A DNA stretch of 64,000 bases, from NCBI RefSeq assembly GCF_000306785.1, contig NC_017955.1, positions 372,001 to 436,000 of the forward strand, written 5' to 3'. The stretch is from Modestobacter italicus. GTDB taxonomy: Bacteria; Actinomycetota; Actinomycetes; Mycobacteriales; Geodermatophilaceae. Positions 1 to 64,000 of this stretch are shown piece by piece. The position numbers were made by a program, and so were the translations under genes. Under the pieces are notes generated by a model. It was given only the letters and a program-made list of their open reading frames with translations. It searched no databases and was not told the DNA's origin. The first letter of the stretch is position 1. Each line of letters opens with the position of its first letter.

Positions 1-474
1 GAACAGCGCCGGGACGCCGAGGGCCTGCAGCTCCTCGTACAGCGGGTAGACCGCCCGGTCGTTGGGCTCGAAGGCCTGGATGCTCGGGTGGAACTTGAAC
101 CCGCGGACCCCGTGCTGCTCGACGAGCCTGCGGGCCAGCGCGATGCCCTTGCTGCCCCGCGCCGGGTCGACCGAGCCGAAGGGGATGAGCACGTCGGGGT
201 GCTCGGCGGCGAGGTCGGCGATCTCCTCGTTGGACAGCGCCGGGTGCCCGGTGGCGTGCTCGATGTCGACGGTGAAGACGACGGCGGCCATGTTCTTGGC
301 CCGGTAGTCGGCGGCGATGTCCGGCACGGTCGGGTTGTACGGGTCGCCCTTGAAGTACTTGGCGGCCGCGTCGTTGAGCTCGTCGTCGAGCGCCAGGTGG
401 CCGTGGGTGTCGGCGTGCACGTGCGTGTGCACGTCGATCGCGACCAGGGCGTCGAGGTCCAGCTGGAGCGTCAC
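1..474 (-). CDS. Amidohydrolase 2 family protein, 5' part only
   Basis: The reverse strand encodes the first 158 residues of a TIM-barrel metal-dependent hydrolase; the gene runs off the left edge. A V-H-T-H-V-H motif at about residues 15-20 is the metal-binding strand-1 signature of the amidohydrolase-2 (ACMSD-like) family. F-K-F-H-P about 115 residues later fits a later metal His. The GTG start at 474 shares a GTGA overlap with the stop of the SDR gene upstream, so the two are translationally coupled. Family members decarboxylate or hydrolyse ring-cleavage or acyl intermediates; the substrate cannot be told. The pairing with an SDR and the nearby acyl-CoA ligase suggest carboxylic-acid catabolism (inference). 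Confidence 0.85.
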   Translation of the reverse strand, partial: MTLQLDLDALVAIDVHTHVHADTHGHLALDDELNDAAAKYFKGDPYNPTVPDIAADYRAKNMAAVVFTVDIEHATGHPALSNEEIADLAAEHPDVLIPFGSVDPARGSKGIALARRLVEQHGVRGFKFHPSIQAFEPNDRAVYPLYEELQALGVPALF

Positions 475-1379
475 TTCGGCGGCTCCGGCAGCTGCTGGCC
501 CACGGTCTGCAGCGAGCCCTCGAACGACTTCGGCCAGACCTCGGCGATGGCGTCGGCGGACCAGCCGGTGCCGTCGGCGAACTCGACCACCACCTCGGAC
601 GGGTGCGACCAGAGCGCGAGCCGGTCACCGCCGATGCCGACCGCCTGCCCGGTGATCCCGGCGGCGGCGTCGGAGGCCAGGAAGGCGACCAGCCCGGCGG
701 CGTCCTCCGGCGTGCCGAAGCCCATCTCCTGGCGGGCGAAGGCCGGCAGCGGCTCGCCCTTCTTCAGCAGCTCGATGTAGGGCTGCACGAAGGGGACGGT
801 CTCGGTCATCGCGGTGGCGGCCACCGGGACGACCGCGTTGACGGTGATCTGCGCGCGGGCCAGCTCCATCGCCCAGGTGCGGACCATGCCGACGATCCCG
901 GCCTTGGCGGCGGCGTAGTTGGTCTGGCCGAAGTTGCCGACCTGGCCGGTGGGGGACCCGACGCAGATGATCCGCCCGCCCTCGCCCTGCTCCCGCATCC
1001 GGATGGCCGCCGCCCGGGTGCAGGTGAACGTCCCGCGCAGGTGGGTGGTGATGACCGCGTCGAACTGCTCGTCGGTCATCTTCCACAGCGTGGTGTCGCG
1101 CAGGATGCCGGCGTTGTTGACCAGGACGTCGAGCCGGCCGAACTCGCCCACCGCCCGGTCGACCAGCGCCTGCGCGGCCTCGCTGGTGCCGACGGGGACG
1201 ACCTCGGCCACGGCGTTGCCGCCGGCCTGGGTGATCGAGGCGACCGCTGCGTCGGCGACCGCCGCCTCGACGTCGTTGACCACGACCGCGGCGCCGCGGC
1301 GGGCCAGCTCGGTGGCGTAGGCGAGGCCGAGGCCCCGCCCGGATCCGGTGACGACGGCGACCTTGCCGGTCAGGTCCAC
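471..1379 (-). CDS. Short-chain dehydrogenase/reductase (SDR)
   Basis: This 302-residue NAD(P)-dependent oxidoreductase shows the classical SDR motifs. The N-terminal T-G-S-G-R-G-L-G binds the cofactor, N-N-A-G follows near residue 88, and the catalytic pair is Y-A-A-A-K near residue 155. The C-terminus is about 50 residues longer than a minimal SDR, as in MaoC-associated 3-oxoacyl or hydroxysteroid-type enzymes. The GTG start at 1379 follows a GAGGAG ribosome site. It is the first gene of a two-gene operon with the amidohydrolase and diverges from the MarR regulator. The substrate is unknown; a hydroxyacyl-CoA or keto intermediate is plausible from the neighbours. Confidence 0.9.
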   Translation of the reverse strand: MDLTGKVAVVTGSGRGLGLAYATELARRGAAVVVNDVEAAVADAAVASITQAGGNAVAEVVPVGTSEAAQALVDRAVGEFGRLDVLVNNAGILRDTTLWKMTDEQFDAVITTHLRGTFTCTRAAAIRMREQGEGGRIICVGSPTGQVGNFGQTNYAAAKAGIVGMVRTWAMELARAQITVNAVVPVAATAMTETVPFVQPYIELLKKGEPLPAFARQEMGFGTPEDAAGLVAFLASDAAAGITGQAVGIGGDRLALWSHPSEVVVEFADGTGWSADAIAEVWPKSFEGSLQTVGQQLPEPPK

Positions 1380-1426
1380 GGGTGCTCCTCATCGGGACGG
1401 GGGTGGTGCGGGCAACGTAGGTGCGT

Positions 1427-1447
1427 ATCGTGGAGGTTGTCAACGAT
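1427..1447. promoter_or_regulatory. Possible MarR operator
   Basis: A short inverted repeat, ATCGT at 1427-1431 and ACGAT at 1443-1447, lies between the divergent SDR and MarR genes and overlaps the MarR ribosome site. MarR proteins commonly bind such sites in their own divergent promoter. The arms are only 5 bp, so this is a weak candidate. Confidence 0.25.
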
Positions 1448-1457
1448 GGAGGTGTGC

Positions 1458-1886
1458 ATGGGTCAGCCCCTGGCCGACGACCTGGGATTCCTGCTCTCCC
1501 GCGCCAGCGGGCAGGTCGTGCGGGCGACGAACGCCGCCCTGGCCGAGCACGGGCTGCGGGTGCGGACCTACTCGGTGCTGGTGCTGGCCTGCGAGGCCGC
1601 CGACGGGCTCAGCCAGCGCGAGCTGGCCACCGTGCTCGGCCTGGACCCCTCCCAGGTGGTGCTGCTGGTCGACGAACTGGCCGCCGCCGGGCTGGTGGAG
1701 CGGCAGGCGGCCGAGGCCGACCGGCGCACCCGGCTCGTGGTGCCCACGGCCGAGGGCCGGCGGGCCCGCGACGCCGCCGGCCAGGCGGCCGACGCCGCCG
1801 TCGAGACCCCCCTCGGCCTGCTCGGGGACGCCGAGCGCGACCGGCTGCGGGACATGCTCACCCGCATCTGGACCGCCACCGGCTGA
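1458..1886 (+). CDS. MarR-family transcriptional regulator
   Basis: This 142-residue winged-helix regulator follows the MarR pattern: an N-terminal dimerisation helix, then S-Q-R-E-L-A-T-V-L-G-L as recognition region and an A-D-R-R-T-R-L-V wing. I chose the ATG at 1458 because GGAGGT (1448-1453) sits 4 bases upstream; an in-frame ATG at 1446 is the alternative. It is transcribed away from the SDR-amidohydrolase operon and probably controls that operon in response to a phenolic or acyl ligand (family knowledge plus context). Confidence 0.88.
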   Translation: MGQPLADDLGFLLSRASGQVVRATNAALAEHGLRVRTYSVLVLACEAADGLSQRELATVLGLDPSQVVLLVDELAAAGLVERQAAEADRRTRLVVPTAEGRRARDAAGQAADAAVETPLGLLGDAERDRLRDMLTRIWTATG

Positions 1887-1914
1887 GGAAGGACCCGAGC
1901 TGCGCCGTCGCCGT

Positions 1915-1938
1915 CCGCCAAAGGCGCGCCTTCGGCGG
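1915..1938. repeat. AAGGCGCGCCTT-core palindrome, copy 1
   Basis: This 24-bp near-perfect palindrome has CCGCC and GGCGG arms around the core AAGGCGCGCCTT. It lies between the convergent MarR and PaaX-like genes. The same element, in opposite orientation, recurs at 20161-20184. No U-tract follows, so it may be a GC-rich terminator or a REP-like repeat. Confidence 0.75.
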
Positions 1939-1968
1939 CGCCGTCGTCCGGGCTCCTCCGGCGACTGA

Positions 1969-2022
1969 GCAGTTGTGGTCGCCGGCCGCGGCGTGTCCGC
2001 GCGTGTCGACGACCAGAACTGC
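1969..2022. repeat. 54-bp palindromic repeat, copy B
   Basis: Arms at 1969-1984 and 2007-2022 pair in 14 of 16 positions and enclose a second, shorter GC stem. The reverse complement aligns without gaps to 58996-59049, with about 44 of 54 bases identical by eye. Both copies lie between convergent genes, which suggests a dispersed bidirectional terminator or REP-like element. Confidence 0.75.
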
Positions 2023-2060
2023 CCACTCGGCGGCGGGACCCCCTCGGGCCGAGGGAGGGG

Positions 2061-2909
2061 TCAGTGGCCGTGGGTGCGGAGGCTGCGTTCCAGGGCGGCG
2101 CGGGCGGCGGGGGCGAGGCCGTCGAAGACCCGCCGGTAGACGGTGCTGCTGACCGCGGCGGGCCAGGCCGGGCCCAGCTGGGAGGCGGGCAGCCCGGGGT
2201 CGGTGCGCAGCAGGGAGAGCCAGTCGGCGCCGAGCAGGGTGAGCTGGGCCAGCGACCCGGCGACCCGGGGCGGGCGGCTCCAGGTGTCGATGAACCAGGT
2301 GTGCGCGGCGCGGACGGCCGGCACGTCCCAGGCCCGGTGCACCAGCCGGTGCACGTCGGTCCCCGGCAGCGGCCGGGCGGCGAAGGCGTCGGCCAGGCCG
2401 GCGACGTCGGCCAGGTCGGACCGGCCCAGGACGGCGACGACGTCGACCGTCCCGGGGGCGATCCACAGCCCGTCCCGCAGGCCGCCGAACCCGGCCCAGG
2501 TCAGCCGCGAGCGGACCCGGTGCCGCAGGTCGCGGCGGCTCTCGGGCACCGAGTAGCTGAGCAGTGTCCACTCGCCCTCGGGGTGCTCGAACGGCGCCGG
2601 CGAGGTCACCCGCTCGGTGGCCCGGCGCAGCACGTCCTCGGCGAGCGGGGTGAGGGCGTACTCCGCCGTCCGGCCGACCTGCCCCCGGGTGAGCAACCCG
2701 CGCTGGGTCATCCGCTTCAGGGTGGCGCGTGCCGCCGCCTCGGTGACCCCGAGGTCGGCCAGCAGGTCGAGCAGGGTGACCGAGGGCAGCGGCGGCAGGT
2801 CGGCGTCCACCACGAGCGCGCCGAAGAAGCTGAGCAGCAGCGACTGGGGCCGGTGCGCGCCGTGCGACGCCGACGGTTCCCCGACCTCCTCGGCCGGCAG
2901 TGCGCTCAT
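2061..2909 (-). CDS. PaaX-like transcriptional repressor
   Basis: This 282-residue protein has the PaaX architecture. An N-terminal winged helix (about residues 20-105, with L-L-S-F-F-G-A-L-V and R-M-T-Q-R-G-L-L) is followed by the PaaX central domain (E-G-E-W-T-L-L-S-Y-S-V-P-E) and a C-terminal helical region. PaaX represses phenylacetate degradation and is released by phenylacetyl-CoA. The ATG at 2909 follows GGGGAGG. It diverges from the branched-chain-type ABC operon that ends with an acyl-CoA ligase, so it probably senses an acyl-CoA made by that ligase (inference). No phenylacetate catabolic genes are visible nearby. Confidence 0.88.
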   Translation of the reverse strand: MSALPAEEVGEPSASHGAHRPQSLLLSFFGALVVDADLPPLPSVTLLDLLADLGVTEAAARATLKRMTQRGLLTRGQVGRTAEYALTPLAEDVLRRATERVTSPAPFEHPEGEWTLLSYSVPESRRDLRHRVRSRLTWAGFGGLRDGLWIAPGTVDVVAVLGRSDLADVAGLADAFAARPLPGTDVHRLVHRAWDVPAVRAAHTWFIDTWSRPPRVAGSLAQLTLLGADWLSLLRTDPGLPASQLGPAWPAAVSSTVYRRVFDGLAPAARAALERSLRTHGH

Positions 2910-2963
2910 CGAGCCTCCCCGTTCTGGCCGCTGATCCCAGCACAGCGGGCCGGATGCGAGGTC

Positions 2964-3009
2964 AAAGCTAGACAGTCTCTTGACGCGCGTCGAGACTTTC
3001 TCTAGCTTT
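2964..3009. promoter_or_regulatory. Nested palindromic operator over the ABC-operon promoter
   Basis: Two inverted repeats are nested. The outer arms AAAGCTAGA (2964-2972) and TCTAGCTTT (3001-3009) are perfect; so are the inner arms AGTCTC (2974-2979) and GAGACT (2992-2997). A promoter reads rightward through them: TTGACG at 2980-2985, a 17-base spacer, then TAGCTT at 3003-3008. The site lies between the PaaX-like gene and the ABC operon. A repressor bound here would cover both promoter boxes, so it is the likely PaaX-like target. Confidence 0.72.
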
Positions 3010-3069
3010 TGCGTGACCTGGACCACGATGAGCGCGATCGGGTCCACCGGCCGAACCAGGAGGACGTCG

Positions 3070-4635
3070 ATGTCCCCGCCCCTGCTGTCCGTCGAGCACC
3101 TCGACGTCGTCTACGACGGCACCATCAGCGCGCTGTCCGACGTCTCGCTGACCGTGGACGAGGGCCAGGTCGTGGCCGTCCTCGGGTCCAACGGCGCCGG
3201 CAAGACCTCCCTGCTGCGCGCGATCTCCCGGGCGCTGGAGCCCTACGGCGGCACGGTCACCGGCGGCACCGTCCGGTTCGCCGGTGAGGACCTGGCCGGC
3301 CTGGACACCGCCGCCGTCGTCGGCCGGGGGCTGGTGCAGGTGCCGGAGGGGCGCCGCGTCTTCCGCGACCTGACGGTGGAGGAGAACCTGCGGGCCGGTG
3401 GCTACACGGTGCGCGACACGAAGGCCCGGGCCGAGGCCCGCGACCGGGTGTTCGACCTCTTCCCGATCCTGGCCGAGCGGCGGGCCCAGCCCGGCGGCCT
3501 GCTCTCCGGCGGCCAGCAGCAGATGCTCGCGATGGGCCGGGCGCTGATGGTCTCGCCCCGGCTGCTGCTGCTCGACGAGCCCTCGCTGGGCCTGGCGCCG
3601 CTGCTGGTCGACCAGATCGGCGAGATCGTCACCGAGATCAACCGGCAGGGCACCGCGGTGCTGCTGATCGAGCAGAACGCGGTGATGGGCCTGCGTGTCG
3701 CCGACGCCGCCTCGGTGCTCGAGGTCGGCCGGGTCACCGCCGCCGGGTCCGCCGCGGAGCTCGCGGCCAGCGACGAGGTGCAGGAGCGGTACCTGGGGGT
3801 CGCCGTTCCGGTCGTGGCCACCGAGCCCGTCGATGTGGCCGAACCGGAGATCCCGACCGCCGAGCCGCCGCAGCAGCTGCGCGTCGAGGGGCTGACCGTC
3901 CGGTTCGGTGGCATCACCGCGCTGTCCGACGTGAGCTTCACCGTCGAGCCGGGCACCGTGCACGCCCTCATCGGACCCAACGGGGCCGGCAAGTCCACCC
4001 TGGTCAACGTCCTCGGCGGGGCCTACCGGGCCACCGAGGGCACGGTCCACTACGGCGACCAGGAGCTCACCGCGCTGCCGGCGCACCGGGTGGCCGGGCT
4101 CGGCGTGGCCCGCACGTTCCAGAACATCTCCCTCGCCCTCGAGGACACCGTCGAGGACAACCTGCTGGTCGGTCGGCACCGGCTGATGCGGTCCGGCGTG
4201 GTCTCGGGCGCCTGGCGCACGCCGCGGGTGCGCCGCGAGGAGCGCGAGCACCGGGAGACCGTCGCCGGCATCGCCGAGCTGCTCGGCATCGGCCACCTGC
4301 TCCGCACCCCGGTGCACACGCTGGCCTACGGCGACCGCAAGCGGGTGGAGATGGGCCGGGCGCTGGCCGCCCGCCCCTCGCTGCTGCTGCTGGACGAGCC
4401 GGTGGCCGGGATGACCCACGGGGAGTCGCAGGACATGGCCGACACCATCCGCCAGGTCCGCCGCGACCTCGGCCTGTCGATCGTGCTGGTCGAGCACGAC
4501 ATGCCCTTCGTCATGGGCCTGGCCGAGCAGGTCACCGTCCTGGACTTCGGCAAGAAGATCGCCGAGGGCACGCCGGCCGAGGTGCAGCGCGACCCGGAGG
4601 TCGTCCGGGCCTACCTGGGGGCGGCTGCGGCATGA
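3070..4635 (+). CDS. Fused branched-chain-type ABC transporter ATPase (LivF-LivG)
   Basis: This 521-residue polypeptide has two complete nucleotide-binding domains. The N-terminal half is LivF-like, with Walker A G-S-N-G-A-G-K-T, signature L-S-G-G-Q-Q-Q and Walker B L-L-L-L-D-E-P-S. The C-terminal half, from about residue 275, is LivG-like, with Walker A G-P-N-G-A-G-K-S, signature region A-Y-G-D-R-K-R-V-E-M and Walker B L-L-L-L-D-E-P-V. In most bacteria these are two genes. The ATG at 3070 has AGGAGG at 3058-3063. The stop shares ATGA with livH. It energises uptake of an amino acid, acid or acyl substrate across the inner membrane. Confidence 0.93.
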   Translation: MSPPLLSVEHLDVVYDGTISALSDVSLTVDEGQVVAVLGSNGAGKTSLLRAISRALEPYGGTVTGGTVRFAGEDLAGLDTAAVVGRGLVQVPEGRRVFRDLTVEENLRAGGYTVRDTKARAEARDRVFDLFPILAERRAQPGGLLSGGQQQMLAMGRALMVSPRLLLLDEPSLGLAPLLVDQIGEIVTEINRQGTAVLLIEQNAVMGLRVADAASVLEVGRVTAAGSAAELAASDEVQERYLGVAVPVVATEPVDVAEPEIPTAEPPQQLRVEGLTVRFGGITALSDVSFTVEPGTVHALIGPNGAGKSTLVNVLGGAYRATEGTVHYGDQELTALPAHRVAGLGVARTFQNISLALEDTVEDNLLVGRHRLMRSGVVSGAWRTPRVRREEREHRETVAGIAELLGIGHLLRTPVHTLAYGDRKRVEMGRALAARPSLLLLDEPVAGMTHGESQDMADTIRQVRRDLGLSIVLVEHDMPFVMGLAEQVTVLDFGKKIAEGTPAEVQRDPEVVRAYLGAAAA

Positions 4636-5525
4636 GCTACTTCCTCGAGCAGGTCCTGAACGGGCTGTCCTACGGCTTGGTGCTGAGCCTGATCGCCGCG
4701 GGCTTCGCGATCGTCTTCACCTCCACCGGGGTGCTCAACTTCGCGCACGGCGCGGTGGTGCTGCTCGGCGCCTACCTCGTCGCGGTGCTGCACACGAGCA
4801 TCGGCTTCTGGCCGGCGGTGCTCGTCGCCATGGCCGGGGCCGCCGTGGGCGGGGTGCTCATCAACGCCCTGCTGGTGCGCCACCTGGCCGACAAGAACGC
4901 CGGCACCGCGGCGATCCTGATGCTGGGCGTCGACATCGTGCTGCTCACCGAGCTGACCCGGCGGATCGGCAACCAGGTGCTCACCCTCGGCGCACCGTGG
5001 GGTGCCTCGGTGGTCCGGATCGGGGACGTCTCGCTGCCCACCGGCCGGGTGATCGCGGCCGGCGTCACCGTGGTCGCCTTCGCCGCCCTCTGGTACCTCT
5101 TCTCCCGCACCGACCTGGGCGTCGGCATGCGCGCCGCGGCCGCCGACGGGCCGACCGCCTCGCTGATGGGCATCCGGCTCTCCCGCACCGCGGCGACCGG
5201 CTGGGCCCTGGCCGGGGTGCTCGCCGCCGTCGCCGGCGTCTTCCTCACCTCCTTCCCCGCACCCGGGGTGGCCCCGACCGTCGCGCTCAGCGCGTTCGCG
5301 GCGATCCCCGCCTGGGTGCTCGGCGGCTTCGACTCCGTCCCGGGCGCCGTCGTGGGCGGGCTGATCATCGGGCTGACCAGCGCGCTGGTCACCGGCTACG
5401 AGGGCGACCTCGCGGGCGTCGTCGGCACCGGGTTCGGCGAGGTCGCCCCCTACGTCGTCATGATCGTCGTCCTGCTCGTGCGGCCCTCGGGCCTGCTGGG
5501 CAGCAAGGAGGCCGTCCGTGTCTGA
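4632..5525 (+). CDS. livH: Branched-chain-type ABC transporter permease LivH
   Basis: This 297-residue integral membrane protein has about eight hydrophobic segments and the LivH N-terminus (L-N-G-L-S-Y-G-L-V-L-S-L-I-A-A-G). A conserved G-V-L-N-F-A-H-G stretch and a cytoplasmic E-A-A-like loop around R-A-A-A-A-D-G also fit the family. It starts in an ATGA overlap with the ATPase gene and ends 8 bp inside livM, so the operon is strongly coupled. With LivM it forms the membrane pore of the importer. Confidence 0.93.
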   Translation: MSYFLEQVLNGLSYGLVLSLIAAGFAIVFTSTGVLNFAHGAVVLLGAYLVAVLHTSIGFWPAVLVAMAGAAVGGVLINALLVRHLADKNAGTAAILMLGVDIVLLTELTRRIGNQVLTLGAPWGASVVRIGDVSLPTGRVIAAGVTVVAFAALWYLFSRTDLGVGMRAAAADGPTASLMGIRLSRTAATGWALAGVLAAVAGVFLTSFPAPGVAPTVALSAFAAIPAWVLGGFDSVPGAVVGGLIIGLTSALVTGYEGDLAGVVGTGFGEVAPYVVMIVVLLVRPSGLLGSKEAVRV

Positions 5526-6675
5526 GCTCCCGCGCCGGATCGGCGGGCTGGTGCTCGTGCTGGTCGCCCTCGCGCTGCCCCTGGTGCTGTCGGACTTCTG
5601 GCTGCAGACCGGCCTGTTCGTGATGGCCACGGCCATCGGTGCGGTCGGGCTGACCCTGCTGGTCGGCGTCGCCGGTCAGCTGTCCCTCGGGCATGCCGCC
5701 TTCGCCGGGATCGGCGCGTACGTCTACACCTGGTCCACCGGTGAGACGACGACGACGGTCAGCGGCGCCGGGCTCCCCCCGGTGGTCGGGCTGGTGCTCG
5801 CCGCGGCGGTGAGCGCGCTGGTGGGGGCGGCCTTCTCACCGGTCGCCGGCCGGCTCCGCGGCATCTACCTGGGGCTGGCCACGCTCGGGCTGGTCTTCAT
5901 CGTCCGGCACCTGCTGGTCAACCTGGACCAGTGGACCGGCGGGTTCACCGGCCGCTCGGTGGAGTCCTTCGCCCTCGGCGGGTTCAGCTTCAGCAACTCC
6001 GACCCGGACTACCTGGCCGTCGCCGGCGTCGAGTTCGAGGGGCTGCACCGGCTCTGGTACCTCTTCCTGGTCCTGGCCCTGGTCGGCTGCTGGCTGGCCG
6101 GCAACCTGCGGTCCGGCCGCACCGGTCGGGCGTGGGCGAACGTCCGGGACTCCGAGACGGCCGCGGCGGCGATGGGCATCCCGGTGGCCCGGGCCAAGGC
6201 GTCGGTGTTCGTCGTCTCCTCCGCCTACGCCGGGGTGGCCGGCGCGATGCTGGCGCTGGCCTACGGCCGGATCGCCCCCGACGTCTTCGGCCTCACCGCG
6301 TCCGTCGACTTCCTGGTGATGATCGTGCTCGGCGGCCTGGGCTCGGTCGGCGGCGCCGTCGTCGGCGCGCTGTTCGTCACCGCCCTGCCGCTGGTGCTCG
6401 CCGAGTACAGCGGGTCGCTGCCGTTCCTGGCCGCGCCCGGTTCCGGCGGGCTGGACCCCTCGACGGCGTCCCGGATGGTCTACGGGCTGGCGATCATCGC
6501 CGTCCTGCTGTTCCTCCGCGGTGGGCTCGCCGGCGCCGCGCGCCGGCTCCGGCACCGCGCCTCCCGCAGCGCACCACCCGCGGCGGGCCCTGCACCGCAC
6601 GACCCGATCAGCACCGATGACGTCGGCCGCCCGGCCGCGGTCACCCCATCACGGTCGAAGGAGACCACCCGATGA
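5518..6675 (+). CDS. livM: Branched-chain-type ABC transporter permease LivM
   Basis: This 385-residue permease has about nine to ten hydrophobic segments and the LivM motifs G-Q-L-S-L-G-H-A-A-F near residue 60 and V-I-L-G-G-L-G-S-V-G-G near residue 275. The GTG start at 5518 overlaps the livH stop by 8 bp. The polar C-terminal tail of about 45 residues is longer than usual and lacks recognisable motifs. The stop overlaps the start of the binding-protein gene as ATGA. Confidence 0.92.
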   Translation: MSELPRRIGGLVLVLVALALPLVLSDFWLQTGLFVMATAIGAVGLTLLVGVAGQLSLGHAAFAGIGAYVYTWSTGETTTTVSGAGLPPVVGLVLAAAVSALVGAAFSPVAGRLRGIYLGLATLGLVFIVRHLLVNLDQWTGGFTGRSVESFALGGFSFSNSDPDYLAVAGVEFEGLHRLWYLFLVLALVGCWLAGNLRSGRTGRAWANVRDSETAAAAMGIPVARAKASVFVVSSAYAGVAGAMLALAYGRIAPDVFGLTASVDFLVMIVLGGLGSVGGAVVGALFVTALPLVLAEYSGSLPFLAAPGSGGLDPSTASRMVYGLAIIAVLLFLRGGLAGAARRLRHRASRSAPPAAGPAPHDPISTDDVGRPAAVTPSRSKETTR

Positions 6676-7943
6676 CGCACCTGCCCCGCGCCCGTGCCCT
6701 CACCCTCGCGGCCGCCACCGCGCTGGTGCTGGCCGCCTGCAGCACCACCGACCCGGGCGAGTCGAGCAGTGACGCGGGGGGCTCGGGCGCGGACGAGGTG
6801 GAGACCGGCAACGGGGTCACCGACGACCAGATCACCGTCGGCGTCCTCACCGACCTCTCCGGGCCGTTCGCGGCCGGCGCGGCCGTGCAGGTCACCGAGT
6901 TCAACGCCTACTGGGACCAGGTCAACGCCGACGGCGGTGTCTGCGACCGGGACGTCGTCGTCGACGTGCAGGACCACGGCTACGACCCGCAGAAGGCGGT
7001 GACCCTCTACCGCAGCATGGCGCCCGACGTCGTGGCGCTGCAGCAGGTCCTCGGCGGCCCGACGAGCGCCGCCGTCCTGCCGCTGGCCGAGCAGGACGAC
7101 CTCTACGTCGGCGGGGTCGGCTGGGCCGGGTCCGCGCTGCAGTACGAGAACAACCAGCTCCCCGGCGCCTCCAACGCGATCGAGGCGGCCAACGCCATCG
7201 ACTACATGGTCGACGAGCTGGGCGTGGCCGAGGGCTCGAAGGTCGGCGTCGTCTACTTCACCGGCGACTACGGCGGCGACGCCCTGCTCGGCGCCGAGCA
7301 CGCCGCCGAGGAGCGCGGCCTGGAGGTCGTGGCGCAGGAGATCACCCCGGCGACCACCGACCTCTCCGCGCAGGCGTCCGCGCTGGCGCAGGCCGGCGTC
7401 GCCGGCGTCGTGCTGGCCGCCGCGCCCACCCAGTTCGCCTCGCTGGCCGGGGTCCTCGCCTCGCAGGGCGCGGACGTGCCGATCATCGGGATGAACCCCA
7501 CGTTCAACCCCTCGCTGCTCACCACCCCGGCGGCCGACGCGCTGCTGGCCAACGCCTACAGCATCACCAGCGTCGCGCCGTACGCCTCCGACGCCGAGGG
7601 CGTGAAGGCGGCCAACGACCTGTACGCGAAGGCCGACCCCGACGGCGCGATCGGCTGGGAGGTCCCGCTGGCCTACGTGCAGGCCGAGCTGCTCAAGCAG
7701 TCGCTGGACGGGGCCTGCGAGTCCGGGGACCTGACCCCGGAGGGCGTCGTCGCCGCGCTGCGCGAGAGCTCCTCGGTCGACACCCAGGGCCTGCTGCCCG
7801 ACGGCCTGGACTACTCCGAGGTGGGCCAGTCGCCGACCACGACCGTCTACCTGTCCAAGGTCGACGCGAACGCGCCGGCCGGGCTCGCGCTGGTGGACGA
7901 GCTCAGCGGTCCCAGCGCGGAGTCCTTCTCCTACGGGAGCTGA
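6672..7943 (+). CDS. ABC transporter substrate-binding lipoprotein (LivK type)
   Basis: This 423-residue extracytoplasmic receptor has an n-region of about 8 residues, a hydrophobic core and the lipobox L-A-A-C with Cys about residue 23, so it should be a lipid-anchored lipoprotein. The mature part follows the periplasmic-binding-protein type I pattern (I-T-V-G-V-L-T-D-L-S-G-P-F near residue 55). A ribosome site GAAGGAGA precedes the ATG. It delivers substrate to LivH/LivM. The downstream acyl-CoA ligase suggests a carboxylic acid rather than an amino acid, but this is inference. Confidence 0.92.
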   Translation: MTHLPRARALTLAAATALVLAACSTTDPGESSSDAGGSGADEVETGNGVTDDQITVGVLTDLSGPFAAGAAVQVTEFNAYWDQVNADGGVCDRDVVVDVQDHGYDPQKAVTLYRSMAPDVVALQQVLGGPTSAAVLPLAEQDDLYVGGVGWAGSALQYENNQLPGASNAIEAANAIDYMVDELGVAEGSKVGVVYFTGDYGGDALLGAEHAAEERGLEVVAQEITPATTDLSAQASALAQAGVAGVVLAAAPTQFASLAGVLASQGADVPIIGMNPTFNPSLLTTPAADALLANAYSITSVAPYASDAEGVKAANDLYAKADPDGAIGWEVPLAYVQAELLKQSLDGACESGDLTPEGVVAALRESSSVDTQGLLPDGLDYSEVGQSPTTTVYLSKVDANAPAGLALVDELSGPSAESFSYGS

Positions 7944-7946
7944 CCG

Positions 7947-9494
7947 GTGCCCGCACTCGTGGTGAGCGAGCTGCGGGCGCCGGCCGCCGGCCCGGCGGAG
8001 GGCGTCCTCGGGGACGTCCTCCGCCGGGCCGTCGGGCGTGGGCCCACCGACCTGCTGCTGTCCAGCCCGGGCACCGGGGAGACCTGGACGGCGGCCGAGC
8101 TGCTGGCCGACGCCGAGGCGGTCGCCGCCGGGCTGCTCGCCCGGCACGACCCCGGCGCCCGGATCGCCACCTGCCTGGGCAACGGGCCCGCGCCGGTGCT
8201 GGTCCAGCTCGGGGTCGCGCTGGCCGGCATGACGCTGGTCCCGGTCAACCCGCGGTCCCGGCCGGCCGAGGTCGAGCACGCGCTGCGGCTCTCCGGCGCC
8301 GTGCTCGCGATCGCCGCCGAGGAGGTGGCGGGCAACCCGGTGGCCGACCTGTGCGCCGCCGTCGACGGCGTCGAGGTGCTGCGCGTCGGCACCGACTGGC
8401 GGGCGGCGCTGCCGTGGGCGGCACCCGGCGGGCTGCCCGTCGTCGAGCCGCAGTCGCTGGCCCAGGTGCAGTTCACCTCCGGGACGACCGGGCGGGCCAA
8501 GGGCGTGCGGATCACCCACGCCGGGATGGTCGCGACCGGGGCGGCGTTCGCCGAGCGGCTGGGCCCGACCGCCGGGCGGGTGTGGTGCAACCCGATGCCG
8601 CTCTTCCACACCGCGGGCAACGTGCTCGGCGTCGTGGGCGCGCTCAGCGCGGGCGCCGAGCACGTGGTGCTGCCCTTCGCGCCGGAGCCGGTGCTGCAGG
8701 CGCTCGAGCAGCGCCGGGTGAGCATGCTGTCGGCCGCGCCGACGCTGCTGGACCTGCTGGCCGCCGCCGGCCCGCCGCCGCTGCCGGACCTGCGGGTGCT
8801 GTTCACCGGCGGGATGACGGTGACGCCGGCGTTCGTCGACCGGGTGGAGCAGGTGTTCGGCGCCCGGCTGTCGATCACCTTCGGCATGACCGAGACCTGC
8901 GGTGCGGTGCTGCAGACCTCGCCGGAGGACCCCGACCCGGTGCGCCGGGAGACCGTCGGCGCGCCGCTGGCCGGCACCGACGTCCGGATCGCCGGCCCGG
9001 ACGGCGACGTCGTCCCCCCGGGGACGCCCGGGGAGCTGTGGGTGCGCGGCGCGCGGATCACCCGGGGGTACCTCGACGACCCGGTCGCCACCGCCGAGGC
9101 GATCGACCCCGACGGCTGGCTGCACACCGGTGACCTCGCGGAGATGTCCCCGGCCGGCGCCTGCCGGGTGGTCGGCCGGCTCAAGGACATGATCAAGACC
9201 GGGGGTGAGAACGTGTCGCCCGTGGAGGTCGAGGAGGTGCTGGTCGAGCACCCGGACGTCGCCCGGGCCGCGGTGGTCGGCGTGCCGGACCCGCGGTGGG
9301 GCGAGCTGGTGGTGGCCTTCGTCGTCCCGGCGGGGGAGCGGGACCCCAGCCCGGCGGAGCTGACCGCGCACTGCCGGGACCGGCTGTCGCCGTTCAAGGT
9401 GCCCCGGTCCTGGCGGGTCGTCGACGAGCTGCCGATGACCGCGTCGGCGAAGGTCCAGCGCGCCGAGCTGCGGCGGATCGCTGCGGCGACGTGA
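7947..9494 (+). CDS. Acyl-CoA synthetase (class I adenylate-forming)
   Basis: This 515-residue ligase adenylates a carboxylic acid and transfers it to CoA. It shows the P-loop F-T-S-G-T-T-G-R-A-K-G near residue 175, F-G-M-T-E-T near residue 312, the W-L-H-T-G-D-L hinge and the C-terminal catalytic Lys in A-S-A-K-V-Q-R. It is the fifth gene of the ABC operon, 3 bp after the binding protein and in a GTGA overlap with the next gene. It most likely activates the imported substrate and so generates the effector of the PaaX-like repressor. Chain length or aromatic preference cannot be read from sequence. Confidence 0.92.
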   Translation: MPALVVSELRAPAAGPAEGVLGDVLRRAVGRGPTDLLLSSPGTGETWTAAELLADAEAVAAGLLARHDPGARIATCLGNGPAPVLVQLGVALAGMTLVPVNPRSRPAEVEHALRLSGAVLAIAAEEVAGNPVADLCAAVDGVEVLRVGTDWRAALPWAAPGGLPVVEPQSLAQVQFTSGTTGRAKGVRITHAGMVATGAAFAERLGPTAGRVWCNPMPLFHTAGNVLGVVGALSAGAEHVVLPFAPEPVLQALEQRRVSMLSAAPTLLDLLAAAGPPPLPDLRVLFTGGMTVTPAFVDRVEQVFGARLSITFGMTETCGAVLQTSPEDPDPVRRETVGAPLAGTDVRIAGPDGDVVPPGTPGELWVRGARITRGYLDDPVATAEAIDPDGWLHTGDLAEMSPAGACRVVGRLKDMIKTGGENVSPVEVEEVLVEHPDVARAAVVGVPDPRWGELVVAFVVPAGERDPSPAELTAHCRDRLSPFKVPRSWRVVDELPMTASAKVQRAELRRIAAAT

Positions 9495-10243
9495 TCGCCG
9501 GGCTGCTGGCCGACCTGGCCGACGAGGGCGCGGCGCTGGAGACGGTGCTGAGCGGGCTGGCCCCGGCCGACTGGGGCCGCCCCACCCCCGCCGCCGGGTG
9601 GACCGTCGCCGCCCAGGTGGCGCACCTGGCCTGGACCGACGAGGTGGCCCTGCTCGCGGCCACCGACCCGGCGGCCTTCGCCGCCCTGCCGGCCGACGGT
9701 GGCGACCGCGGGGCCTCCGCGGCGGACGCCGTCCCGGCTGCGGAGCTGCTGGACCGGTGGCGCACCGGCCGGCGGCGGCTGGCCGATGCGCTGGTCGCCG
9801 CCCCTCCCGGCGTCCGGCTGCCCTGGTTCGGGCCGCCGATGAGCGTCCCGTCGATGGCGACCGCCCGGTTGATGGAGACCTGGGCGCACGGCGTCGACGT
9901 CCGGGACGCGCTCGGCCTGCCGGTGGAGGAGTCCCGGCGGCTGGACCACGTCGCCCACCTCGGCGTCCGCACCCGGGGCTTCGCGTTCACCGCGCACGGG
10001 CTGCCCGCGCCGGAGGCGCCGGTCCGGGTGGAGCTGACCCGCGGCGACGGCTCGCGCTGGTCGGCCGGCCCGGAGGACGCCGGGCAGCGGGTCACCGGAC
10101 CGCTGCTGGACTTCTGCCTGCGGGTGGTGCAGCGCCGGCCGCGCGCGGCGCTGCGGCTGGTCGCCGTCGGCCCGGACGCCGACCGGTGGCTGGACGTCGC
10201 GCAGGCCTTCGCCGGCGCACCGGGGCGCGGCAGCGAGGCCTGA
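9491..10243 (+). CDS. TIGR03084-type DinB-like metal-binding protein
   Basis: This 250-residue protein belongs to the mycothiol-dependent maleylpyruvate isomerase/DinB-like superfamily. Metal-site candidates are His in Q-V-A-H-L-A-W-T-D near residue 37 and His in T-W-A-H-G-V-D near residue 135. The C-terminal domain resembles the MDMPI C-terminal wing. The GTG start at 9491 lies in a GTGA overlap with the ligase stop, and it ends the operon. Its reaction is unknown; relatives are frequently encoded beside acyl-CoA ligases in actinobacteria. Confidence 0.8.
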   Translation: MIAGLLADLADEGAALETVLSGLAPADWGRPTPAAGWTVAAQVAHLAWTDEVALLAATDPAAFAALPADGGDRGASAADAVPAAELLDRWRTGRRRLADALVAAPPGVRLPWFGPPMSVPSMATARLMETWAHGVDVRDALGLPVEESRRLDHVAHLGVRTRGFAFTAHGLPAPEAPVRVELTRGDGSRWSAGPEDAGQRVTGPLLDFCLRVVQRRPRAALRLVAVGPDADRWLDVAQAFAGAPGRGSEA

Positions 10244-10259
10244 GGCGTCGCGGCCTCAG
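10240..10259. terminator. Small bidirectional hairpin between convergent genes
   Basis: CTGAGGC (10240-10246) pairs with GCCTCAG (10253-10259) around a 6-base loop. It includes the stop of the TIGR03084-type gene and faces the end of the NIPSNAP gene. There is no U-tract. Confidence 0.45.
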
Positions 10260-10269
10260 CGGCCGGGCG

Positions 10270-10566
10270 TCACAGCACCGGGCGGACGAAGCCGATCTGC
10301 ATGTCGGTGATGCACGCCGGGAAGGTCTCGAACACCGCGGCACGCTCCGGGGAGGCGTTGTAGGTGGCCTCGACCTCGCGGAACCCGGCCTCGTCGGCGT
10401 CGTGCTCGACCGCCCAGGTGAAGGTGTCGTTGGCCTCGTCGGCGTAGGCGAACAGCAACCGGAAGCCGTACTGCGCGCGGACCGGGGCCAGGCCCGGGAA
10501 CCAGGCGAGGAAGTCGGCCATCCGGCCGGGTTCGACGTCGTAGCGGCGCAGCTGCACGGTGGTCAT
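10270..10566 (-). CDS. NIPSNAP family protein
   Basis: This 98-residue ferredoxin-fold protein matches the NIPSNAP pattern: a start M-T-T-V-Q-L-R-R-Y, a central F-L-A-W-F-P-G-L and an F-A-Y-A-D-E-A-N-D-T-F segment. I chose the ATG at 10566 because upstream residues lie in the hairpin region. The family has dimeric alpha-beta-barrel folds with unclear function. The ribosome site is weak and a large inverted repeat sits immediately upstream, so expression may be shielded from the preceding VOC gene. Confidence 0.75.
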   Translation of the reverse strand: MTTVQLRRYDVEPGRMADFLAWFPGLAPVRAQYGFRLLFAYADEANDTFTWAVEHDADEAGFREVEATYNASPERAAVFETFPACITDMQIGFVRPVL

Positions 10567-10577
10567 GCCGCCATTGT

Positions 10578-10627
10578 GCTGGTGGAGTGCCACGGGCGCG
10601 TTCTCCGCGCCGTGGCACTCCACCAGC
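10578..10627 (-). terminator. Long hairpin between the VOC and NIPSNAP genes
   Basis: Arms at 10578-10595 and 10610-10627 are perfectly complementary over 18 bp (GCTGGTGGAGTGCCACGG). GCGCG/CGCGC continues the stem toward a TTCTC loop, with one bulged base. On the reverse strand it begins 8 bases after the VOC stop and ends about 11 bases before the NIPSNAP start. It may terminate VOC transcription or be a mobile palindrome; no U-tract is present. Confidence 0.6.
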
Positions 10628-10634
10628 GGTCAGG

Positions 10635-10988
10635 TCAGGACGACGGCGGTGCGTAGAACTGCAGGTCGTTGCCCTCGGTGTCCTTGAACGGGGCGATCCG
10701 GCCCCACGGGTGGTCGCTGATGCCGCCGGAGAACTCCACGCCCCTGCCCTTGAGCTCCTCGACCTCGGCCTCGATGTCGCCCTCGGGCTGGAAGGTGATC
10801 ACGGCCCCGCCGTGCGAGTGGCCGGTGCCCTCGCGGGCGTTGAGCCCGATCATCAGGCCGTTGGCGTCGAACTCGCTCCAGTCCTCGGTCGTCTTCTGCT
10901 CGCTGAGCCCCAGGGTGTCCCGGTAGAACGCCCGCGCCCGGTCCATGTCGTCGACCGGGACCCACACACTCGCCACGCCACTCGCCAC
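10635..10988 (-). CDS. VOC/glyoxalase superfamily protein
   Basis: This 117-residue single-module vicinal-oxygen-chelate protein opens with V-W-V-P-V-D-D-M-D-R-A-R-A-F-Y and ends with F-K-D-T-E-G-N-D-L-Q-F-Y, the usual strand and metal-ligand Glu region. The GTG start at 10988 is preceded by GAGGAG. Family members include glyoxalase I, dioxygenases and resistance proteins; the specific role is unknown. It diverges from metY. Confidence 0.82.
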   Translation of the reverse strand: MASGVASVWVPVDDMDRARAFYRDTLGLSEQKTTEDWSEFDANGLMIGLNAREGTGHSHGGAVITFQPEGDIEAEVEELKGRGVEFSGGISDHPWGRIAPFKDTEGNDLQFYAPPSS

Positions 10989-11104
10989 GTCTGGACTCCT
11001 CGTCCCTCGTCGTCTGTCGTGCACGACCGGACTGCCCACCTCCCCGCTCCGGCAACCACCGGCGGGAGGGGGCAGACTCGGCACGAGCCGACGAGAGGAC
11101 GACG

Positions 11105-12397
11105 ATGGCCGACCGCACCTGGGGGTTCCGGACGCGTGCCCTGCACGCGGGAGGGGCGCCCGACCCGACCACCGGCGCCCGCGCCGTGCCGATCTACCAG
11201 ACGACGTCGTTCGTGTTCGACTCCGCCGACGACGCGGCCAACCTCTTCGCGCTGCAGAAGTACGGCAACGTCTACAGCCGGATCGCCAACCCCACGGTCG
11301 CCGCCCTCGAGGAGCGGATCGCCTCGCTGGAGGGCGGGCTGGGCGCGGTCGCGACGTCGTCCGGGCAGGCCGCGGAGTTCCTCACCTTCGCCGCCCTGGC
11401 CGGCGCCGGTGACCACATCGTCGCCGCGTCGTCGCTGTACGGCGGCACCATCACCCAGCTCGACGTCACGCTGCGCCGGTTCGGGGTGGAGACGACCTTC
11501 GTCCGCGGCAACGACCCGGCCGACTACGCCGCCGCGATCACCGACCGCACCAAGCTGGTCTTCGCCGAGGTGGTGGCCAACCCGGGCAGCGACGTCGCCG
11601 ACATCGCCGGCCTTGCCGAGGTCGCCCACGCCGCCGGCGTGCCGCTGGTGGTCGACGCGACCACCGCCACCCCGTGGCTCTGCCGGCCGATCGAGCACGG
11701 TGCCGACATCGTGATCCACTCCGCCACCAAGTTCCTCGGCGGCCACGGGACGACGCTGGGCGGGCTGGTCGTCGACGCCGGCACCTTCGACTGGGGCAAC
11801 GGCCGGTTCCCCGGGATGACCGAGCCGAGCGACAGCTACGGCGGCATCCGCTGGTGGGACAACTTCGGCGAGTACGGCTTCCTCACCAAGCTGCGCAGTG
11901 AGCAGCTGCGCGACGTCGGCGCCACGCTCGCCCCGCACAGCGCGTTCCTGCTGCTGATGGGCATCGAGACGCTGCCGCAGCGGATGCGCGAGCACGTGGC
12001 CAACGCCCAGCGGGTCGCCGAGTGGCTGGACGCCGACGAGCGGGTGGCCTGGGTGCGCTACTCGGGGCTGCCCGGCCACCGCGACCACGCCCTCGCCCAG
12101 CGGTACCTGCCGGAGGGCCCCGGCGCGGTGTTCAGCTTCGGCGTCGTCGGCGGCCGGGACGCCGGGCGCCGGTTCATCGAGAACGTCGAGCTGTGCAGCC
12201 ACCTGGCCAACATCGGCGACGCCCGCACGCTGGTCATCCACCCGGGCTCCACCACGCACGGCCAGCTGTCGGTGGAGCAGCTGGAGACCGGCGGGGTGTC
12301 GCCGGACCTGATCCGCATCTCGGTCGGGCTGGAGGACGTCGAGGACGTGCTGTGGGACCTCGACCAGGCGCTGGCCGCGGCGGTGAAGGATGTCTGA
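11105..12397 (+). CDS. metY: O-acetylhomoserine sulfhydrylase (MetY)
   Basis: This 430-residue PLP enzyme of the Cys/Met metabolism family makes homocysteine from O-acetylhomoserine and sulfide in the cytoplasm. The N-terminus (T-R-A-L-H-A-G), Y-G-N-V-Y-S-R-I-N/A-N-P-T, the Schiff-base Lys in S-A-T-K-F-L-G-G-H-G and C-terminal I-R-I-S-V-G-L-E-D fit MetY in length and motifs. Start chosen: ATG 11105 after GAGAGG. It overlaps the CoA-binding-protein gene by 8 bp; that pairing is common in actinobacteria. Confidence 0.93.
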   Translation: MADRTWGFRTRALHAGGAPDPTTGARAVPIYQTTSFVFDSADDAANLFALQKYGNVYSRIANPTVAALEERIASLEGGLGAVATSSGQAAEFLTFAALAGAGDHIVAASSLYGGTITQLDVTLRRFGVETTFVRGNDPADYAAAITDRTKLVFAEVVANPGSDVADIAGLAEVAHAAGVPLVVDATTATPWLCRPIEHGADIVIHSATKFLGGHGTTLGGLVVDAGTFDWGNGRFPGMTEPSDSYGGIRWWDNFGEYGFLTKLRSEQLRDVGATLAPHSAFLLLMGIETLPQRMREHVANAQRVAEWLDADERVAWVRYSGLPGHRDHALAQRYLPEGPGAVFSFGVVGGRDAGRRFIENVELCSHLANIGDARTLVIHPGSTTHGQLSVEQLETGGVSPDLIRISVGLEDVEDVLWDLDQALAAAVKDV

Positions 12398-12890
12398 CGT
12401 GCGCACCTGGGAGGGCCCCAGCGCCCGCGAGCGGCAGGCGATCCTGGCCCGGACGTCGACCGTGGCGATCGTCGGCGCCTCGGACAACCCGGCGCGGGCC
12501 AGCTACTTCGTCGCCACGTACCTGCTGTCGACGTCGCCGTACGAGATCTGGTTCGTCAACCCGCGGGCCAGCGACATCCTCGGCCGGCCGGTCTACCCCT
12601 CGCTCGCCGACCTCCCCGGCACCCCCGACGTGGTCGACGTCTTCCGCAAGGCCAGCGACCTGCCCGAGGTGCTCGACGAGACGCTCGCGGCCGGGGCCCG
12701 CACGCTGTGGCTCCAGCTGGGGTTGTGGGACGAGGACGTCGCCGCCCGCGCGCAGGGCGCCGGGCTCGAGGTCGTCATGGACCGCTGCCTGAAGATCGAG
12801 CACGCCCGGTTCGCCGGCGGCCTGCACTGGGCCGGGTTCGACACCGGGGTGATCAGCTCGCGCCGCGCCCGCGGCCTCCCCACCGCCTGA
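12390..12890 (+). CDS. CoA-binding domain protein (YccU type)
   Basis: This 166-residue Rossmann protein matches the short CoA-binding family: V-A-I-V-G-A-S-D-N-P-A-R at about residues 25-36 and V-D-V-F-R near 90. A conserved H-A-R-F-A-G-G-L-H-W sits near the end. It starts inside metY and its stop abuts the Nudix start (TGATG), giving a three-gene operon. The precise role is unknown; adjacency to metY suggests a link to sulfur or CoA-thioester metabolism. Confidence 0.88.
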   Translation: MSDVRTWEGPSARERQAILARTSTVAIVGASDNPARASYFVATYLLSTSPYEIWFVNPRASDILGRPVYPSLADLPGTPDVVDVFRKASDLPEVLDETLAAGARTLWLQLGLWDEDVAARAQGAGLEVVMDRCLKIEHARFAGGLHWAGFDTGVISSRRARGLPTA

Positions 12891-13354
12891 TGCTGCACCG
12901 CTCGCCCACCGACGGCTGGACCACCTGCGCGCTCGGCCACCGGCACTGGGGGCTGGCCGGCGCCGCGGGCCTGCTGCTGCACCGGGTCGGCGCCTCCGGG
13001 ATCGAGGTGCTGCTGCAGCTGCGGGTCGGCTGGTCGCACCACGGCGGCACCTGGGGCACCCCGGGTGGTGCGCTGCACCCGGCCGAGTCGGCGGTCGACG
13101 GTGCGCTGCGGGAGGCGGGGGAGGAGCTGGGGCTGCGCCGGTCGGACGTCGTCCTGGGCGCCGAGTCCGTCGACGACCACGGCGGCTGGAGCTACACCAC
13201 CGTGCTCGCCACCCCCGCCGGCGACCTGGAGCCGGACGCCCTCGCGCTCAACGAGGAGAGCGTCGGCGTCGACTGGTGGCCGCTGACCGCGCTGCCCGAG
13301 CTGCACCCCGGCTTCTCCGCCTCCCTCCCCACCCTCCGCCCGCTCCTCGCCTGA
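12890..13354 (+). CDS. Nudix hydrolase
   Basis: This 154-residue protein has an intact Nudix box: G-G-A-L near residue 60, then R-E-A-G-E-E-L-G about 14 residues later, with the Mg-binding glutamates present. The ATG overlaps the upstream stop by one base. It hydrolyses a nucleoside diphosphate linked to X; the substrate is not predictable. It ends the metY operon and lies just left of the IS110 insertion. Confidence 0.9.
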   Translation: MLHRSPTDGWTTCALGHRHWGLAGAAGLLLHRVGASGIEVLLQLRVGWSHHGGTWGTPGGALHPAESAVDGALREAGEELGLRRSDVVLGAESVDDHGGWSYTTVLATPAGDLEPDALALNEESVGVDWWPLTALPELHPGFSASLPTLRPLLA

Positions 13355-13369
13355 CTGTGAGGCTGGCCG

Positions 13370-13600
13370 GGTCGGTTCATCGGTGATGGGCTGACGGTCG
13401 GCAGCAGTGGGCGTGACCCTTCGCCTGACTGGCTTTGTGCCCTTGGCCGGACTTGTCCGCCTGCTGCTGTCGGCACCGGCCCGGCCGGAGACGTTGGCCT
13501 GATCAGGAGCTTGACCGCCAGTAGGCGCTGGCGTGTCTCATCACAGTCCTGCCATCTCCGCACCGGACCGGGACCTGCTGCGTCCCCCCGGTCAAGGAGA
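13370..13600 (+). ncRNA. Candidate bridge RNA region of the IS110 left end
   Basis: IS110 transposases use a structured bridge RNA made from the non-coding left end to choose donor and target DNA. This stretch lies upstream of the transposase. It shows complementary CAGCAG (13402-13407) and CTGCTG (13461-13466) segments that could close a large internal loop, plus GC-rich shorter stems around 13448-13500. Position and family support it; the fold itself is unproven. Confidence 0.4.
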
Positions 13601-13607
13601 AGAACGC

Positions 13608-14660
13608 ATGTCCATGCTGGCAGAACTGGTCGAGGTCGTCATCGGCGTCGACACCCACAGCCAGACCCACACCGCCGCCGTCGTCGATGCGCGTACCGGT
13701 GGCGTGCTGGCCCGCGCGACGGTCACCGCCGATCCCGACGGCTACGCCGAGTTGGTCGCTCTGGCCGAGCAGCACTCGGGCTTGCGGGCCTGGGCGATGG
13801 AGGGCGCCGGTGGCTACGGCGCTGGTCTGGCCCGGCATCTGGCCGCCGGCGAGGAGATGGTCGTCGAGCTGGACCGGCCCAAGCGGCCGGCCCGGCGGGC
13901 CGGCGCCAAGTCCGATCCGATCGACGCCGAACGCGCCGCCCGCGATGCGCTGGCCCGCACCCGACTCGCCGAGCCCAAGACCGGCGCCGAGCGGGCCGCG
14001 CTGCAGATGCGCCTGACCGCCCGGCGAGCGGCTGTGGAGGCCGCCAGCACCGGTCAGCGGCAGCTGCTGGCGATGGTCATCACCGCCCCGGAGCCGGTGC
14101 GCGCCCGGTTCCGCGGGCAGACCACCCGCGCCATGATCAGCACCGCCGCCAGGCTGCGCCCAGGCGCCTGCAGTGGTGACATCGAGACGGTTACCGCGCT
14201 GACCGTGCTGCACGAGCTGGCCGGCCGCATCCGCTTCCTCGAGGCCGAAGCCCTCAACCATGAGAAGGCCATCCGCGCCATCGTGCGGACCTGGCGGCCG
14301 GACCTGCTCGAGCTGACCGGAGTCGGCCCGATCGTGGCCGCCACCGTGCTGACCGCCTGGTCCCATCCCGGCCGCTGCCGCGACGACGCCGCCTTCGCCA
14401 TGCTGGCCGGCGCCGCCCCGATCCCGGCGTCTTCGGGCAAGACCGTGCGCTACCGGCTCAACCGCTCCGGGGACCGCCAGCTCAACCGCGCCCTGCACAC
14501 CGTCGTCCTCAGCCGACTGCAACGCGACGAACGAACCCGCGCCTACGCCGACCGCCGCCGCGCCGAAGGCAAGACCGACCGCGAGATCAAACGCTGCCTC
14601 AAGCGCTACATCGCCCGCGAGCTCTACCGCCGCCTCGAATCACCACCGGCCACCGCTTGA
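13608..14660 (+). CDS. IS110-family DEDD transposase
   Basis: This 350-residue transposase has an N-terminal RuvC-like domain with catalytic acidic residues visible as D15 (G-V-D-T-H-S), E65 (A-M-E-G-A-G), D103 and D106 (S-D-P-I-D-A-E). The C-terminal Transposase_20 domain has L-T-G-V-G-P-I-V-A-A and the conserved Ser region P-A-S-S-G-K-T near residue 275. The ATG at 13608 has AAGGAGA upstream. The gene is full length and uninterrupted, so the element may be active. Only one copy is present in this window. Confidence 0.95.
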   Translation: MSMLAELVEVVIGVDTHSQTHTAAVVDARTGGVLARATVTADPDGYAELVALAEQHSGLRAWAMEGAGGYGAGLARHLAAGEEMVVELDRPKRPARRAGAKSDPIDAERAARDALARTRLAEPKTGAERAALQMRLTARRAAVEAASTGQRQLLAMVITAPEPVRARFRGQTTRAMISTAARLRPGACSGDIETVTALTVLHELAGRIRFLEAEALNHEKAIRAIVRTWRPDLLELTGVGPIVAATVLTAWSHPGRCRDDAAFAMLAGAAPIPASSGKTVRYRLNRSGDRQLNRALHTVVLSRLQRDERTRAYADRRRAEGKTDREIKRCLKRYIARELYRRLESPPATA

Positions 14661-14687
14661 CGCGTCATAGGAGCGTCCCTCTGAACC

Positions 14688-14755
14688 GGTTTCGGCGCCG
14701 AAACCCGTGCCGGGTTCGCCGCCGAACCCTCTGCCGGTCTCGGCGCCGAGACCGG
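14688..14755. repeat. Cluster of three palindromes (GGTTTCGGCGCCGAAACC type)
   Basis: Three palindromes follow each other with short linkers. They are GGTTTCGGCGCCGAAACC (14688-14705), GGGTTCG...CGAACCC (14712-14729) and a 22-bp perfect one at 14734-14755 with core TCTCGGCGCCGAGA. The last one ends at the EEP stop codon. A related cluster is at 26774-26853, and its second member is identical to the first one here. The IS110 right end abuts this cluster. Confidence 0.85.
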
Positions 14756-15550
14756 TCAGGTGGTCGTGACCGTCACGGTGGCCAGGCGGTGGTCGCCGAG
14801 CCCGAGCTGGCGCACTTCCGGGCGGGCGGCCTGCACCGTGGCGGGGCCCAGCACGTGGTCGAACTGCACCCGGGGCGCAGGGGAGGGGTAGGTCGGTTCG
14901 CTGACCAGCCGCTGCCCGCCGAAGACCCGCGCCGGCAGCGGCCCGATCAGGTTCAGGTCGCCGGCCACCAGCACCGGGCCGGGCAGGTCGGCCGCCCAGC
15001 GCCGCAGCCGGACCAGCTGCCGGACAGCGGTGTGCGGGGCGAAGGACAGGTGCGTGGAGATGACGGTGCACCCGTCGAGCTCGGCGGCGATCGCCAGCCG
15101 CGGCTCGTCGGGGAACCACCACAGCCGGGTCTTCCCGGTCCGGGGATCGGGCGCCTGCAGCGGCAGCCGCGCCCGCCCGGCGCCCAGCGCGAGCACCGAC
15201 CAGCGGTGCACCGGCAGCCGGCTGACCAGCGCGATCCCGTAGTGCGGGCCGGTCAGCGTCTCCCACGACCCGCGCAGCACCGGCGGGTCGACCGGCGTCC
15301 AGCTGCGGAAGGGGCTGGGGGTGCCGGCGACGGCCGCGGCGAACCGCCAGTCGGTCGCGCCCAGCGCCGCGGCCACGGCGGCGGGCTGGTCCACCCCGCC
15401 GGAGCGGGGCTGGTCGACGTCCACCTCCTGGACGGCGAGGACGTCGACGTCGACGTCGGCGAGGGCGGCGGACAGCGAGGCCGCGTCACCGGCGCGGCCC
15501 TCCGAGGTCCGGCCGGAAGCGAGGTTGAGCGTGCCGATCCGCAGGTCCAC
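14756..15550 (-). CDS. Endonuclease/exonuclease/phosphatase family protein
   Basis: This 264-residue Mg-dependent EEP-fold hydrolase has the expected motifs in order: T-L-N-L-A-S, Q-E-V-D (metal Glu), S-T-H-L-S (His), G-D-L-N-L-I-G (Asp/Asn), F-D-H-V-L-G and L-G-D-H-R-L-A (catalytic His). The GTG start at 15550 begins V-D-L-R-I-G-T-L. No signal peptide is seen. The substrate may be DNA, a phospholipid headgroup or an inositol phosphate; the family is too broad to say. It diverges from menB across a long hairpin. Confidence 0.87.
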   Translation of the reverse strand: MDLRIGTLNLASGRTSEGRAGDAASLSAALADVDVDVLAVQEVDVDQPRSGGVDQPAAVAAALGATDWRFAAAVAGTPSPFRSWTPVDPPVLRGSWETLTGPHYGIALVSRLPVHRWSVLALGAGRARLPLQAPDPRTGKTRLWWFPDEPRLAIAAELDGCTVISTHLSFAPHTAVRQLVRLRRWAADLPGPVLVAGDLNLIGPLPARVFGGQRLVSEPTYPSPAPRVQFDHVLGPATVQAARPEVRQLGLGDHRLATVTVTTT

Positions 15551-15572
15551 GCCGCCATCAGACCAGCCCGGC

Positions 15573-15617
15573 GGCGCTCGTGCTCTGCTGCCTCCCAGGC
15601 AGCAGAGCACGAGCGCC
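15573..15617. repeat. Perfect 21-bp-arm hairpin between EEP gene and menB
   Basis: The left arm 15573-15593 and right arm 15597-15617 are perfectly complementary over 21 bp with a 3-base CCC loop. It sits between two divergent genes, where a terminator is not expected, so it is either a regulatory site or an inserted palindrome. Confidence 0.8.
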
Positions 15618-15652
15618 CGGGCAGCAGGTCGGCGGGGCGCGGCGGCGGCCGA

Positions 15653-15658
15653 TAGGTT
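15653..15658 (+). promoter_or_regulatory. menB -10 box, leaderless transcript likely
   Basis: TAGGTT at 15653-15658 is 6 bases upstream of the menB GTG at 15665. This matches the actinobacterial pattern in which transcription starts at the start codon. No ribosome site is seen in front of the GTG. Confidence 0.5.
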
Positions 15659-15664
15659 CGGGCC

Positions 15665-16555
15665 GTGAGTGCACGCGCGGACGTCTCGGAGATCTTCGAC
15701 GCCTCGGCCTGGGAGCCCGTCGCGGGCTTCGACGGCCTGACCGACGTCACCTACCACCGGGCCGTCGACGCCGGGGTGGTGCGGATCGCGCTGGACCGGC
15801 CCGAGGTGCGCAACGCCTTCCGCCCGCAGACGGTCGACCAGCTGCTGGCCGTCTTCGAGCACGCCCGGCTGAGCACCGACGTCGGCTGCGTGCTGCTCAC
15901 CGGCAACGGCCCGAGCGAGAAGGACGGCGGCTGGGCCTTCTGCTCCGGTGGTGACCAGCGGGTGCGCGGCCGGTACGGCTACGAGGCCGGCGACGGCGCC
16001 AACGGCCGGCTGCACATCCTGGAGGTGCAGCGGCTCATTCGGTTCATGCCCAAGGTCGTCGTCTGCGTCGTCCCGGGCTGGGCGGCCGGTGGCGGGCACA
16101 GCCTGCACGTCGTCGCCGACCTCACCCTGGCCAGCGCGGAGCACGCCCGGTTCAAGCAGACCGACGCCGACGTGGGCAGCTTCGACGGCGGCTTCGGCTC
16201 GGCCTACCTCGCCCGTCAGGTCGGGCAGAAGTTCGCCCGCGAGATCTTCTTCCTCGGCGAGGAGTACTCCGCCGAGGACGCGCACCGGATGGGCATGGTC
16301 AACCGGGTGGTGCCGCACGCCGAGCTGGAGGCGACCGCGCTGGACTGGGGCCGCCGGATCGTGGCCAAGAGCCCGACCGCGCAGCGGATGCTGAAGTACT
16401 CGTTCAACCTGATCGACGACGGCCTGGTCGGCCAGCAGCTGTTCGCCGGGGAGACGACCCGGCTGGCCTACATGGCCGAGGAGGCCGTCGAGGGGCGCGA
16501 CTCGTTCCTGGAGAAGCGGCCCGCCGACTTCTCCCGCTTCCCCTGGCACGCATGA
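15665..16555 (+). CDS. menB: 1,4-Dihydroxy-2-naphthoyl-CoA synthase (MenB)
   Basis: This 296-residue crotonase-fold enzyme cyclises o-succinylbenzoyl-CoA in menaquinone synthesis. It shows the oxyanion-hole segments F-C-S-G-G-D-Q near residue 95 and P-G-W-A-A-G-G-G near 140. The MenB-specific D-V-G-S-F-D-G-G-F-G-S stretch near 175 and a C-terminal F-S-R-F-P-W-H also fit. Length fits the family. The other men genes are not in the window. A small gene of unknown function follows after 16 bp. Confidence 0.93.
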   Translation: MSARADVSEIFDASAWEPVAGFDGLTDVTYHRAVDAGVVRIALDRPEVRNAFRPQTVDQLLAVFEHARLSTDVGCVLLTGNGPSEKDGGWAFCSGGDQRVRGRYGYEAGDGANGRLHILEVQRLIRFMPKVVVCVVPGWAAGGGHSLHVVADLTLASAEHARFKQTDADVGSFDGGFGSAYLARQVGQKFAREIFFLGEEYSAEDAHRMGMVNRVVPHAELEATALDWGRRIVAKSPTAQRMLKYSFNLIDDGLVGQQLFAGETTRLAYMAEEAVEGRDSFLEKRPADFSRFPWHA

Positions 16556-16571
16556 CCGAAGGAGAGCACAG

Positions 16572-16904
16572 ATGATCGTCGAGGTGGTGGGCGGCACTGA
16601 TGAGGTGCCGGAGGTCCAGGTCGTGGACGTGGACGACCTGACCAGGCTACACCTGGCCGTCGGGGCGGTGACCGACGAGGAGGCGGACCAGGCGCTGCAG
16701 GCCGCTGGGCTCGGCCGGCTGGTCGACGGCGACAACGGCGTGCTCGACGTGGCCGCGCTGCGCGCCGCGGCGGAGCCGAAGGCGGGTGCGGCGGACTGGG
16801 GAGGGCAGTTCGACGCGATGGTCGCCTCCGCCGCCGAGAAGGGCTGGACGGCGGACGACGGTGCCTCGCTGCGTGTGCACGTTGAGCCCGCGGCATCTGC
16901 CTGA
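16572..16904 (+). CDS. Small acidic protein of unknown function
   Basis: This 110-residue acidic protein is not recognised. It has no membrane segment, no cysteines and no obvious motif; the N-terminal half is Val/Asp-rich and the middle has a D-E-E-A-D-Q-A-L-Q helix. The ATG at 16572 follows GAAGGAGAG, so translation is well supported. It sits 16 bp after menB and is probably co-transcribed. Confidence 0.72.
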   Translation: MIVEVVGGTDEVPEVQVVDVDDLTRLHLAVGAVTDEEADQALQAAGLGRLVDGDNGVLDVAALRAAAEPKAGAADWGGQFDAMVASAAEKGWTADDGASLRVHVEPAASA

Positions 16905-17006
16905 TCAGTTCCGAAACGCCGACAAAGCGGTACCGGCGCGCTGTGAAATCGATGTGGATGCGCGCCCATGTTGTGGTCGCTCCACTTTCTAGGGAACGAT
17001 TGCACG

Positions 17007-17636
17007 GTGACCACCACGGACGTGCCGCAGCGAACCTCCGGCGCCCGCCCCCCGGGTCGGCCGCTGTCGACCGAGCTGTCCGGCCAGTTGGTCGCAGTCG
17101 CGATGGACATCCTGGCCGACGAGGGCTGGGGCCGGCTCAACAGCGACCGGGTCGCCGCGCGCGCCCGGGCGGGCAAGGCCGGCATCTACCGCCGCTGGCC
17201 CACCATGGCCGCGCTCGCCCGGCACGCCCTGAGCACCACCACCCTCGTCGCCGTGCCCGAGGACACCGGGTCGCTGACCGACGACCTCTGCGCGCTGCTC
17301 CGGCCCTGGACGCACGCGCTGACCCGCGAGGAGCGGGCCGCCGCCAGCCTGGTGGGTGCCGCCCGGCACGACGAGGAGCTGCGGGCCGGGCTCGACGAGG
17401 CCCTGGTGCACCCGCTGGCCGCCGCGGTCCGCGAGCTCGCCGACCGGGAGGCCGCCCGCGGCCGGGAGCTGCCCGACGAGCGGGTGGCGCTGCTCGGGCA
17501 GGTGCTGCAGGCCCTGTGGTTGCAGCGCTACACCAGCTTCGGCACCGCCCCGATGACCACGGCCCAGGTGGAGCACCTGGTCGGCGACGTCCTGCTGCCG
17601 ATCACCGACCCGGAGCGGGCGACTCCTCGACGCTGA
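17007..17636 (+). CDS. TetR-family regulator
   Basis: This 209-residue regulator has a TetR helix-turn-helix at about residues 25-70: I-L-A-D-E-G-W-G, then A-R-A-G-K-A-G-I-Y-R-R-W-P, which is typical of the branch with a C-terminal TetR_C_11-like domain. The GTG at 17007 gives the usual N-terminal length; an upstream ATG at 16968 is possible. Its last 35 bp overlap the end of the opposing TetR gene. The target is unknown. Confidence 0.88.
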   Translation: MTTTDVPQRTSGARPPGRPLSTELSGQLVAVAMDILADEGWGRLNSDRVAARARAGKAGIYRRWPTMAALARHALSTTTLVAVPEDTGSLTDDLCALLRPWTHALTREERAAASLVGAARHDEELRAGLDEALVHPLAAAVRELADREAARGRELPDERVALLGQVLQALWLQRYTSFGTAPMTTAQVEHLVGDVLLPITDPERATPRR

Positions 17637-18327
17637 GGTCGCCGGCCGGGTCGAGCAGCCGTCCGGCCAGCCCGCGGGCGGACCGTTCCAGCTCGGTCAG
17701 CGTGCCGGCCGTGGCCTTCCGGGCCGCGGAGAGGTCGAGGCCGTCCGGCTGGCCCATCAGCACCAGCCGGCGGTTCTCCAGCACCAGCGCCCGGCCGGCG
17801 ACCATGAACAGGTCGGCGACGAGTCGGCTCAGCACGCGTGCCGTGGCCGGGTCGGTCGCCGGCGCGGCCGACCACTCGCCCCGCGCGATCGCCGTGCTGA
17901 GCGCCACGGTGACCCGCTCGCCGGCCTGCTCGACCAGGGTCCGCTCCCGCGCCTGCAGCGACGTCGAGGCCTCCAGCGCCTCGACGTAGCCGCGGTTCTC
18001 CGGTCGCGACTCCCGGTCCAGCACCCGGACGAGGTCGCTCTCCAGGTAGTCCCGCAGCGCGCGCACCGGGTCGGTGCCGGGTGGGCGCCCGGTGACGGCC
18101 GCGGCCGACTGCTCGACCCACGGCGTGCGCTCGTCGAAGAAGAGCGCCTCCTTGGTCTCGAAGTGGTTGAACACCGTCTGGACGGCGACGTCGGAGGCCG
18201 TGGCGATGTCGGCGATGGTGACCGCGTCGAACCCGCGCTCGGCGAACAGCCGCTGCGCCGTTTCGCGCACGGCCGCCCGGGTCTGCGCCTTGCGGCGCTC
18301 GCGGCGGCCTCCGTTGTCCGCGGTCAC
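17602..18327 (-). CDS. TetR-family regulator, convergent with previous
   Basis: This 241-residue regulator has the TetR helix-turn-helix near the N-terminus (R-L-F-A-E-R-G-F-D-A-V-T-I-A-D-I-A, then Q-T-V-F-N-H-F-E-T-K). The basic start T-A-D-N-G-G-R-R-E-R-R is usual for this type. The GTG at 18327 has no ribosome site but lies 7 bases after TAGATT, so the mRNA may be leaderless. Its 3' end overlaps the other TetR gene antisense by 35 bp. Confidence 0.88.
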   Translation of the reverse strand: MTADNGGRRERRKAQTRAAVRETAQRLFAERGFDAVTIADIATASDVAVQTVFNHFETKEALFFDERTPWVEQSAAAVTGRPPGTDPVRALRDYLESDLVRVLDRESRPENRGYVEALEASTSLQARERTLVEQAGERVTVALSTAIARGEWSAAPATDPATARVLSRLVADLFMVAGRALVLENRRLVLMGQPDGLDLSAARKATAGTLTELERSARGLAGRLLDPAGDLSVEESPAPGR

Positions 18328-18334
18328 GCCGGAC

Positions 18335-18340
18335 AATCTA
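18335..18340 (-). promoter_or_regulatory. -10 box of the reverse-strand TetR gene
   Basis: TAGATT on the reverse strand ends 7 bases before the GTG start at 18327, which fits a leaderless transcript. GGACCGTCC next to it (18345-18353) is a short palindrome that could be an autoregulatory operator. Confidence 0.35.
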
Positions 18341-18358
18341 GTCGGGACCGTCCGTAAC

Positions 18359-18910
18359 TCATCGGCTCGCAGCCAGCACGGCGTCCGCCGCGGCGCGGAC
18401 GGCCGGGTGCGCCGGGCCCCAGTCGGCCCACACCGCGTCGGCCCACGAGGGGACCAGCGCGGGCAGGTCCACCACGTCGAGGTCGGCGGCCAGGTCGGCC
18501 ACCGTCGTCGTCCAGCGGGCCGGCCGGGAGTGCAGCCGGGGCGCGGCGTCGTCCACCCGCCCGGCCAGCTCACCGGCGCGCAGCGGGTCGGTGCCGCGTT
18601 CCAGCCACAGGCACAGCCGCACCGCTGCTGCGGCCGGCTCGCCGTCCTGGAGGTGCTGGGCGGCGTAGGCGTCGGTGGCCAGCTGCAGCAGGGCCGCGGT
18701 CCGCACGTCCTGCGCCGCCTCCTCCCGCAGCCCGCGGACGGTCACCTCGAACAGCGCCGCGCAGCTCGCCGACGCGCCGGGGACACGGCTGGCCGGACCG
18801 GGGACGGCGACGATCACCGCGCCGCAGCCCGGGCACACCTCGGTCTCCGGGCGGGCCGAGCCGGCGGGGTCGGCGGTCGCGGTGTCGGCTCGGGTGTCGG
18901 CGTCGCTCAC
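18359..18910 (-). CDS. DUF5946-like protein
   Basis: This 183-residue protein has an N-terminal zinc-like motif C-P-G-C-G-A near residue 27, then A-S-C-A-A-L-F-E and a helical region rich in Ala. The pattern resembles DUF5946 proteins of actinobacteria; function is unknown. It ends 31 bp before the TetR gene on the same strand, so the two may be co-transcribed. It diverges from the alcohol dehydrogenase. Confidence 0.7.
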   Translation of the reverse strand: MSDADTRADTATADPAGSARPETEVCPGCGAVIVAVPGPASRVPGASASCAALFEVTVRGLREEAAQDVRTAALLQLATDAYAAQHLQDGEPAAAAVRLCLWLERGTDPLRAGELAGRVDDAAPRLHSRPARWTTTVADLAADLDVVDLPALVPSWADAVWADWGPAHPAVRAAADAVLAASR

Positions 18911-19004
18911 GGTGGTCGATCGTGCCGCACCTGGCCCTCCGGTGCGCGCGACCCCTCGTCGGGCGGGGCTGGCACCGGGTGTCAGCCCGCCGGTGAGGAC
19001 CGCC

Positions 19005-19010
19005 TAGCGT
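19005..19010 (+). promoter_or_regulatory. Putative -10 box of the alcohol dehydrogenase gene
   Basis: TAGCGT at 19005-19010 lies 35 bases before the ATG. The same TAGSKT-like box appears upstream of several other genes here (for example 28383-28388). No clear -35 box is seen. Confidence 0.35.
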
Positions 19011-19045
19011 GGTCCGGGTCACCCCTGCTGACCCGGAGACGATCG

Positions 19046-20152
19046 ATGAAGACGCACGGAGCTGTGCTGCGCGGGCCCGGCGACTGGGAGGTCGTCGAGC
19101 TGGAGGTCCTGGACCCGGCACCGGGCCAGGTGCTGGTCGAGATGGCCTACGCCGGGCTGTGCCACTCCGACGAGCACCTGCGCTTCGAGAGCCAGCGGTA
19201 CCCGATCGTCGGCGGGCACGAGGGGGCCGGCACGGTGCTGGCCGTGGGCGAGGGCGTCCGGACGGTGCAGCCCGGCGACCACGTCGTCACCTCCTTCCTG
19301 CCTGCGTGCGGGCACTGCCGGTGGTGCGCCTCGGGCCGGTCCAACCTCTGCGACCTGGGCGCGACCATCGGCACCGGCCAGCTGCCCGACGGCACCTGGC
19401 CCTTCCGGCTGGACGGCGCGGAGGTCGGGGGCTTCTGCATGGTCGGGGCCTTCGCCCAGCACTCGCTGCTGTCGGAGTTCTCCTGCGTGAAGATCGAGCC
19501 CCACCTGCCGCTGGACGTCGCCGCGCTGATGGCCTGCAGCGTGCCGACCGGCTGGGGCTCGGCGGTCAACGCCGGCCCGGTGCGGCAGGGCGACGTCGTG
19601 GTCGTCGTCGGCACCGGCGGGGTGGGCTGCAACGCGGTCCAGGGCGCGGCGATGGCCGGCGCCGCGCAGGTGGTCGCCGTCGACCCGGTCGAGTTCCGCC
19701 GCGAGTTCGCCCGCACGCTGGGTGCCACCCACGCGGTGGCCGGCACCGAGGAGGCCGCGTCGCTGGCCAGGGAGCTGTCCCGGGGCACCGGGGCGGACGT
19801 CGTGGTGCTGGCCACCGGCACCACCAGCCCGGAGGTCACCGCCGGTGCGTACCGCTGCCTGGGCAAGGGCGGCACGCTGGTGCTCACCGGGCTGGCCGAC
19901 CACACGATGGACACCACGGTCGCGCTGCCGGGCAACATCACCACCGTCTTCGAGCAGCGGGTCCAGGGCGCGCTGTACGGCATGTGCAACGCCTACCGCG
20001 ACGTCCCCCGGCTGCTCCGGCTCTACGAGCAGGGGGCGCTCAAGGTCGAGGAGCTCATCACCCGGCGGTACTCCCTCGACGAGGTCAACCAGGGCTACCA
20101 GGACCAGCGCGACGGCACGATCATCCGCGGCATGCTCCAGCACCAGCACTGA
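19046..20152 (+). CDS. NDMA-dependent-type alcohol dehydrogenase
   Basis: This 368-residue zinc MDR enzyme has catalytic zinc ligands in G-L-C-H-S-D and G-G-H-E-G-A-G and the four-Cys structural zinc in C-G-H-C-R-W-C...N-L-C. The Rossmann motif is G-T-G-G-V-G-C. The long insertion before the G-W-G-S-A-V-N-A segment and the overall sequence match the actinobacterial nicotinoprotein (NDMA-dependent) group, which oxidises alcohols with tightly bound NAD. The electron acceptor system (mycofactocin genes) is not in the window. Confidence 0.9.
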   Translation: MKTHGAVLRGPGDWEVVELEVLDPAPGQVLVEMAYAGLCHSDEHLRFESQRYPIVGGHEGAGTVLAVGEGVRTVQPGDHVVTSFLPACGHCRWCASGRSNLCDLGATIGTGQLPDGTWPFRLDGAEVGGFCMVGAFAQHSLLSEFSCVKIEPHLPLDVAALMACSVPTGWGSAVNAGPVRQGDVVVVVGTGGVGCNAVQGAAMAGAAQVVAVDPVEFRREFARTLGATHAVAGTEEAASLARELSRGTGADVVVLATGTTSPEVTAGAYRCLGKGGTLVLTGLADHTMDTTVALPGNITTVFEQRVQGALYGMCNAYRDVPRLLRLYEQGALKVEELITRRYSLDEVNQGYQDQRDGTIIRGMLQHQH

Positions 20153-20160
20153 CCGGTTCT

Positions 20161-20184
20161 CCGCCGAAGGCGCGCCTTTGGCGG
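20161..20184. repeat. AAGGCGCGCCTT-core palindrome, copy 2
   Basis: This second copy of the 24-bp palindrome (arms CCGCC/GGCGG) is in opposite orientation to 1915-1938 and starts 8 bases after the alcohol dehydrogenase stop. The identity with copy 1 extends a few bases past the right arm (ACG). Placement after a stop suggests terminator use. Confidence 0.75.
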
Positions 20185-20225
20185 ACGACGGGTGAGCGGG
20201 GCGCCGGCGGGGCAGTGCCCTGCGC

Positions 20226-20891
20226 ATGCCCGAACCCACGATCGCCGTCCTGGACGTCGACGGCACGCTCGTCGACTCGAACTACCAGCACGCCCTGGCC
20301 TGGTACCGCGCGCTGCGCTCCCTGGGCGAGACGTACCCGCTGTGGCGCATCCACCGCCTGATCGGCATGGGCGGGGACCAGCTGGTCGCCGCGCTGGCCG
20401 GGGACGAGGTCGAGGCGCGGATCGGGGACGAGGCGCGGGACCGCTGGGTGGCGGAGTTCGACCGGCTCATCGACGAGGTCGCCCCGCTGCCCGGTGCCCG
20501 TGGCCTGCTCCAGGCGATCGGGGAGCGCGGCCACCGGCTGGTGCTGGCCAGCTCGGGCAAGCCGCAGCACGTCGACGTCTTCGTGGAGCTGCTCGGCGCC
20601 CGCGACCTCGCCGACGCGGTCACCTCCAGCGAGGACGCCGAGGCCACCAAGCCGGCGCCGGACCTGCTGCAGGTGGCGCTGCAGAAGCTCGGCGCCTCCC
20701 CGGACGCCGCGAGCGTGCTGGTCGGCGACTCGGTGTGGGACATCGAGGCCGCCAAGAACGCGGGGATGCCGGCGGTCGCCGTCCGCTCCGGCGGGTTCGG
20801 GGACGACGAGCTGCGCGACGCCGGCGCGATCTCGATCCACGACACCCCGGCCGACCTGCGGGCTGCGCTGGACGACTCCCCGCTGGCCTGA
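20226..20891 (+). CDS. HAD-superfamily phosphatase
   Basis: This 221-residue HAD hydrolase has the nucleophile motif L-D-V-D-G-T-L-V-D-S near the N-terminus, motif II A-S-S-G-K-P and motif III/IV K-P-A-P-D...V-G-D-S-V-W-D. A helical cap follows motif I (subclass I, beta-phosphoglucomutase-like). The substrate is unknown. Its stop codon forms one arm of a short palindrome with the stop of the convergent EAL-like gene (20886-20905). Confidence 0.9.
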   Translation: MPEPTIAVLDVDGTLVDSNYQHALAWYRALRSLGETYPLWRIHRLIGMGGDQLVAALAGDEVEARIGDEARDRWVAEFDRLIDEVAPLPGARGLLQAIGERGHRLVLASSGKPQHVDVFVELLGARDLADAVTSSEDAEATKPAPDLLQVALQKLGASPDAASVLVGDSVWDIEAAKNAGMPAVAVRSGGFGDDELRDAGAISIHDTPADLRAALDDSPLA

Positions 20892-20899
20892 CCTGCGGC

Positions 20900-21424
20900 T
20901 CAGGCGGGCTGTGGGGCGAGCAGCGCGGCGGCCTGGGCGGCGGTGAGACCACCGGCCAGCACGTCCGGCGTCCGCGCGCCGGGGAGCGCGACGCGGACCC
21001 CGGTGGCCTGCACCGCACCCAGGGCCGGGAGGACGCTCGCGGGCTCGTGCCGCAGCAGCTCCTCGGAGACGGAGAGCACCAGCCGCTCCGGCGGCAGGCC
21101 GCCGGCGGCCAGCGCGTCGGCCACGTCGTCGGCGAAGGTCCCGGCCGCGACCAGCCCGACCGGCAGCCGGACGCCGACGACGACCGTGCCGGGGAACGCG
21201 GCGGCGTCCCGGCAGGCCTGCGTCAGCAGCCACCGCCGCAGCACGCCCTGCAGCCCGGCCCGACCGGCCGCGGACCAGGCGTCGTCGGCCGGGAGCTCAC
21301 CCCAGGTGGGGTGCACCCAGACGACGTCGGCCTGCAGCCCGACCCGCCGCCCGGTGCCGGCGTCGCCGAGCACCTCGTAGCGGAGCTGGACCTGCTGGAG
21401 CACGGGAGCGGTCAGGAGCCTCAT
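20900..21424 (-). CDS. Degenerate, truncated EAL-like domain protein
   Basis: This 174-residue protein resembles the first two thirds of an EAL phosphodiesterase domain: Q-L-R-Y-E-V, then V-V-W-V-H-P-T-W-G-E-L where E-A-L-L-R-W-x-H-P is expected, and L-V-L-S-V-S-E-E-L-L near the E-I-T-E-S position. The catalytic Glu, the D-D-F-G motif and the C-terminal part are missing, so it cannot hydrolyse c-di-GMP. It may bind ligand or partners. It resembles the degenerate EAL of the 30365-32980 protein. Confidence 0.7.
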   Translation of the reverse strand: MRLLTAPVLQQVQLRYEVLGDAGTGRRVGLQADVVWVHPTWGELPADDAWSAAGRAGLQGVLRRWLLTQACRDAAAFPGTVVVGVRLPVGLVAAGTFADDVADALAAGGLPPERLVLSVSEELLRHEPASVLPALGAVQATGVRVALPGARTPDVLAGGLTAAQAAALLAPQPA

Positions 21425-21540
21425 GCCGCTCCATCGACCGGCAGCCCCGCCGTCCTGACACCTGGTGCACCGGGTTCACCCACCCGGGCACGCGGCTCAC
21501 CTGTTCGAGGTCACCCCCGGCGGCGTCACCCGACGACGGC
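21425..21540. other. Short non-coding lead-in to the tandem array
   Basis: No gene is seen between the EAL-like start and the array. Bases 21515-21540 are a diverged partial copy of the array unit. Confidence 0.5.
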
Positions 21541-21950
21541 ACGGGTCGGCTTCCGCCGCCGGTCCGCTCCTCGCTCGCTGGCGCTCGCTGCGATGCTCCC
21601 GGCGGCGTCAGCCGACTAAGGCACGGGTCGGCTTCCGCCGCCGGTCCGCTCCTCGCTCGCTGGCGCTCGCTGCGATGCTCCCGGCGGCGTCAGCCGACTA
21701 AGGCACGGGTCGGCTTCCGCCGCCGGTCCGCTCCTCGCTCGCTGGCGCTCGCTGCGATGCTCCCGGCGGCGTCAGCCGACTAAGGCACGGGTCGGCTTCC
21801 GCCGCCGGTCCGCTCCTCGCTCGCTGGCGCTCGCTGCGATGCTCCCGGCGGCGTCAGCCGACTAAGGCACGGGTCGGCTTCCGCCGCCGGTCCGCTCCTC
21901 GCTCGCTGGCGCTCGCTGCGATGCTCCCGGCGGCGTCAGCCGACGACGCC
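21541..21950. repeat. Five perfect 82-bp tandem repeats
   Basis: Units begin at 21541, 21623, 21705, 21787 and 21869; apart from the last bases of unit 5 they are identical. Since 82 is not a multiple of 3, the array is not a coding repeat. Each unit junction can fold: CCGGCGGCG/CGCCGCCGG outside and GCCGAC/GTCGGC inside (for example 21599-21644). The gpgS stop codon (21936-21938) lies in the fifth unit, so the array is gpgS 3' sequence multiplied. Confidence 0.95.
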
Positions 21951-22952
21951 CTCGCCGGCCTCCCGGAGCAGGGCGTACTCCGCCACGGTCGCCATCGGCG
22001 GCCGCTGGTCGACGGCCACCGCGGTGCTCATGGGGACGAACCGCTCCCCGTCGTGGCTGAACTGGGTGAGCAGCCCACCGGGCTCCAGGCGGCGACCGTG
22101 CCGGCCCCGCTCGGCCCGGGCCAGCAGGGTGTTCACGATCTGCCCGGCCATCGTGCCCAGCGCCTGGTCGCTCTGGTGCGAGTGCGTGCGGGTGCCCAGG
22201 TCGACCTGGGCCAGCCCGGACAGACCGCAGACCTGCAGCAGGTCGATCAGCAGCCCGACCTCGACGCCGTAGCTGGACACGAACGGCACCTGCTCCAGGG
22301 CCGAGCGGCGACCGGCGTACTCCCCGCCGAGCGGCTGGACGAACCCGGCGAGCTCCGGCCACAGCGCGTTGAGCAGCGGGCGGGCGGTGAGCTCGGTGAC
22401 CCGGCCGCCGCCGGCCGGGCGGTGCTCGCCGTCGATGCTCAGCGGGCGCGTGTAGCAGCCCTTGACGTAGTCGACCCGCGCGTCGGTCAGCAGCGGGGTG
22501 AGCAGCCCCGGTACGTAGTGGCTGACGTCGCCGAGCAGGTCGGAGTCCATGAACACGATCAGGTCGCCGGTGGTGGCGGCCAGCGACTTCCACAACGCCT
22601 CGCCCTTGCCGGGGCGGTCGCCGTGGGAGGGGAGGACGTCGGCCGCCGCGACCACCTCGGCGCCGGCCGCCCGGGCGACCTCCGCCGTCCGGTCGCTGGA
22701 GTTGGAGTCGATGACGACGACCTCGTCGACCAGCGGGACGGCGGTCACCCAGCGGTCGACGAGATCTCGGACGAGGACGCCGACGGTCGCCTCCTCGTCG
22801 CGGGCGGGCAGGACGACGCTGACCCGGTGCCCACCGCGGCGCTTGGCCGACAGCAGGGCGGGGACGTCGATCTCGGCCAGGGAGGTGGCCGACGTGGTGC
22901 GGTGTTCGAACCATGCGCGGGCGTCAGGTCGCATCCCGCCACTGTCGAGCAC
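21936..22952 (-). CDS. gpgS: Glucosyl-3-phosphoglycerate synthase (GpgS)
   Basis: This GT81/GT-A enzyme transfers glucose from an NDP-glucose to 3-phosphoglycerate, the first step to glucosylglycerate and methylglucose lipopolysaccharide. It shows R-V-S-V-V-L-P-A-R-D-E-E, I-D-S-N-S-S-D-R-T, the metal motif F-M-D-S-D-L, and Y-V-K-G-C-Y. I chose GTG 22952 (338 residues) because AGGAGG lies 8 bases upstream; GTG 22970 is an alternative. The 3' end runs into the tandem array. Glucosylglycerate is a compatible solute, in keeping with a stress-tolerant host. Confidence 0.9.
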   Translation of the reverse strand: MLDSGGMRPDARAWFEHRTTSATSLAEIDVPALLSAKRRGGHRVSVVLPARDEEATVGVLVRDLVDRWVTAVPLVDEVVVIDSNSSDRTAEVARAAGAEVVAAADVLPSHGDRPGKGEALWKSLAATTGDLIVFMDSDLLGDVSHYVPGLLTPLLTDARVDYVKGCYTRPLSIDGEHRPAGGGRVTELTARPLLNALWPELAGFVQPLGGEYAGRRSALEQVPFVSSYGVEVGLLIDLLQVCGLSGLAQVDLGTRTHSHQSDQALGTMAGQIVNTLLARAERGRHGRRLEPGGLLTQFSHDGERFVPMSTAVAVDQRPPMATVAEYALLREAGEGVVG

Positions 22953-23217
22953 GCTGACCACCTCCTGCACCTCGCCGGGGCGTCGTTCACATGAACTTCA
23001 CGCGGCCTTCGGGCCAGAGTGACGGCTCCGGCCGGGCGGGGCAACCTCCCGAGGCAACCTCCCGGGGCCACCCTCCGGTGACCGCGCGGGCGGTGAACCG
23101 GTGCGCTGGGTGGGACCGGTGGGAGCGGTGGGGTGCCGCCGGTGCGGGGCTGCCGCCCCGGGTGGTCACGCCGACCTAGGTTCCTGCCGACCGGACCGGA
23201 CGACGCGGGAGCGACAG

Positions 23218-24606
23218 ATGAGTGCGACCCCACCGGCCCGCCGTGCGCGGGCCCGGCTCGCCCGGCTGACGGCGCTGCTGGCCGTCCTGCTGGTCACGGT
23301 CGTGGGCCTCGGCACGCCGAGCGCCTCGGCGACCGCCTACCCCTCTCCGGCGGGCGGGACGCGCCAGGTGGGCGGCTCCATCGGCGTCCACTACGCGGCT
23401 CTCGGCGGGCCGTCCGGTGTGCTGGGCGGGCCGCTGACCGACGAGCTCGCGACCCCGTCGGGCTACGGCCGGTACAACGTCTTCGCCGGCGGGTCGATCT
23501 ACTGGACGCCGGCCACCGGCGCGTGGGCGGTCGGCGGGGCGATCCGCGACCGGTGGTCCTCGCTCGGCTGGGAGGCCGGCCCGCTGGGCTACCCGACCAG
23601 CGACGAGCGGGGCACGCCGAACGGTCGTGGGCGGTACGGGTTGTTCCAGGGCGGGGCCGTCTACTGGTCGGCCGGCACCGGCGCGCACCAGGTCGGCGGC
23701 TCGATCTGGGACCGGTACGGCGCGCTGGGCTGGGAGGCCGGGCCCCTCGGCCTGCCGACCACCGACGAGCTCGGCACCCCGAACGGCCTCGGCCGGTACA
23801 ACCACTTCCAGGGCGGCTCGGTGTACTGGTCGCCGGCCACGGGCGCGCACGGCCTGTACGGCGCCATCCGGGACCGCTGGGCCATGGCCGGCTGGGAGAA
23901 CTCGGCCCTCGGCTTCCCGGTCAGCGACGAGTACGCCGTCCCGGGCGGGCGGGCGCAGGACTTCCAGCACGGCTCGATCAGCTGGACCCCGGGCGGTGGC
24001 GCGGTCGTCGTCGGGGCGACGCTGCCGCTGGGGGCCACGCCGCCGGGCAACCAGGTGATCACCGTGGTCGCGCCCTCGGCCACCTCGACCACCGCCACCG
24101 TCACGGCCTGGCAGCGCGGCCCGGCGGGCTGGTCCGCCGTCCTCGGCCCGGTGCCGGCCCGGGTCGGCAGCGGCGGGGTGGGCCAGGCGAGCGAGTCCTC
24201 GACCCGGACCCCGGCCGGCACGTTCTCCCTCACCACGGCATTCGGCCGGGCCGGCAACCCGGGCACGGCGCTGCCCTACCGGCAGGTCGACCGCTCCGAC
24301 TGGTGGGTGTCCGACGCCGGCAGCCCGCTCTACAACACCCCCGCGCGCTGCGCGGCGGGCTCCTGCCCCTTCGACGAGCGGGCGGGGGAGAACCTCTACG
24401 CGGCCGGCGCCGTCTACGACAACGCGGTGGTCATCGACTACAACCGCGCCCCCGTCGTCCGCGGCGCCGGGTCGGCCTTCTTCCTGCACATCGGCAACGG
24501 CTCGGCCACCGCCGGCTGCGTGTCCGTCGACCGCGCCGTCCTGCAGCAGCTGATGCGCTGGCTGGACCCGCGGGCCACCCCGGTGATCAGCATCGGCGTC
24601 GGCTGA
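23218..24606 (+). CDS. Secreted LGFP-repeat L,D-transpeptidase-like protein
   Basis: This 462-residue exported protein has a Sec signal peptide of about 38 residues (R-A-R-L-A-R-L then a Leu/Val core and A-S-A). Four LGFP-type repeats follow (G-W-E-A-G-P-L-G-Y-P and relatives at about 30-residue spacing), which bind the cell envelope in actinobacteria. The C-terminal 150 residues resemble a YkuD domain with F-F-L-H-I-G...A-G-C-V-S-V, containing the catalytic His and Cys. It probably acts on or anchors to peptidoglycan. Start: ATG 23218 after GGGAG. Confidence 0.87.
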   Translation: MSATPPARRARARLARLTALLAVLLVTVVGLGTPSASATAYPSPAGGTRQVGGSIGVHYAALGGPSGVLGGPLTDELATPSGYGRYNVFAGGSIYWTPATGAWAVGGAIRDRWSSLGWEAGPLGYPTSDERGTPNGRGRYGLFQGGAVYWSAGTGAHQVGGSIWDRYGALGWEAGPLGLPTTDELGTPNGLGRYNHFQGGSVYWSPATGAHGLYGAIRDRWAMAGWENSALGFPVSDEYAVPGGRAQDFQHGSISWTPGGGAVVVGATLPLGATPPGNQVITVVAPSATSTTATVTAWQRGPAGWSAVLGPVPARVGSGGVGQASESSTRTPAGTFSLTTAFGRAGNPGTALPYRQVDRSDWWVSDAGSPLYNTPARCAAGSCPFDERAGENLYAAGAVYDNAVVIDYNRAPVVRGAGSAFFLHIGNGSATAGCVSVDRAVLQQLMRWLDPRATPVISIGVG

Positions 24607-24627
24607 CCCGCCCGCTCAGCCGACGCC
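24595..24627. terminator. Bidirectional hairpin containing both stop codons
   Basis: GGCGTCGGCTGA (24595-24606) pairs perfectly with TCAGCCGACGCC (24616-24627) around a 9-base loop. The arms contain the stop codons of both convergent genes, so both proteins end in G-V-G. Confidence 0.75.
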
Positions 24628-26742
24628 GACCTCGGCCGGCGTCCCGAGCGGCTCGGGGTGCCCCAGGCCGGTCAGCCAGCCGCGCAGCACCCGGTGCAGC
24701 TGCTCGGCGCCGACCACCTCGCCCGGGTCGCCGAACTCCCGCGGGTGCACCAGGAACCCGTGCTGCTGCGGGCCACCCAGCGCGCCGTGCGAGCCCACGT
24801 GCGGCTCGAACGGCGAGGCCTCGTCGGTGACCGGGTCGTAGCGGCTGTTGAGCACGACATCGGGGCAGTGCGCGAACGACGACACCCGGGCGACCAGGGC
24901 GGCGGCGTGCTCGCCGTAGGGCGTCAGCGGGTCCTCGCCGATCACCACCCCGGTGCGCAGCCGGCGCAGCCCGTCCCGGCCGAGCACCACCGGGCCGAAC
25001 TCCTCGGAGTGCACGAGCAGGAACCCGATGCCGGCGTGGTCGACGAGCGCGGGCAGCAGGTGCGGCCAGCGCCGCTCGATGGTCTCCAGCGGCACCCGGC
25101 CGGGCAGGTCGGCGAAGCAGATCTGGCCCATGTGCCCGGACACGCTGACCACGACGCCCGGCGCGACCCGGGTGACCGCGCCGGCCTCGCCGACCGGGGT
25201 GACCTCCTCGGCCGCGCCGGCCCGGGCCACCCGGTCGCGCAGCCGCCGGGAGATCAGCCCGCCGCTCTCGGCCAGGGCGGAGGTCACCTGCCAGGACTCG
25301 GCCGGCCGCCGGCTGTCGCTCACCGGGGCCGGCGGGAGCAGGCCGAGCAGCCGGCGCCGGGGCTCGGGCGGGACGGCGCCGCACAGCCGCCCGACCAGCT
25401 GCTCGACGGTCTCGCCGAACCGCTCGGCGAAGGTCTGGCCCTGGGTCTGCCCGTGGTCGGACAGGCAGACCAGGTGGTAGGGGCGGGGCGCCAGCTGGGC
25501 CGCCCGCGCCAGCCGGCCGATCTGCTGGTCGATGCTGCGCAGCACCTCGAGGGTGTCGAAGCGCTCGATCCCCGAGTGGTGGGCCACCTCGTCGTAGCCC
25601 ACGAAGTCGGCGTAGACGACCGGCCGCCCGGCCAGCATGTCCTCCAGGACGGCGTTGACCACGACGTCCCGGATGAACACCGTCGACCCGACCCGGGCGA
25701 GCGGGTAGATGCCGCCGCGCTTCACCCGCGGCCGGACGTCGGCCCGGCGCTGCCGGGCGGCCGCGGCCAGCTCGCGGTAGACGTCGACCAGCGCGACGCC
25801 GAGGGTGCGCAGCGCGTTCACCGGGTTGGCGAAGTAGGTGTAGTAGCCGGCGCCGATCCGGTCCCGGCTGCGGCGCTCCCGCCGCGACCCCCGCCCGACG
25901 ACGACGGCCAGCGAGCTCATGGTCAGCGAGACGTGCGCGGCGTCGCCGGTGAACAGGTTGCCGCGCCCCGCGCCGTCGCCGGCCAGCAGCCCGCGGCCGT
26001 CGGAGTGCTGCCGTTCGATCTCGGCGGCGTCCTCGGGGTGGGAGACCGAGACGACCCGGTCGCGCTCCTTGTCGTACCAGCGGAACCCGACGATGTCGGA
26101 GTTCGAGCCCTGCAGGATGCCGGCCTGGCTGGCGCCGGTCTGCGAGCTCCAGTCGGTGTGCCAGGCCCGCAGCACGTGGGTGTCGGCGCGCAACCACGCC
26201 GCGAGGGTGGGCATCGAGCCGTCCCGGACGGCGCGCCGGGCGACCGCGTGTCCCAGCCCGTCGATCTGCAGGAACACCACGCCCGGGACGCGCTCGCCCG
26301 GGGCGTCGCCGGCGCCGCGGCGGCGGGCGCGGCGGAAGAAGACCTCGTCCTCGTTCACCGCCAGCACGCTGCTGATGACCCCGGCGATGGCGGCCATGAC
26401 CACGGCCACGACCACGCTCGTCCGGAACGAGTGCACCTGCACGCCGGGGATCGCGTAGAAGATCGCCAGCACCCCGGCGCCCATGATCAGGAAGCTGCCC
26501 AGGCCGAGGGTGAAGAACGCGACCGGCAGCGCCACCCGCATCACCAGCGGCCAGCCGACCGCGGCCAGCACCCCGAGCAGCAGCGCGGCGACCGGGGGCT
26601 GCCACCACGACGTCATCGCGAACCCGGACAGCCAGGCGTCGAGCACGATCAGCGCGCCGGTCACGAAGGCCCACACCAGCACCACGCGGGCCAGCGTCCG
26701 GCCGGTCCGCAGCACCCGGCCGGGCGAGCGGCCCTCGCTCAC
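24616..26742 (-). CDS. Membrane-anchored type I phosphodiesterase/phosphatase
   Basis: This 708-residue protein has about four hydrophobic segments in residues 15-130 (phage-holin-4-like region). An alkaline-phosphatase-superfamily catalytic domain follows: F-L-Q-I-D-G-L-G, T-D-W-S-S-Q-T-G-A-S-Q (nucleophile region), D-F-V-G-Y-D-E-V-A-H-H-S-G and L-S-D-H-G-Q-T metal motifs. It probably hydrolyses phosphodiesters at the outer membrane face. The GTG start overlaps the dedA-like stop (GTGA), and it is the last gene of a three-gene operon. Confidence 0.87.
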   Translation of the reverse strand: MSEGRSPGRVLRTGRTLARVVLVWAFVTGALIVLDAWLSGFAMTSWWQPPVAALLLGVLAAVGWPLVMRVALPVAFFTLGLGSFLIMGAGVLAIFYAIPGVQVHSFRTSVVVAVVMAAIAGVISSVLAVNEDEVFFRRARRRGAGDAPGERVPGVVFLQIDGLGHAVARRAVRDGSMPTLAAWLRADTHVLRAWHTDWSSQTGASQAGILQGSNSDIVGFRWYDKERDRVVSVSHPEDAAEIERQHSDGRGLLAGDGAGRGNLFTGDAAHVSLTMSSLAVVVGRGSRRERRSRDRIGAGYYTYFANPVNALRTLGVALVDVYRELAAAARQRRADVRPRVKRGGIYPLARVGSTVFIRDVVVNAVLEDMLAGRPVVYADFVGYDEVAHHSGIERFDTLEVLRSIDQQIGRLARAAQLAPRPYHLVCLSDHGQTQGQTFAERFGETVEQLVGRLCGAVPPEPRRRLLGLLPPAPVSDSRRPAESWQVTSALAESGGLISRRLRDRVARAGAAEEVTPVGEAGAVTRVAPGVVVSVSGHMGQICFADLPGRVPLETIERRWPHLLPALVDHAGIGFLLVHSEEFGPVVLGRDGLRRLRTGVVIGEDPLTPYGEHAAALVARVSSFAHCPDVVLNSRYDPVTDEASPFEPHVGSHGALGGPQQHGFLVHPREFGDPGEVVGAEQLHRVLRGWLTGLGHPEPLGTPAEVGVG

Positions 26743-27464
26743 GGCCGCTCGCACCGCGCGCCGTCGTCCCTGTGCGCTTTCGCGCGCGAAAGCGCGTCGT
26801 CGTCCTCCGACGGTTTCGGCGCCGAAACCTGGGCGGGGTTCGGCGCCGAACCCGGCAGGGGTGCGGCGGGGTGGTGGCGCTTGCGGTGGGTGGAGACCAG
26901 GTTGAGGACGACGCCGACCAGCAGGACCAGCAGGGTGGCGATGAGTGTGGCGATCAGCGGGGAGTCGAAGATGCCGCCGCTGACCACCCCGAGCAGCGCG
27001 TAGGCGACCGCCCAGACCAGCGCCGCGGCGAGGGACGCCGGCAGCAGCCGCCGCCACGGGTAGGCCAGCGCGCCGGCGGCCAGCAGCACCGGGATCCGGC
27101 CGGCGGGCAGCAGCCGGCCGACGACGACGATCTGCCAGCCGTGCCGGCGGAACTGCTCGCGCACCTCGTCGATCCGGTCGGCGTGCTGGCCCCGGGCGAC
27201 CCAGCGGACCGCGGCCGGGCCACCGAACCGGCAGATGCTGAAGGTGATCACGTCGCCGGCGAAGGCGCCCAGCGTGGCCAGCAGGACGACGAGCGGCAGC
27301 GACAGGTGGTCGGTGGTCAGCGCGACCGCCGCGGCGGCGCCGACCACCGCACCGGTGGGCACGACCGGGACGACGGAGCCCAGCAGCACCCCGCCGAAGA
27401 GGACCGGATAGCCCAGCGAGCTGCCGTCGGTCCAGCTCGCGGCCAGCGCGGTGGTCGAGCTCAC
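26739..27464 (-). CDS. DedA-family membrane protein
   Basis: This 241-residue polytopic protein has the DedA core: G-A-F-A-G-D-V-I-T-F near residue 70 and a G-R-L-L-P-A-G-R-I-P segment near residue 115, with about five hydrophobic stretches. DedA proteins act as lipid-phosphate scramblases or in envelope homeostasis. It starts in a GTGA overlap with the MBL gene. The last 40 residues are polar and encoded by DNA that contains three perfect palindromes, so this tail may be a late extension through a former intergenic repeat. Confidence 0.86.
   Translation of the reverse strand: MSSTTALAASWTDGSSLGYPVLFGGVLLGSVVPVVPTGAVVGAAAAVALTTDHLSLPLVVLLATLGAFAGDVITFSICRFGGPAAVRWVARGQHADRIDEVREQFRRHGWQIVVVGRLLPAGRIPVLLAAGALAYPWRRLLPASLAAALVWAVAYALLGVVSGGIFDSPLIATLIATLLVLLVGVVLNLVSTHRKRHHPAAPLPGSAPNPAQVSAPKPSEDDDALSRAKAHRDDGARCERP
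26774..26853. repeat. Second palindrome cluster, inside the dedA-like 3' end
   Basis: A 22-bp palindrome with core TTTCGCGCGCGAAA lies at 26774-26795. GGTTTCGGCGCCGAAACC is at 26812-26829 and GGGTTCGGCGCCGAACCC at 26836-26853. The second is identical to 14688-14705, and the 6-base spacing to the third matches the other cluster. Confidence 0.85.
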
Positions 27465-28321
27465 GCCGCACCCTCGGAGTCCACCGGCGAGGGCAGCACG
27501 ACCGCCGACCCGGGCGCGGTGAGCGCCACGTGCGTCGCTGGTCCGCCGGCGGTGACCGCGGCCGCGAACCGGCGCGGCGGCTCGGTGAGCAGCGCGCGCA
27601 TCCGGGCCCGCCAGGGGCTGGGCAGCGAGGTCAGCCCGGCGACGGCGAAGGTGCCCCAGTGCACCGGGACGGCGACCGCCGGGCGGAGCAGCTGCACCGC
27701 CGCGGCCGCTCCGGCCGGGTCCAGGTGGCCGGGGCCGAGCGAGGGGCCCCAGCCCCACACCGGCAGCAGCGCGACGTCGATGCCCGCGGCGCCGAGGTCG
27801 GTCATGCCGGGGAAGAGGTCGGTGTCGCCGGCCGCGTACACCGTCGTCCCGCCGCCGGAGAGCAGGTGCCCGACCGCCGGGGCGTGCGGGCCGTGGGTGA
27901 GCCGCGGCCCCCAGCGGTGCGCGGCGTGGTCGGCATGGGTGGCGGTGACGGTGAGCCCGCCGTCGGTGAGGCTCTCGCCGGGGGCCAGCTCCTCCACCGC
28001 GGTGAAGCCGTGCCGGGTCAGCCACCGCCCGGCACCGCGCGGCACGACGATCGGCGTGCTGCGGCCGAGCAGCCGCAGCGAGGCCAGGTGCAGGTGGTCG
28101 TTGTGCAGGTGCGAGACGACCACCAGGTCGACGCCGGCCCAGCTCGAGGGCGCCAGCGGCGCGACCACCCGGCGCAGCGGGCCCAGCCGGACGGTGAGCA
28201 GCGGGTCGGTGAGCACGGTCTTCCCGCCCAGCTCCGCCCGCACCGTCGAGTGACCGAGGAAGTGCAGGCGCGGAGGGGGCACGGCCCCAGTATCGGCGGT
28301 GATCACGCCGCTGGTCACCAC
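27461..28321 (-). CDS. MBL-fold metallo-hydrolase
   Basis: This 286-residue metallo-beta-lactamase-fold protein resembles UlaG/NAPE-PLD-like hydrolases. It has F-L-G-H-S-T-V at the N-terminus, the metal motif S-H-L-H-N-D-H-L-H near residue 90, a further A-A-G-D-T-D-L-F and C-terminal P-V-H-W-G-T-F. The start is uncertain: GTG 28321 is given, GTG 28306 is possible. It is the first gene of the operon with the DedA-like protein and the phosphodiesterase, which suggests a phospholipid or lipid-headgroup pathway (inference). Confidence 0.85.
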   Translation of the reverse strand: MVTSGVITADTGAVPPPRLHFLGHSTVRAELGGKTVLTDPLLTVRLGPLRRVVAPLAPSSWAGVDLVVVSHLHNDHLHLASLRLLGRSTPIVVPRGAGRWLTRHGFTAVEELAPGESLTDGGLTVTATHADHAAHRWGPRLTHGPHAPAVGHLLSGGGTTVYAAGDTDLFPGMTDLGAAGIDVALLPVWGWGPSLGPGHLDPAGAAAAVQLLRPAVAVPVHWGTFAVAGLTSLPSPWRARMRALLTEPPRRFAAAVTAGGPATHVALTAPGSAVVLPSPVDSEGAA

Positions 28322-28382
28322 CCGACCGGCGCACGGACGGGTGACCGCACCCCTGGTACGAGCATTGTCGGCCGATCGCGGC

Positions 28383-28388
28383 TAGCGT
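28383..28388 (+). promoter_or_regulatory. Putative -10 box of the A-PCP gene
   Basis: TAGCGT lies at 28383-28388, 65 bases before the GTG at 28454. TTGTCG at 28365-28370 is 12 bases upstream, shorter than a normal spacer. Confidence 0.3.
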
Positions 28389-28453
28389 TTCTGGGGTCCT
28401 CCGCCGTCGTTCCGGCGTGCGGAGGTCAGTCGTGCACACCTGGAGGGTCGACA

Positions 28454-30346
28454 GTGTCCGTGCTCCCGAAGACGGACGGCGCACCGCCGTCCGACGCAGA
28501 GTCCGGTGTCCCGCCGCTCGAGGTCCCCGGGCCGCACCGGAACGTGCTCGACCGGCTGGCCGAGCTGGCCCGGGCGGTCCCCGACCAGCTGGCGGTCTCC
28601 GGCGAGGACGAGCAGCTGACCTACGCCGAGCTGCACCAGCGGGTCCTGCTGCTCCGCGCCGAGCTGACCGCGCTGGTGCCGGCCGACCCGGCCGCCCGCC
28701 GGCCGATCGGCCTGATGGCCGAGCAGAACGCCGCCACGGTGGCCGCCTACCTGGCCGTCGTCACCTCCGGGGCGCCCTGCGTGATCCTGGACGTGGTGCT
28801 GCCCGCGCCCCGGCTGGCCCAGATCGTCGAGCTGGCCGGCGCCACCGCCGTCCTCGCCGACGAGGAGCGCCGGGCCGCCGCCGCGGCGCTGCCCGGGATC
28901 ACCGAGGTCCGCGGGCTGCTGCCGACGACCACCACCGCCGAGACCCCGGGGCACGAGCTCGGCCTGGCCGACCCGGCCACGATCATCTACACCTCCGGCA
29001 CCACCGGGGTGCCCAAGGGCGTCGTCTACAGCCAGCAGACCGCGCTGGCCTGCGCCTGCACCGGCGCCGCCGGCTGGCTGCTGCGCCCACGGGACCGGAT
29101 CGCGCTCATCGTCCCCACGGCGTACGCCGGCGGGCAGATCCTCATCTTCACCGCCCTGCTCAACGGCGCGACGGTGCTGGTCCGCGACCCGCGGCTGCAC
29201 GGGGCGGCCGACCTCGCCCGGTGGGTCGTCGCCTCCCGGCTGGAGACGATGCTGTCCTCCCCGGCGCTGCTCCGCGCGCTGGACGCCGCCCTGCCGGTCG
29301 GCGAGGTGCTCTCCACGGTGCGGGTGGTGGTGACCAGCGCGGAGAAGCTCTACGGCCGCGACGTCACCTCGTTCCGCCGGCACCTGCGCCCGGACGCCAC
29401 GTTCGTCAACGTCATGGGGACGTCGGAGACCGACAGCATCTCCACCTTCCAGGTCCGCGGCGGCGACCCGGCCCCGGAGGGCGCGCTGCCGGCCGGCTCC
29501 CCGGTGCCGCTGCGGGAGTACGAGGTGCTCGACGAGGCCGACCAGCCGGTGCCGCCCGGCGAGGTGGGGCTGCTGGCCGTCACCTCGGCGACCATCTCCG
29601 TCGGCTACTGGCGCAACCCCGAGGCCACCGCGCAGCGCTACCAGCGGCTGCCGGACGGGCGCACCCGCTACCGCACCGGCGACCGGGCCCGGGTCGACGC
29701 GGACGGCGTCCTGGACGTGCTCGGCCGCGCGGACGACGCGGTGAAGATCCGCGGCTACCTGGTCGAGCCGGGGGAGGTCGAGACGGCGCTGCGGGCGCTG
29801 CCCGACGTCCGCACAGCCGTCGTCCGCGCGCTGCCCGGCGCCGACGGGCTGCCCCGGCTGGTGGCCTGGGTGGTCCCGCAGGACGGGCGGCCGGCGCCCA
29901 CCCCGGCCGGCCTGCGCGCCGCGGTGAGCCGCACGCTGCCGGACTGGATGGTGCCGCGGGACGTCGTGCTGCTCCCCGAGCTGCCGATGACCGAACGCGG
30001 GAAGGTCGACGTCCCGGCGCTGCCGCCGGTCCCCGACCGCCCGGAGCTGCAGCGGGCCGCGACCCGGGACGAGGTCGTGCTGGACGAGATCTGGTCCGCG
30101 ATCCTGGAGCTGGACGAGGTCGGCCGCGACGAGGGCTTCACCGCGCTGGGCGGGGACTCGCTGGCGGTGGAGGAGATGCTCGCCGAGGTGCACGAGCACT
30201 TCGGCGTCTCGCTCACCGCGGCGGACCTGACGGCGCACCCCACGCTGCAGGAGTTCGCGGCGCTGCTCAGCCCGGACGCGCGCGCCGGCCGGGAGGCCCG
30301 CCCCGGCGTCCTCGGCCGGCTGCGGAAGCGGCTGCTGACCCGCTGA
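28454..30346 (+). CDS. Stand-alone NRPS-like adenylation-carrier protein (A-PCP)
   Basis: This 630-residue protein has an adenylation domain (about residues 30-520) with Y-T-S-G-T-T-G-V-P-K-G, M-G-T-S-E-T-D, Y-R-T-G-D-R and catalytic Lys in R-G-K-V-D. A carrier domain follows with the phosphopantetheine site L-G-G-D-S-L-A-V-E-E near residue 570. No condensation, reductase or thioesterase domain follows. The GTG at 28454 has GGAGGG upstream. It loads an amino or hydroxy acid onto itself for another enzyme; the PPTase at 56404 could activate it. The product is unknown. Confidence 0.88.
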   Translation: MSVLPKTDGAPPSDAESGVPPLEVPGPHRNVLDRLAELARAVPDQLAVSGEDEQLTYAELHQRVLLLRAELTALVPADPAARRPIGLMAEQNAATVAAYLAVVTSGAPCVILDVVLPAPRLAQIVELAGATAVLADEERRAAAAALPGITEVRGLLPTTTTAETPGHELGLADPATIIYTSGTTGVPKGVVYSQQTALACACTGAAGWLLRPRDRIALIVPTAYAGGQILIFTALLNGATVLVRDPRLHGAADLARWVVASRLETMLSSPALLRALDAALPVGEVLSTVRVVVTSAEKLYGRDVTSFRRHLRPDATFVNVMGTSETDSISTFQVRGGDPAPEGALPAGSPVPLREYEVLDEADQPVPPGEVGLLAVTSATISVGYWRNPEATAQRYQRLPDGRTRYRTGDRARVDADGVLDVLGRADDAVKIRGYLVEPGEVETALRALPDVRTAVVRALPGADGLPRLVAWVVPQDGRPAPTPAGLRAAVSRTLPDWMVPRDVVLLPELPMTERGKVDVPALPPVPDRPELQRAATRDEVVLDEIWSAILELDEVGRDEGFTALGGDSLAVEEMLAEVHEHFGVSLTAADLTAHPTLQEFAALLSPDARAGREARPGVLGRLRKRLLTR

Positions 30347-30358
30347 GGCAGGCCTGCC
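30347..30358. terminator. Small palindrome between convergent genes
   Basis: GGCAGGCCTGCC is a perfect 12-bp palindrome right after the A-PCP stop and before the GGDEF gene's 3' end. It is a weak bidirectional terminator candidate. Confidence 0.35.
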
Positions 30359-30364
30359 CCCGCC

Positions 30365-32980
30365 TCACACCTCGGCGCGGGGGCGCGGCACCGACGCCGC
30401 GACCACCGTCGCCGACGGGTGCCGGAGCAGCGTGGCTACCTGGGGCGCGCTGAGCCCGACGGGCAGCACCGGCCCGGTCACCGCCATCCGGCACTGCGTC
30501 CGGATCCGGTCGTAGAGCTCCGGGCTGCCCACCTCGCCGGCGAGGGTGTAGACGTCGAAGGCCGCGGCGCTCGACTCGATGGCGGTGAGCACCTTCATGG
30601 TCCGCTCGTGGTCGTCGGGTGCGGCCAGCCCGCGCACGTCCACCCGCACGGTGTCCAGCGGCACCCGGGCCAGCTGGGACCACAGCGTGGAGCCCATCCC
30701 GAAGTCGTTGAGGCACAGGTGCACGCCAGCGGCGCGGACCACGTGCAGCGCCGGGATCAGCCCGGCCGAGGAGGTCTGCAGCACCTCCTCGTCGAAGGCC
30801 AGCACCAGCCGGCGGGGGGCCATGCCGCTGCCGGCGAGCGCGGCGGCGACCTCCCCGGCCAGCTCGTCGGCGCGCAGCTGGCGGGGTGGCAGGTCGACCC
30901 CGACCTGCAGCTCGCCGTCCAGCGCGGCCACCTCGGCGCAGGCCTGGCGGATCAGCCACTGCTGCAGCGCGCCGTCCTGCCCCTGGCGCTCGGCGGCGGC
31001 CCACAGCTCCGCTGCCGGCAGCAGGCCCAGCTCGGGGTGCGCCCACACCGGTGCGGTGTGCACCCCGGTGATCAGCCCGGTGTCGCTGGTGGCGACGACG
31101 TCGTAGCGCAGCTGCACCTCCCCGCCGGCGAGCGCGGCGGCCACGTCGCTGGTGGCCGCGGCCTGGCCGCCCCGGTCCTCGCTGTGCACCCGCCAGCAGC
31201 CCTTGCCGGCCTGCTTCGCGGCGCGCAGCGCGGTGTCGGCGAGCCGGAACGCCAGCTGGCCGCCGCCGGGGTGCACCCGGCACAGGCCGACGCTGGCGCC
31301 GACGGAGAAGGTGCGGCCGCCGACGCGGTAGGGCTGGCCGAGCACGTCGACGACCCGCTGGGCGGCCTCGGTCCCGGCCTCCTCGTCCCCGGCGATCAGC
31401 ACCGCGAACTCGTCGCCGCCGAGCCGGGCGACCAGGTCGTCGGTGCGCAGCAGGCCCTGCAGCCGGCGGGCGACCTCGACCAGCAGCAGGTCGCCGGACT
31501 CGTGCCCGGCGGTGTCGTTGACCGCCTTGAAGCCGTCGAGGTCGAGCACCAGCAGCCGCCGCTCGGCGGCCGACGGCGCGGCCATCTCCTGGAACAGCAT
31601 CGCCCGGTTGGGCAGCCGGGTCAGGTGGTCGGTGAAGGCCATCCGCTCCAGCTCGCGCTCGCGCCGGCGGCGAGTGGTGACGTCGCGCAGGTGCAGCACC
31701 CGGCGGCCGCTGCCCGGCCGCTCGTGGTGGGTGACCTCCAGCTCGCGGGGCTCGCCGTCGGCGTGCGGCACGCGCAGCTGCAGCGTCGGGGTGACCGCGC
31801 CGACCGCGCCGGTCAGCTCGAGCCGGACCCGCGGCCGGTCCTCCTCGTGCAGCAGGTCCAGCAGCAGCGGGTGCGGGTCGGGGTCGGCGACGCCGAGCAG
31901 CGTGCGGGCGGCCGGCGAGGTGAACTCCAGCCGCAGGTCGGCGTCGACGATGGCCACGCCGTCGGAGCTGGCCTCGACCAGCCCGCGGAAGTCCTGCTCG
32001 CTGCGCACCAGGTCCTCGCGGGCCCGGCCGGCGTCCCGGATCCGGCCCACCATGCGCAGCAGCAGCAGCGCGATGACGATCGCCGTCCCGGCGACCGCGC
32101 CGACGTGCAGCGGCATGCCCCGGACCAGCGCGGTCAGCAGCGCGACGGGCACACCGACCAGCGCGACGACGACGATGACCGCGCCGGCGGGGTTGACCGC
32201 GACGGCCGCGTCGGCCGCCGAGGGGGCGGGGCGGCCGGCGGCGAGCTGGACCACCCGCACCCCGGACACCAGCGCCAGCACGACGGCGACGTCGGCCGCC
32301 GCGGCCCAGCCCGGCTCGGGCCGGGCGACGTGCACGGCGAGCAGCCCGGAGGCCAGCGCGAGCAGGCCGGTCACCAGCACGATGCCGGTGGCCGAGCGGG
32401 TCACCGCCCGGGTGGTGACGGTGCACAGCGCGCCGACCACGCCCACGACGACGGCCGGGTAGAGGCCGTAGGCGAGCAGCAGCGGCTCGCGGTCGTCGGC
32501 GAGCGCGCCGGGGGCCAGCGCGGGGGAGAGCACCAGGACGTCGGCGACGACGACCAGCGCCACCGTGGCGAGCAGCCCGTCGATCACCAGGACCGGCCAC
32601 CGGGTGCCGGGCACCCGGCCGCCGAGCAGCGCGGCGCTGACGGTGGGTCCGAACGAGGCGAGCATGATCAGCACGTCGCCGAGACCGGGCCCACCGGCCT
32701 GCCCGCCGAGCTCGGCACCGATGCCGGTGCCGGTGGCCAGGCTGCCGGCGGCGAACACCAGCGCGCCGGCGCCCAGGACCTGCCAGGGCAGCCGGTCGCG
32801 GTGCCGCATCGACCGGGTCAGCGCGCTGCAGCGCCAGGCCGCCCACGCCGCGGTCGCGGCCAGCACCAGGTCGTCCCACTGCGGCAGCTCGCCGGCCGGC
32901 CCGGGCGGCAGCACGAGCAGCACGGCGGCCAGCGCGGCCAGCGCGGTCAACGCCGGCGCCGAGCGGCGCACGCCGGTCAC
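30365..32980 (-). CDS. Membrane diguanylate cyclase with degenerate EAL domain
   Basis: This 871-residue protein has about eight hydrophobic segments (residues 1-300), a PAS domain (about 315-430), a GGDEF domain with intact L-G-G-D-E-F-A-V-L near residue 535, and a C-terminal EAL-like domain. In the latter, the E-A-L motif reads T-A-P-V-W-A-H-P, D-D-F-G reads N-D-F-G, and the L-K-I-D Lys is Arg. It should make c-di-GMP but not hydrolyse it. The GTG start shares a GTGA overlap with the upstream partner gene, whose domains are degenerate in the opposite way. Confidence 0.9.
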   Translation of the reverse strand: MTGVRRSAPALTALAALAAVLLVLPPGPAGELPQWDDLVLAATAAWAAWRCSALTRSMRHRDRLPWQVLGAGALVFAAGSLATGTGIGAELGGQAGGPGLGDVLIMLASFGPTVSAALLGGRVPGTRWPVLVIDGLLATVALVVVADVLVLSPALAPGALADDREPLLLAYGLYPAVVVGVVGALCTVTTRAVTRSATGIVLVTGLLALASGLLAVHVARPEPGWAAAADVAVVLALVSGVRVVQLAAGRPAPSAADAAVAVNPAGAVIVVVALVGVPVALLTALVRGMPLHVGAVAGTAIVIALLLLRMVGRIRDAGRAREDLVRSEQDFRGLVEASSDGVAIVDADLRLEFTSPAARTLLGVADPDPHPLLLDLLHEEDRPRVRLELTGAVGAVTPTLQLRVPHADGEPRELEVTHHERPGSGRRVLHLRDVTTRRRRERELERMAFTDHLTRLPNRAMLFQEMAAPSAAERRLLVLDLDGFKAVNDTAGHESGDLLLVEVARRLQGLLRTDDLVARLGGDEFAVLIAGDEEAGTEAAQRVVDVLGQPYRVGGRTFSVGASVGLCRVHPGGGQLAFRLADTALRAAKQAGKGCWRVHSEDRGGQAAATSDVAAALAGGEVQLRYDVVATSDTGLITGVHTAPVWAHPELGLLPAAELWAAAERQGQDGALQQWLIRQACAEVAALDGELQVGVDLPPRQLRADELAGEVAAALAGSGMAPRRLVLAFDEEVLQTSSAGLIPALHVVRAAGVHLCLNDFGMGSTLWSQLARVPLDTVRVDVRGLAAPDDHERTMKVLTAIESSAAAFDVYTLAGEVGSPELYDRIRTQCRMAVTGPVLPVGLSAPQVATLLRHPSATVVAASVPRPRAEV

Positions 32981-35655
32981 CGGGGCGGCCGGGGGAAGCG
33001 CGCGCCCACCGGGTGGGCGGGGTCGGTGCCCGTGGTCGGGGTGCCGTCGGCGCCGATGCCGGGCAGCTGCGTCTCGAGCGCGACGACGTCCATCGGGCGG
33101 GCGAGCAGGAAGCCCTGGATGAAGCGGTGCCCCATGTCGCGCAGCAGCTGCAGCTCGGCCTGGGTCTCCACGCCCTCGACCACGACGGCCAGGCCCAGGC
33201 TGCTGCCCAGGTGCAGCACCGAGGCGCACAGCGCCCGGCGCTGCGGGTCGGTCTCGACGTCGGCGAGGAACTGGCGGTCCATCTTCAGCACGTCGATCGG
33301 CAGGCCCACCAGGTAGGCCAGCGAGGACCAGCCGGTGCCGAAGTCGTCGACCGCGATGCGCACGCCGAGCCGGCGCAGCAGCTGGAGGTCGGCGACCACG
33401 TGGCCGTCGTCCAGCAGCACCGACTCGGTGATCTCCAGGACCAGCCGGGAGGCGGGCAGCCCGCTGGCGTCCAGGGCGGCCAGGACGTCGTCGACGAGCG
33501 CACCGCTGCGGACGTGCCGGGCGGAGACGTTGACCGCCACCCCCAGGTCGGGGTGCGGCAGCGCGGCGACGGCCGCGGTCGCGTGAGTGAGCACCCAGCG
33601 GCCGATGTCGGTGATGAGCGAGGACTCCTCGGCCAGCGGGATGAACTCGGCGGGGGAGACGGGGCCGTAGACCGGGTGCCGCCAGCGGAGCAGCGCCTCG
33701 ACCGACGCCGTCCGCCGCAGGGCCAGGTCGACGACCGGCTGGTAGACCAGGTGCAGCTGGTCACCGCACAGGGCGTCGGCCAGGTCGGCGCGCAGCGTCT
33801 CCTGGCGGTCCTGGGTGATCCGGAGCGCGTCGGAGTGCCGTCGTACCTGACCGGGGCCGGCGGCGCGGGCGCTGCGCAGCGCCAGGTCGCCCCAGCGCAG
33901 CACCTCACCGGCGTCGACGTCGGCGGAGAGCACGGTCACGCCGGCCGCCGCGGTGAGCCGCAGCGTGGCGCCCGGGCCGCTGGCGAGCGGCTCGACGGCG
34001 GCGACCAGCCGCGCGGCGACGGTCTCGGCGTCGGCGATGCTGCCGCCGACCACCACCGCGAACTCGCCGGCCCCGGAGCGGGCCAGCCAGTCGTCCCCGC
34101 GCAGCGCCCGGCTGAACCGGGTGGTCAGCGCGCGCAGCGCCGCGGCGTCGTCGCCGTCAGGGAGGCCGTCGACGCCGAGCACGACGAGCGAGGTGCCGGC
34201 CGCCGAGGGGGTGCGCAGCACGGCGGTGAGCCGCTGGGTGAGGGCAGAGCGGTTGGGCAGGCCGGTGGCCGGGTCGGTGGTGCTGAAGGCGAGGTCGGTC
34301 GCCACCGGCAGCGGGGCGGTGGCCGTGACGTCGCGGCAGTACAGCACCAGGGCGCCCACGTCCGGGTCGCTGCGCAGGTCGCGCACCTGGGCCTGGAGGA
34401 GCCGCCAGCTGCCGTCGCGGTGCCGGACCCGGGCGCTGCGGGTGCGGACCGCCTCGTCGCCCGGGGCCGCCATCGCCGACACCAGGCCGGCGGCGTCGTC
34501 GGGGTGCACCGTGTCGGCGATGGGGCGCCCGACGACGGCCTGCGGCTCGACGCCGAGCAGGTCGGTGATGGCCGGTGACACCCAGGTGACGGTCAGCCGG
34601 TCGTCGAGGAGCACGACCGTGTCGGTGCTGCCCCGCACCAGGGTGCGGAAGTGGGCCTCGCTGCGCTGCAGGTCCTGGGTGAGGTGCTGCTGGGTGCGCC
34701 AGGACACCGCCTGGTGGGCGAAGAGCGCGCCGAGGCCCAGGACGCCGAGCGTCGTGCCGAAGATGGTCAGGGTGCCGGTGACCGGCACGCTGAGCAGCAG
34801 CAGGGAACCGCCGGCCATCGCCGTGGCGTGCGGCAGCAGCGCACCCAGCGTCGAGCCGTCCGCGGGTCGCCGGTCGGCGCAGGGGACGGGCCGGTCGGCG
34901 GCGCAGGCCACCGCGAGCAGGGCGAGCCCGAGGACGCTGGCGGCGCAGGCGAGGAGCTGGACGGGCCCGGGGCCGGTCGCGATGGAGGACAGGGCGCCGG
35001 CCTGGGCGGTCGCCACCTGCGAGGCGAACAGCAGCCAGCCGACGCGGCGCTGGTGGGCGGCGCAGACGGCGATGAACACCAGCGACAGGCCGGTGCCCAG
35101 CGCGATGCTGAACAGCAGGCCGAACAGCGCGACCGTCTGGTCCAGCGGCAGGCCGCCGGACCGGCCGATGGACAGGTGGTAGAGCGTGTGCACGGTCAGC
35201 AGGTCGGCGACCACGAACAGCACGAACATCGTGGCCATCCGCGCCCGGGCCGCCCGCAGGGACGTGCGGTCGAGCATCCGCCAGACGGCGACGACGACCA
35301 GCACGTGACCCGGGACGCTGCCCAGCGCGGTCTGCCCCCAGGGCATCCACGCGCCGGCGACCAGGGCCCCGGCGGCGCTCAGCGCGACCGAGACCGCGTA
35401 CCAGCGCCACCCGGCCGAATGGGCGCTGCGCCGTCCGGACCGGACCAGCAGCGCGAGCACGACGGCGACGGCCAGGAAGTTGGCAGCCACGGCCACGGTC
35501 ACCGACGGGCCGGCGGGCAGCAGCCCGGCGCAGAGCATGAGGAGCGCGGCCAGGACGGCGAGGAGCAGGTGCCGGCGCAGGGCGGGGGCGGCCGGGCCGC
35601 CTGGTCGAGAGGCGGACGCGGCCCGCGCCGGAGCGGCGAGGGGTCCGGTGGTCAC
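32977..35655 (-). CDS. Membrane c-di-GMP phosphodiesterase with degenerate GGDEF domain
   Basis: This 892-residue protein has about nine hydrophobic segments (residues 25-320) and a PAS domain (about 335-450). Its GGDEF-like domain has a signature that reads R-S-G-A-G-E-F, hence inactive as a cyclase. The C-terminal EAL domain is complete: E-A-L-L-R-W-R-H-P, V-N-V-S-A, E-I-T-E-S, D-D-F-G-T-G, L-K-M-D-R and V-E-G-V-E-T. It should hydrolyse c-di-GMP. It is upstream of and coupled to the cyclase gene. GTG 35655 is chosen as start. Confidence 0.9.
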   Translation of the reverse strand: MTTGPLAAPARAASASRPGGPAAPALRRHLLLAVLAALLMLCAGLLPAGPSVTVAVAANFLAVAVVLALLVRSGRRSAHSAGWRWYAVSVALSAAGALVAGAWMPWGQTALGSVPGHVLVVVAVWRMLDRTSLRAARARMATMFVLFVVADLLTVHTLYHLSIGRSGGLPLDQTVALFGLLFSIALGTGLSLVFIAVCAAHQRRVGWLLFASQVATAQAGALSSIATGPGPVQLLACAASVLGLALLAVACAADRPVPCADRRPADGSTLGALLPHATAMAGGSLLLLSVPVTGTLTIFGTTLGVLGLGALFAHQAVSWRTQQHLTQDLQRSEAHFRTLVRGSTDTVVLLDDRLTVTWVSPAITDLLGVEPQAVVGRPIADTVHPDDAAGLVSAMAAPGDEAVRTRSARVRHRDGSWRLLQAQVRDLRSDPDVGALVLYCRDVTATAPLPVATDLAFSTTDPATGLPNRSALTQRLTAVLRTPSAAGTSLVVLGVDGLPDGDDAAALRALTTRFSRALRGDDWLARSGAGEFAVVVGGSIADAETVAARLVAAVEPLASGPGATLRLTAAAGVTVLSADVDAGEVLRWGDLALRSARAAGPGQVRRHSDALRITQDRQETLRADLADALCGDQLHLVYQPVVDLALRRTASVEALLRWRHPVYGPVSPAEFIPLAEESSLITDIGRWVLTHATAAVAALPHPDLGVAVNVSARHVRSGALVDDVLAALDASGLPASRLVLEITESVLLDDGHVVADLQLLRRLGVRIAVDDFGTGWSSLAYLVGLPIDVLKMDRQFLADVETDPQRRALCASVLHLGSSLGLAVVVEGVETQAELQLLRDMGHRFIQGFLLARPMDVVALETQLPGIGADGTPTTGTDPAHPVGARFPRPPR

Positions 35656-35732
35656 CCCAGGGTTGTCGGGACCGGCCCGGCGGCTCTGCAGACCCGCGGG
35701 GCGGCCCTCACCCTCACGGGGGGCGGGCGGCC

Positions 35733-37343
35733 GTGGCAGCATCCCCCCTCGTGCAGCGCGCGGCCGACCGGGTGCTGGTCGTCGCGCTGGTCCTCGGCTT
35801 CGCCGCCGCGTCGGGCGCGCTGGCGGCCCGGACCGGCGCTTGGGGGCTCCCGCACAACGACGACTGGGCGATGCTGCGGATCGCGCAGCGGCTCGGCGAC
35901 ACCGGCGAGCTCCGGCTGGTCGGCTGGAACCGGATGTCGCTGGTCGGGCAGAGCGTCCTGGGCGCCGGTGCCCTCCGGCTGGTCGGCGGCGGGGTGTCGA
36001 CCCTGCAGGCGGTGAGCCTGGCCGCGGCCGCGCTGCTGCCCGCGGTGGCCTACGCGCTGCTGCGCCGGTTCCTGCCGCCCGGGCGGGCCGTGCTGGGCGC
36101 GCTGACCCTGGTCGGCACGTGCGAGCTGTGGCTGCTGTCCGCCTCGTTCATGACCGACGTGCTGGCGGCCCTGCTGGTGGTCGGGTGCCTGCTGCTCGGC
36201 GTGGCCGCCGTGCGGGCGCCGGCCCGCCGCGCCGCGGTGCTGCTGCTGGTCGGCGCCGTGCTGGGCGGGCTCTGGGCCTTCACCGTGCGGGAGGGCGCGC
36301 TCGCCGCCCCGGTCGCGGTGCTGCTCGCGGCGGCGGTCGGCCGCCGTGACCTGCGGGCACCGGTCTGGGCGTCGGCCGGGGCCGGCGGGGTCGCCGTCGT
36401 CGTGTTCGAGCTCTGGCGGCGGTCGCTGCCCGGTGACGACCCGCCGGTCCTCGTCGTCGACCTGGTGGCCACCGCCGCGCACGGGGTCGAGGCGCTGCTC
36501 TGGACCGGCCTGGTGCTCAGCCCGGTGACCCTCTTGCTCGGCCGCTGGTGGCGGCGGGGTCGGGCCTGGGTCGCCGTCGGCGTCACCGGGTGCCTCGCCG
36601 GCTGGGTGGGGCTGGGCCTGGACCGGCCGCTGTTCCCGGCCAACTACCTGAGCCAGCGCGGCGGCTACTCCACCGCGGAGCTGGGCAGCCGGGCGGTCCT
36701 GGTGCCCGACGCGGTCTGGGCGGTGGTGTGCGTCGTGGCCGTGGTGTCGGCCGGGGTGCTGGTCGAGCGGCTGGCCGACCGGCGGGGCCGGCGGGTGGCA
36801 GCGGGCACCGACCCGGCGGCGCGGGTGCTCACCTGGTTCCTCGCGCTGACCGTCGCCGGGCTGCTCGTCCAGGACCTGGTGGGCCAGGCGACGTACTCCC
36901 GCTACCTGCTGGCGCTGCCGCCGGTGCTCGCCGTCCTGGTGCTGCAGACGGTGCCGTCGGCCGGGACCGCGGCCGCTCCGCACCGGCGCGCGTGGGTCGG
37001 GTCGGCGGTGCTGCTGGCGGCGTGCTGCGCCCTGGCGGTCGTGCTGACCGCCGGCACGCTGCGGTCGGACACCGCGCGGTGGACCGCCGCCCAGGAGCTG
37101 GCGGACGCCGGGGTGGACCCGATGTCGATCGCCGTCGGGCAGGAGTGGTCGGGCTGGCACTCCGCGGTGCCGGCGGTGCACGCCGGCCGCGACGCCCCGG
37201 GTGACCGGGGCTGGTGGACCGGGATGTTCAGCGGCGCGTCGGAGTGCTGGCTGGTGGCCGTGGACGACCGCGAGCGGGCGGGGTACCGCCTGGTGTCGGC
37301 GGGGTCCGGCGTCTGGGTGTCCCGCGCCGAGACGACCTGCTGA
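35733..37343 (+). CDS. Polytopic GT-C/GT39-like membrane glycosyltransferase
   Basis: This 536-residue protein has about 11-12 hydrophobic segments. The first extracytoplasmic loop has an acidic H-N-D-D-W motif near residue 41, as in GT-C enzymes that use polyprenyl-phosphate sugars. The C-terminal 90 residues are extracytoplasmic. The GTG at 35733 begins A-A-S-P-L-V-Q-R; GTG 35751 is an alternative. Specific donor and acceptor are unknown. It diverges from the phosphodiesterase gene. Confidence 0.75.
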   Translation: MAASPLVQRAADRVLVVALVLGFAAASGALAARTGAWGLPHNDDWAMLRIAQRLGDTGELRLVGWNRMSLVGQSVLGAGALRLVGGGVSTLQAVSLAAAALLPAVAYALLRRFLPPGRAVLGALTLVGTCELWLLSASFMTDVLAALLVVGCLLLGVAAVRAPARRAAVLLLVGAVLGGLWAFTVREGALAAPVAVLLAAAVGRRDLRAPVWASAGAGGVAVVVFELWRRSLPGDDPPVLVVDLVATAAHGVEALLWTGLVLSPVTLLLGRWWRRGRAWVAVGVTGCLAGWVGLGLDRPLFPANYLSQRGGYSTAELGSRAVLVPDAVWAVVCVVAVVSAGVLVERLADRRGRRVAAGTDPAARVLTWFLALTVAGLLVQDLVGQATYSRYLLALPPVLAVLVLQTVPSAGTAAAPHRRAWVGSAVLLAACCALAVVLTAGTLRSDTARWTAAQELADAGVDPMSIAVGQEWSGWHSAVPAVHAGRDAPGDRGWWTGMFSGASECWLVAVDDRERAGYRLVSAGSGVWVSRAETTC

Positions 37344-37360
37344 CCGTCAGCGGCCGGGGG

Positions 37361-37570
37361 TCACCAGCGCAGCGGGCTCTTCGCGCGGGAGTCCGCGGTG
37401 CGGCAGGCCCGGCAGTGGCCCCAGGTGGCGATCCGCTGCGGGCTGCTGGGCTCACCGCACTCGGGGCAGTCGACGGTCGAGTCGGCCGCGGGCCGGGCGG
37501 TCGGGACGTGCGCCGCGGCGCCGCCGCAGCGGCAGTCGGCATCGTGCTCGGGGCTACCTGCGGTGTCCAT
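37361..37570 (-). CDS. Small zinc-ribbon-like protein
   Basis: This 69-residue protein has Cys clusters C-R-C-G, C-P-E-C-G and C-R-A-C that could bind one or two zinc ions. AGGAGG lies 12 bases before the ATG at 37570, a rather long spacing. Function is unknown. Confidence 0.65.
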   Translation of the reverse strand: MDTAGSPEHDADCRCGGAAAHVPTARPAADSTVDCPECGEPSSPQRIATWGHCRACRTADSRAKSPLRW

Positions 37571-37637
37571 GGTGATGGCGCGCCTCCTGAGGTGTTGCTG
37601 AGGACGCTACTCAGCAACGCCAGGCCCCGCCCGGTCG

Positions 37638-37811
37638 TCAGCTGCTGCCGGGGACCCGGTGGTAGCCCAGGACGTCCGGGGACGGCGCGGGGTCGACCCA
37701 CTGGAAGCTCGGGCAGCGGCAGCTGTCGTAGGCGCTGCAGGTCGGGCTGTGCTGGTGGTAGCTGTGCCCGCAGCGGTGGCACGAGACGGCCTCGGCCTGT
37801 TCGTCGCGCAC
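37638..37811 (-). CDS. Small CGH-type zinc protein
   Basis: This 57-residue protein has the pattern C-x2-C-G-H...H-x-H...C...C-R-C-P-S-F, a likely zinc site. The GTG at 37811 follows GAGGAGG at good spacing, so a longer frame upstream is unnecessary. The 78-residue protein at 63556 shares the C-G-H...H...C...C-x-C-x2-F arrangement, so the two are likely distant paralogues. Function is unknown. Confidence 0.68.
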   Translation of the reverse strand: MRDEQAEAVSCHRCGHSYHQHSPTCSAYDSCRCPSFQWVDPAPSPDVLGYHRVPGSS

Positions 37812-38013
37812 GGCTTCCTCCTCGCGGCCTCCGGCAGCCGGGCGCTGCGCGGGCGGTGCAGCGCCGACCCCGGGTGACCGGGCGCGGGCTGCGCACATGG
37901 TGGCCGAACGACCCCCGCTCGGCCAACCGGCCCGGATCCGGGACCCCGCCGTTGTCAGAGGCGCCCGCTAGCTTCCGGCCGTCACCGGGGGCGGAGCGGG
38001 GAGGGCACGGCGC

Positions 38014-38874
38014 ATGGAGCGGCTCGAGACGACGATCGACGTCCAGGGACCCTGGTCGCTGGCCACCAGCCGGCGGTTCTGGGAGGGCTTCGCCCCCTCG
38101 GCGCTCACCTCGCAGGACGGCGAGGCGCGGCTGCGCACGGTCTTCCGGGTCGACCGGGACTGGTCCCGCGCCGAGGTCGAGGTGGCCCAGGACGGCGGTG
38201 CCGCGCAGCTGGTGCTCACCGGCGACGGCGACCCGACCGCGGCGGTCGCCCAGGTCTGCCGCTTCCTCTCCCTCGACGTCGACGCGCGCGGTTGGCCGGA
38301 CGTCGGCCGCCGGGACCCGGTGATCGGCGCGGCCCAGCAGCAGCTGCCCGGGCTGCGGCCCTGCGGCTTCCACTCCCCGTACGAGGCGGCCGCGTGGTCG
38401 GTGCTGTCCCAGCGGGTGCGGATCGTGCAGGCCGCCCAGGTGCGGCAGCAGCTGGTCGACGAGCACGGCGACGACGGCGCGTTCCCGGCGCCGGAGCGGC
38501 TGCGGGCGCTCGAGCTGGACCTGCCCGGACGGAAGGCGGAGTACCTGCACGCGGTCGCCGACGCCGCGCTCGACGGCCGGCTGGACGGTGCGGCGCTGCG
38601 GTCGGTCGACCCGGAGGAGGCGGTGCGGGGCGTGCAGCAGATCACCGGGCTCGGGCCGTTCGCCGCCGACCTCGTCGTCCTCCGCGGTGCCAACGCCCCA
38701 GACGGGCTGCCCCGGCAGGAACGCCGGCTGGAGAGCGAGGTCGCCGAGCGCTACGGGCCAGACGCCGACCTGACCGGGGCGGCGGAGGCCTGGCGGCCCT
38801 TCCGGACCTGGGCCGCCGTGCTGCTCCGCGCGCTGCGGGAGGAGCGCACCCCCGAGATCGGTGGACGGCGCTGA
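38014..38874 (+). CDS. AlkA-like HhH-GPD DNA glycosylase, catalytic Asp apparently absent
   Basis: This 286-residue protein resembles DNA-3-methyladenine glycosylase II. The helix-hairpin-helix I-T-G-L-G-P-F-A-A-D-L-V-V-L-R-G lies near residue 215. In AlkA the catalytic Asp follows about 20 residues later in L-P-D-D-Y; here the aligned segment reads L-P-R-Q-E. By eye the catalytic Asp is replaced, so activity as a standard base-excision glycosylase is doubtful. It has a good ribosome site (GGGGAGGG) and ends 52 bp before fdhA. Confidence 0.78.
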   Translation: MERLETTIDVQGPWSLATSRRFWEGFAPSALTSQDGEARLRTVFRVDRDWSRAEVEVAQDGGAAQLVLTGDGDPTAAVAQVCRFLSLDVDARGWPDVGRRDPVIGAAQQQLPGLRPCGFHSPYEAAAWSVLSQRVRIVQAAQVRQQLVDEHGDDGAFPAPERLRALELDLPGRKAEYLHAVADAALDGRLDGAALRSVDPEEAVRGVQQITGLGPFAADLVVLRGANAPDGLPRQERRLESEVAERYGPDADLTGAAEAWRPFRTWAAVLLRALREERTPEIGGRR

Positions 38875-38926
38875 CTCCCGCCGGGTGGACGCGCGTGGCG
38901 GACGACCGAGTGGCAAGCTCCACGTC

Positions 38927-41900
38927 GTGAAGACGTGGCTCGACGCGTGGCCGGTGTTCCGGCAGCTCACCGGCTCTGATCCCCTCGGCCGCGGCGTGGC
39001 CGCGCGCAGCAAGGCCACCGAGCAGGTAGTCAGCCGGACGGCGACGGCCGACCGCGTCGTGACGTCCGTCTGCCCGTACTGCGCGGTCGGCTGCGGTCAG
39101 CGCGTGTTCGTGAAGGACGAGAAGATCGTCCAGATCGAGGGCGACCCCGACTCGCCGATCAGCCGCGGCCGGCTCTGCCCCAAGGGCAGCGCGAGCAAGC
39201 AGCTGGTCACCAGCCCGTCCCGCGTGACCACGGTCAAGTACCGCCGTCCGTACGCGACGGACTGGGAGGACCTGGACCTCGACACGGCGATGGAGATGAT
39301 CGCCGACCGCGTCCTGGACGCCCGGGCGAAGGGCTGGCAGGAGCAGGACGCGGGGCGCCGCGTGAACCGCACCATGGGTGTGGCCAGCCTGGGCGGCGCG
39401 ACGCTGGACAACGAAGAGAACTACCTGATGAAGAAGCTGTACAGCGCCATGGGCGCCATACAGATCGAGAACCAGGCCCGCATATAGCACTCTTCGACGG
39501 TCCCCGGTCTGGGGACCTCGTTCGGCCGTGGTGGCGCGACCAACTTCCAGGAAGACCTGGCGAACTCCGACTGCATCGTCATCGAGGGTTCGAACATGGC
39601 CGAGTGCCACCCGGTGGGCTTCCAGTGGGTGATGGAGGCCAAGGCCCGGGGGGCCAAGGTCATCCACATCGACCCGCGGTTCACCCGGACCAGTGCGGTC
39701 GCGGACCTGCACGTCCCGCTGCGCATCGGCACCGACATCGCCTTCCTCGGCGGCCTGATCAAGTACGTCCTGGACAACGAGCTGTACTTCAAGGAGTACG
39801 TGGTCGCCTACACCAACGCCGCCGCGCTGGTGGGCGAGGACTTCGTCGACGCCGAGGACCTCGGCGGGCTGTTCTCCGGGTTCGACCCCGAGCACGGCCA
39901 GTACGACACCGACAGCTGGAAGTACGAGTTCGCCGAGCCGGAGGAGTCACGCGCCGACGACCCGGCACGGGCCGCCGAGCAGGAGCGGGTCGACGACCAC
40001 CACGACGTCAAGTCCGCGGACAAGGCGCAGTCCCTGGGCAGCGGTGGCGCGCCGATCCCGGGCAAGCCCGTGCGCGACGAGACGCTGCAGCACCCGCGCA
40101 GCGTGTTCCAGGTGCTCAAGCGGCACTTCGCCCGCTACACCCCGGAGATGGTGGCCGAGGTCTGCGGCATCGGGCCGGAGGTCTTCGAGCAGGTCGCGCA
40201 GTGGGTCACCAGCAACAGCAACCGCGAGCGGACGACGGCCTGGGTGTACTCGGTGGGCTGGACGCAGCACAGCGTCGGCGCGCAGTACATCCGCACCTGC
40301 TCGATCCTGCAGACGCTGCTGGGCAACATCGGCCGGCCGGGTGGCGGCATCCTGGCGCTGCGCGGGCACGCCAGCATCCAGGGCTCGACCGACGTCCCGA
40401 CGCTGTACAACCTGCTGCCCGGCTACCTGCCGATGCCGCACTCCGTCCAGCACCAGTCGCTGGACGACTACGTGGCCGACTCGGCCGGCAAGGCCGGCTT
40501 CTGGGGCAACAAGCGGGCGTACACGGTCAGCCTGCTCAAGGCCTGGTTCGGTGACGCGGCCCAGCCGGAGAACGACTTCCGGTTCGACTGGATCCCGAAG
40601 ATCAACGGCGACCACAGCTCCTACCGGACGATCGCGGACATGATCGCCGGGAAGGTGCACGGCTACTTCCTGGTGGGGGAGAACCCCTCGGTCGGCTCGC
40701 CCAACGGCAAGATGAACCGGTTCGGGCTGGCCAACCTGGACTGGCTGGTCGTGCGTGACCTGCAGATGATCGAGTCGGCGACCTTCTGGAAGGAAGGCCC
40801 GGAGATCGAGTCCGGGGAGATGGCGCCGGAGACGATCGCCACCGAGGTCTTCTTCATGCCCGCGGCCACGCACGTGGAGAAGGAGGGCACCTTCACCCAG
40901 ACGCAGCGGCTGCTGCAGTGGCGGCACAAGGCGGTCGAGCCGCCGGCCGACGCCCGCAGCGACCTGTGGTTCTACTTCCACCTGGGCCGCATCCTGCGCC
41001 GGCGCCTCGCCGGGTCCACCGACCCGCGCGACCAGGCGCTGCTCAACCTGACCTGGGACTACCCGACGATCGGGGAGACCGCCGACCCCGACGCCGAGGC
41101 CGTGCTGCGCGAGATCAACGGCGTGGGCCCCGACGGCAGGGCGCTGTCGGGCTACCTCGACCTCAAGGACGACGGGTCGACCACCAGCGGCTGCTGGATC
41201 TACTCCGGCGTCTACGCCGACGAGGTGAACCAGGCCGCGCGGCGGAAGTCGCGCCGCGAGCAGGGCCCGGTGGCGCTGGAGTGGGGCTGGGCCTGGCCGC
41301 TCAACCGCCGCATCCTCTACAACCGCGCCTCCGCCGACCCCGACGGCAAGCCGTGGAGCGAGCGCAAGAAGTACGTGTACTGGGACGAGGAAGCCGGGAG
41401 GTGGACCGGCGACGACGTGCCGGACTTCGAGGCCACCAAGCGCCCGGACTACGTGCCGCCGGAGGGCGCCAAGGCGCAGGCCGCCATCGGCGGGGCCGAC
41501 CCGTTCATCATGCAGATGGACGGCAAGGCCTGGCTGTACGCGCCGTCCGGGCTGGTCGACGGCCCGATGCCGACGCACTACGAGCCGGCCGAGTCGGTCG
41601 TGGAGAACTACCTCTACGACCAGCAGTCCAGCCCGACGATCGAGCGGATCGCCGGGCCGTGGAACCGGGAGAACCCCTCGCTCAGCGAGGTCTTCCCGTT
41701 CCAGGTGACCACCTACCGGCTCACCGAGCACCACACCGCCGGTGGGATGAGCCGCACGCTGCCCTACCTGTCCGAGCTCCAGCCGGAGTTCTTCGTCGAG
41801 GTCAGCCCGGAGCTCGCGCAGCTGCGCGGCCTGGCCAACGGCGAGTTCGCCACCCTGGTCAGCGCCCGGACGGCGATCGAGGCGAAGGTGCTGGTCACCG

Positions 41901-42220
41901 AGCGGATCCGGCCGGTCAAGCTGCGCGGCGGGCAGGTCGTGCACCAGATCGGCATGCCCTACCACTGGTCCTACGCGGGGCTGTCGACCGGCGACAACGC
42001 CAACGACCTGCTGGGCATCGTGCTGGACGCGAACACCCACATCCAGGAGGACAAGGTCAGCACCGCCGACATCGTGCCCGGACGCCGTCCGCGCGGGCCG
42101 GAGCTGCTGGAGTTCGTCGAGTCCTACCGCCGCCGCGCGGGGGTCGAGTCGGGTCGGGTCGGCGTGAACGGCCGGGCACCGGACGAGGACCCCAGCGCGA
42201 TGGAAGAGGCCGGCGCGTGA
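38927..42220 (+). CDS. fdhA: Formate dehydrogenase alpha subunit, selenocysteine encoded by UAG
   Basis: This molybdopterin/[4Fe-4S] catalytic subunit of about 1097 residues oxidises formate to CO2. The cluster ligands are C49-P-Y-C52-x3-C56 and C84-P-K-G. The frame is interrupted by a single TAG at 39485-39487 (residue 187) and is otherwise open. The flanks N-Q-A-R-I-[TAG]-H-S-S-T-V and F-G-R-G align with E. coli FdnG, where selenocysteine 196 is followed by His. A SECIS-like hairpin follows (39499-39517). So TAG is most likely read as selenocysteine. No twin-arginine signal is seen. The GTG at 38927 begins the conserved part. The beta and NrfD-like genes follow. Confidence 0.93.
39485..39517 (+). 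promoter_or_regulatory. UAG selenocysteine codon with SECIS-like hairpin
   Basis: TAG at 39485-39487 is followed after 11 bases by the stem GGTCCCC (39499-39505), loop GGTCT (39506-39510) and GGGGACC (39511-39517). From memory, E. coli fdhF has the same 11-base offset and the same apical GGTCU after UGA. CGA (39495-39497) and TCG (39518-39520) can extend the stem with one bulged C. SelB recognises such a loop in bacterial selenoprotein mRNAs. Confidence 0.9.
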
Positions 42221-42246
42221 CCAACGACGAGCGGGGAACGCGATGA
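42217..42246 (+). CDS. 9-codon mini-ORF bridging fdhA and fdhB
   Basis: GTG at 42217 overlaps the fdhA stop (GTGA) and its TGA at 42244-42246 overlaps the fdhB ATG (ATGA). The peptide would be V-T-N-D-E-R-G-T-R. It may exist only to pass terminating ribosomes to fdhB; GCGGGG inside it could serve fdhB directly. Confidence 0.4.
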   Translation: MTNDERGTR

Positions 42247-43316
42247 CCACCGTCAGCTCGGCCAGCCCGGGCCTGAGCAAGGACACCCGGGCCGTCAGCG
42301 GCAACCGGCTCTACGGGCCGCTGCCCGACGTGCAGGGCGAGGCGGGGTACGAGCCCGACCACCCCGCGCGGGTCGGGTTCTTCACCGACACGTCGGTCTG
42401 CATCGGCTGCAAGGCCTGCGAGGTCGCCTGCAAGGAGTGGAACACGCTCCCGATGGACGACTCGCACGGCACGAAGGACGTCATGGGGCTGTCCGGGATG
42501 TCCTACGACAACACCGGCCAGCTGGGTGCCAACTCGTGGCGGCACGTGGCGTTCATCGAGCAGAGCCGCGCGGTGGACCTGCCGATGCCGACGTTCGGCC
42601 GGCCCGGCGACGACCGGCAGGACGCCGGGCAGCCGGTCAACCCGATCAGCCCGCAGGCCGACAGCACGCTGAACGCGCAGACCAGCGTGCTCAACGCCGA
42701 GTCGCTCACCCAGTTCGACCCGCAGACCGGGCAGAGCGGCAGCGACAAGCAGATCCGCTGGCTGATGTCCTCCGACGTCTGCAAGCACTGCACGCACGCC
42801 GGCTGCCTGGACGTCTGCCCGACCGGTGCGCTGTTCCGCACCGAGTTCGGCACGGTCGTCGTCCAGGGCGACATCTGCAACGGCTGCGGCTACTGCGTGC
42901 CCGCCTGCCCCTACGGCGTCATCGACAAGCGCGAGGACGACGGCCGGGTCTTCAAGTGCACGATGTGCTACGACCGGCTGACCGACGGGCTGCAGCCGGC
43001 CTGCGCGACCGCCTGCCCGACCCAGTCGATCCAGTTCGGCGACCTCGACGAGCTGCAGGCCCGGGCCGACGCCCGGCTCGCGACGCTGAAGGGCCAGGGC
43101 GTGGAGACGGCGCGGCTCTACGGCCGGGACGAGGCCGACGGCGTCGGTGGCGTCGGCGCCTTCTTCCTGCTGCTCGACGAGCCGGAGGTCTACGGCTTCC
43201 CGCCGGACCCGATCGTCACCACCCGCGACCTGCCCTCGATGTGGAAGGCCGCCGCCACCGGCGCGGCGATGATCGTCGGCGTCGTGGCCTCGGCCTTCGT
43301 CGGACGCAGGCGATGA
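42243..43316 (+). CDS. fdhB: Formate dehydrogenase beta (iron-sulfur) subunit
   Basis: This 357-residue electron-transfer subunit has four [4Fe-4S] Cys groups: C-I-G-C-K-A-C-E-V-A-C, C-K-H-C-T-H-A-G-C-L-D-V-C, C-N-G-C-G-Y-C-V-P-A-C and C-T-M-C...C-A-T-A-C. A single C-terminal hydrophobic helix (about residues 333-350) anchors it to the membrane, as in FdnH. It passes electrons from FdhA to the NrfD-like subunit. An insertion of about 60 polar residues separates the first and second Cys groups. Confidence 0.93.
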   Translation: MTTVSSASPGLSKDTRAVSGNRLYGPLPDVQGEAGYEPDHPARVGFFTDTSVCIGCKACEVACKEWNTLPMDDSHGTKDVMGLSGMSYDNTGQLGANSWRHVAFIEQSRAVDLPMPTFGRPGDDRQDAGQPVNPISPQADSTLNAQTSVLNAESLTQFDPQTGQSGSDKQIRWLMSSDVCKHCTHAGCLDVCPTGALFRTEFGTVVVQGDICNGCGYCVPACPYGVIDKREDDGRVFKCTMCYDRLTDGLQPACATACPTQSIQFGDLDELQARADARLATLKGQGVETARLYGRDEADGVGGVGAFFLLLDEPEVYGFPPDPIVTTRDLPSMWKAAATGAAMIVGVVASAFVGRRR

Positions 43317-43357
43317 GGGCCATGTCGGCCATGTCGGCCCTGGGGGTGACGGCGTGA
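43313..43357 (+). CDS. 14-codon mini-ORF bridging fdhB and the NrfD-like gene
   Basis: ATG 43313 overlaps the fdhB stop (ATGA) and its TGA overlaps the next GTG start (GTGA at 43354-43357). The peptide is M-R-A-M-S-A-M-S-A-L-G-V-T-A. It fills a gap that would otherwise uncouple the two genes, so it probably works as a reinitiation relay. Confidence 0.45.
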   Translation: MRAMSAMSALGVTA

Positions 43358-44529
43358 GCGAGCAGCCGAAGACCGGGAACGAGCCGGCCGGTGAGGCGCC
43401 GCTGACGCCGGGTGCCGGCTGGCACCGGGCCGGTGGGGAGGACCTCACCCGGCCGCGGCGCAAGCGCCGCCGCGGTGGTGGCGGGGGCTGGGGGAGCGGC
43501 AACCGCGAGGCGGCCATGGTCCCGGACGCGGAGTTCAGCTCGTACTACGGCCGGCAGATCATTAAGTCGCCGACCTGGAAGAACCCCGAGGTCCCGGTCT
43601 ACTTCTTCCTGGGCGGGGCGGCGGGCACCTCGTCGGTGATCGCGGCGCTGGCCGAGTTCACCGGCCGCCCGAAGCTGGCCCGCAACGCCGAGTACGCGGC
43701 TGGGGTCGGCGCGCTCGCGTCGGTCGTGCTGCTGATCGACGACCTGGGCCGGCCGGAGCGGTTCCTGCACATGCTGCGGGTGTTCAAGCCGACCTCACCG
43801 CTGTCGGTGGGCTCCTACATCCTGTCGCCGTTCAGCGCGCTGGCCTCGGCGGCGGCCGCGGTGCGGTTGCTGGACCTCAAGCCGGTCTACGGCCTGGGCA
43901 CGAAGGTGCTGCCGTTCCTGCCGTCGATCGCCGGTGCGTTCCCGGTGCTGCGCAAGGGTGCGGCGGTCGGTGCGGCCGCGTTCGGCGGGCCGATGGCGAC
44001 CTACACCGCGGTGCTGATCGCCAACACCGCCGTCCCGTCGTGGCACGCGCCGCACGACGAGCTGCCGTTCGTGTTCGCCGGGTCGGCGATGGCCGCCGGC
44101 GGCGGCATCACGATGGCGCTGACCCCGGTCGACGAGGCCGGGCCGTCGCGCAAGGTGGCGCTGACCGGCGTGGCCGTGGAGCTCGCGGCGATGCACCGGG
44201 TCGAGCACGGGCACGGCATCGTCAGCGAGCCCTACCACCTCGGCAAGGCCGGGAAGCTGCTGCGCGCGGCCAAGGCGGCGACCGTGAGCGGCGCCGGCAT
44301 CACCGCGCTGCTCGGCCGCACCCGGCCCGGCTCGGTGGTCGGCGGCGTGCTGCTGGCCGCCGGTTCGCTGCTGACCCGGATGGGCGTCTTCGAGGCCGGC
44401 ATGCAGAGCGCCAAGGACCCGAAGTACACCGTCATCCCGCAGCGCGAACGGCTCGAGGCCCGTCAGGCCGAGGCCGCCGCCCGGGCCGGCACCGACGACC
44501 CGCACGAGGCCAGGTCCGTCGTCCGCTGA
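43354..44529 (+). CDS. NrfD/PsrC-like membrane subunit of formate dehydrogenase
   Basis: This 391-residue integral membrane protein has about eight to nine hydrophobic segments (from residue 80) preceded by a basic cytoplasmic N-terminus. It fits the NrfD family, which replaces cytochrome-b-type gamma subunits and delivers electrons to the quinone pool. Menaquinone is the expected acceptor, and menB is present at 15665. GTG 43354 lies in an overlap with the mini-ORF. It closes the operon before a strong hairpin. Confidence 0.87.
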   Translation: MSEQPKTGNEPAGEAPLTPGAGWHRAGGEDLTRPRRKRRRGGGGGWGSGNREAAMVPDAEFSSYYGRQIIKSPTWKNPEVPVYFFLGGAAGTSSVIAALAEFTGRPKLARNAEYAAGVGALASVVLLIDDLGRPERFLHMLRVFKPTSPLSVGSYILSPFSALASAAAAVRLLDLKPVYGLGTKVLPFLPSIAGAFPVLRKGAAVGAAAFGGPMATYTAVLIANTAVPSWHAPHDELPFVFAGSAMAAGGGITMALTPVDEAGPSRKVALTGVAVELAAMHRVEHGHGIVSEPYHLGKAGKLLRAAKAATVSGAGITALLGRTRPGSVVGGVLLAAGSLLTRMGVFEAGMQSAKDPKYTVIPQRERLEARQAEAAARAGTDDPHEARSVVR

Positions 44530-44555
44530 CCCGCCCTCGGGCGGGACGTCAGCGG
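44523..44555. terminator. Bidirectional hairpin containing both stop codons
   Basis: CCGCTGAC (44523-44530) pairs with GTCAGCGG (44548-44555), and CCGCCC/GGGCGG (44531-44536, 44539-44544) pairs inside with a TC loop. It includes the stop codons of the NrfD-like gene and of the convergent GGDEF-like gene. Confidence 0.7.
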
Positions 44556-45055
44556 CGGGCGCCGCGGTACCGGATGACCCGACCGCCGCCGACGCTGAGC
44601 GCGGTGGTCAGGCAGAGGGTGGCGCGGCGGTGCACTTCGGTGGCCGAGACGTCGGGGGAGAGGGCCGCGATGCCGGCGCACGCGGTCAGCCCGGGCACCC
44701 CGGCGCCGACGACCACCTGCAGCAGCCGCTCGGTCGCCGTCTCGGCGTCCGCGGCCGAGCTGCCGAGCAGCACCGCGAACTCGGTGGGCCCGGAGCGGGC
44801 GAGCCAGTCGTCGGCGCGCACGTCCGCCGACAGCGCGGCGGCCACCAGGCCGAGGTGGCTGCCGGGCACCGGCCAGCGGGTGTCGCGGGGCAGCAGACCG
44901 ATGAGCACCAACGCGGCAGGAGCGTCCGCGGAGGACGGCGCCCGCTCGGCGAGCCGCTCGATCAGCGCGACCCGGGAGGGCAGCAGCGTGACGGCGTCGG
45001 TGGCCACGGCGGCCGGCAGCGCGGGCGCGGCGGTCGGGGCGGCGGTGGTCGGCAT
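44549..45055 (-). CDS. Degenerate GGDEF-like protein
   Basis: This 168-residue protein resembles a lone GGDEF domain. The signature reads R-S-G-P-T-E-F-A-V-L-L-G where G-G-D-E-F is needed, so it is not a cyclase. It closely resembles the degenerate GGDEF of the 32977-35655 protein (R-S-G-A-G-E-F, then A-D-A-E-T in both), which suggests duplication. No membrane or receiver domain is present. It could bind GTP or a c-di-GMP enzyme. Start ATG 45055; no clear ribosome site. Confidence 0.72.
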   Translation of the reverse strand: MPTTAAPTAAPALPAAVATDAVTLLPSRVALIERLAERAPSSADAPAALVLIGLLPRDTRWPVPGSHLGLVAAALSADVRADDWLARSGPTEFAVLLGSSAADAETATERLLQVVVGAGVPGLTACAGIAALSPDVSATEVHRRATLCLTTALSVGGGRVIRYRGARR

Positions 45056-45316
45056 ACGATGGACATCGGCGGCAGCGGGGCCGGACTTGAGGCCGTGATC
45101 TCCGACTCCCTGCCGGAGCACTCCGAACGTCCCCGCCGCGGCCTGCCGCGGTTCCGGCACCGCCAGGTCCGGTCCGGTCACCTGATCGGGCGACTCCAAC
45201 GGGTGACCGCCCTCGCAGGGCCGCCTACCGCACCGGCTCTCCGCATACTCTGGGTGACCAGGCCTGGATCTCGACGTCCCGTCCGACGAGACCGACGACC
45301 GTGCGATCGGAGCATC
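45056..45316. other. Divergent promoter region of the surface-glycan locus
   Basis: There is no gene before the mini-ORF at 45317. It holds the promoter-like motif at 45241 and GC-rich short palindromes. Confidence 0.55.
45241..45259 (+). promoter_or_regulatory. Shared promoter-like motif, copy 1
   Basis: CCGCATACTCTGGGTGACC occurs here, about 140 bases before the acyltransferase start. Nearly the same string lies at 57201-57220 before the flippase gene. The CATACT/TACTCT part may be a -10 element; no matching -35 is obvious. Confidence 0.5.
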
Positions 45317-45385
45317 ATGGAACACCTGTGCCGCCCCGTGTCTCCGTGCCGGGGGGCCCTCGCCGCCGGCCGGAGCGGGCTGTGA
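45317..45385 (+). CDS. 22-residue leader ORF of the glycan operon
   Basis: ATG 45317 follows GGAG at suitable spacing, and the TGA at 45383-45385 overlaps the GTG start of the acyltransferase gene (GTGA). The peptide begins M-E-H-L-C-R-P-V and contains two Cys. It may couple translation to the next gene or act as a leader peptide. Confidence 0.4.
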   Translation: MEHLCRPVSPCRGALAAGRSGL

Positions 45386-46716
45386 GGCCCGTCGACCTGC
45401 GGCGCGGTGACGACCGGTCGGTGCGCCCCACCCGGGTCGAGCTCCGCAACCGCCTCTGGCAGGGCATCCAGACCGTCTCGGTGATCACCGGCCTCGACGC
45501 AGGCGTGGACGCCGCCGCGCTGCGCGCCACCCTGCGCCGGCTGCACGCCGTCGACCCGACCGCCCGCGTGCTGTGCCGGCTCGAGGGCTCGCCGCTGCGC
45601 TGGACCCCGGTCCCCGCCGACGAGCTCGACGCCTGGCTGCACCGGCTGGTCACCGAGGCGCCCGGCGGCACCGAGGGACGCCGGCCGACGCCCGAGGAGC
45701 AGGAGACCATCGCTGCCGGGCTGCTGCCCCAGCCGCCCGACGACCGGCCGTTCACGGTCACCGTCGGCGACGGCTACCTCGGCTGGCAGGTCAACCACGT
45801 CCTCGGTGACGGCAACTACGGCCTGCGCAGCGTCGTCGGCGGGCTGCTCCGTGCGACCGCCACCGGCGAGGTCCCGACCGGGCTGCTGGCGTCCACCGAC
45901 AGCACCACCCGCTACCCGCTGGCGAAGGCGACCTGGAACAGCCTCGCCCGCGAGCCGAAGCTCGCCACCTGGAAGGCGGCGCTGCGCCGCGGACTGGACC
46001 AGGGCGGTCGCCCGGACCAGCCGTCGGTCCCCGACGACACGACCGGGTTGTCCCTGGTCGCCCGCACCGGACCGGTCGGCACGATGGCGACGCTGCGCGC
46101 CTGGGGGGCCGAGCACCACCCCGGCGTCTCGGTCACGCTGCTGCTGATGTCGGCCGCGCGCCGGGCCCTCGAGCGGCACGGCGCCGTCCACCCGAGCACC
46201 GACTCCGTGGTGATGTACGACCTGCGCCGCTACCTGCCCTCCTCCGTCGACGTCGTCGGCAACTTCTCCGCCGCCCTGCGGCTGACCGACCCCAGCTGCC
46301 GTGACCCGCGGCAGGTCGCCGAGCAGGTCAACGCCGACGTCGGCCTGGGCCTCCCGCTGGTCTCGCTGATGGCCGCCAGCGCGAGCGAGGCGCTGTCGCC
46401 GCTGTGGTCGGCGGTGACCAGGTCGGGCAACGGCGAGCGCACCGGCGGCCCGGTCGTGCTCAGCCACCTGGGCTCCATGGGCTTCCTCCGGCGCCTGCCC
46501 TGGGACACCTCCGCCGGCCCGGGCCAGGTGCTCACCTGCGCCGCCCCGAGCATCCCCGGCGGCATCACCGTCTGCACCAGCGAGTGGGGGAAGGCGTTGA
46601 GCGTGACGCTGACCTACGACTCGACGTTCGTCGCCCGGGACAAGGTCGTCGCGGCAGCCGAGGCCCTGGTCGAGCGACCGTGGTCGTTGCTCGACGAGGC
46701 GGGGGAGGCGGCATGA
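45382..46716 (+). CDS. Condensation-domain-like acyltransferase
   Basis: This 444-residue protein resembles the CoA-dependent acyltransferase/NRPS condensation superfamily. The catalytic motif appears as W-Q-V-N-H-V-L-G-D-G near residue 139 (H-x3-D-G). A later D-L-R-R-Y-L-P and a V-V-G-N-F-S-A segment are typical of WES/PKS-associated acyltransferases. It is not fused to a carrier protein. It could acylate a glycan or take an acyl group from the A-PCP-TE protein at 53453 (inference). It leads the glycan operon. Confidence 0.75.
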   Translation: MRPVDLRRGDDRSVRPTRVELRNRLWQGIQTVSVITGLDAGVDAAALRATLRRLHAVDPTARVLCRLEGSPLRWTPVPADELDAWLHRLVTEAPGGTEGRRPTPEEQETIAAGLLPQPPDDRPFTVTVGDGYLGWQVNHVLGDGNYGLRSVVGGLLRATATGEVPTGLLASTDSTTRYPLAKATWNSLAREPKLATWKAALRRGLDQGGRPDQPSVPDDTTGLSLVARTGPVGTMATLRAWGAEHHPGVSVTLLLMSAARRALERHGAVHPSTDSVVMYDLRRYLPSSVDVVGNFSAALRLTDPSCRDPRQVAEQVNADVGLGLPLVSLMAASASEALSPLWSAVTRSGNGERTGGPVVLSHLGSMGFLRRLPWDTSAGPGQVLTCAAPSIPGGITVCTSEWGKALSVTLTYDSTFVARDKVVAAAEALVERPWSLLDEAGEAA

Positions 46717-46841
46717 CCGCCGCGACCCCGCCCACCCCCCGTGTGATCGAGGAGATGACGATGGCCCGCACGACGGCCTCCCACCCCGCGCGTACCGGTC
46801 CGCCCGGCGCGCGGCCGGCCGCCCGGACCGCCGATGCGTGA
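46713..46841 (+). CDS. 42-residue coupled small ORF
   Basis: ATG 46713 overlaps the acyltransferase stop (ATGA), and its stop lies 8 bp inside the next gene. The peptide is Pro/Ala/Thr-rich without a membrane segment. It may be a real small protein or a ribosome relay. Confidence 0.45.
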   Translation: MTAATPPTPRVIEEMTMARTTASHPARTGPPGARPAARTADA

Positions 46842-49077
46842 CGCCGACTCGCCGGCCGGGAGCAGCGCGCTCCTCGCCGAGGACCCGGCCCGGTTCCCCA
46901 CCGCCGCCGAGGTGGCCGAGCTCGAGACCCCGCACCGCGCCCGCTGGGGCGTGGAGCGCGCCGCGCTGTGGGTCAGCGCCCTGGTGGCGGTGCTCACCGT
47001 CGTCGTCGCCGGGCTGGACCTCGACGTGCCCGGTCGCACGCTGCTCGCCCTGCTGTTCACGCTGCTGGTGCCCGGCGTCCCGCTGGCCTCCCTGCTCCGC
47101 GTCCCCTACGCACTGCTCAGCAGCTGCCTGGCCGTGGCGCTCAGCCTCGGGGTCGCGCTGATCATCGCCGCCGTCGAGGTCACCACCGGCTGGTGGGGGC
47201 CCACGGCGTGGGCCACGGGCACCGCCGCCGTCTCCCTGCTGCTCACCGTCGTCGCGCTGCGCCGGCACCCGGCCGACGAGCCGGGCGCCCGGCCGGCGCC
47301 GTCGCTGCGCAGCCGGCTCGCCACCCCCGACCGGCTGGTCTCCGCCGGCCTGCTGGTGCTGGCCCTGCTGTCGTGGTGGGTGGCCACCCGCTGGCTGGAC
47401 CTCGACGCCGCCGGCGCCACCGGCGTGCTCGGCGTGCTGAGCTGGGCCTACGTGCTGGCGCTGGTGCTGACCGCCGCGGTCGCGGCCCGCCAGCTGCTCC
47501 GTCCGGTCGTCGACCCCGTCGTGCTGGCCGCCGCCGCGGTGGTGCTCTGCATCGTCGTGTTCGGCTACACCAACGTCGGCGACGGCGAGGCGGGTGTCTC
47601 GGTCGGCTGGCTGCACGTCGGCTTCATCCGGTTCATCACCGAGAACCACGCCTCCTTCCTCGGCCTGGACGCCCGGGCGTACTGGCCGGGCTTCTTCGGC
47701 GCGGGCGCCGACCTCGTCGAGCTGGCCGGCGTGCGGGACGCCAGCACCTTCCTGTCGCTCTCCCCGGCGTTCTACAACATCGCCGCGATCGCGCCGATCC
47801 TGATCATCGCCCGGTGCATCACCCGCTCGACGCGGCTGGCCTGGCTCGCGGTCTTCGTCTACCTGTCGGCCAACTGGTACCAGCAGGACTACTTCTCCCC
47901 GCAGGCCACGGCGCTGTACCTGTACCTGACCATGCTCGCCCTGCTGCTGTGGATGGCGACCCAGGCCCGGCCCACCCCGCTGGCCGGTGGCTGGGCCGCC
48001 CGGTCCCGGACCGCCTGGCGGCGCCGGCCGGCGCTGCCCGACGGGGTGTCGGCCGGTCGCGCCCTGGCGTGGGAGGTCGCGCTGCTGGGGATCGCCGTGG
48101 CCATCGTGGTCAGCCACCAGCTGACCCCGGCGACGCTGATCTTCGCGCTGCTGGTCTTCGTGGTCACCGGGCACACCCGCTACCGGCGGCTGTGGCTGCT
48201 GGTCGCCCTGGTCTTCCTGCTCTGGTTCAGCTACCGGGCCTCCGGCTACTGGATCGGCAACCTCAGCACCGTCCTCGACGACCTCGGCCAGCTGAACTCC
48301 AACCTGGACAGCGCCGTCGGCGGCCGGGTCAGCCTGACCGCCGACCCGACCTACCAGACGATGCAGAACGTGCGGCTGGGCTGGTCGCTGCTGTACGCCC
48401 TCGCCGGGCTCGCCGGCTGGTGGCTGATCCGGCACCGGCCCGGCGCCCCGCTGTTCGCCGGGCTGACCATGGCGGCCGGCGCGCTGGTGCTCTTCGGCAG
48501 CTACGGCGGGGAGATCGTGCTGCGGTCCTTCGTCTTCGCCGCGCCGCTGCTCGCCCCGCTCGCCGCCGTCGCGCTCGGTGCGCTGGGCCGCCGGCTGCGG
48601 CTGCCGCGCCTCGCGGTGCGCCGCACCGCGCTGGCCGTCGCCCTGGTGACCGTCGCGCTGACCGTCGGCAGCCTGCTGCTGACGACGACGCGCGGCCTCA
48701 ACATCGCCTTCGAGCGGGTCACCACCGGTGACGTCGCCGCGGCGAACGCCCTCTTCGACCGGCTCCAGCGCGGCGACGTCGTGGGCACCCCCGCGTCGAC
48801 CGGCGCGCTCGGCGCCAACCGGGTCGGCGAGCTCGTGCCGCTGCTGATGAGCGAGGCCGGCTGCGAGGCCGCCGACGCCGTGGAGTGCGCGGTCACCGAG
48901 GAGCCGGACTTCGTGGTGGTCAGCCGCACCCAGGACGAGGTGGGCCAGCTGACCGAGGGCCGGCCCGCCGGCTGGACGACGGCCATCGCCGACGAGCTGG
49001 TCGACCGGGGGCTCTACCGGGTGGTCTACGCCGACGCCGACGCAACGGTCCTGCAGGCCGTGGGACAGGGAGACTGA
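46834..49077 (+). CDS. Large polytopic membrane protein (glycosyltransferase/polymerase-like)
   Basis: This 747-residue protein has about 15 hydrophobic segments and a C-terminal soluble domain of about 110 residues. The family is not certain: it resembles actinobacterial DUF2206/GT-C-like proteins of polysaccharide loci, with a loop near residue 290 containing W-P-G-F-F-G-A-G. It might polymerise or transfer lipid-linked sugars. It is coupled to the small ORF upstream and followed after 4 bp by a small membrane protein. Confidence 0.7.
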   Translation: MRDADSPAGSSALLAEDPARFPTAAEVAELETPHRARWGVERAALWVSALVAVLTVVVAGLDLDVPGRTLLALLFTLLVPGVPLASLLRVPYALLSSCLAVALSLGVALIIAAVEVTTGWWGPTAWATGTAAVSLLLTVVALRRHPADEPGARPAPSLRSRLATPDRLVSAGLLVLALLSWWVATRWLDLDAAGATGVLGVLSWAYVLALVLTAAVAARQLLRPVVDPVVLAAAAVVLCIVVFGYTNVGDGEAGVSVGWLHVGFIRFITENHASFLGLDARAYWPGFFGAGADLVELAGVRDASTFLSLSPAFYNIAAIAPILIIARCITRSTRLAWLAVFVYLSANWYQQDYFSPQATALYLYLTMLALLLWMATQARPTPLAGGWAARSRTAWRRRPALPDGVSAGRALAWEVALLGIAVAIVVSHQLTPATLIFALLVFVVTGHTRYRRLWLLVALVFLLWFSYRASGYWIGNLSTVLDDLGQLNSNLDSAVGGRVSLTADPTYQTMQNVRLGWSLLYALAGLAGWWLIRHRPGAPLFAGLTMAAGALVLFGSYGGEIVLRSFVFAAPLLAPLAAVALGALGRRLRLPRLAVRRTALAVALVTVALTVGSLLLTTTRGLNIAFERVTTGDVAAANALFDRLQRGDVVGTPASTGALGANRVGELVPLLMSEAGCEAADAVECAVTEEPDFVVVSRTQDEVGQLTEGRPAGWTTAIADELVDRGLYRVVYADADATVLQAVGQGD

Positions 49078-49081
49078 CGCG

Positions 49082-49327
49082 ATGCTCGACGCACTTGCCG
49101 GCTGGCTGGGGCTGACCCTGTTCGGGGTGGCCCTGGTGCTGGCCGCCGGACTCGAGGCGGCCGACCAGCTGGTCTCCGCCGGCCGCGGCCGCCGCGACCT
49201 CCACGACCGCCCGCAGCGCCGCCGGGCGCAGCGGGTCCGGTGGCGGCTGCTGCACGTGGCCCTCGCCCTCGTCGTGCTCGCCGTCGTCGGGGCGACCGTG
49301 GCGCGCTTCTACGTGTACGTCTACTGA
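49082..49327 (+). CDS. Small two-helix membrane protein
   Basis: This 81-residue protein has hydrophobic segments at about residues 8-25 and 58-75 separated by a strongly basic loop (R-R-R-A-Q-R-V-R-W-R). Its stop and the GT2 start share TGATG. No family is recognised; it may be an accessory of the neighbouring membrane protein. Confidence 0.65.
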   Translation: MLDALAGWLGLTLFGVALVLAAGLEAADQLVSAGRGRRDLHDRPQRRRAQRVRWRLLHVALALVVLAVVGATVARFYVYVY

Positions 49328-50655
49328 TGGCGGCCACGTCCCGGCCCGGTCCGGCAGCCGTCGAGGCGACCTGGTGCGGTGAGCTCGAGCTGTCCGGCAG
49401 CCCGGAGCTGCGCGGGGTCAGCCCGTTCGCCGATGAGGCGCACGCCCGGGTGCTCGTCCGGCTGCACGGTGAGCCGCTCGGTTACGTCACAGTGCCTGCG
49501 GGCGCGGCCGGCGTGGACGCCGCGGCGGTCGCCGCCGACGCCCGCACCCGCTTCGCCGCTGCCGTCACCGCCCACCTCGCGCAGGAGCAGCAGGAGGACG
49601 ACGGCGGTCCGCTGCCCGCGGCCGGAGAGGGCTGCCCGAACCGGGTGGACTCCGACGTCCTGGTGTCGGTGGTGGTCTGCACCCGCGACCGGGCCGACCA
49701 GCTCGCAGGCTGCCTCGACCGGCTCCGCCTGCTGACGTACCCCCGGCTCGAGGTGGTGGTCGTCGACAACGCGCCGCCGGACGACGCCACCCAGCGGGTC
49801 GTCGAGGCCGCGCAGCAGCAGGACCCCCGGTTCCGCTACGTGCGCGAGCCGCGGCCGGGGCTGTCCGCGGCCCGCAACAAGGGGCTCGCCGAGGCGCGCG
49901 GCACCGTGCTGGCCTACACCGACGACGACGTGGCAGTGGACCCGGACTGGGTGCAGGGCGTGCTCCGGGGCTTCGCGCGCCGGCCCGACGTCGGCTGCGT
50001 CACCGGCCTGGTCTGCACCGCGTCCATCTCCAGCCCGGCGGAGGAGTACTTCGACGCCCGCACGTCGCTGTGGTCGACCCGGGTCGAGCCGCAGCTGTTC
50101 GACCTGCAGGGCAGCGGACCGGACGACCCGCTCTACCCCTACGCCCCCGGCCTGTTCGGCACCGGGGCGAACATCGCCTTCGACCGGCAGCTGCTGCTCG
50201 ACCTCGGCGGCTTCGACGAGGCGCTCGGGGCCGGGACCCGCACCCGTGGCGGGGAGGACCTGGACATCTTCGTCCGGGTGCTCCGGGCCGGCCGGGCGCT
50301 GGTCTACGAGCCGGCGGCCATCGTCTGGCACCACCACCGCGCCGACCAGGACGCGCTGCTGAGCCAGCTCTACGGCTACGGCACCGGGCTGTCGGCCTAC
50401 CTCACCAAGTGCCTCCTGCAGCGCGAGACCCGCGCGGAGATCCTGCGCCGCGTGGTGCCCGGGCTGCGCCGTCGCCGGGCCATCTCCGACGAGACGTCCG
50501 AGCGGCTGGGCAGCACGGCCGCAGCGCCTCCGGGAGCTGCCCGGCGGGAGCTGCAGGGGCTCCTGGTCGGCCCCGCGCTCTACCTGCGCGCACGACGGAG
50601 TGCGACCAAGCCGACCGGCGAGTCGGCTGCCGTCGCCCCTGCCCCGTCACTCTGA
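49327..50655 (+). CDS. GT2-family glycosyltransferase
   Basis: This 442-residue GT-A enzyme has an N-terminal 115-residue extension. The core follows: V-S-V-V-V-C-T-R-D-R, V-V-V-D-N-A-P, Y-T-D-D-D-V (DxD metal site near residue 200) and G-G-E-D-L-D near residue 310. H-H-H-R-A-D-Q in the C-terminal part is also typical. It lacks membrane helices and transfers a sugar from an NDP donor on the cytoplasmic side. ATG 49327 is in a one-base overlap. Confidence 0.88.
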   Translation: MAATSRPGPAAVEATWCGELELSGSPELRGVSPFADEAHARVLVRLHGEPLGYVTVPAGAAGVDAAAVAADARTRFAAAVTAHLAQEQQEDDGGPLPAAGEGCPNRVDSDVLVSVVVCTRDRADQLAGCLDRLRLLTYPRLEVVVVDNAPPDDATQRVVEAAQQQDPRFRYVREPRPGLSAARNKGLAEARGTVLAYTDDDVAVDPDWVQGVLRGFARRPDVGCVTGLVCTASISSPAEEYFDARTSLWSTRVEPQLFDLQGSGPDDPLYPYAPGLFGTGANIAFDRQLLLDLGGFDEALGAGTRTRGGEDLDIFVRVLRAGRALVYEPAAIVWHHHRADQDALLSQLYGYGTGLSAYLTKCLLQRETRAEILRRVVPGLRRRRAISDETSERLGSTAAAPPGAARRELQGLLVGPALYLRARRSATKPTGESAAVAPAPSL

Positions 50656-50797
50656 GTCAGGGACACGCCGTACATCTGGCGTTTCCACAGTTTCCTCAGC
50701 AGTGAACAATCCACGGGCCTGGGCTTTTCGAACAGTCACTGACTACGGTGCGTTGCGGTCATGAGCGGCCGACGGGGAAAGCAGTGGGAGGCAACGG

Positions 50798-53362
50798 GTG
50801 AGCAGGGCAGCAGAGGCACGTCGGGGGCGCATGCGCTGGGGGAGCCCGCTGGGCACCCTGGGCGGGCGCGTGTCGGGAGCCGGGCGGGTGGCGGGCGCAC
50901 TGCTCGCAGCCACCGTCGTGGCGACCCTCGCGGCGGTGGGCCTCACGGCCGGCACCGCCTCGGCAGCCGCGGGGTGCTCGATCAACATCATCGCCCACCC
51001 GGACGACGACCTGTTCTTCATCAACCCGGCGACCCTGCAGAACGTGCAGTCCACCGGGTGCGTGAGCACCGTCTACGTGACCTCCGGTGACGCCGGCAGC
51101 GGCACGGGGTACTCGCAGCGCCGGGAGGAGGGTGTCCGGGCCGCCTACGCGAAGATGGCCAACACCGCGAACTCCTGGACGAAGACGACGGTGACCATCG
51201 CAGGCAAGGTCGTGAACAAGTCCACGCTGGCCGGCAAGCCGAGCCTGGCGCTGTACTTCCTGCGGCTGCCCGACGGCAACATCGACGGCAGCGGCACCGG
51301 CGCGTCGGGCTACACCAGCCTGCAGGACCTCTACGGCGGGTCCATCGCCTCGCTGCGCACCGTCGACGCGCCGATCCAGGACTACACCCGCGCGCAGCTC
51401 ATCAGCACCCTCGGCAGCCTGATCACCACCTCCGGTGCCGCGACGGTCCGGACGCTGGACGAGCGCGGCGCCTACGGCGACGGCGACCACAGCGACCACT
51501 ACACCGTGGCCCGGTTCGCGGTCGCGGCGAAGAACGCCGCCGCCCCGTCGATCCCGGTCGTCGGGTACCTCGGCTACCCCGGGTCGGACCTGCCGGCCAA
51601 CGTCTCCGGCGCCGACCTGACCAACAAGCAGAACGCCTTCCTGGCCTACGCGCCCTACGACTCGCAGATGTGCCAGAGCCTGGCCGCCTGCAACGCGCGG
51701 CCCGAGGGCACCTGGCTGCCCCGGCAGCACCTGTCCAGCGAGCTGCACCCGACCGACCCCGGCCAGACCGGCAACGCCGCGCTGACCGCCACGGCCACCG
51801 CCTCGTCGCAGAACGCCAACGACGGCCAGACCGCGGCCAAGGCCATCGACGGCGTCGTCGACGGCTACCCGGGTGTCGCCAGCCGTGAGTGGGCGACCCA
51901 GGCCGGCAAGGCCGGCAGCTGGCTGCAGCTGAACTGGCTGGAGCCGGTGCAGCTGGGCTCGGTCGTGCTGTTCGACCGGCCGAACACCTCCGACCAGGTC
52001 ACCGCCGCCACCGTGTCGTTCTCCGACGGCACCTCGGTGACGGTCCCGTCGCTGGACAACGCCGGCGCCGGGAAGATCGTGACCTTCGCTCCCCGGACCA
52101 CCACGACCCTGCGGGTCACCATCACCTCGGTGAGCGCCAGCACCAGCAACGTCGGCCTGGCCGAGCTGCAGGCCTGGACCGCCGGCTCCGGCCCGTCGAA
52201 CCCGACCACGCCGCCGACGACGACGCCGCCCACCACGACGCCGCCGACGACCACGCCGCCGACGACCACCCCGCCGACGACGACGCCGCCGACCACGACT
52301 CCGCCGGCCACGCCGAACCTGGCCACGACCTCGACCGTGACGGCCTCCTCGGAGAACCCGAACGACGGGCAGACCGCGGTCAAGGTCAAGGACGGCGTTA
52401 TCGACGGCTACCCGGGTGTCGCCACCGCGGAGTGGGCGACCCAGGGCGGCAAGGCGGGCAGCTGGGTGCAGCTGACCTGGCCGACGGCTCAGACGGTCGA
52501 CCGGGTCGTGCTCTACGACCGGCTCAACACCTCCGACCAGGTGACCGCGGGGACGCTCACGTTCTCCAACGGCACCACGGTCGCGGTGCCGACCCTCAGC
52601 AACGCCGGCGCCGGGGTCACGGTGACCTTCCCGTCCCGCTCGACGACCAGCGTGCGGCTGACCATCACCGGGGTCAGCGCGTCGACGAGCAACGTGGGGC
52701 TGGCCGAGTTCCAGGCCTACGGCGGCGGCTCGACGACCCCGACGACGACGGCGCCGACCACCACGGCACCGACGACGACGGCGCCGACCACCACCGCGCC
52801 GACGACGACGGCACCCACCACGACGGCGCCGACCACCACCGCGCCGACGACGACGGCGCCGACGACCACCCCGCCGACCACGACCCCGCCGACGACGACG
52901 GCACCGACCACCACGGCACCGACCACCACGCCGCCGGCCGCTGCGGTGAACCAGGCGCGCACCGCCACGGTCTCCGCGTCGTCGCAGAATACCAACGGCG
53001 GCCAGCCGGCCACCAAGGCGATCGACAACGTCATCGCCGGCTACCCGACCAACGCGGCCGCCGAGTGGGCGACCGTCGGTGGGGTCGCGGGCAGCTGGAT
53101 CCAGCTGGCCTGGAGCTCGCCGGTGACCCTCAGCCGGGTCGTGCTCTACGACCGGCCGAACCTCGACGACCAGGTGACCGCCGCGACGATCACCTTCTCC
53201 AACGGGTCCACGGTCACCGTGCCGGTGCTCGACAACGCCGGTGGCCCGGTCACGGTCACCTTCACCGCCCGGTCCACGACGACGCTGCGGGTCACGTTCA
53301 CCACGGTGAGCGGCACCACCCGCAACGTCGGGCTCGCCGAGCTCCAGGCCTGGACCGCCTGA
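50798..53362 (+). CDS. Secreted PIG-L deacetylase with three F5/8C-like domains
   Basis: This 854-residue exported protein has a signal peptide to about residue 57 (A-S-A-A-A). The PIG-L/LmbE domain has the zinc motif I-A-H-P-D-D-D near residue 65 and G-D-H-S-D-H-Y. Three related F5/8-type-C (discoidin)-like modules follow, each containing D-G-Y-P-G-V or similar, joined by Thr-Pro and Thr-Ala-Pro linkers. The enzyme likely removes N-acetyl groups from an extracellular glycan that the discoidin modules bind. GTG 50798 has GGGAGG upstream. Confidence 0.87.
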   Translation: MSRAAEARRGRMRWGSPLGTLGGRVSGAGRVAGALLAATVVATLAAVGLTAGTASAAAGCSINIIAHPDDDLFFINPATLQNVQSTGCVSTVYVTSGDAGSGTGYSQRREEGVRAAYAKMANTANSWTKTTVTIAGKVVNKSTLAGKPSLALYFLRLPDGNIDGSGTGASGYTSLQDLYGGSIASLRTVDAPIQDYTRAQLISTLGSLITTSGAATVRTLDERGAYGDGDHSDHYTVARFAVAAKNAAAPSIPVVGYLGYPGSDLPANVSGADLTNKQNAFLAYAPYDSQMCQSLAACNARPEGTWLPRQHLSSELHPTDPGQTGNAALTATATASSQNANDGQTAAKAIDGVVDGYPGVASREWATQAGKAGSWLQLNWLEPVQLGSVVLFDRPNTSDQVTAATVSFSDGTSVTVPSLDNAGAGKIVTFAPRTTTTLRVTITSVSASTSNVGLAELQAWTAGSGPSNPTTPPTTTPPTTTPPTTTPPTTTPPTTTPPTTTPPATPNLATTSTVTASSENPNDGQTAVKVKDGVIDGYPGVATAEWATQGGKAGSWVQLTWPTAQTVDRVVLYDRLNTSDQVTAGTLTFSNGTTVAVPTLSNAGAGVTVTFPSRSTTSVRLTITGVSASTSNVGLAEFQAYGGGSTTPTTTAPTTTAPTTTAPTTTAPTTTAPTTTAPTTTAPTTTAPTTTPPTTTPPTTTAPTTTAPTTTPPAAAVNQARTATVSASSQNTNGGQPATKAIDNVIAGYPTNAAAEWATVGGVAGSWIQLAWSSPVTLSRVVLYDRPNLDDQVTAATITFSNGSTVTVPVLDNAGGPVTVTFTARSTTTLRVTFTTVSGTTRNVGLAELQAWTA
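52201..52310 (+). repeat. Thr-Pro linker minisatellite 1
   Basis: In-frame repeats of ACGACGCCGCCG type encode the T-T-P-P linker between the first and second discoidin-like modules. Confidence 0.8.
52735..52935 (+). repeat. Thr-Ala-Pro linker minisatellite 2
   Basis: In-frame repeats of ACGACGGCGCCGACC type encode a T-T-A-P linker between the second and third modules. Such arrays vary in length by slippage. Confidence 0.8.
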
Positions 53363-53410
53363 TCGCCGGCGCGCCCTGGCTCCGGCCGGGGCGCGCCGTG
53401 CACACCTGAC

Positions 53411-53450
53411 CGACCCCGGCCGGCCGCTGACCAGCGGCCGGCCGGGGTCG
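53411..53450. terminator. Strong hairpin terminator between convergent genes
   Basis: CGACCCCGGCCGGCCGCT (53411-53428) pairs perfectly with 53433-53450 around a GACC loop. It ends 2 bases before the 3' end of the A-PCP-TE gene and can serve both genes. Confidence 0.8.
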
Positions 53451-53452
53451 TC

Positions 53453-56407
53453 TCAGGAGGTGGCGCGCTGCACGGCCGCGGAGAGCCGGCGGCCCAGCTC
53501 GCCGACGTACCGGGCGGCCAGCAGGTCGTGGTGCGACCCGGCGGCCGGCTCGACGGTGAGGTCCGGCGCCATCCGCCGCCACACGGTGAGCACGTTGCCG
53601 GCGACCGGCACCCGCGACCGCGCCCGGAAGTAGGTGACCGGGCCGGCGTAGGGCGCCAGCCGGTGCTCGGCGAACACCGCGCCGGAGCGGTCCAGCACCT
53701 GCCGGTCCGCCGGCTTCGAGTCCGGCCGGAACCGCTGCTGCAGCACCTCGCGCAGCGGCCGGTCGGCCAGCCCGGGCACGACCGCGCTCAGCTGGCCGGC
53801 CAGCTCGTGCGCCACCCGCTCCAACGGCCGCATGGAGGCCAGCGGCGGCAGGGTGTCCAGCAGGCCGAGGAACTCCACCGGGCGCCCCTCGCCGGCGCTG
53901 AGCCGAGCCATCTCGAAGGCGACCAGACCGCCGAAGGAGAAGCCGGCCAGGTGCAGCGGGGCGTCCTGCGCGGTGCTCCGCACGGCGGCGAGGCCCTCGA
54001 CGGCCAGCTCGTGCACCGACTTCGTCGTCCCGTCGGCGTGCAGCAGGTCGGCCCGGACGCCGTACACCGGGCCGGTGCCGGTCAGCTGCTCGGCCAGCGG
54101 CCGGTAGACCTCCACGTCGCCCCAGGCGTCGTGCACGAGGAACAGCGGCACCCCGGTGGGCTCGCCGGGCACCAGCTGGACGACCGTGCTCCGCTGCACA
54201 CCGCCGCGGCGGACCGCCGCGGCGACACCCGGGATGGTCGGATCGGCGAGGAACTGCTCGACCGGGACGTCGGCGCCCAGCTCCAGCTGCACCCGGCGGA
54301 GCAGGGTCATCGACTGCCGCGACGTGCCGCCCAGGTCGAAGAAGTCCTCGATGCCGTCGTGCGGGTCCACGCCGAGCTCGTGCCACAGGTGCCCGACGGT
54401 CGCCAGCACCTCGTCGTCGGCGGCGACGGGCTCGACCGCCGCGGCGCGCACCGCTGCCTCCAGGGCAGCGGTGATGCCGGCGAGCGAGCCGGGGTTGCGC
54501 AGCGCCGCGGTGTTGGCGACCGGGTCGCCGTTGACGGTGTCCCGGACCGCGCTCTCCGACGTCTTGCCGCTGTGGGTCAGCGGCACCTCGGGGACCGCGA
54601 CGACCAGCGCGGGCACGTGCGCCGAGCCGGCCTGCTGGCGCAGCGTGCTGCGGATCCGGGTCTCCAGCTCCCCGTCGAGCACGGCGTCCCCGCGCAGCTT
54701 CACCAGCAGCACGAGCCGGGTGGCGCCGCGCTGGATGGGGTGCCGCTGCTCGACGGCGACGGACTGCTCGATCTCCGGCAGCCGGCGCAGCACCTGGTAG
54801 ATCTCGGCCGGGCCGATCCGGATGCCGTCGATGTTGAGCACACCGTCGGAGCGGCCGTGGACGCGGAGGGTCCCGTCGGCGGCGAGGTCGGCGACGTCCC
54901 CGTGGGTCCACACGCCGGGGTGCTGGGCGTAGTAGGCGCGGTGCAGCCGGGCGCCTCCGGCGTCCCGCAGGAAGCGCACCGGGCGGGAGGGGAACGGGCG
55001 GCGGCAGACCAGCTCGCCGGGCTGGTCGAGCACCGGCAGGCCGGCGTCGTCCAGGACGGCGACGTCCAGGCCGAGGCCGAGGGACTGGCTGCGCCCCCGG
55101 ACGACCGGCAGCTCGGGGTGGCCGAGCACGAAGCAGCCGATGATGTCGGTGCCGCCGCTGATCGACTGCAGCGGCTGGGGGCCGACGGCGTCGGCGAACC
55201 AGTCGAACTGCCAGTCGTGCAGCACCGCGCCGGTGGACATGACCGCGCGCAGCGCCGGCAGGGCGACCGCGTCGGCCGGGCGGTAGCCGGCGTCCTGGCA
55301 CAGCTGCAGGTGCGCGGGGCTGGTGCCGAACACGGTCACCTGCTCCTCGGCAGCCAGCTCCCACAGCGTCTGCGGGCCCTGCACCACGCCGTCGAACAGC
55401 ACGATCGAGGCGCCGACGGCGAGCGCGGACAGCTGCCAGTTCCACATCATCCAGGCGGTCGTGGTGTGGAAGTACAGCCGGTCGGCCGGGCGGAGGTCGC
55501 CGTGCAGCCGGTGCTCCTTGACGTGCTCGAGCAGCGTGCCGCCGGCGCCGTGCACCATCGCCTTGGGCGGCCCGGTCGTGCCGGAGGAGAACATCACGAA
55601 CAGCGGCTCGTCGAACGCCTGCCGCGGCCACTCCGGGCGCGGAGCGCCGGCGGGCAGCGCGGCGACCCGGTCGGCGAGGCGGCTCACCGAGCGGTCGCCG
55701 ACCGCGGGCAGCGGCTCGTCGTCGAGCACGATCACGCTGCACACCGACGGCAGCTCGGCGAGCAGCTCGTCCAGGACGTCGCCGGCCTCCCCCGACCAGC
55801 CGGGGCGTCCGCCGCGGTCGAGCAGCAGCAGGGTGGGCTCGACCTGGGTGAACCGGCCGAGCAGCGCGGCCGGCCCCATGTCCGGCATGGCCGTGGCCAC
55901 CGCGGCGCCGAGCGCGGCGGTGGCGAGTGCGGCGAGGACGGCGTTGCCGTTGTTCGGCGCCACCACCACGACGCGGCCGCCGGCCCGGACGCCCTGGGCG
56001 GCGAGCACCGCGGCGGCGTCGGCGACGTCGTCGCGCAGCTGGCGCCGGGTCCAGCGGCGGCGGGCGCCGTCGCCGTGCACCGAGGTCAGGCAGACGGCGT
56101 CGTCGTCGACGCCGGGCAGCGGGCGGAGCAGGTTCTCCGCGTAGTTGAGCCGGACGTCGGGGAAGAAGCGTGCGGACTCGACGTCGTCGCTGGTGCTCAC
56201 GACGTCGGTCGACCCCTCCCAGACGAGCCCGGACCAGTCCAGGAACGCCCGCCAGAAGTCCCGGTACGACTCGACCGACCAGGCGTGCAGGGCCGTCGCG
56301 GCGGTCAGGTCGCGATCGGTCAGCGCGGCCACCGCGGCGCGGAAGTCGGCCAGCTGGGTGCCGGCCGGCTGCTGCACGACGTCGGCGGACAGGGTCGCTC
56401 GGGTCAT
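53453..56407 (-). CDS. NRPS-like A-PCP-TE protein with AACS-type adenylation domain
   Basis: This 984-residue single-module synthetase begins with an adenylation domain of the acetoacetyl-CoA-synthetase type (about residues 35-650): F-S-S-G-T-T-G-P-P-K-A, T-T-T-A-W-M-M-W-N-W and catalytic Lys in H-S-G-K-T-S. A carrier domain has D-L-G-G-T-S-R-Q-S near residue 705. A thioesterase has nucleophile G-F-S-F-G-G near residue 830 and His in S-H-H-D. It should load and release a hydroxy- or keto-acid. It lies in an ATGA overlap behind its PPTase. Confidence 0.88.
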   Translation of the reverse strand: MTRATLSADVVQQPAGTQLADFRAAVAALTDRDLTAATALHAWSVESYRDFWRAFLDWSGLVWEGSTDVVSTSDDVESARFFPDVRLNYAENLLRPLPGVDDDAVCLTSVHGDGARRRWTRRQLRDDVADAAAVLAAQGVRAGGRVVVVAPNNGNAVLAALATAALGAAVATAMPDMGPAALLGRFTQVEPTLLLLDRGGRPGWSGEAGDVLDELLAELPSVCSVIVLDDEPLPAVGDRSVSRLADRVAALPAGAPRPEWPRQAFDEPLFVMFSSGTTGPPKAMVHGAGGTLLEHVKEHRLHGDLRPADRLYFHTTTAWMMWNWQLSALAVGASIVLFDGVVQGPQTLWELAAEEQVTVFGTSPAHLQLCQDAGYRPADAVALPALRAVMSTGAVLHDWQFDWFADAVGPQPLQSISGGTDIIGCFVLGHPELPVVRGRSQSLGLGLDVAVLDDAGLPVLDQPGELVCRRPFPSRPVRFLRDAGGARLHRAYYAQHPGVWTHGDVADLAADGTLRVHGRSDGVLNIDGIRIGPAEIYQVLRRLPEIEQSVAVEQRHPIQRGATRLVLLVKLRGDAVLDGELETRIRSTLRQQAGSAHVPALVVAVPEVPLTHSGKTSESAVRDTVNGDPVANTAALRNPGSLAGITAALEAAVRAAAVEPVAADDEVLATVGHLWHELGVDPHDGIEDFFDLGGTSRQSMTLLRRVQLELGADVPVEQFLADPTIPGVAAAVRRGGVQRSTVVQLVPGEPTGVPLFLVHDAWGDVEVYRPLAEQLTGTGPVYGVRADLLHADGTTKSVHELAVEGLAAVRSTAQDAPLHLAGFSFGGLVAFEMARLSAGEGRPVEFLGLLDTLPPLASMRPLERVAHELAGQLSAVVPGLADRPLREVLQQRFRPDSKPADRQVLDRSGAVFAEHRLAPYAGPVTYFRARSRVPVAGNVLTVWRRMAPDLTVEPAAGSHHDLLAARYVGELGRRLSAAVQRATS

Positions 56408-57108
56408 CGGTACCTCGTTCCTCGGGACAGCAGCTGCGGCGCGGCAGCAGCCGGGCGGACGGCTCGGCTCGCCACCCATCCGGCGGGGACGGCGACCGGC
56501 GTCAGCTGCCAGTCGCCGACCGACCCGTGGCCGCGGGAGGCCACGGGGGTGAGCACGGTGCGCGGGTCCCGGTGCAGCCCGACGCCGAGGCCCTTGAGCA
56601 CGGCCTCCTTCTGCGTCCAGCACCGGGTGAGCGCCTCGGCCTGGTCGGCCTCGGGCAGCGCGGTCAGGGCGGCCAGCTCGGCCGGCGCCAGCCAGGCCTC
56701 CTCCGCCGCCTCGGCGAGGGTGCTGCGGCCGACCCGCTCGACGTCGACCCCGACCCGGGCACCGCGGACGACCGCCACCACGCCGATCCCGGCGCTGGCC
56801 GAGCAGCTCGCGTCCACGCCGGCGACCAGCACGGAGGGGCGTCCGGGCGGGTCGGCGAGCGGGACGGCGGAGGGGGAGAGATCGAGCACCTCACCGGCGA
56901 GGGTGCGCAGCGCCGCGCGGAGCAGCACCCGCCGGTCGCGGACGCTCGGTGAGCCCCGGTCGGCGTGGGCGAGCTCGGCAGCGGAGAGGAGCCGGCGGGC
57001 GGCGGCGACCCCGGCCGCGGGGACGGCGAGGTCGAGGCAGCGCAGGCGGACGGCCGCGCCGGCCGGCAGGCCGAGGCGCCGTCCGGGCTCGACCGCCAGT
57101 CTCGTCAC
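56404..57108 (-). CDS. Sfp-type 4'-phosphopantetheinyl transferase
   Basis: This 234-residue enzyme has the conserved V-G-V-D-V-E-R-V (Mg site) and W-T-Q-K-E-A-V-L-K-G motifs in the expected order. It converts apo carrier proteins to holo form. The overlap with the A-PCP-TE gene (ATGA) identifies that protein as its partner, and the A-PCP protein at 28454 is a further candidate. GTG 57108 has no strong ribosome site. It diverges from the flippase gene. Confidence 0.9.
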   Translation of the reverse strand: MTRLAVEPGRRLGLPAGAAVRLRCLDLAVPAAGVAAARRLLSAAELAHADRGSPSVRDRRVLLRAALRTLAGEVLDLSPSAVPLADPPGRPSVLVAGVDASCSASAGIGVVAVVRGARVGVDVERVGRSTLAEAAEEAWLAPAELAALTALPEADQAEALTRCWTQKEAVLKGLGVGLHRDPRTVLTPVASRGHGSVGDWQLTPVAVPAGWVASRAVRPAAAAPQLLSRGTRYR

Positions 57109-57200
57109 CCTGCGTAGCGTAGAGATCGGACGCAACTCGTAGCGCGGAAGCGTGCACGGCTCACTCGAAAGGGACGACTCCTCGCCGGACGGCGCGTGGA

Positions 57201-57220
57201 CCGCATACTCTCGGTTGACC
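57201..57220 (+). promoter_or_regulatory. Shared promoter-like motif, copy 2
   Basis: CCGCATACTCTCGGTTGACC repeats the motif of 45241-45259 with one extra T. It lies about 115 bases before the flippase start. GCCGAC/GTCGGC (57221-57226, 57231-57236) folds directly downstream. Confidence 0.5.
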
Positions 57221-57333
57221 GCCGACCGCAGTCGGCGCTTCCCGGACGACGCTGTCCGTCCGACGGGCCGCAAGGGCCCGAACACGGAGAGACACGAACA
57301 CGGGCCCGCGGGGCACGTGCCGGAGGGAGACGC

Positions 57334-58974
57334 GTGGAGCTGCCAGGCGAGCCGGTCGCGGGCCGGGAGGCCCTGCACGGCGGTACCGGGCGGCACCGGG
57401 CCGACGGGACCGGTGCGGGGACCACCGGTGCCCCGCGGACCGTCGACGACCTCACCGACCCGGCCGTCGCCTCCGACCCGGCCGACCAGGCGATGTCCTC
57501 GGGCAGCCTGCCGCCCGACGGTGCCCCGCCGGCGCCCGAGGGGCAGTCGCTGTTCGGCCGGGGGCTGCTCTACGTCGCCGTCTGGTCGCTGCAGCTGCTG
57601 AGCGCCGTCGTCGTCTACCCGGTGCTCGCCCACCTGCTCCCCGCCGAGGAGTTCGGCCGGCTGGCGTCGGGCATGGCGCTCAGCCAGGTGCTGGTGGTCC
57701 TCGCCGTGCTGGGATTCGACCAGGCGGTGATCCTGCTCCGCGCCGAGACCGGCAGCGACCGGGCGGCCCGCTCGCTGGTCGCCGCCGGCGTCGGCATCGG
57801 TGCGGTGGTCACGCTGGTCGCCGTCGCCACGGCCGGGCTGTGGAGCGACACCCTCGGCTTCGACGGCGCCTCGTCGCTGGTGCTGGTCACCCTGCTGTGG
57901 ACGCCGCCCTCGGTCGGCATCATGTTGTCCTCGGTCATGCTGCTCAGCGAGGACAGGCTCCGGGCCTTCTCGGTGGTGAACCTGCTCTACGGGGTCGGCG
58001 GCCAGGTCATCGGCATGCTGCTGATCGTGCTGCTCGACGAGCGGACGGCGATGGCCTACGCGCTGGGCTACCTCGGCGCGCTCGTCGTCACGATGCTCAT
58101 CGGGTTCGTGCTGGTCAGGCCGCGCTGGGCGGGGATCGCCGACGTCCCGCTGGCCCGCCGCGCGCTCAAGCTCGGCGTCCCGCTGATGGTCAGCTCGCTG
58201 GCGGTCTACGTGCTCAACGCCGGCGACCGGTTGGTGATCCAGCGGGTGCTGGGCGCCGAGGAGGTCGGCCGCTACCAGATCGCCTACAACGTCGGGAACG
58301 TGGCGATCATCCTGCTCGGCATGGCCAGCATGGCCTGGGCGCCGCAGATCGCCGCCGTCCGGGACGAGGCCGCGCGCTGGGTGCTCATCGGCCGCTCGCG
58401 CGACGCGCTGCTCCGGCTCATGATGCCGGTGATCGTCGGTCTCACCCTGGGCGCCCCGTTCGCCCTGGTGATCGCCGCACCGGCCAGCTTCGCCCCCGAG
58501 GAGCTGCTGTTCGTCGTCTTCCTGGTCGCGGCGGCCGGCTTCCCGGTGCTCATCGGCAACGCCACCGCCCGCGCGCTGATCACCCTGGAGCACACCAACA
58601 ACCTGGCGGTGGCGGCCATCGTCGCCGCCGTGCTCAACGTCGTCCTGAACGTCGTCCTGCTGCCGGTCTGGGGGCTGGCCGGCGGTGCCGCGGCGACCAT
58701 GGCCGCCTTCATCGTGCAGACGGTGATGCACCGGCTCGCGCTGCCCAAGCACGTCCGCTGGCCGCGGATCCACTGGAAGCTGCAGGTCGGCGCCGCGACC
58801 GCGCTCGCGGTCGCCGCGCTGAGCACCCTGCTGCCGCAGGACACCACCTGGAACCTCGGCCGGTTCGCCGTCGCCGTGCTGTGCCTGCCCTGGTTCCTGC
58901 ACCAGCTCAAGATCGCCCGCGCCGGGGACACCGGCGGCGTGGCAGCGCCGGACGGCGCACGCGCCACCGCCTGA
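57334..58974 (+). CDS. Polysaccharide flippase (Wzx/MATE-like)
   Basis: This 546-residue membrane protein has a polar N-terminus of about 70 residues followed by about 12-14 hydrophobic segments. The pattern L-Y-V-A-V-W-S-L-Q-L-L and later G-V-P-L-M-V-S-S-L-A fits polysaccharide-biosynthesis exporters. It likely flips lipid-linked oligosaccharide to the outer face. GTG 57334 follows GGAGGGA. A promoter motif shared with the acyltransferase operon lies upstream. Confidence 0.85.
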   Translation: MELPGEPVAGREALHGGTGRHRADGTGAGTTGAPRTVDDLTDPAVASDPADQAMSSGSLPPDGAPPAPEGQSLFGRGLLYVAVWSLQLLSAVVVYPVLAHLLPAEEFGRLASGMALSQVLVVLAVLGFDQAVILLRAETGSDRAARSLVAAGVGIGAVVTLVAVATAGLWSDTLGFDGASSLVLVTLLWTPPSVGIMLSSVMLLSEDRLRAFSVVNLLYGVGGQVIGMLLIVLLDERTAMAYALGYLGALVVTMLIGFVLVRPRWAGIADVPLARRALKLGVPLMVSSLAVYVLNAGDRLVIQRVLGAEEVGRYQIAYNVGNVAIILLGMASMAWAPQIAAVRDEAARWVLIGRSRDALLRLMMPVIVGLTLGAPFALVIAAPASFAPEELLFVVFLVAAAGFPVLIGNATARALITLEHTNNLAVAAIVAAVLNVVLNVVLLPVWGLAGGAAATMAAFIVQTVMHRLALPKHVRWPRIHWKLQVGAATALAVAALSTLLPQDTTWNLGRFAVAVLCLPWFLHQLKIARAGDTGGVAAPDGARATA

Positions 58975-58995
58975 CCGGCCTCTGCTGCCCAGTGG

Positions 58996-59049
58996 GCAGT
59001 TCCGGTCGTCGACCCGGCCGGACACGCCGGGCCCGACGACCGGTACTGC
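58996..59049. repeat. 54-bp palindromic repeat, copy A
   Basis: Arms 58996-59011 and 59034-59049 pair in 15 of 16 positions, with an inner CCCGGC/GCCGGG stem. It is related to the reverse complement of 1969-2022 and again sits between two convergent genes. Confidence 0.78.
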
Positions 59050-59064
59050 TCAGCCGCGGGGGGC

Positions 59065-60216
59065 TCAGGCGGTGGAGCGATGCGGCCGGCCGGCGTCGCC
59101 GAGCAGCTGCTCGATCCGGTCGACGTGCGCGGACCAGCCGAAGCGGGCCGTCGCCTCGGCGGCGCAGAGCGCGCCGAAGCCCGGGTCGTCCCGCCGCCAG
59201 TCGAGCAGCCGGACCAGCTTCGTCGCGAACGCCTGGACGTCGGTGCGCGGCACCAGCAGGTCCGCCAGCGGGCCGGCGAGGATCTCCGGCACCCCGCCGA
59301 CGTCGGTGGCCAGCACCGGGCGGCCGGACATCAGCGCCTCCAGCGCGACCCGGCCGAAGGACTCCGGCAGCTGGCTCGGGAAGAGCACCAGGTCGGCGGC
59401 GTGCAGCAGCGGGACGACGTCGCGCTGAGGCGGCAGCAGGGTGGCCCGGCCGGCCGCGACCAGGTCGCTGACCCGGCGGCGCAGCGCGTCGGTCTCCCCG
59501 GCGGGGAAGTCCCCGGCCAGCACGAGGTGCGCGGTGCCCAGCTGGTCGCCGGCGAGCTCCCAGGCGTTGAGCGCCAGGGTGAGGCCCTTGGCGGCCTCCA
59601 GCCGGCCGTAGAACAGCGCGATCCGCAGGTCCTGCGGCAGCCCGAGCTGCTGCCGGGCCTGCACGAGCTCTGCGTCGCCACCGAGCGGGTACTGCTCGGC
59701 GGGGACGGCGTTGTGCACCACGGTGATCTTGTCCGCGCGCAGGCCGTCGTCGATCCAGCGCCCGCGCATGAAGTCCGACACCGCGATGAACTGGTCGACC
59801 CCGCGGGCGATGACCGGCGTGATCCGCCGGCTGGTCAGCGCGTGGTGCAGGTGGGTGACCAGCGGGGCGCCGCAGCGGCGGGCGGACAACTGGCCCCACA
59901 CGATGTGCTCGAAGCGCTGCAGCCAGACGACGTCGGGGCGCAGCCGGGCCGCCAGCGACGCGGTGGGCCAGGCGGTGCCGAGGATCGGCAGCGCGGTGAC
60001 CGGGCTCGGCGAGAGCATCGGCTGCGGGCCGTGCAGCGTGATGCCGGCGGCCTCGAAGTCGGCGCGCATGTTCGGGGTGTCCGGGCCCAGGAGCGGCGGC
60101 CCGTGTACGACGTGCACGTCGTGGCCGCGGGCGGCCAGGGCACGGGACACCTCGAGGGTGTTCACCTCGATGCCGCCGACCCGCTCGAGGGTGAAGGCCT
60201 GGGTCAAGATCCTCAC
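59065..60216 (-). CDS. GT4-family glycosyltransferase
   Basis: This 383-residue GT-B enzyme has an N-terminal acceptor domain (G-G-I-E-V-N-T-L near residue 15) and C-terminal donor domain. The latter shows F-Y-G-R-L-E-A-A-K-G and E-S-F-G-R-V-A-L-E-A-L-M-S-G-R-P-V, the GT4 E-x7-E motif. It adds a sugar to a lipid-linked glycan in the cytoplasm. GTG 60216 gives the canonical V-R-I-L-T-Q start. Confidence 0.9.
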   Translation of the reverse strand: MRILTQAFTLERVGGIEVNTLEVSRALAARGHDVHVVHGPPLLGPDTPNMRADFEAAGITLHGPQPMLSPSPVTALPILGTAWPTASLAARLRPDVVWLQRFEHIVWGQLSARRCGAPLVTHLHHALTSRRITPVIARGVDQFIAVSDFMRGRWIDDGLRADKITVVHNAVPAEQYPLGGDAELVQARQQLGLPQDLRIALFYGRLEAAKGLTLALNAWELAGDQLGTAHLVLAGDFPAGETDALRRRVSDLVAAGRATLLPPQRDVVPLLHAADLVLFPSQLPESFGRVALEALMSGRPVLATDVGGVPEILAGPLADLLVPRTDVQAFATKLVRLLDWRRDDPGFGALCAAEATARFGWSAHVDRIEQLLGDAGRPHRSTA

Positions 60217-60382
60217 GAGGGGGTGTGCTCCAGGAGTCGCCAGGGGCCGTCTGCTCCGGCCGCGCACAGCCAAGGTATCGGCTGGAGCTGTTCGTCAGGT
60301 GTGGCTGAGGTGGACACCACGTCTGCTGCCCCCCGATGGGGTGATCCGGCCGCGTCGGCGGGGGCGCCGGACCAGCCCGCTT

Positions 60383-60388
60383 ACCCTG
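60383..60388 (+). promoter_or_regulatory. -10 box of the lipoprotein hydrolase, leaderless
   Basis: TACCCT at 60383-60388 lies 5 bases before the ATG at 60394. No ribosome site is present, so a leaderless transcript is likely. Confidence 0.4.
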
Positions 60389-60393
60389 AGGTC

Positions 60394-61281
60394 ATGCAGA
60401 CCCTCGCGGACAGTGACCGGCCCGGCGTGGGCGTGGACCCCCGGGGACGACGACGCACCACGGCCCGGCGGCCCGTGCAGGTCCTCCTCGGTGGGCTGGC
60501 CGCGCTCGGGCTGCTGGTCGGCTGCGGGTCGTCGGATGCGCCGTCCGAGCCGGACACCAGCTCCGACGAGCCGCAGGTCGTGGACCTGGAGGTCGGCGGT
60601 CAATCCGCGGTCGCCGTCGTCCCGCCCGGCGACGACCCCACGGGGCTGGTGCTCTACGTGCACGGGCACGGGGAGACGCACGACTCGCTGACCGGCGGGA
60701 GCGACCAGAAGCGGGTGACCGACCGGCTGGTGGCCGACGGGTACGTCGTGGCGGCGAGCGATGCGCACTTCAACGCCTGGGGCAACGAGGCCTCGCAGCA
60801 GGACTACGTGGCGCTGGCCGCGGAGCTCAAGAGCCGGTACGACACCCCGCAGACGTTCCTGCTCGCCGAGTCGATGGGCGGGGTGGCCGCGCTGCAGATC
60901 CTGGCGGGCGACCAGATCCCCGACCTCGCCGGCCTGGCCGGCATCTCCATGCTGGTGGACCCGACGGTCGCGGCGGACACCGAGTACGGGGAGGAGTTGC
61001 GCGCCGCGTACGGCGGGCAGCTGCCGACCGGGACGCAGAACCCGCTGAACATCCCCGCCGAGCAGTTCGCCGGTGACCCGATCCGGCTCTACATCGCCCC
61101 CGAGGACTCCACGGTGGTCTACGCGGAGAACGCCGAGCCGTTCCTGGCCAAGCTGCAGGGCGTGGCGGACATCAGCGCGGTCGGCTGCGAGGGCGGGCAC
61201 ATCGACCCGTCGTGCTTCCAGCCCGACGACCTGGCCGAGTGGTTCGAGGCGAACGCGCTCGTCCCGGGGTCCGGCAACTAG
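60394..61281 (+). CDS. Lipoprotein alpha/beta hydrolase
   Basis: This 295-residue predicted lipoprotein has a basic N-terminus, a hydrophobic core and the lipobox L-V-G-C near residue 44. The hydrolase core has V-L-Y-V-H-G-H-G (oxyanion), nucleophile L-A-E-S-M-G-G near residue 169 and a late G-G-H-I-D His. It may deacylate an exported glycan or lipid. This is the only complete gene here that ends in TAG; the TAG sits in the loop of a hairpin. Confidence 0.85.
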   Translation: MQTLADSDRPGVGVDPRGRRRTTARRPVQVLLGGLAALGLLVGCGSSDAPSEPDTSSDEPQVVDLEVGGQSAVAVVPPGDDPTGLVLYVHGHGETHDSLTGGSDQKRVTDRLVADGYVVAASDAHFNAWGNEASQQDYVALAAELKSRYDTPQTFLLAESMGGVAALQILAGDQIPDLAGLAGISMLVDPTVAADTEYGEELRAAYGGQLPTGTQNPLNIPAEQFAGDPIRLYIAPEDSTVVYAENAEPFLAKLQGVADISAVGCEGGHIDPSCFQPDDLAEWFEANALVPGSGN

Positions 61282-61295
61282 CCGGACCCCGGGAC
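61261..61295. terminator. Hairpin terminator with the TAG stop in its loop
   Basis: GTCCCGGGGTCCGG (61261-61274) pairs perfectly with CCGGACCCCGGGAC (61282-61295). The 7-base loop CAACTAG holds the hydrolase stop codon. It faces the convergent GH16 gene. Confidence 0.78.
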
Positions 61296-61312
61296 GGGTC
61301 GGTGGAGCAGGG

Positions 61313-62368
61313 TCAGCTGCGCGCCCAGGTGGCGACCCAGTCGATGTAGATGTGGCCGGCGCTGCCCGCGTTGGGCCGGCCGCCCTCGAGCTCGGTCTCG
61401 GTCTGCAGCACCCAGCGCATCGGGTTGGTCGGGATCGCCCGGGCGTTGTTCGTCGTCCAGGACTTGCCGTCCATGGTGTAGGTCAGGCTGCCGGGCGCCC
61501 ACTCGATGACCGCGGTGTGCCACTCGGTCGTCGCCATGCCGGTGTCGACCGACCAGACGTTGTTCGACGGGTTGCCGCTGGTGTCGTGGGCGAAGCCGGA
61601 GGCCCGCCCGCCGACACTGCCCTCGGGGAAGTCCAGCTCGCCCTGGGTCCAGTTGTCGCTGGCCGGCCACAGCAGCCAGGCCACCTTGTAGCCGGGCACC
61701 TGGTCCATCTTGAACCGGACGGCGTAGCGGCCGTAGGTCTGGCTGGCGATCGGTGGCGTCAGGGCCATGACCTGGGCGCCGGAACCGTCACTGTGGAGGT
61801 ACTTGTCCAGCAGGCCGTCGCGGACGCTGGTGGTGGTGGCGCTGTTGTAGCGGCCGTTGCCCGAGGTGTCGGTGCCGCCGTCGTACCCGGCCCAGCCGGG
61901 GTAGGTGGAGGCGAAGGAGCCCAGTGGTGCCGCCTTGGTGAAGTCCTCGGCGAGGGTCTGCCGCCAGCCGGGCAGGTCGCCCCGGGGGACGGCGGTGCCG
62001 CTGGAGACGACCGGCGCGGGTGCGGCTGCGGGCGCCTGGGTGGTCGGGGCCGGCTTGGGCGCCGGAGCCGTGGTCGTGGGGGCCGGCTTCGGCGCAGCGG
62101 TGGTCGGTGCGGTGGCCGCCGTGGTGGTGGCCGGGGCGGGGGCGGCGGTCGTCGGGGTGGCGGTGGGCCGGGGGGCGCGGGTCGGTCGCTGCGCCCGGAT
62201 GGCGGCCTCCTCGTCCCAGCCGGAGCCGGCGGCCGCGTCACTCACCACGGGCGCGGATGCCGGGTCGGGACGAGCGCCCGTGTGCTGCGAGATGGCGGTT
62301 CCGCAGAAGGTGGCAGCGAGGGCGACCGACCCGGCGAACAGGCGGCGGCGTGATCGGTTCGTCTTCAT
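61313..62368 (-). CDS. Secreted GH16 beta-glucanase-like protein
   Basis: This 351-residue protein has an N-terminal signal segment (R-S-R-R-R-L-F then a hydrophobic core), a Thr/Ala/Pro-rich linker of about 70 residues and a GH16 jelly-roll domain. The catalytic motif reads G-E-L-D-F-P-E-G, with both nucleophile and acid/base Glu. It cleaves a beta-1,3/1,4-type glucan or remodels the locus glycan. The ATG at 62368 gives the signal peptide. A paralogue lies directly upstream. Confidence 0.9.
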   Translation of the reverse strand: MKTNRSRRRLFAGSVALAATFCGTAISQHTGARPDPASAPVVSDAAAGSGWDEEAAIRAQRPTRAPRPTATPTTAAPAPATTTAATAPTTAAPKPAPTTTAPAPKPAPTTQAPAAAPAPVVSSGTAVPRGDLPGWRQTLAEDFTKAAPLGSFASTYPGWAGYDGGTDTSGNGRYNSATTTSVRDGLLDKYLHSDGSGAQVMALTPPIASQTYGRYAVRFKMDQVPGYKVAWLLWPASDNWTQGELDFPEGSVGGRASGFAHDTSGNPSNNVWSVDTGMATTEWHTAVIEWAPGSLTYTMDGKSWTTNNARAIPTNPMRWVLQTETELEGGRPNAGSAGHIYIDWVATWARS

Positions 62369-62383
62369 CGCGTCGAAAGCTAG

Positions 62384-62406
62384 CTGTGTAATTACAAAAA
62401 ACACAG
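62384..62406. promoter_or_regulatory. AT-rich palindrome upstream of the GH16 gene
   Basis: TGTAATTACA (62387-62396) is a perfect 10-bp palindrome within a wider CTGTGT/ACACAG inverted repeat (62384-62389, 62401-62406). It stands 16 bases before the ATG in strongly AT-rich DNA, so it is a likely promoter or operator. Confidence 0.5.
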
Positions 62407-62564
62407 AGCGGATTGGCGCATGTGCGCACAGCCACATCACGCGTCACATCTGCACCAGCAGTGACCGTACCGAGACGATCGGTAACGAGACCGACCAGTT
62501 CAGCGTTGGCTCCGCCTGTCTGAGAGCAGACGTGACCACTCCTGGCCTCGACGAGGCAGAGCGG

Positions 62565-63473
62565 TCACTTCTCGGCGCGGGCGGCGTCCCCGGCGGTGTC
62601 GGACATGGACCAGGCGGCGACCCAGTCGATGTAGACGTGCCCGGACGCGCTCGGGTCGGGGCCCTCCTGCTCGAGCTGGGTCTCGGTCTGCAGCACCCAG
62701 CGCATCGGGTTCACCGGGATCGCCGACGGGTCGGTCGTCGTCCAGGACTCGTCGTCGAGGATGAAGGTGAGCCGGCCGGGCAGCCACTCGATCGTGGCTG
62801 TGTGCCAGTCCGTGGTCGACATCCCGGTGTCGATCTTGAAGGCGTTGATGCTCGGGTCGCCGGTGATCTCGTGGGAGGCGCCGGAGATGTCGTCGCCGAG
62901 GTCGGCCTCGGGGAAGTCGATCTCGCCCTCGGTCCAGTCGTCGCTGGAGGGCCACAGCAGCCAGGCCACCTTGTAGCCGGGCACGGTGTCGGTCCGGAAC
63001 CGGACGGAGTACCGCCCGTACTGCTGACCGGACCACCACTTCCCGTCCGGCGTCGGGGTCAGGGCCATCACCTGCGGGGTCGTCCCCGAGGTGTGCACCC
63101 GGACGTCGACGATGCCGTCCTCCACCGTGGTGGTGCTGCCGCTGTCGTAGAGCCCCTGGGTGGCCTGCGGGCGGCCCAGGTCCCGGGAGGTGTCCCGGGC
63201 GCCGTCGTAGCCGGCCCAGCCGGGGTAGGTGTCGGCGAAGTCGCCGGTCCCGGCGTCGGAGTCGAAGTCCTCGGACAGGACCAGGTCCCAGCCGGGCAGG
63301 TCCTCGTCCGGCGCGCTCGAGTCCGGGCCGGTCAGCAGGGTGCCTCCCACGGCGACGACGCCCACGGCGGCGACGAGGTAGGTCCACGGACGGCGGCGGG
63401 TGCGCTGCCACAGCGTCGGGCGACGCTCGGGCGCGGGCTCGACGGCCACCGTCTCCGGCGCGCTCACCTGCAC
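62565..63473 (-). CDS. Membrane-anchored GH16 beta-glucanase-like protein
   Basis: This 302-residue GH16 protein has one N-terminal transmembrane helix (about residues 31-48) after a basic cytoplasmic segment, so it is probably a type II membrane protein. The jelly-roll domain has G-E-I-D-F-P-E-A as the catalytic motif. It is closely related to the downstream GH16 protein (shared W-L-L-W-P-x-S-D-x-W and N-P-M-R-W-V-L-Q-T-E-T), so the pair arose by tandem duplication. GTG 63473 or 63467 may be the start. Confidence 0.88.
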   Translation of the reverse strand: MQVSAPETVAVEPAPERRPTLWQRTRRRPWTYLVAAVGVVAVGGTLLTGPDSSAPDEDLPGWDLVLSEDFDSDAGTGDFADTYPGWAGYDGARDTSRDLGRPQATQGLYDSGSTTTVEDGIVDVRVHTSGTTPQVMALTPTPDGKWWSGQQYGRYSVRFRTDTVPGYKVAWLLWPSSDDWTEGEIDFPEADLGDDISGASHEITGDPSINAFKIDTGMSTTDWHTATIEWLPGRLTFILDDESWTTTDPSAIPVNPMRWVLQTETQLEQEGPDPSASGHVYIDWVAAWSMSDTAGDAARAEK

Positions 63474-63555
63474 GTCCGCGCGGGATCGGCGTGCTGCTGG
63501 GGCAGCTGTGCCGTACCGTTCCGTCTCACGGGGGACCGGAGGAACGGGGGCGGGG

Positions 63556-63792
63556 ATGCCTTTCGACGCTGGGGCCGCGGGTCATCCCGGAGAGTTCCGT
63601 CTGCACTGCGTGCCGCCACTGTCGGCCGTGGCCGACCAGCCTCCGCCACCGGAGCCCACCGGGGCGCCGTGCTCGTGCGGGCACCGGAAGCAGGCCCACG
63701 AGCACTACCGAGCGGGCAGTGACTGCGCGCTGTGCGGCTGCGGGCGCTTCCACCGCTCGCTGCGCGCGCGGTTCCGCCGCTCAGCGGGCTGA
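63556..63792 (+). CDS. Small CGH-type zinc protein
   Basis: This 78-residue protein has a C-terminal C-S-C-G-H...H-E-H...C-A-L-C-G-C-G-R-F motif, a likely zinc site, followed by a basic tail. It shares this arrangement with the protein at 37638. ATG 63556 is preceded by GGGGCGGGG. Function is unknown. Confidence 0.7.
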   Translation: MPFDAGAAGHPGEFRLHCVPPLSAVADQPPPPEPTGAPCSCGHRKQAHEHYRAGSDCALCGCGRFHRSLRARFRRSAG

Positions 63793-63985
63793 GCGCGGCC
63801 CGGCCGCGCGGGCACCCGGTCGCGGTGCGCTCCATGGTGCTCAGCCTCCCTGTCAGCGGCCCGGTCTGCCGTAGTTCTCGCCGCAGATCTCGTCCGAGGT
63901 CTTCGCAGCGGGGCGTCCATCTGGTTTGGTTGGACGGTCGCCTGGCTAGTTGACCATGATGACGTCCTGCGGAGGGGGTCCCACC

Positions 63986-64000
63986 ATGCGCGTGAGCACT
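63986..64000 (+). CDS. Possible gene start at right edge
   Basis: ATG at 63986 follows GGAGGGGG at 7 bases, and five codons (M-R-V-S-T) remain. Too little is present to identify it. Confidence 0.35.

Follow-up and report, generated by a model that had tools for sequence, protein, structure and literature searches.

A UAG codon at the selenocysteine site of formate dehydrogenase in Modestobacter italicus and its history within the Geodermatophilaceae

The fdhA locus and a second gene with an in-frame UAG

The window, by which we mean the whole stretch of 64,000 nucleotides of Modestobacter italicus DNA that was analysed, contains a gene for the alpha subunit of formate dehydrogenase (fdhA), followed by fdhB and by a gene for an NrfD-type membrane protein that is the probable membrane anchor of the enzyme (Table 1); the last had no NCBIfam match. 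Translation of the fdhA frame met exactly two stops, the TAG at codon 187 and the terminal TGA, in agreement with the sequence-only reading, which had described the frame as open save for that one TAG and had its coordinates right. The position of the GTG start is uncertain; the frame given by the ORF finder begins at a GTG at 38861. FdhA scored 1906 bits against NF041513 (formate_DH_Act; cut-off 1400) and 953.9 bits against TIGR01553, contains the Pfam domains PF04879, PF00384 and PF01568, and is a formate dehydrogenase (FDH) alpha subunit by its family profile, its cofactor domains and its selenocysteine (Sec)/Cys position. In phmmer alignments with two solved structures, 1h0h_A and 1kqf_A (the latter E. 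coli FdnG), residue 187 stood opposite an X inside 'QAR-X-H', which we take to be Sec in both. The earlier match of the flanks to the Sec site of FdnG was thus reproduced, and the in-frame TAG at the Sec site of fdhA is, as far as sequence can tell, confirmed as a genuine observation.

Table 1. Features in the window and elsewhere in the host genome
Feature	Position	Strand	Evidence
fdhA, formate dehydrogenase alpha subunit	38927..42220	+	1097 aa with UAG read through; NF041513, TIGR01553, Pfam
TAG, selenocysteine codon 187 of fdhA	39485..39487	+	translation, alignment, family conservation
Bacterial SECIS-type hairpin, 7-bp stem and GGUCU loop, 11 nt past the codon	39499..39517	+	sequence, RNA fold, covariation
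fdhB, iron-sulfur (beta) subunit, next downstream	42243..43316	+	TIGR01582 FDH-beta 173.8 bits (below cut-off 334.7); Fer4 domains
NrfD-type membrane protein, probable FDH membrane anchor	43354..44529	+	PF03916 55 bits, PF14589 38.5 bits
selD	L014:8414-9421	reverse	377.1 bits, above cut-off
tRNA-Sec gene (selC)	C1:1725480-1725571; by ARAGORN L014:9481-9574		RF01852 65.8 bits (gathering score 47)
selA	L014:9639-10949		412.8 bits, above cut-off
selB	L014:10946-12685		279.4 bits, above cut-off; C-terminal PF09107 SelB-wing_3
UGSC-family gene, one TAG within the domain	C1:4142702-4143208; TAG at G000:C1:4142972		NF041046 131.7 bits (cut-off 125); PF24696 177 bits

The hairpin after the codon consists of GGTCCCC (39499-39505), the apical loop GGTCT (39506-39510) and GGGGACC (39511-39517), and its seven perfect pairs, 11 bases after the TAG, were as previously described. 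Its predicted fold had a free energy of -17.4 kcal/mol (z -2.46), equalled in stability by 5 of 200 shuffles. Rfam SECIS_3 overlaps the hairpin at 26.7 bits (gathering score 63); although the score falls below that threshold, the element lies just downstream of the Sec codon, as SelB-dependent insertion calls for.

The host genome holds a second gene of this kind, in the UGSC family, where the TAG falls on the U of 'VGD-U-GSC'; two further UGSC paralogues of the host carry TGC at that site and read 'VGDCGSC' (CGSC). UAG stands at known Sec sites of both FDH and UGSC, as in the UAG-Sec variant code of the Geodermatophilaceae. The two kinds of site share one geometry: the codon, 11 nt, a 7-bp stem and a 5-nt loop, (G/A)GU(C/G)U. 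When 28 distinct UAG sites from FdhA and UGSC genes were aligned, 97.4% of the alignment cells of the stem were paired and two-sided (compensatory) changes occurred in all seven pairs. The covariation score was 0.68, as against 0.21 in shuffles (none of 500 as high) and no higher than 0.15 in slid versions, a score into which coding constraint is mixed because two protein families were aligned by position. In the host's own UGSC site, five of the seven stem positions were paired when counted by eye, and the fold of that single sequence was no better than shuffles (z -0.29).

The true UGSC gene, whose serine codon is AGC, was recovered by the Pfam profile. A search of the genome with the pattern TAGGGNTCNTGY...GGTC gave two other matches, and by eye the surrounding frames contained no UGSC protein. 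In the locus L204, a UAG-containing UGSC gene (L204:1486-2022) is overlapped by the start of an open frame of 361 aa (L204:2019-3104), which had no Pfam match and is a possible partner of it.

Further UAG-Sec genes were sought in the host genome with a covariance model built from 29 sites (E<=10; 150 of 14,135 first-look candidates scored). The two best of 27 matches were the fdhA and UGSC genes, both of them among the training sites of the model, and no convincing third site was seen among the 11 inspected of the other 25. One match was the natural TAG stop of a probable ribosomal protein gene, which we take to be L31 by name, followed by a hairpin. For AhpC, none of 11 AhpC-TSA matches in the host genome had an internal stop.

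Selenocysteine genes and stop-codon use in the host

The host genome (5,575,517 bases, one contig) carries the genes for Sec synthesis and insertion in the order selD-selC-selA-selB, with the tRNA-Sec gene placed between selD and selA. This gene is 92 nt long and has the anticodon CTA (CUA); ARAGORN labels it 'tRNA-Pyl'. The other four matches to RF01852 in the genome were assigned by ARAGORN to tRNA-Ser (three) and tRNA-Leu (one), and no UCA tRNA-Sec was seen in that search, which scored 150 of the 1364 first-look candidates. The genome-wide check proposed by the sequence-only reading thus yielded selA, selB and selD together with a tRNA-Sec of the anticodon it had foreseen; the case that it had named as contrary, a genome with only a UCA tRNA-Sec or with no Sec machinery, was not encountered, the only tRNA-Sec found being CUA.

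UAG is also used as a stop. The gene for release factor 1 (prfA, RF1) is present (476 bits) with the GGQ motif and a PVT motif that is presumably the stop-reading motif of RF1. In a sample of 464 kb of host genome, made up of the window and 20 further stretches and passed through a simple ORF filter, 261 ORFs were kept, of which 229 end in TGA, 32 in TAG and none in TAA; UAG thus ends about 12% and UGA about 88% of sampled ORFs in a genome of 74% G+C. One of the 32 TAG-ending ORFs is possibly the 5' fragment of fdhA, which passes the filter. Since UAG closes a fraction of this size and RF1 is present, recoding must depend on context, and that context is most likely the hairpin. The earlier interpretation, that the host has recoded selenocysteine to UAG, is supported by the CUA tRNA-Sec and the sel genes, but only as a context-dependent recoding: with RF1 kept and UAG at these ORF ends, the codon has not been wholly reassigned.

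Codons, anticodons and the reading of codon 187 across the family

Similarity of fdhA places the host in the Geodermatophilaceae; among the matches listed, the nearest named relatives were Modestobacter excelsi (94%) and M. altitudinis (93%). The Sec site of the best 80 named fdhA relatives holds TAG in 37, TGA in 43 and a Cys codon in none. The 37 with TAG comprise 36 Geodermatophilaceae and one 'Frankiales' MAG; the 43 with TGA comprise 40 in other families and three without an assigned family.

Within the family, fdhA (E<=1e-200) was found in 100 of 112 genomes, in 120 matches. Residue 187 is spanned by 113 of these, from 96 genomes, and every one contains one TAG in a tally whose rows were copied by hand; of 50 loci that were fetched, 49 gave TAG as the reading of codon 187 itself, and the unread one is, by elimination, L192 (G080:C12), where fdhA looks broken, with several stops and poor alignment around the Sec site. 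The fdhA at G105:C5:79834-83205 also looks broken and gave a two-piece match around a break near residue 339. Twelve of the 113 matches were tallied with one TGA as well as one TAG, which could suggest a second, UGA-encoded Sec. In all 12 the TAG was read at residue 187; in 11 no TGA occurred before the end of the local alignment (query residues 1087-1092), and in one it was at 1089, so that the TGA is most simply the normal C-terminal stop. UGSC domains gave 95 family matches by hand count, with one TAG in 72, no stop in 23 and TGA in none; in all 19 of the TAG loci that were inspected, L236 among them, the TAG was at the motif's U.

Anticodons were taken from ARAGORN on fetched tRNA-Sec genes, with only SeC or Pyl calls kept. 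They were CUA only in 100 of the 112 genomes, CUA with a second UCA gene in one (G059) and UCA only in seven; the four genomes in which none was found are assemblies 72-82% complete. No UUA or CCA anticodon occurred among the 110 family tRNA-Sec genes. The pair that closes the anticodon loop, 31:39 in our own numbering, is C-G in all 102 CUA genes and U-A in all eight UCA genes. This pair may have been tuned to the new codon; it proves nothing alone, because the change looks like a single evolutionary event within the family. The second tRNA-Sec of G059 (L160, G059:C17, 1169-1263, minus strand) was the top score of the family search (81.8 bits). Dual decoding in that genome was considered and rejected, its FDH and UGSC sites holding TAG; by eye, the frames neighbouring the UCA gene look like transposases, and there was no match to selA, selB or selD in the 20 kb fetched around it.

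With codon, anticodon and hairpin thus matched, we consider it almost certain that codon 187 of fdhA would be translated as Sec by means of tRNA-Sec(CUA), SelA, SelD, and SelB with the hairpin, and that RF1 would act at UAG elsewhere. The proposed mechanism is as follows. SerRS would load tRNA-Sec(CUA) with serine, which SelA would turn into Sec on the tRNA using selenophosphate from SelD. SelB would then bring the Sec-tRNA to the ribosome and bind the hairpin 11 nt past the UAG, so that only hairpin-bearing UAG codons would be recoded; at UAG codons without such a hairpin, RF1 would terminate translation. For this organism, Sec incorporation, binding of the hairpin by SelB and the way in which competition with RF1 is settled are inferred. 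Because RF1 must also compete at codon 187, some product would be expected to end at residue 186. We speculate that UAG was chosen since RF2 may compete harder than RF1 where UGA ends about 88% of ORFs; this could not be the whole reason, because the actinobacteria examined outside the family keep UGA for Sec.

A different outcome of the same apparatus would be read-through of codon 187 mostly as serine or cysteine, through Ser-tRNA-Sec that escapes SelA or through a shortage of selenium. The tRNA-Sec is indeed first charged with serine, according to the portion of PMC10778597 available to us, and Cys-containing UGSC paralogues exist in the same genome; the retention of a complete selA/selD/selB set, however, and the occurrence of TAG or TGA and never a Cys codon in the best 80 named fdhA relatives make this outcome very unlikely. 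That fdhA is simply a broken gene, its TAG due to nonsense mutation or to faulty sequencing, would accord with a frame interrupted under the standard code, but the recurrence of TAG across the family and in the named relatives, the conserved hairpin and the tRNA-Sec with the matching anticodon in effect refute it. Pyrrolysine at UAG is no more credible: ARAGORN's 'tRNA-Pyl' label is its one attraction, and against it the gene has the length, covariance score and chromosomal neighbours of a tRNA-Sec, UCA members of the same tRNA family are called tRNA-SeC by ARAGORN, and codon 187 is the Sec site of FDH.

History of the codon change and relation to known systems

The seven UCA-only genomes belong to the genera g6-g8; all are fragmented assemblies, probably derived from metagenomes. 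No fdhA match at E<=1e-200 was found in them. A different FDH, whose Sec site holds TGA and is followed in the same register by a GGTCT loop, was found in G071 (g7; L375) and in G072-G075 (g8; L245-L248), so that the site readings cover g7 and g8, with none from g6. Four of these genomes (G071, G073, G074 and G075) have tRNA-Sec(UCA); in G072 no tRNA-Sec was found. An unrooted SelA tree (26 rows from 27 matches in 33 loci, one short row having been dropped) separated four UCA rows, from g7 and g8, from 22 CUA rows by a branch with support of 100/100. The presence of TGA in relatives outside the family suggests that UCA is the older state, and the switch of codon and anticodon would then be placed within the Geodermatophilaceae. 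A fragment of the closer fdhA type was also seen in a UCA genome (L244/L253, G071:C162:5050-5565); its TAG is at residue 51, which is not the Sec site, and it may represent a copy in decay or a contig that strayed into the assembly.

Several family genomes carry extra, more distant copies of fdhA (L193-L199, 61-68% identity), and these also have TAG. A FastTree phylogeny was built from 78 rows (35 TAG, 43 TGA), drawn from the fetched loci: 9 of the 30 main family loci, 19 of the 20 further ones and 50 named relatives. L192, which is broken, and L054, a partial TAG row, were left out. On this tree the Sec codon requires five changes, four of them forced by well-supported branches. A quick IQ-TREE search of 48 of the 78 rows, with SH-aLRT as its only support measure (85 for the placement of L198), gave the same counts (five; four forced), and a single TAG clade cost 490 log-likelihood units and was rejected (AU p = 0.00027). 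The extra TAG copies cluster with TGA genes from Micromonosporaceae, from Streptomycetaceae and Thermomonosporaceae, and from a Kineosporiaceae MAG together with an unassigned actinobacterium. The genomes that hold them have the CUA anticodon except G097, where no tRNA-Sec was found and the one listed match fetched was a tRNA-Ser.

Counts of changes alone do not show whether TAG was gained or TGA regained, but gain of TAG is the simpler account, TAG being confined to family rows and one MAG without an assigned family. Most simply, TGA would have been converted repeatedly to TAG, each time by two base changes, to match the tRNA. The extra copies may be foreign fdhA genes converted after arrival or old paralogues converted at the switch; the tree fits both, and since both routes need repeated changes towards UAG, they offer good evidence that the cell reads this codon. 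Overall, we lean towards a single flip of UCA to CUA within the family, with all readable fdhA genes in CUA genomes converted to match and foreign or paralogous selenoprotein genes domesticated by codon rewriting. If true, this would be a natural experiment on a recoded lineage that stays open to gene transfer.

Agreement between the anticodon and the readable Sec codons across the family makes this a natural example, and a clean one, of a switch in Sec codon, and because relatives that use UGA exist both inside and just outside the family, the route and the cost of the switch become testable. The case is also a warning for annotation: the standard code cuts such selenoproteins at UAG, and ARAGORN's pyrrolysine label may mislead.

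In kind, UAG-Sec in the Geodermatophilaceae is already known, and its novelty is low because it has been published: in the part of the text available to us, Santesmasses et al. (2017; PMC5330540) list a CUA tRNA-Sec in three genomes of the family, with FDH, UGSC and AhpC Sec genes, and credit an earlier original report, their reference 56. The survey named in the sequence-only reading, of a UAG-reading tRNA-Sec in this family, was thus right in substance as far as that part of PMC5330540 goes. Use of UAG for Sec by some bacteria is also stated in the available portion of PMC8124441. A literature search that covered few subscription journals found no paper on Modestobacter and selenocysteine. 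The original report credited as reference 56 is presumably that of Mukai in 2016, which reportedly used labelling or mass spectrometry to demonstrate Sec at UAG in Geodermatophilus and Blastococcus. Two points appear to be additions to the published account, to the extent that it was available to us: that the switch lies inside the family, and that fdhA was converted repeatedly.

The host system resembles that account in its family, its CUA tRNA-Sec and its UAG at the FDH and UGSC Sec sites, and differs from the set listed in the accessible part of PMC5330540 in that AhpC-Sec was not found in this genome. With the canonical UGA/SECIS/SelB system of other Actinomycetota it shares the FDH site and a hairpin in the same register, and with UCA members of its own family the same sel genes; unlike the canonical system, it has UAG in place of UGA, CUA in place of UCA and C-G in place of U-A at pair 31:39. 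A dedicated CUA tRNA that reads UAG is a likeness to pyrrolysine, from which the tRNA-Sec structure, the adjoining Sec genes and the hairpin at the site set it apart. The closest engineered parallel is in E. coli, where, by the portion of PMC3834832 available to us, Sec-TrxR1 was made from UAG with tRNA-Sec(CUA) and a SECIS element at a yield similar to that of UGA/UCA. Both systems would insert Sec at UAG in dependence on SelB and SECIS and in competition with RF1; unlike the engineered one, that of the host is natural and fixed in its lineage.
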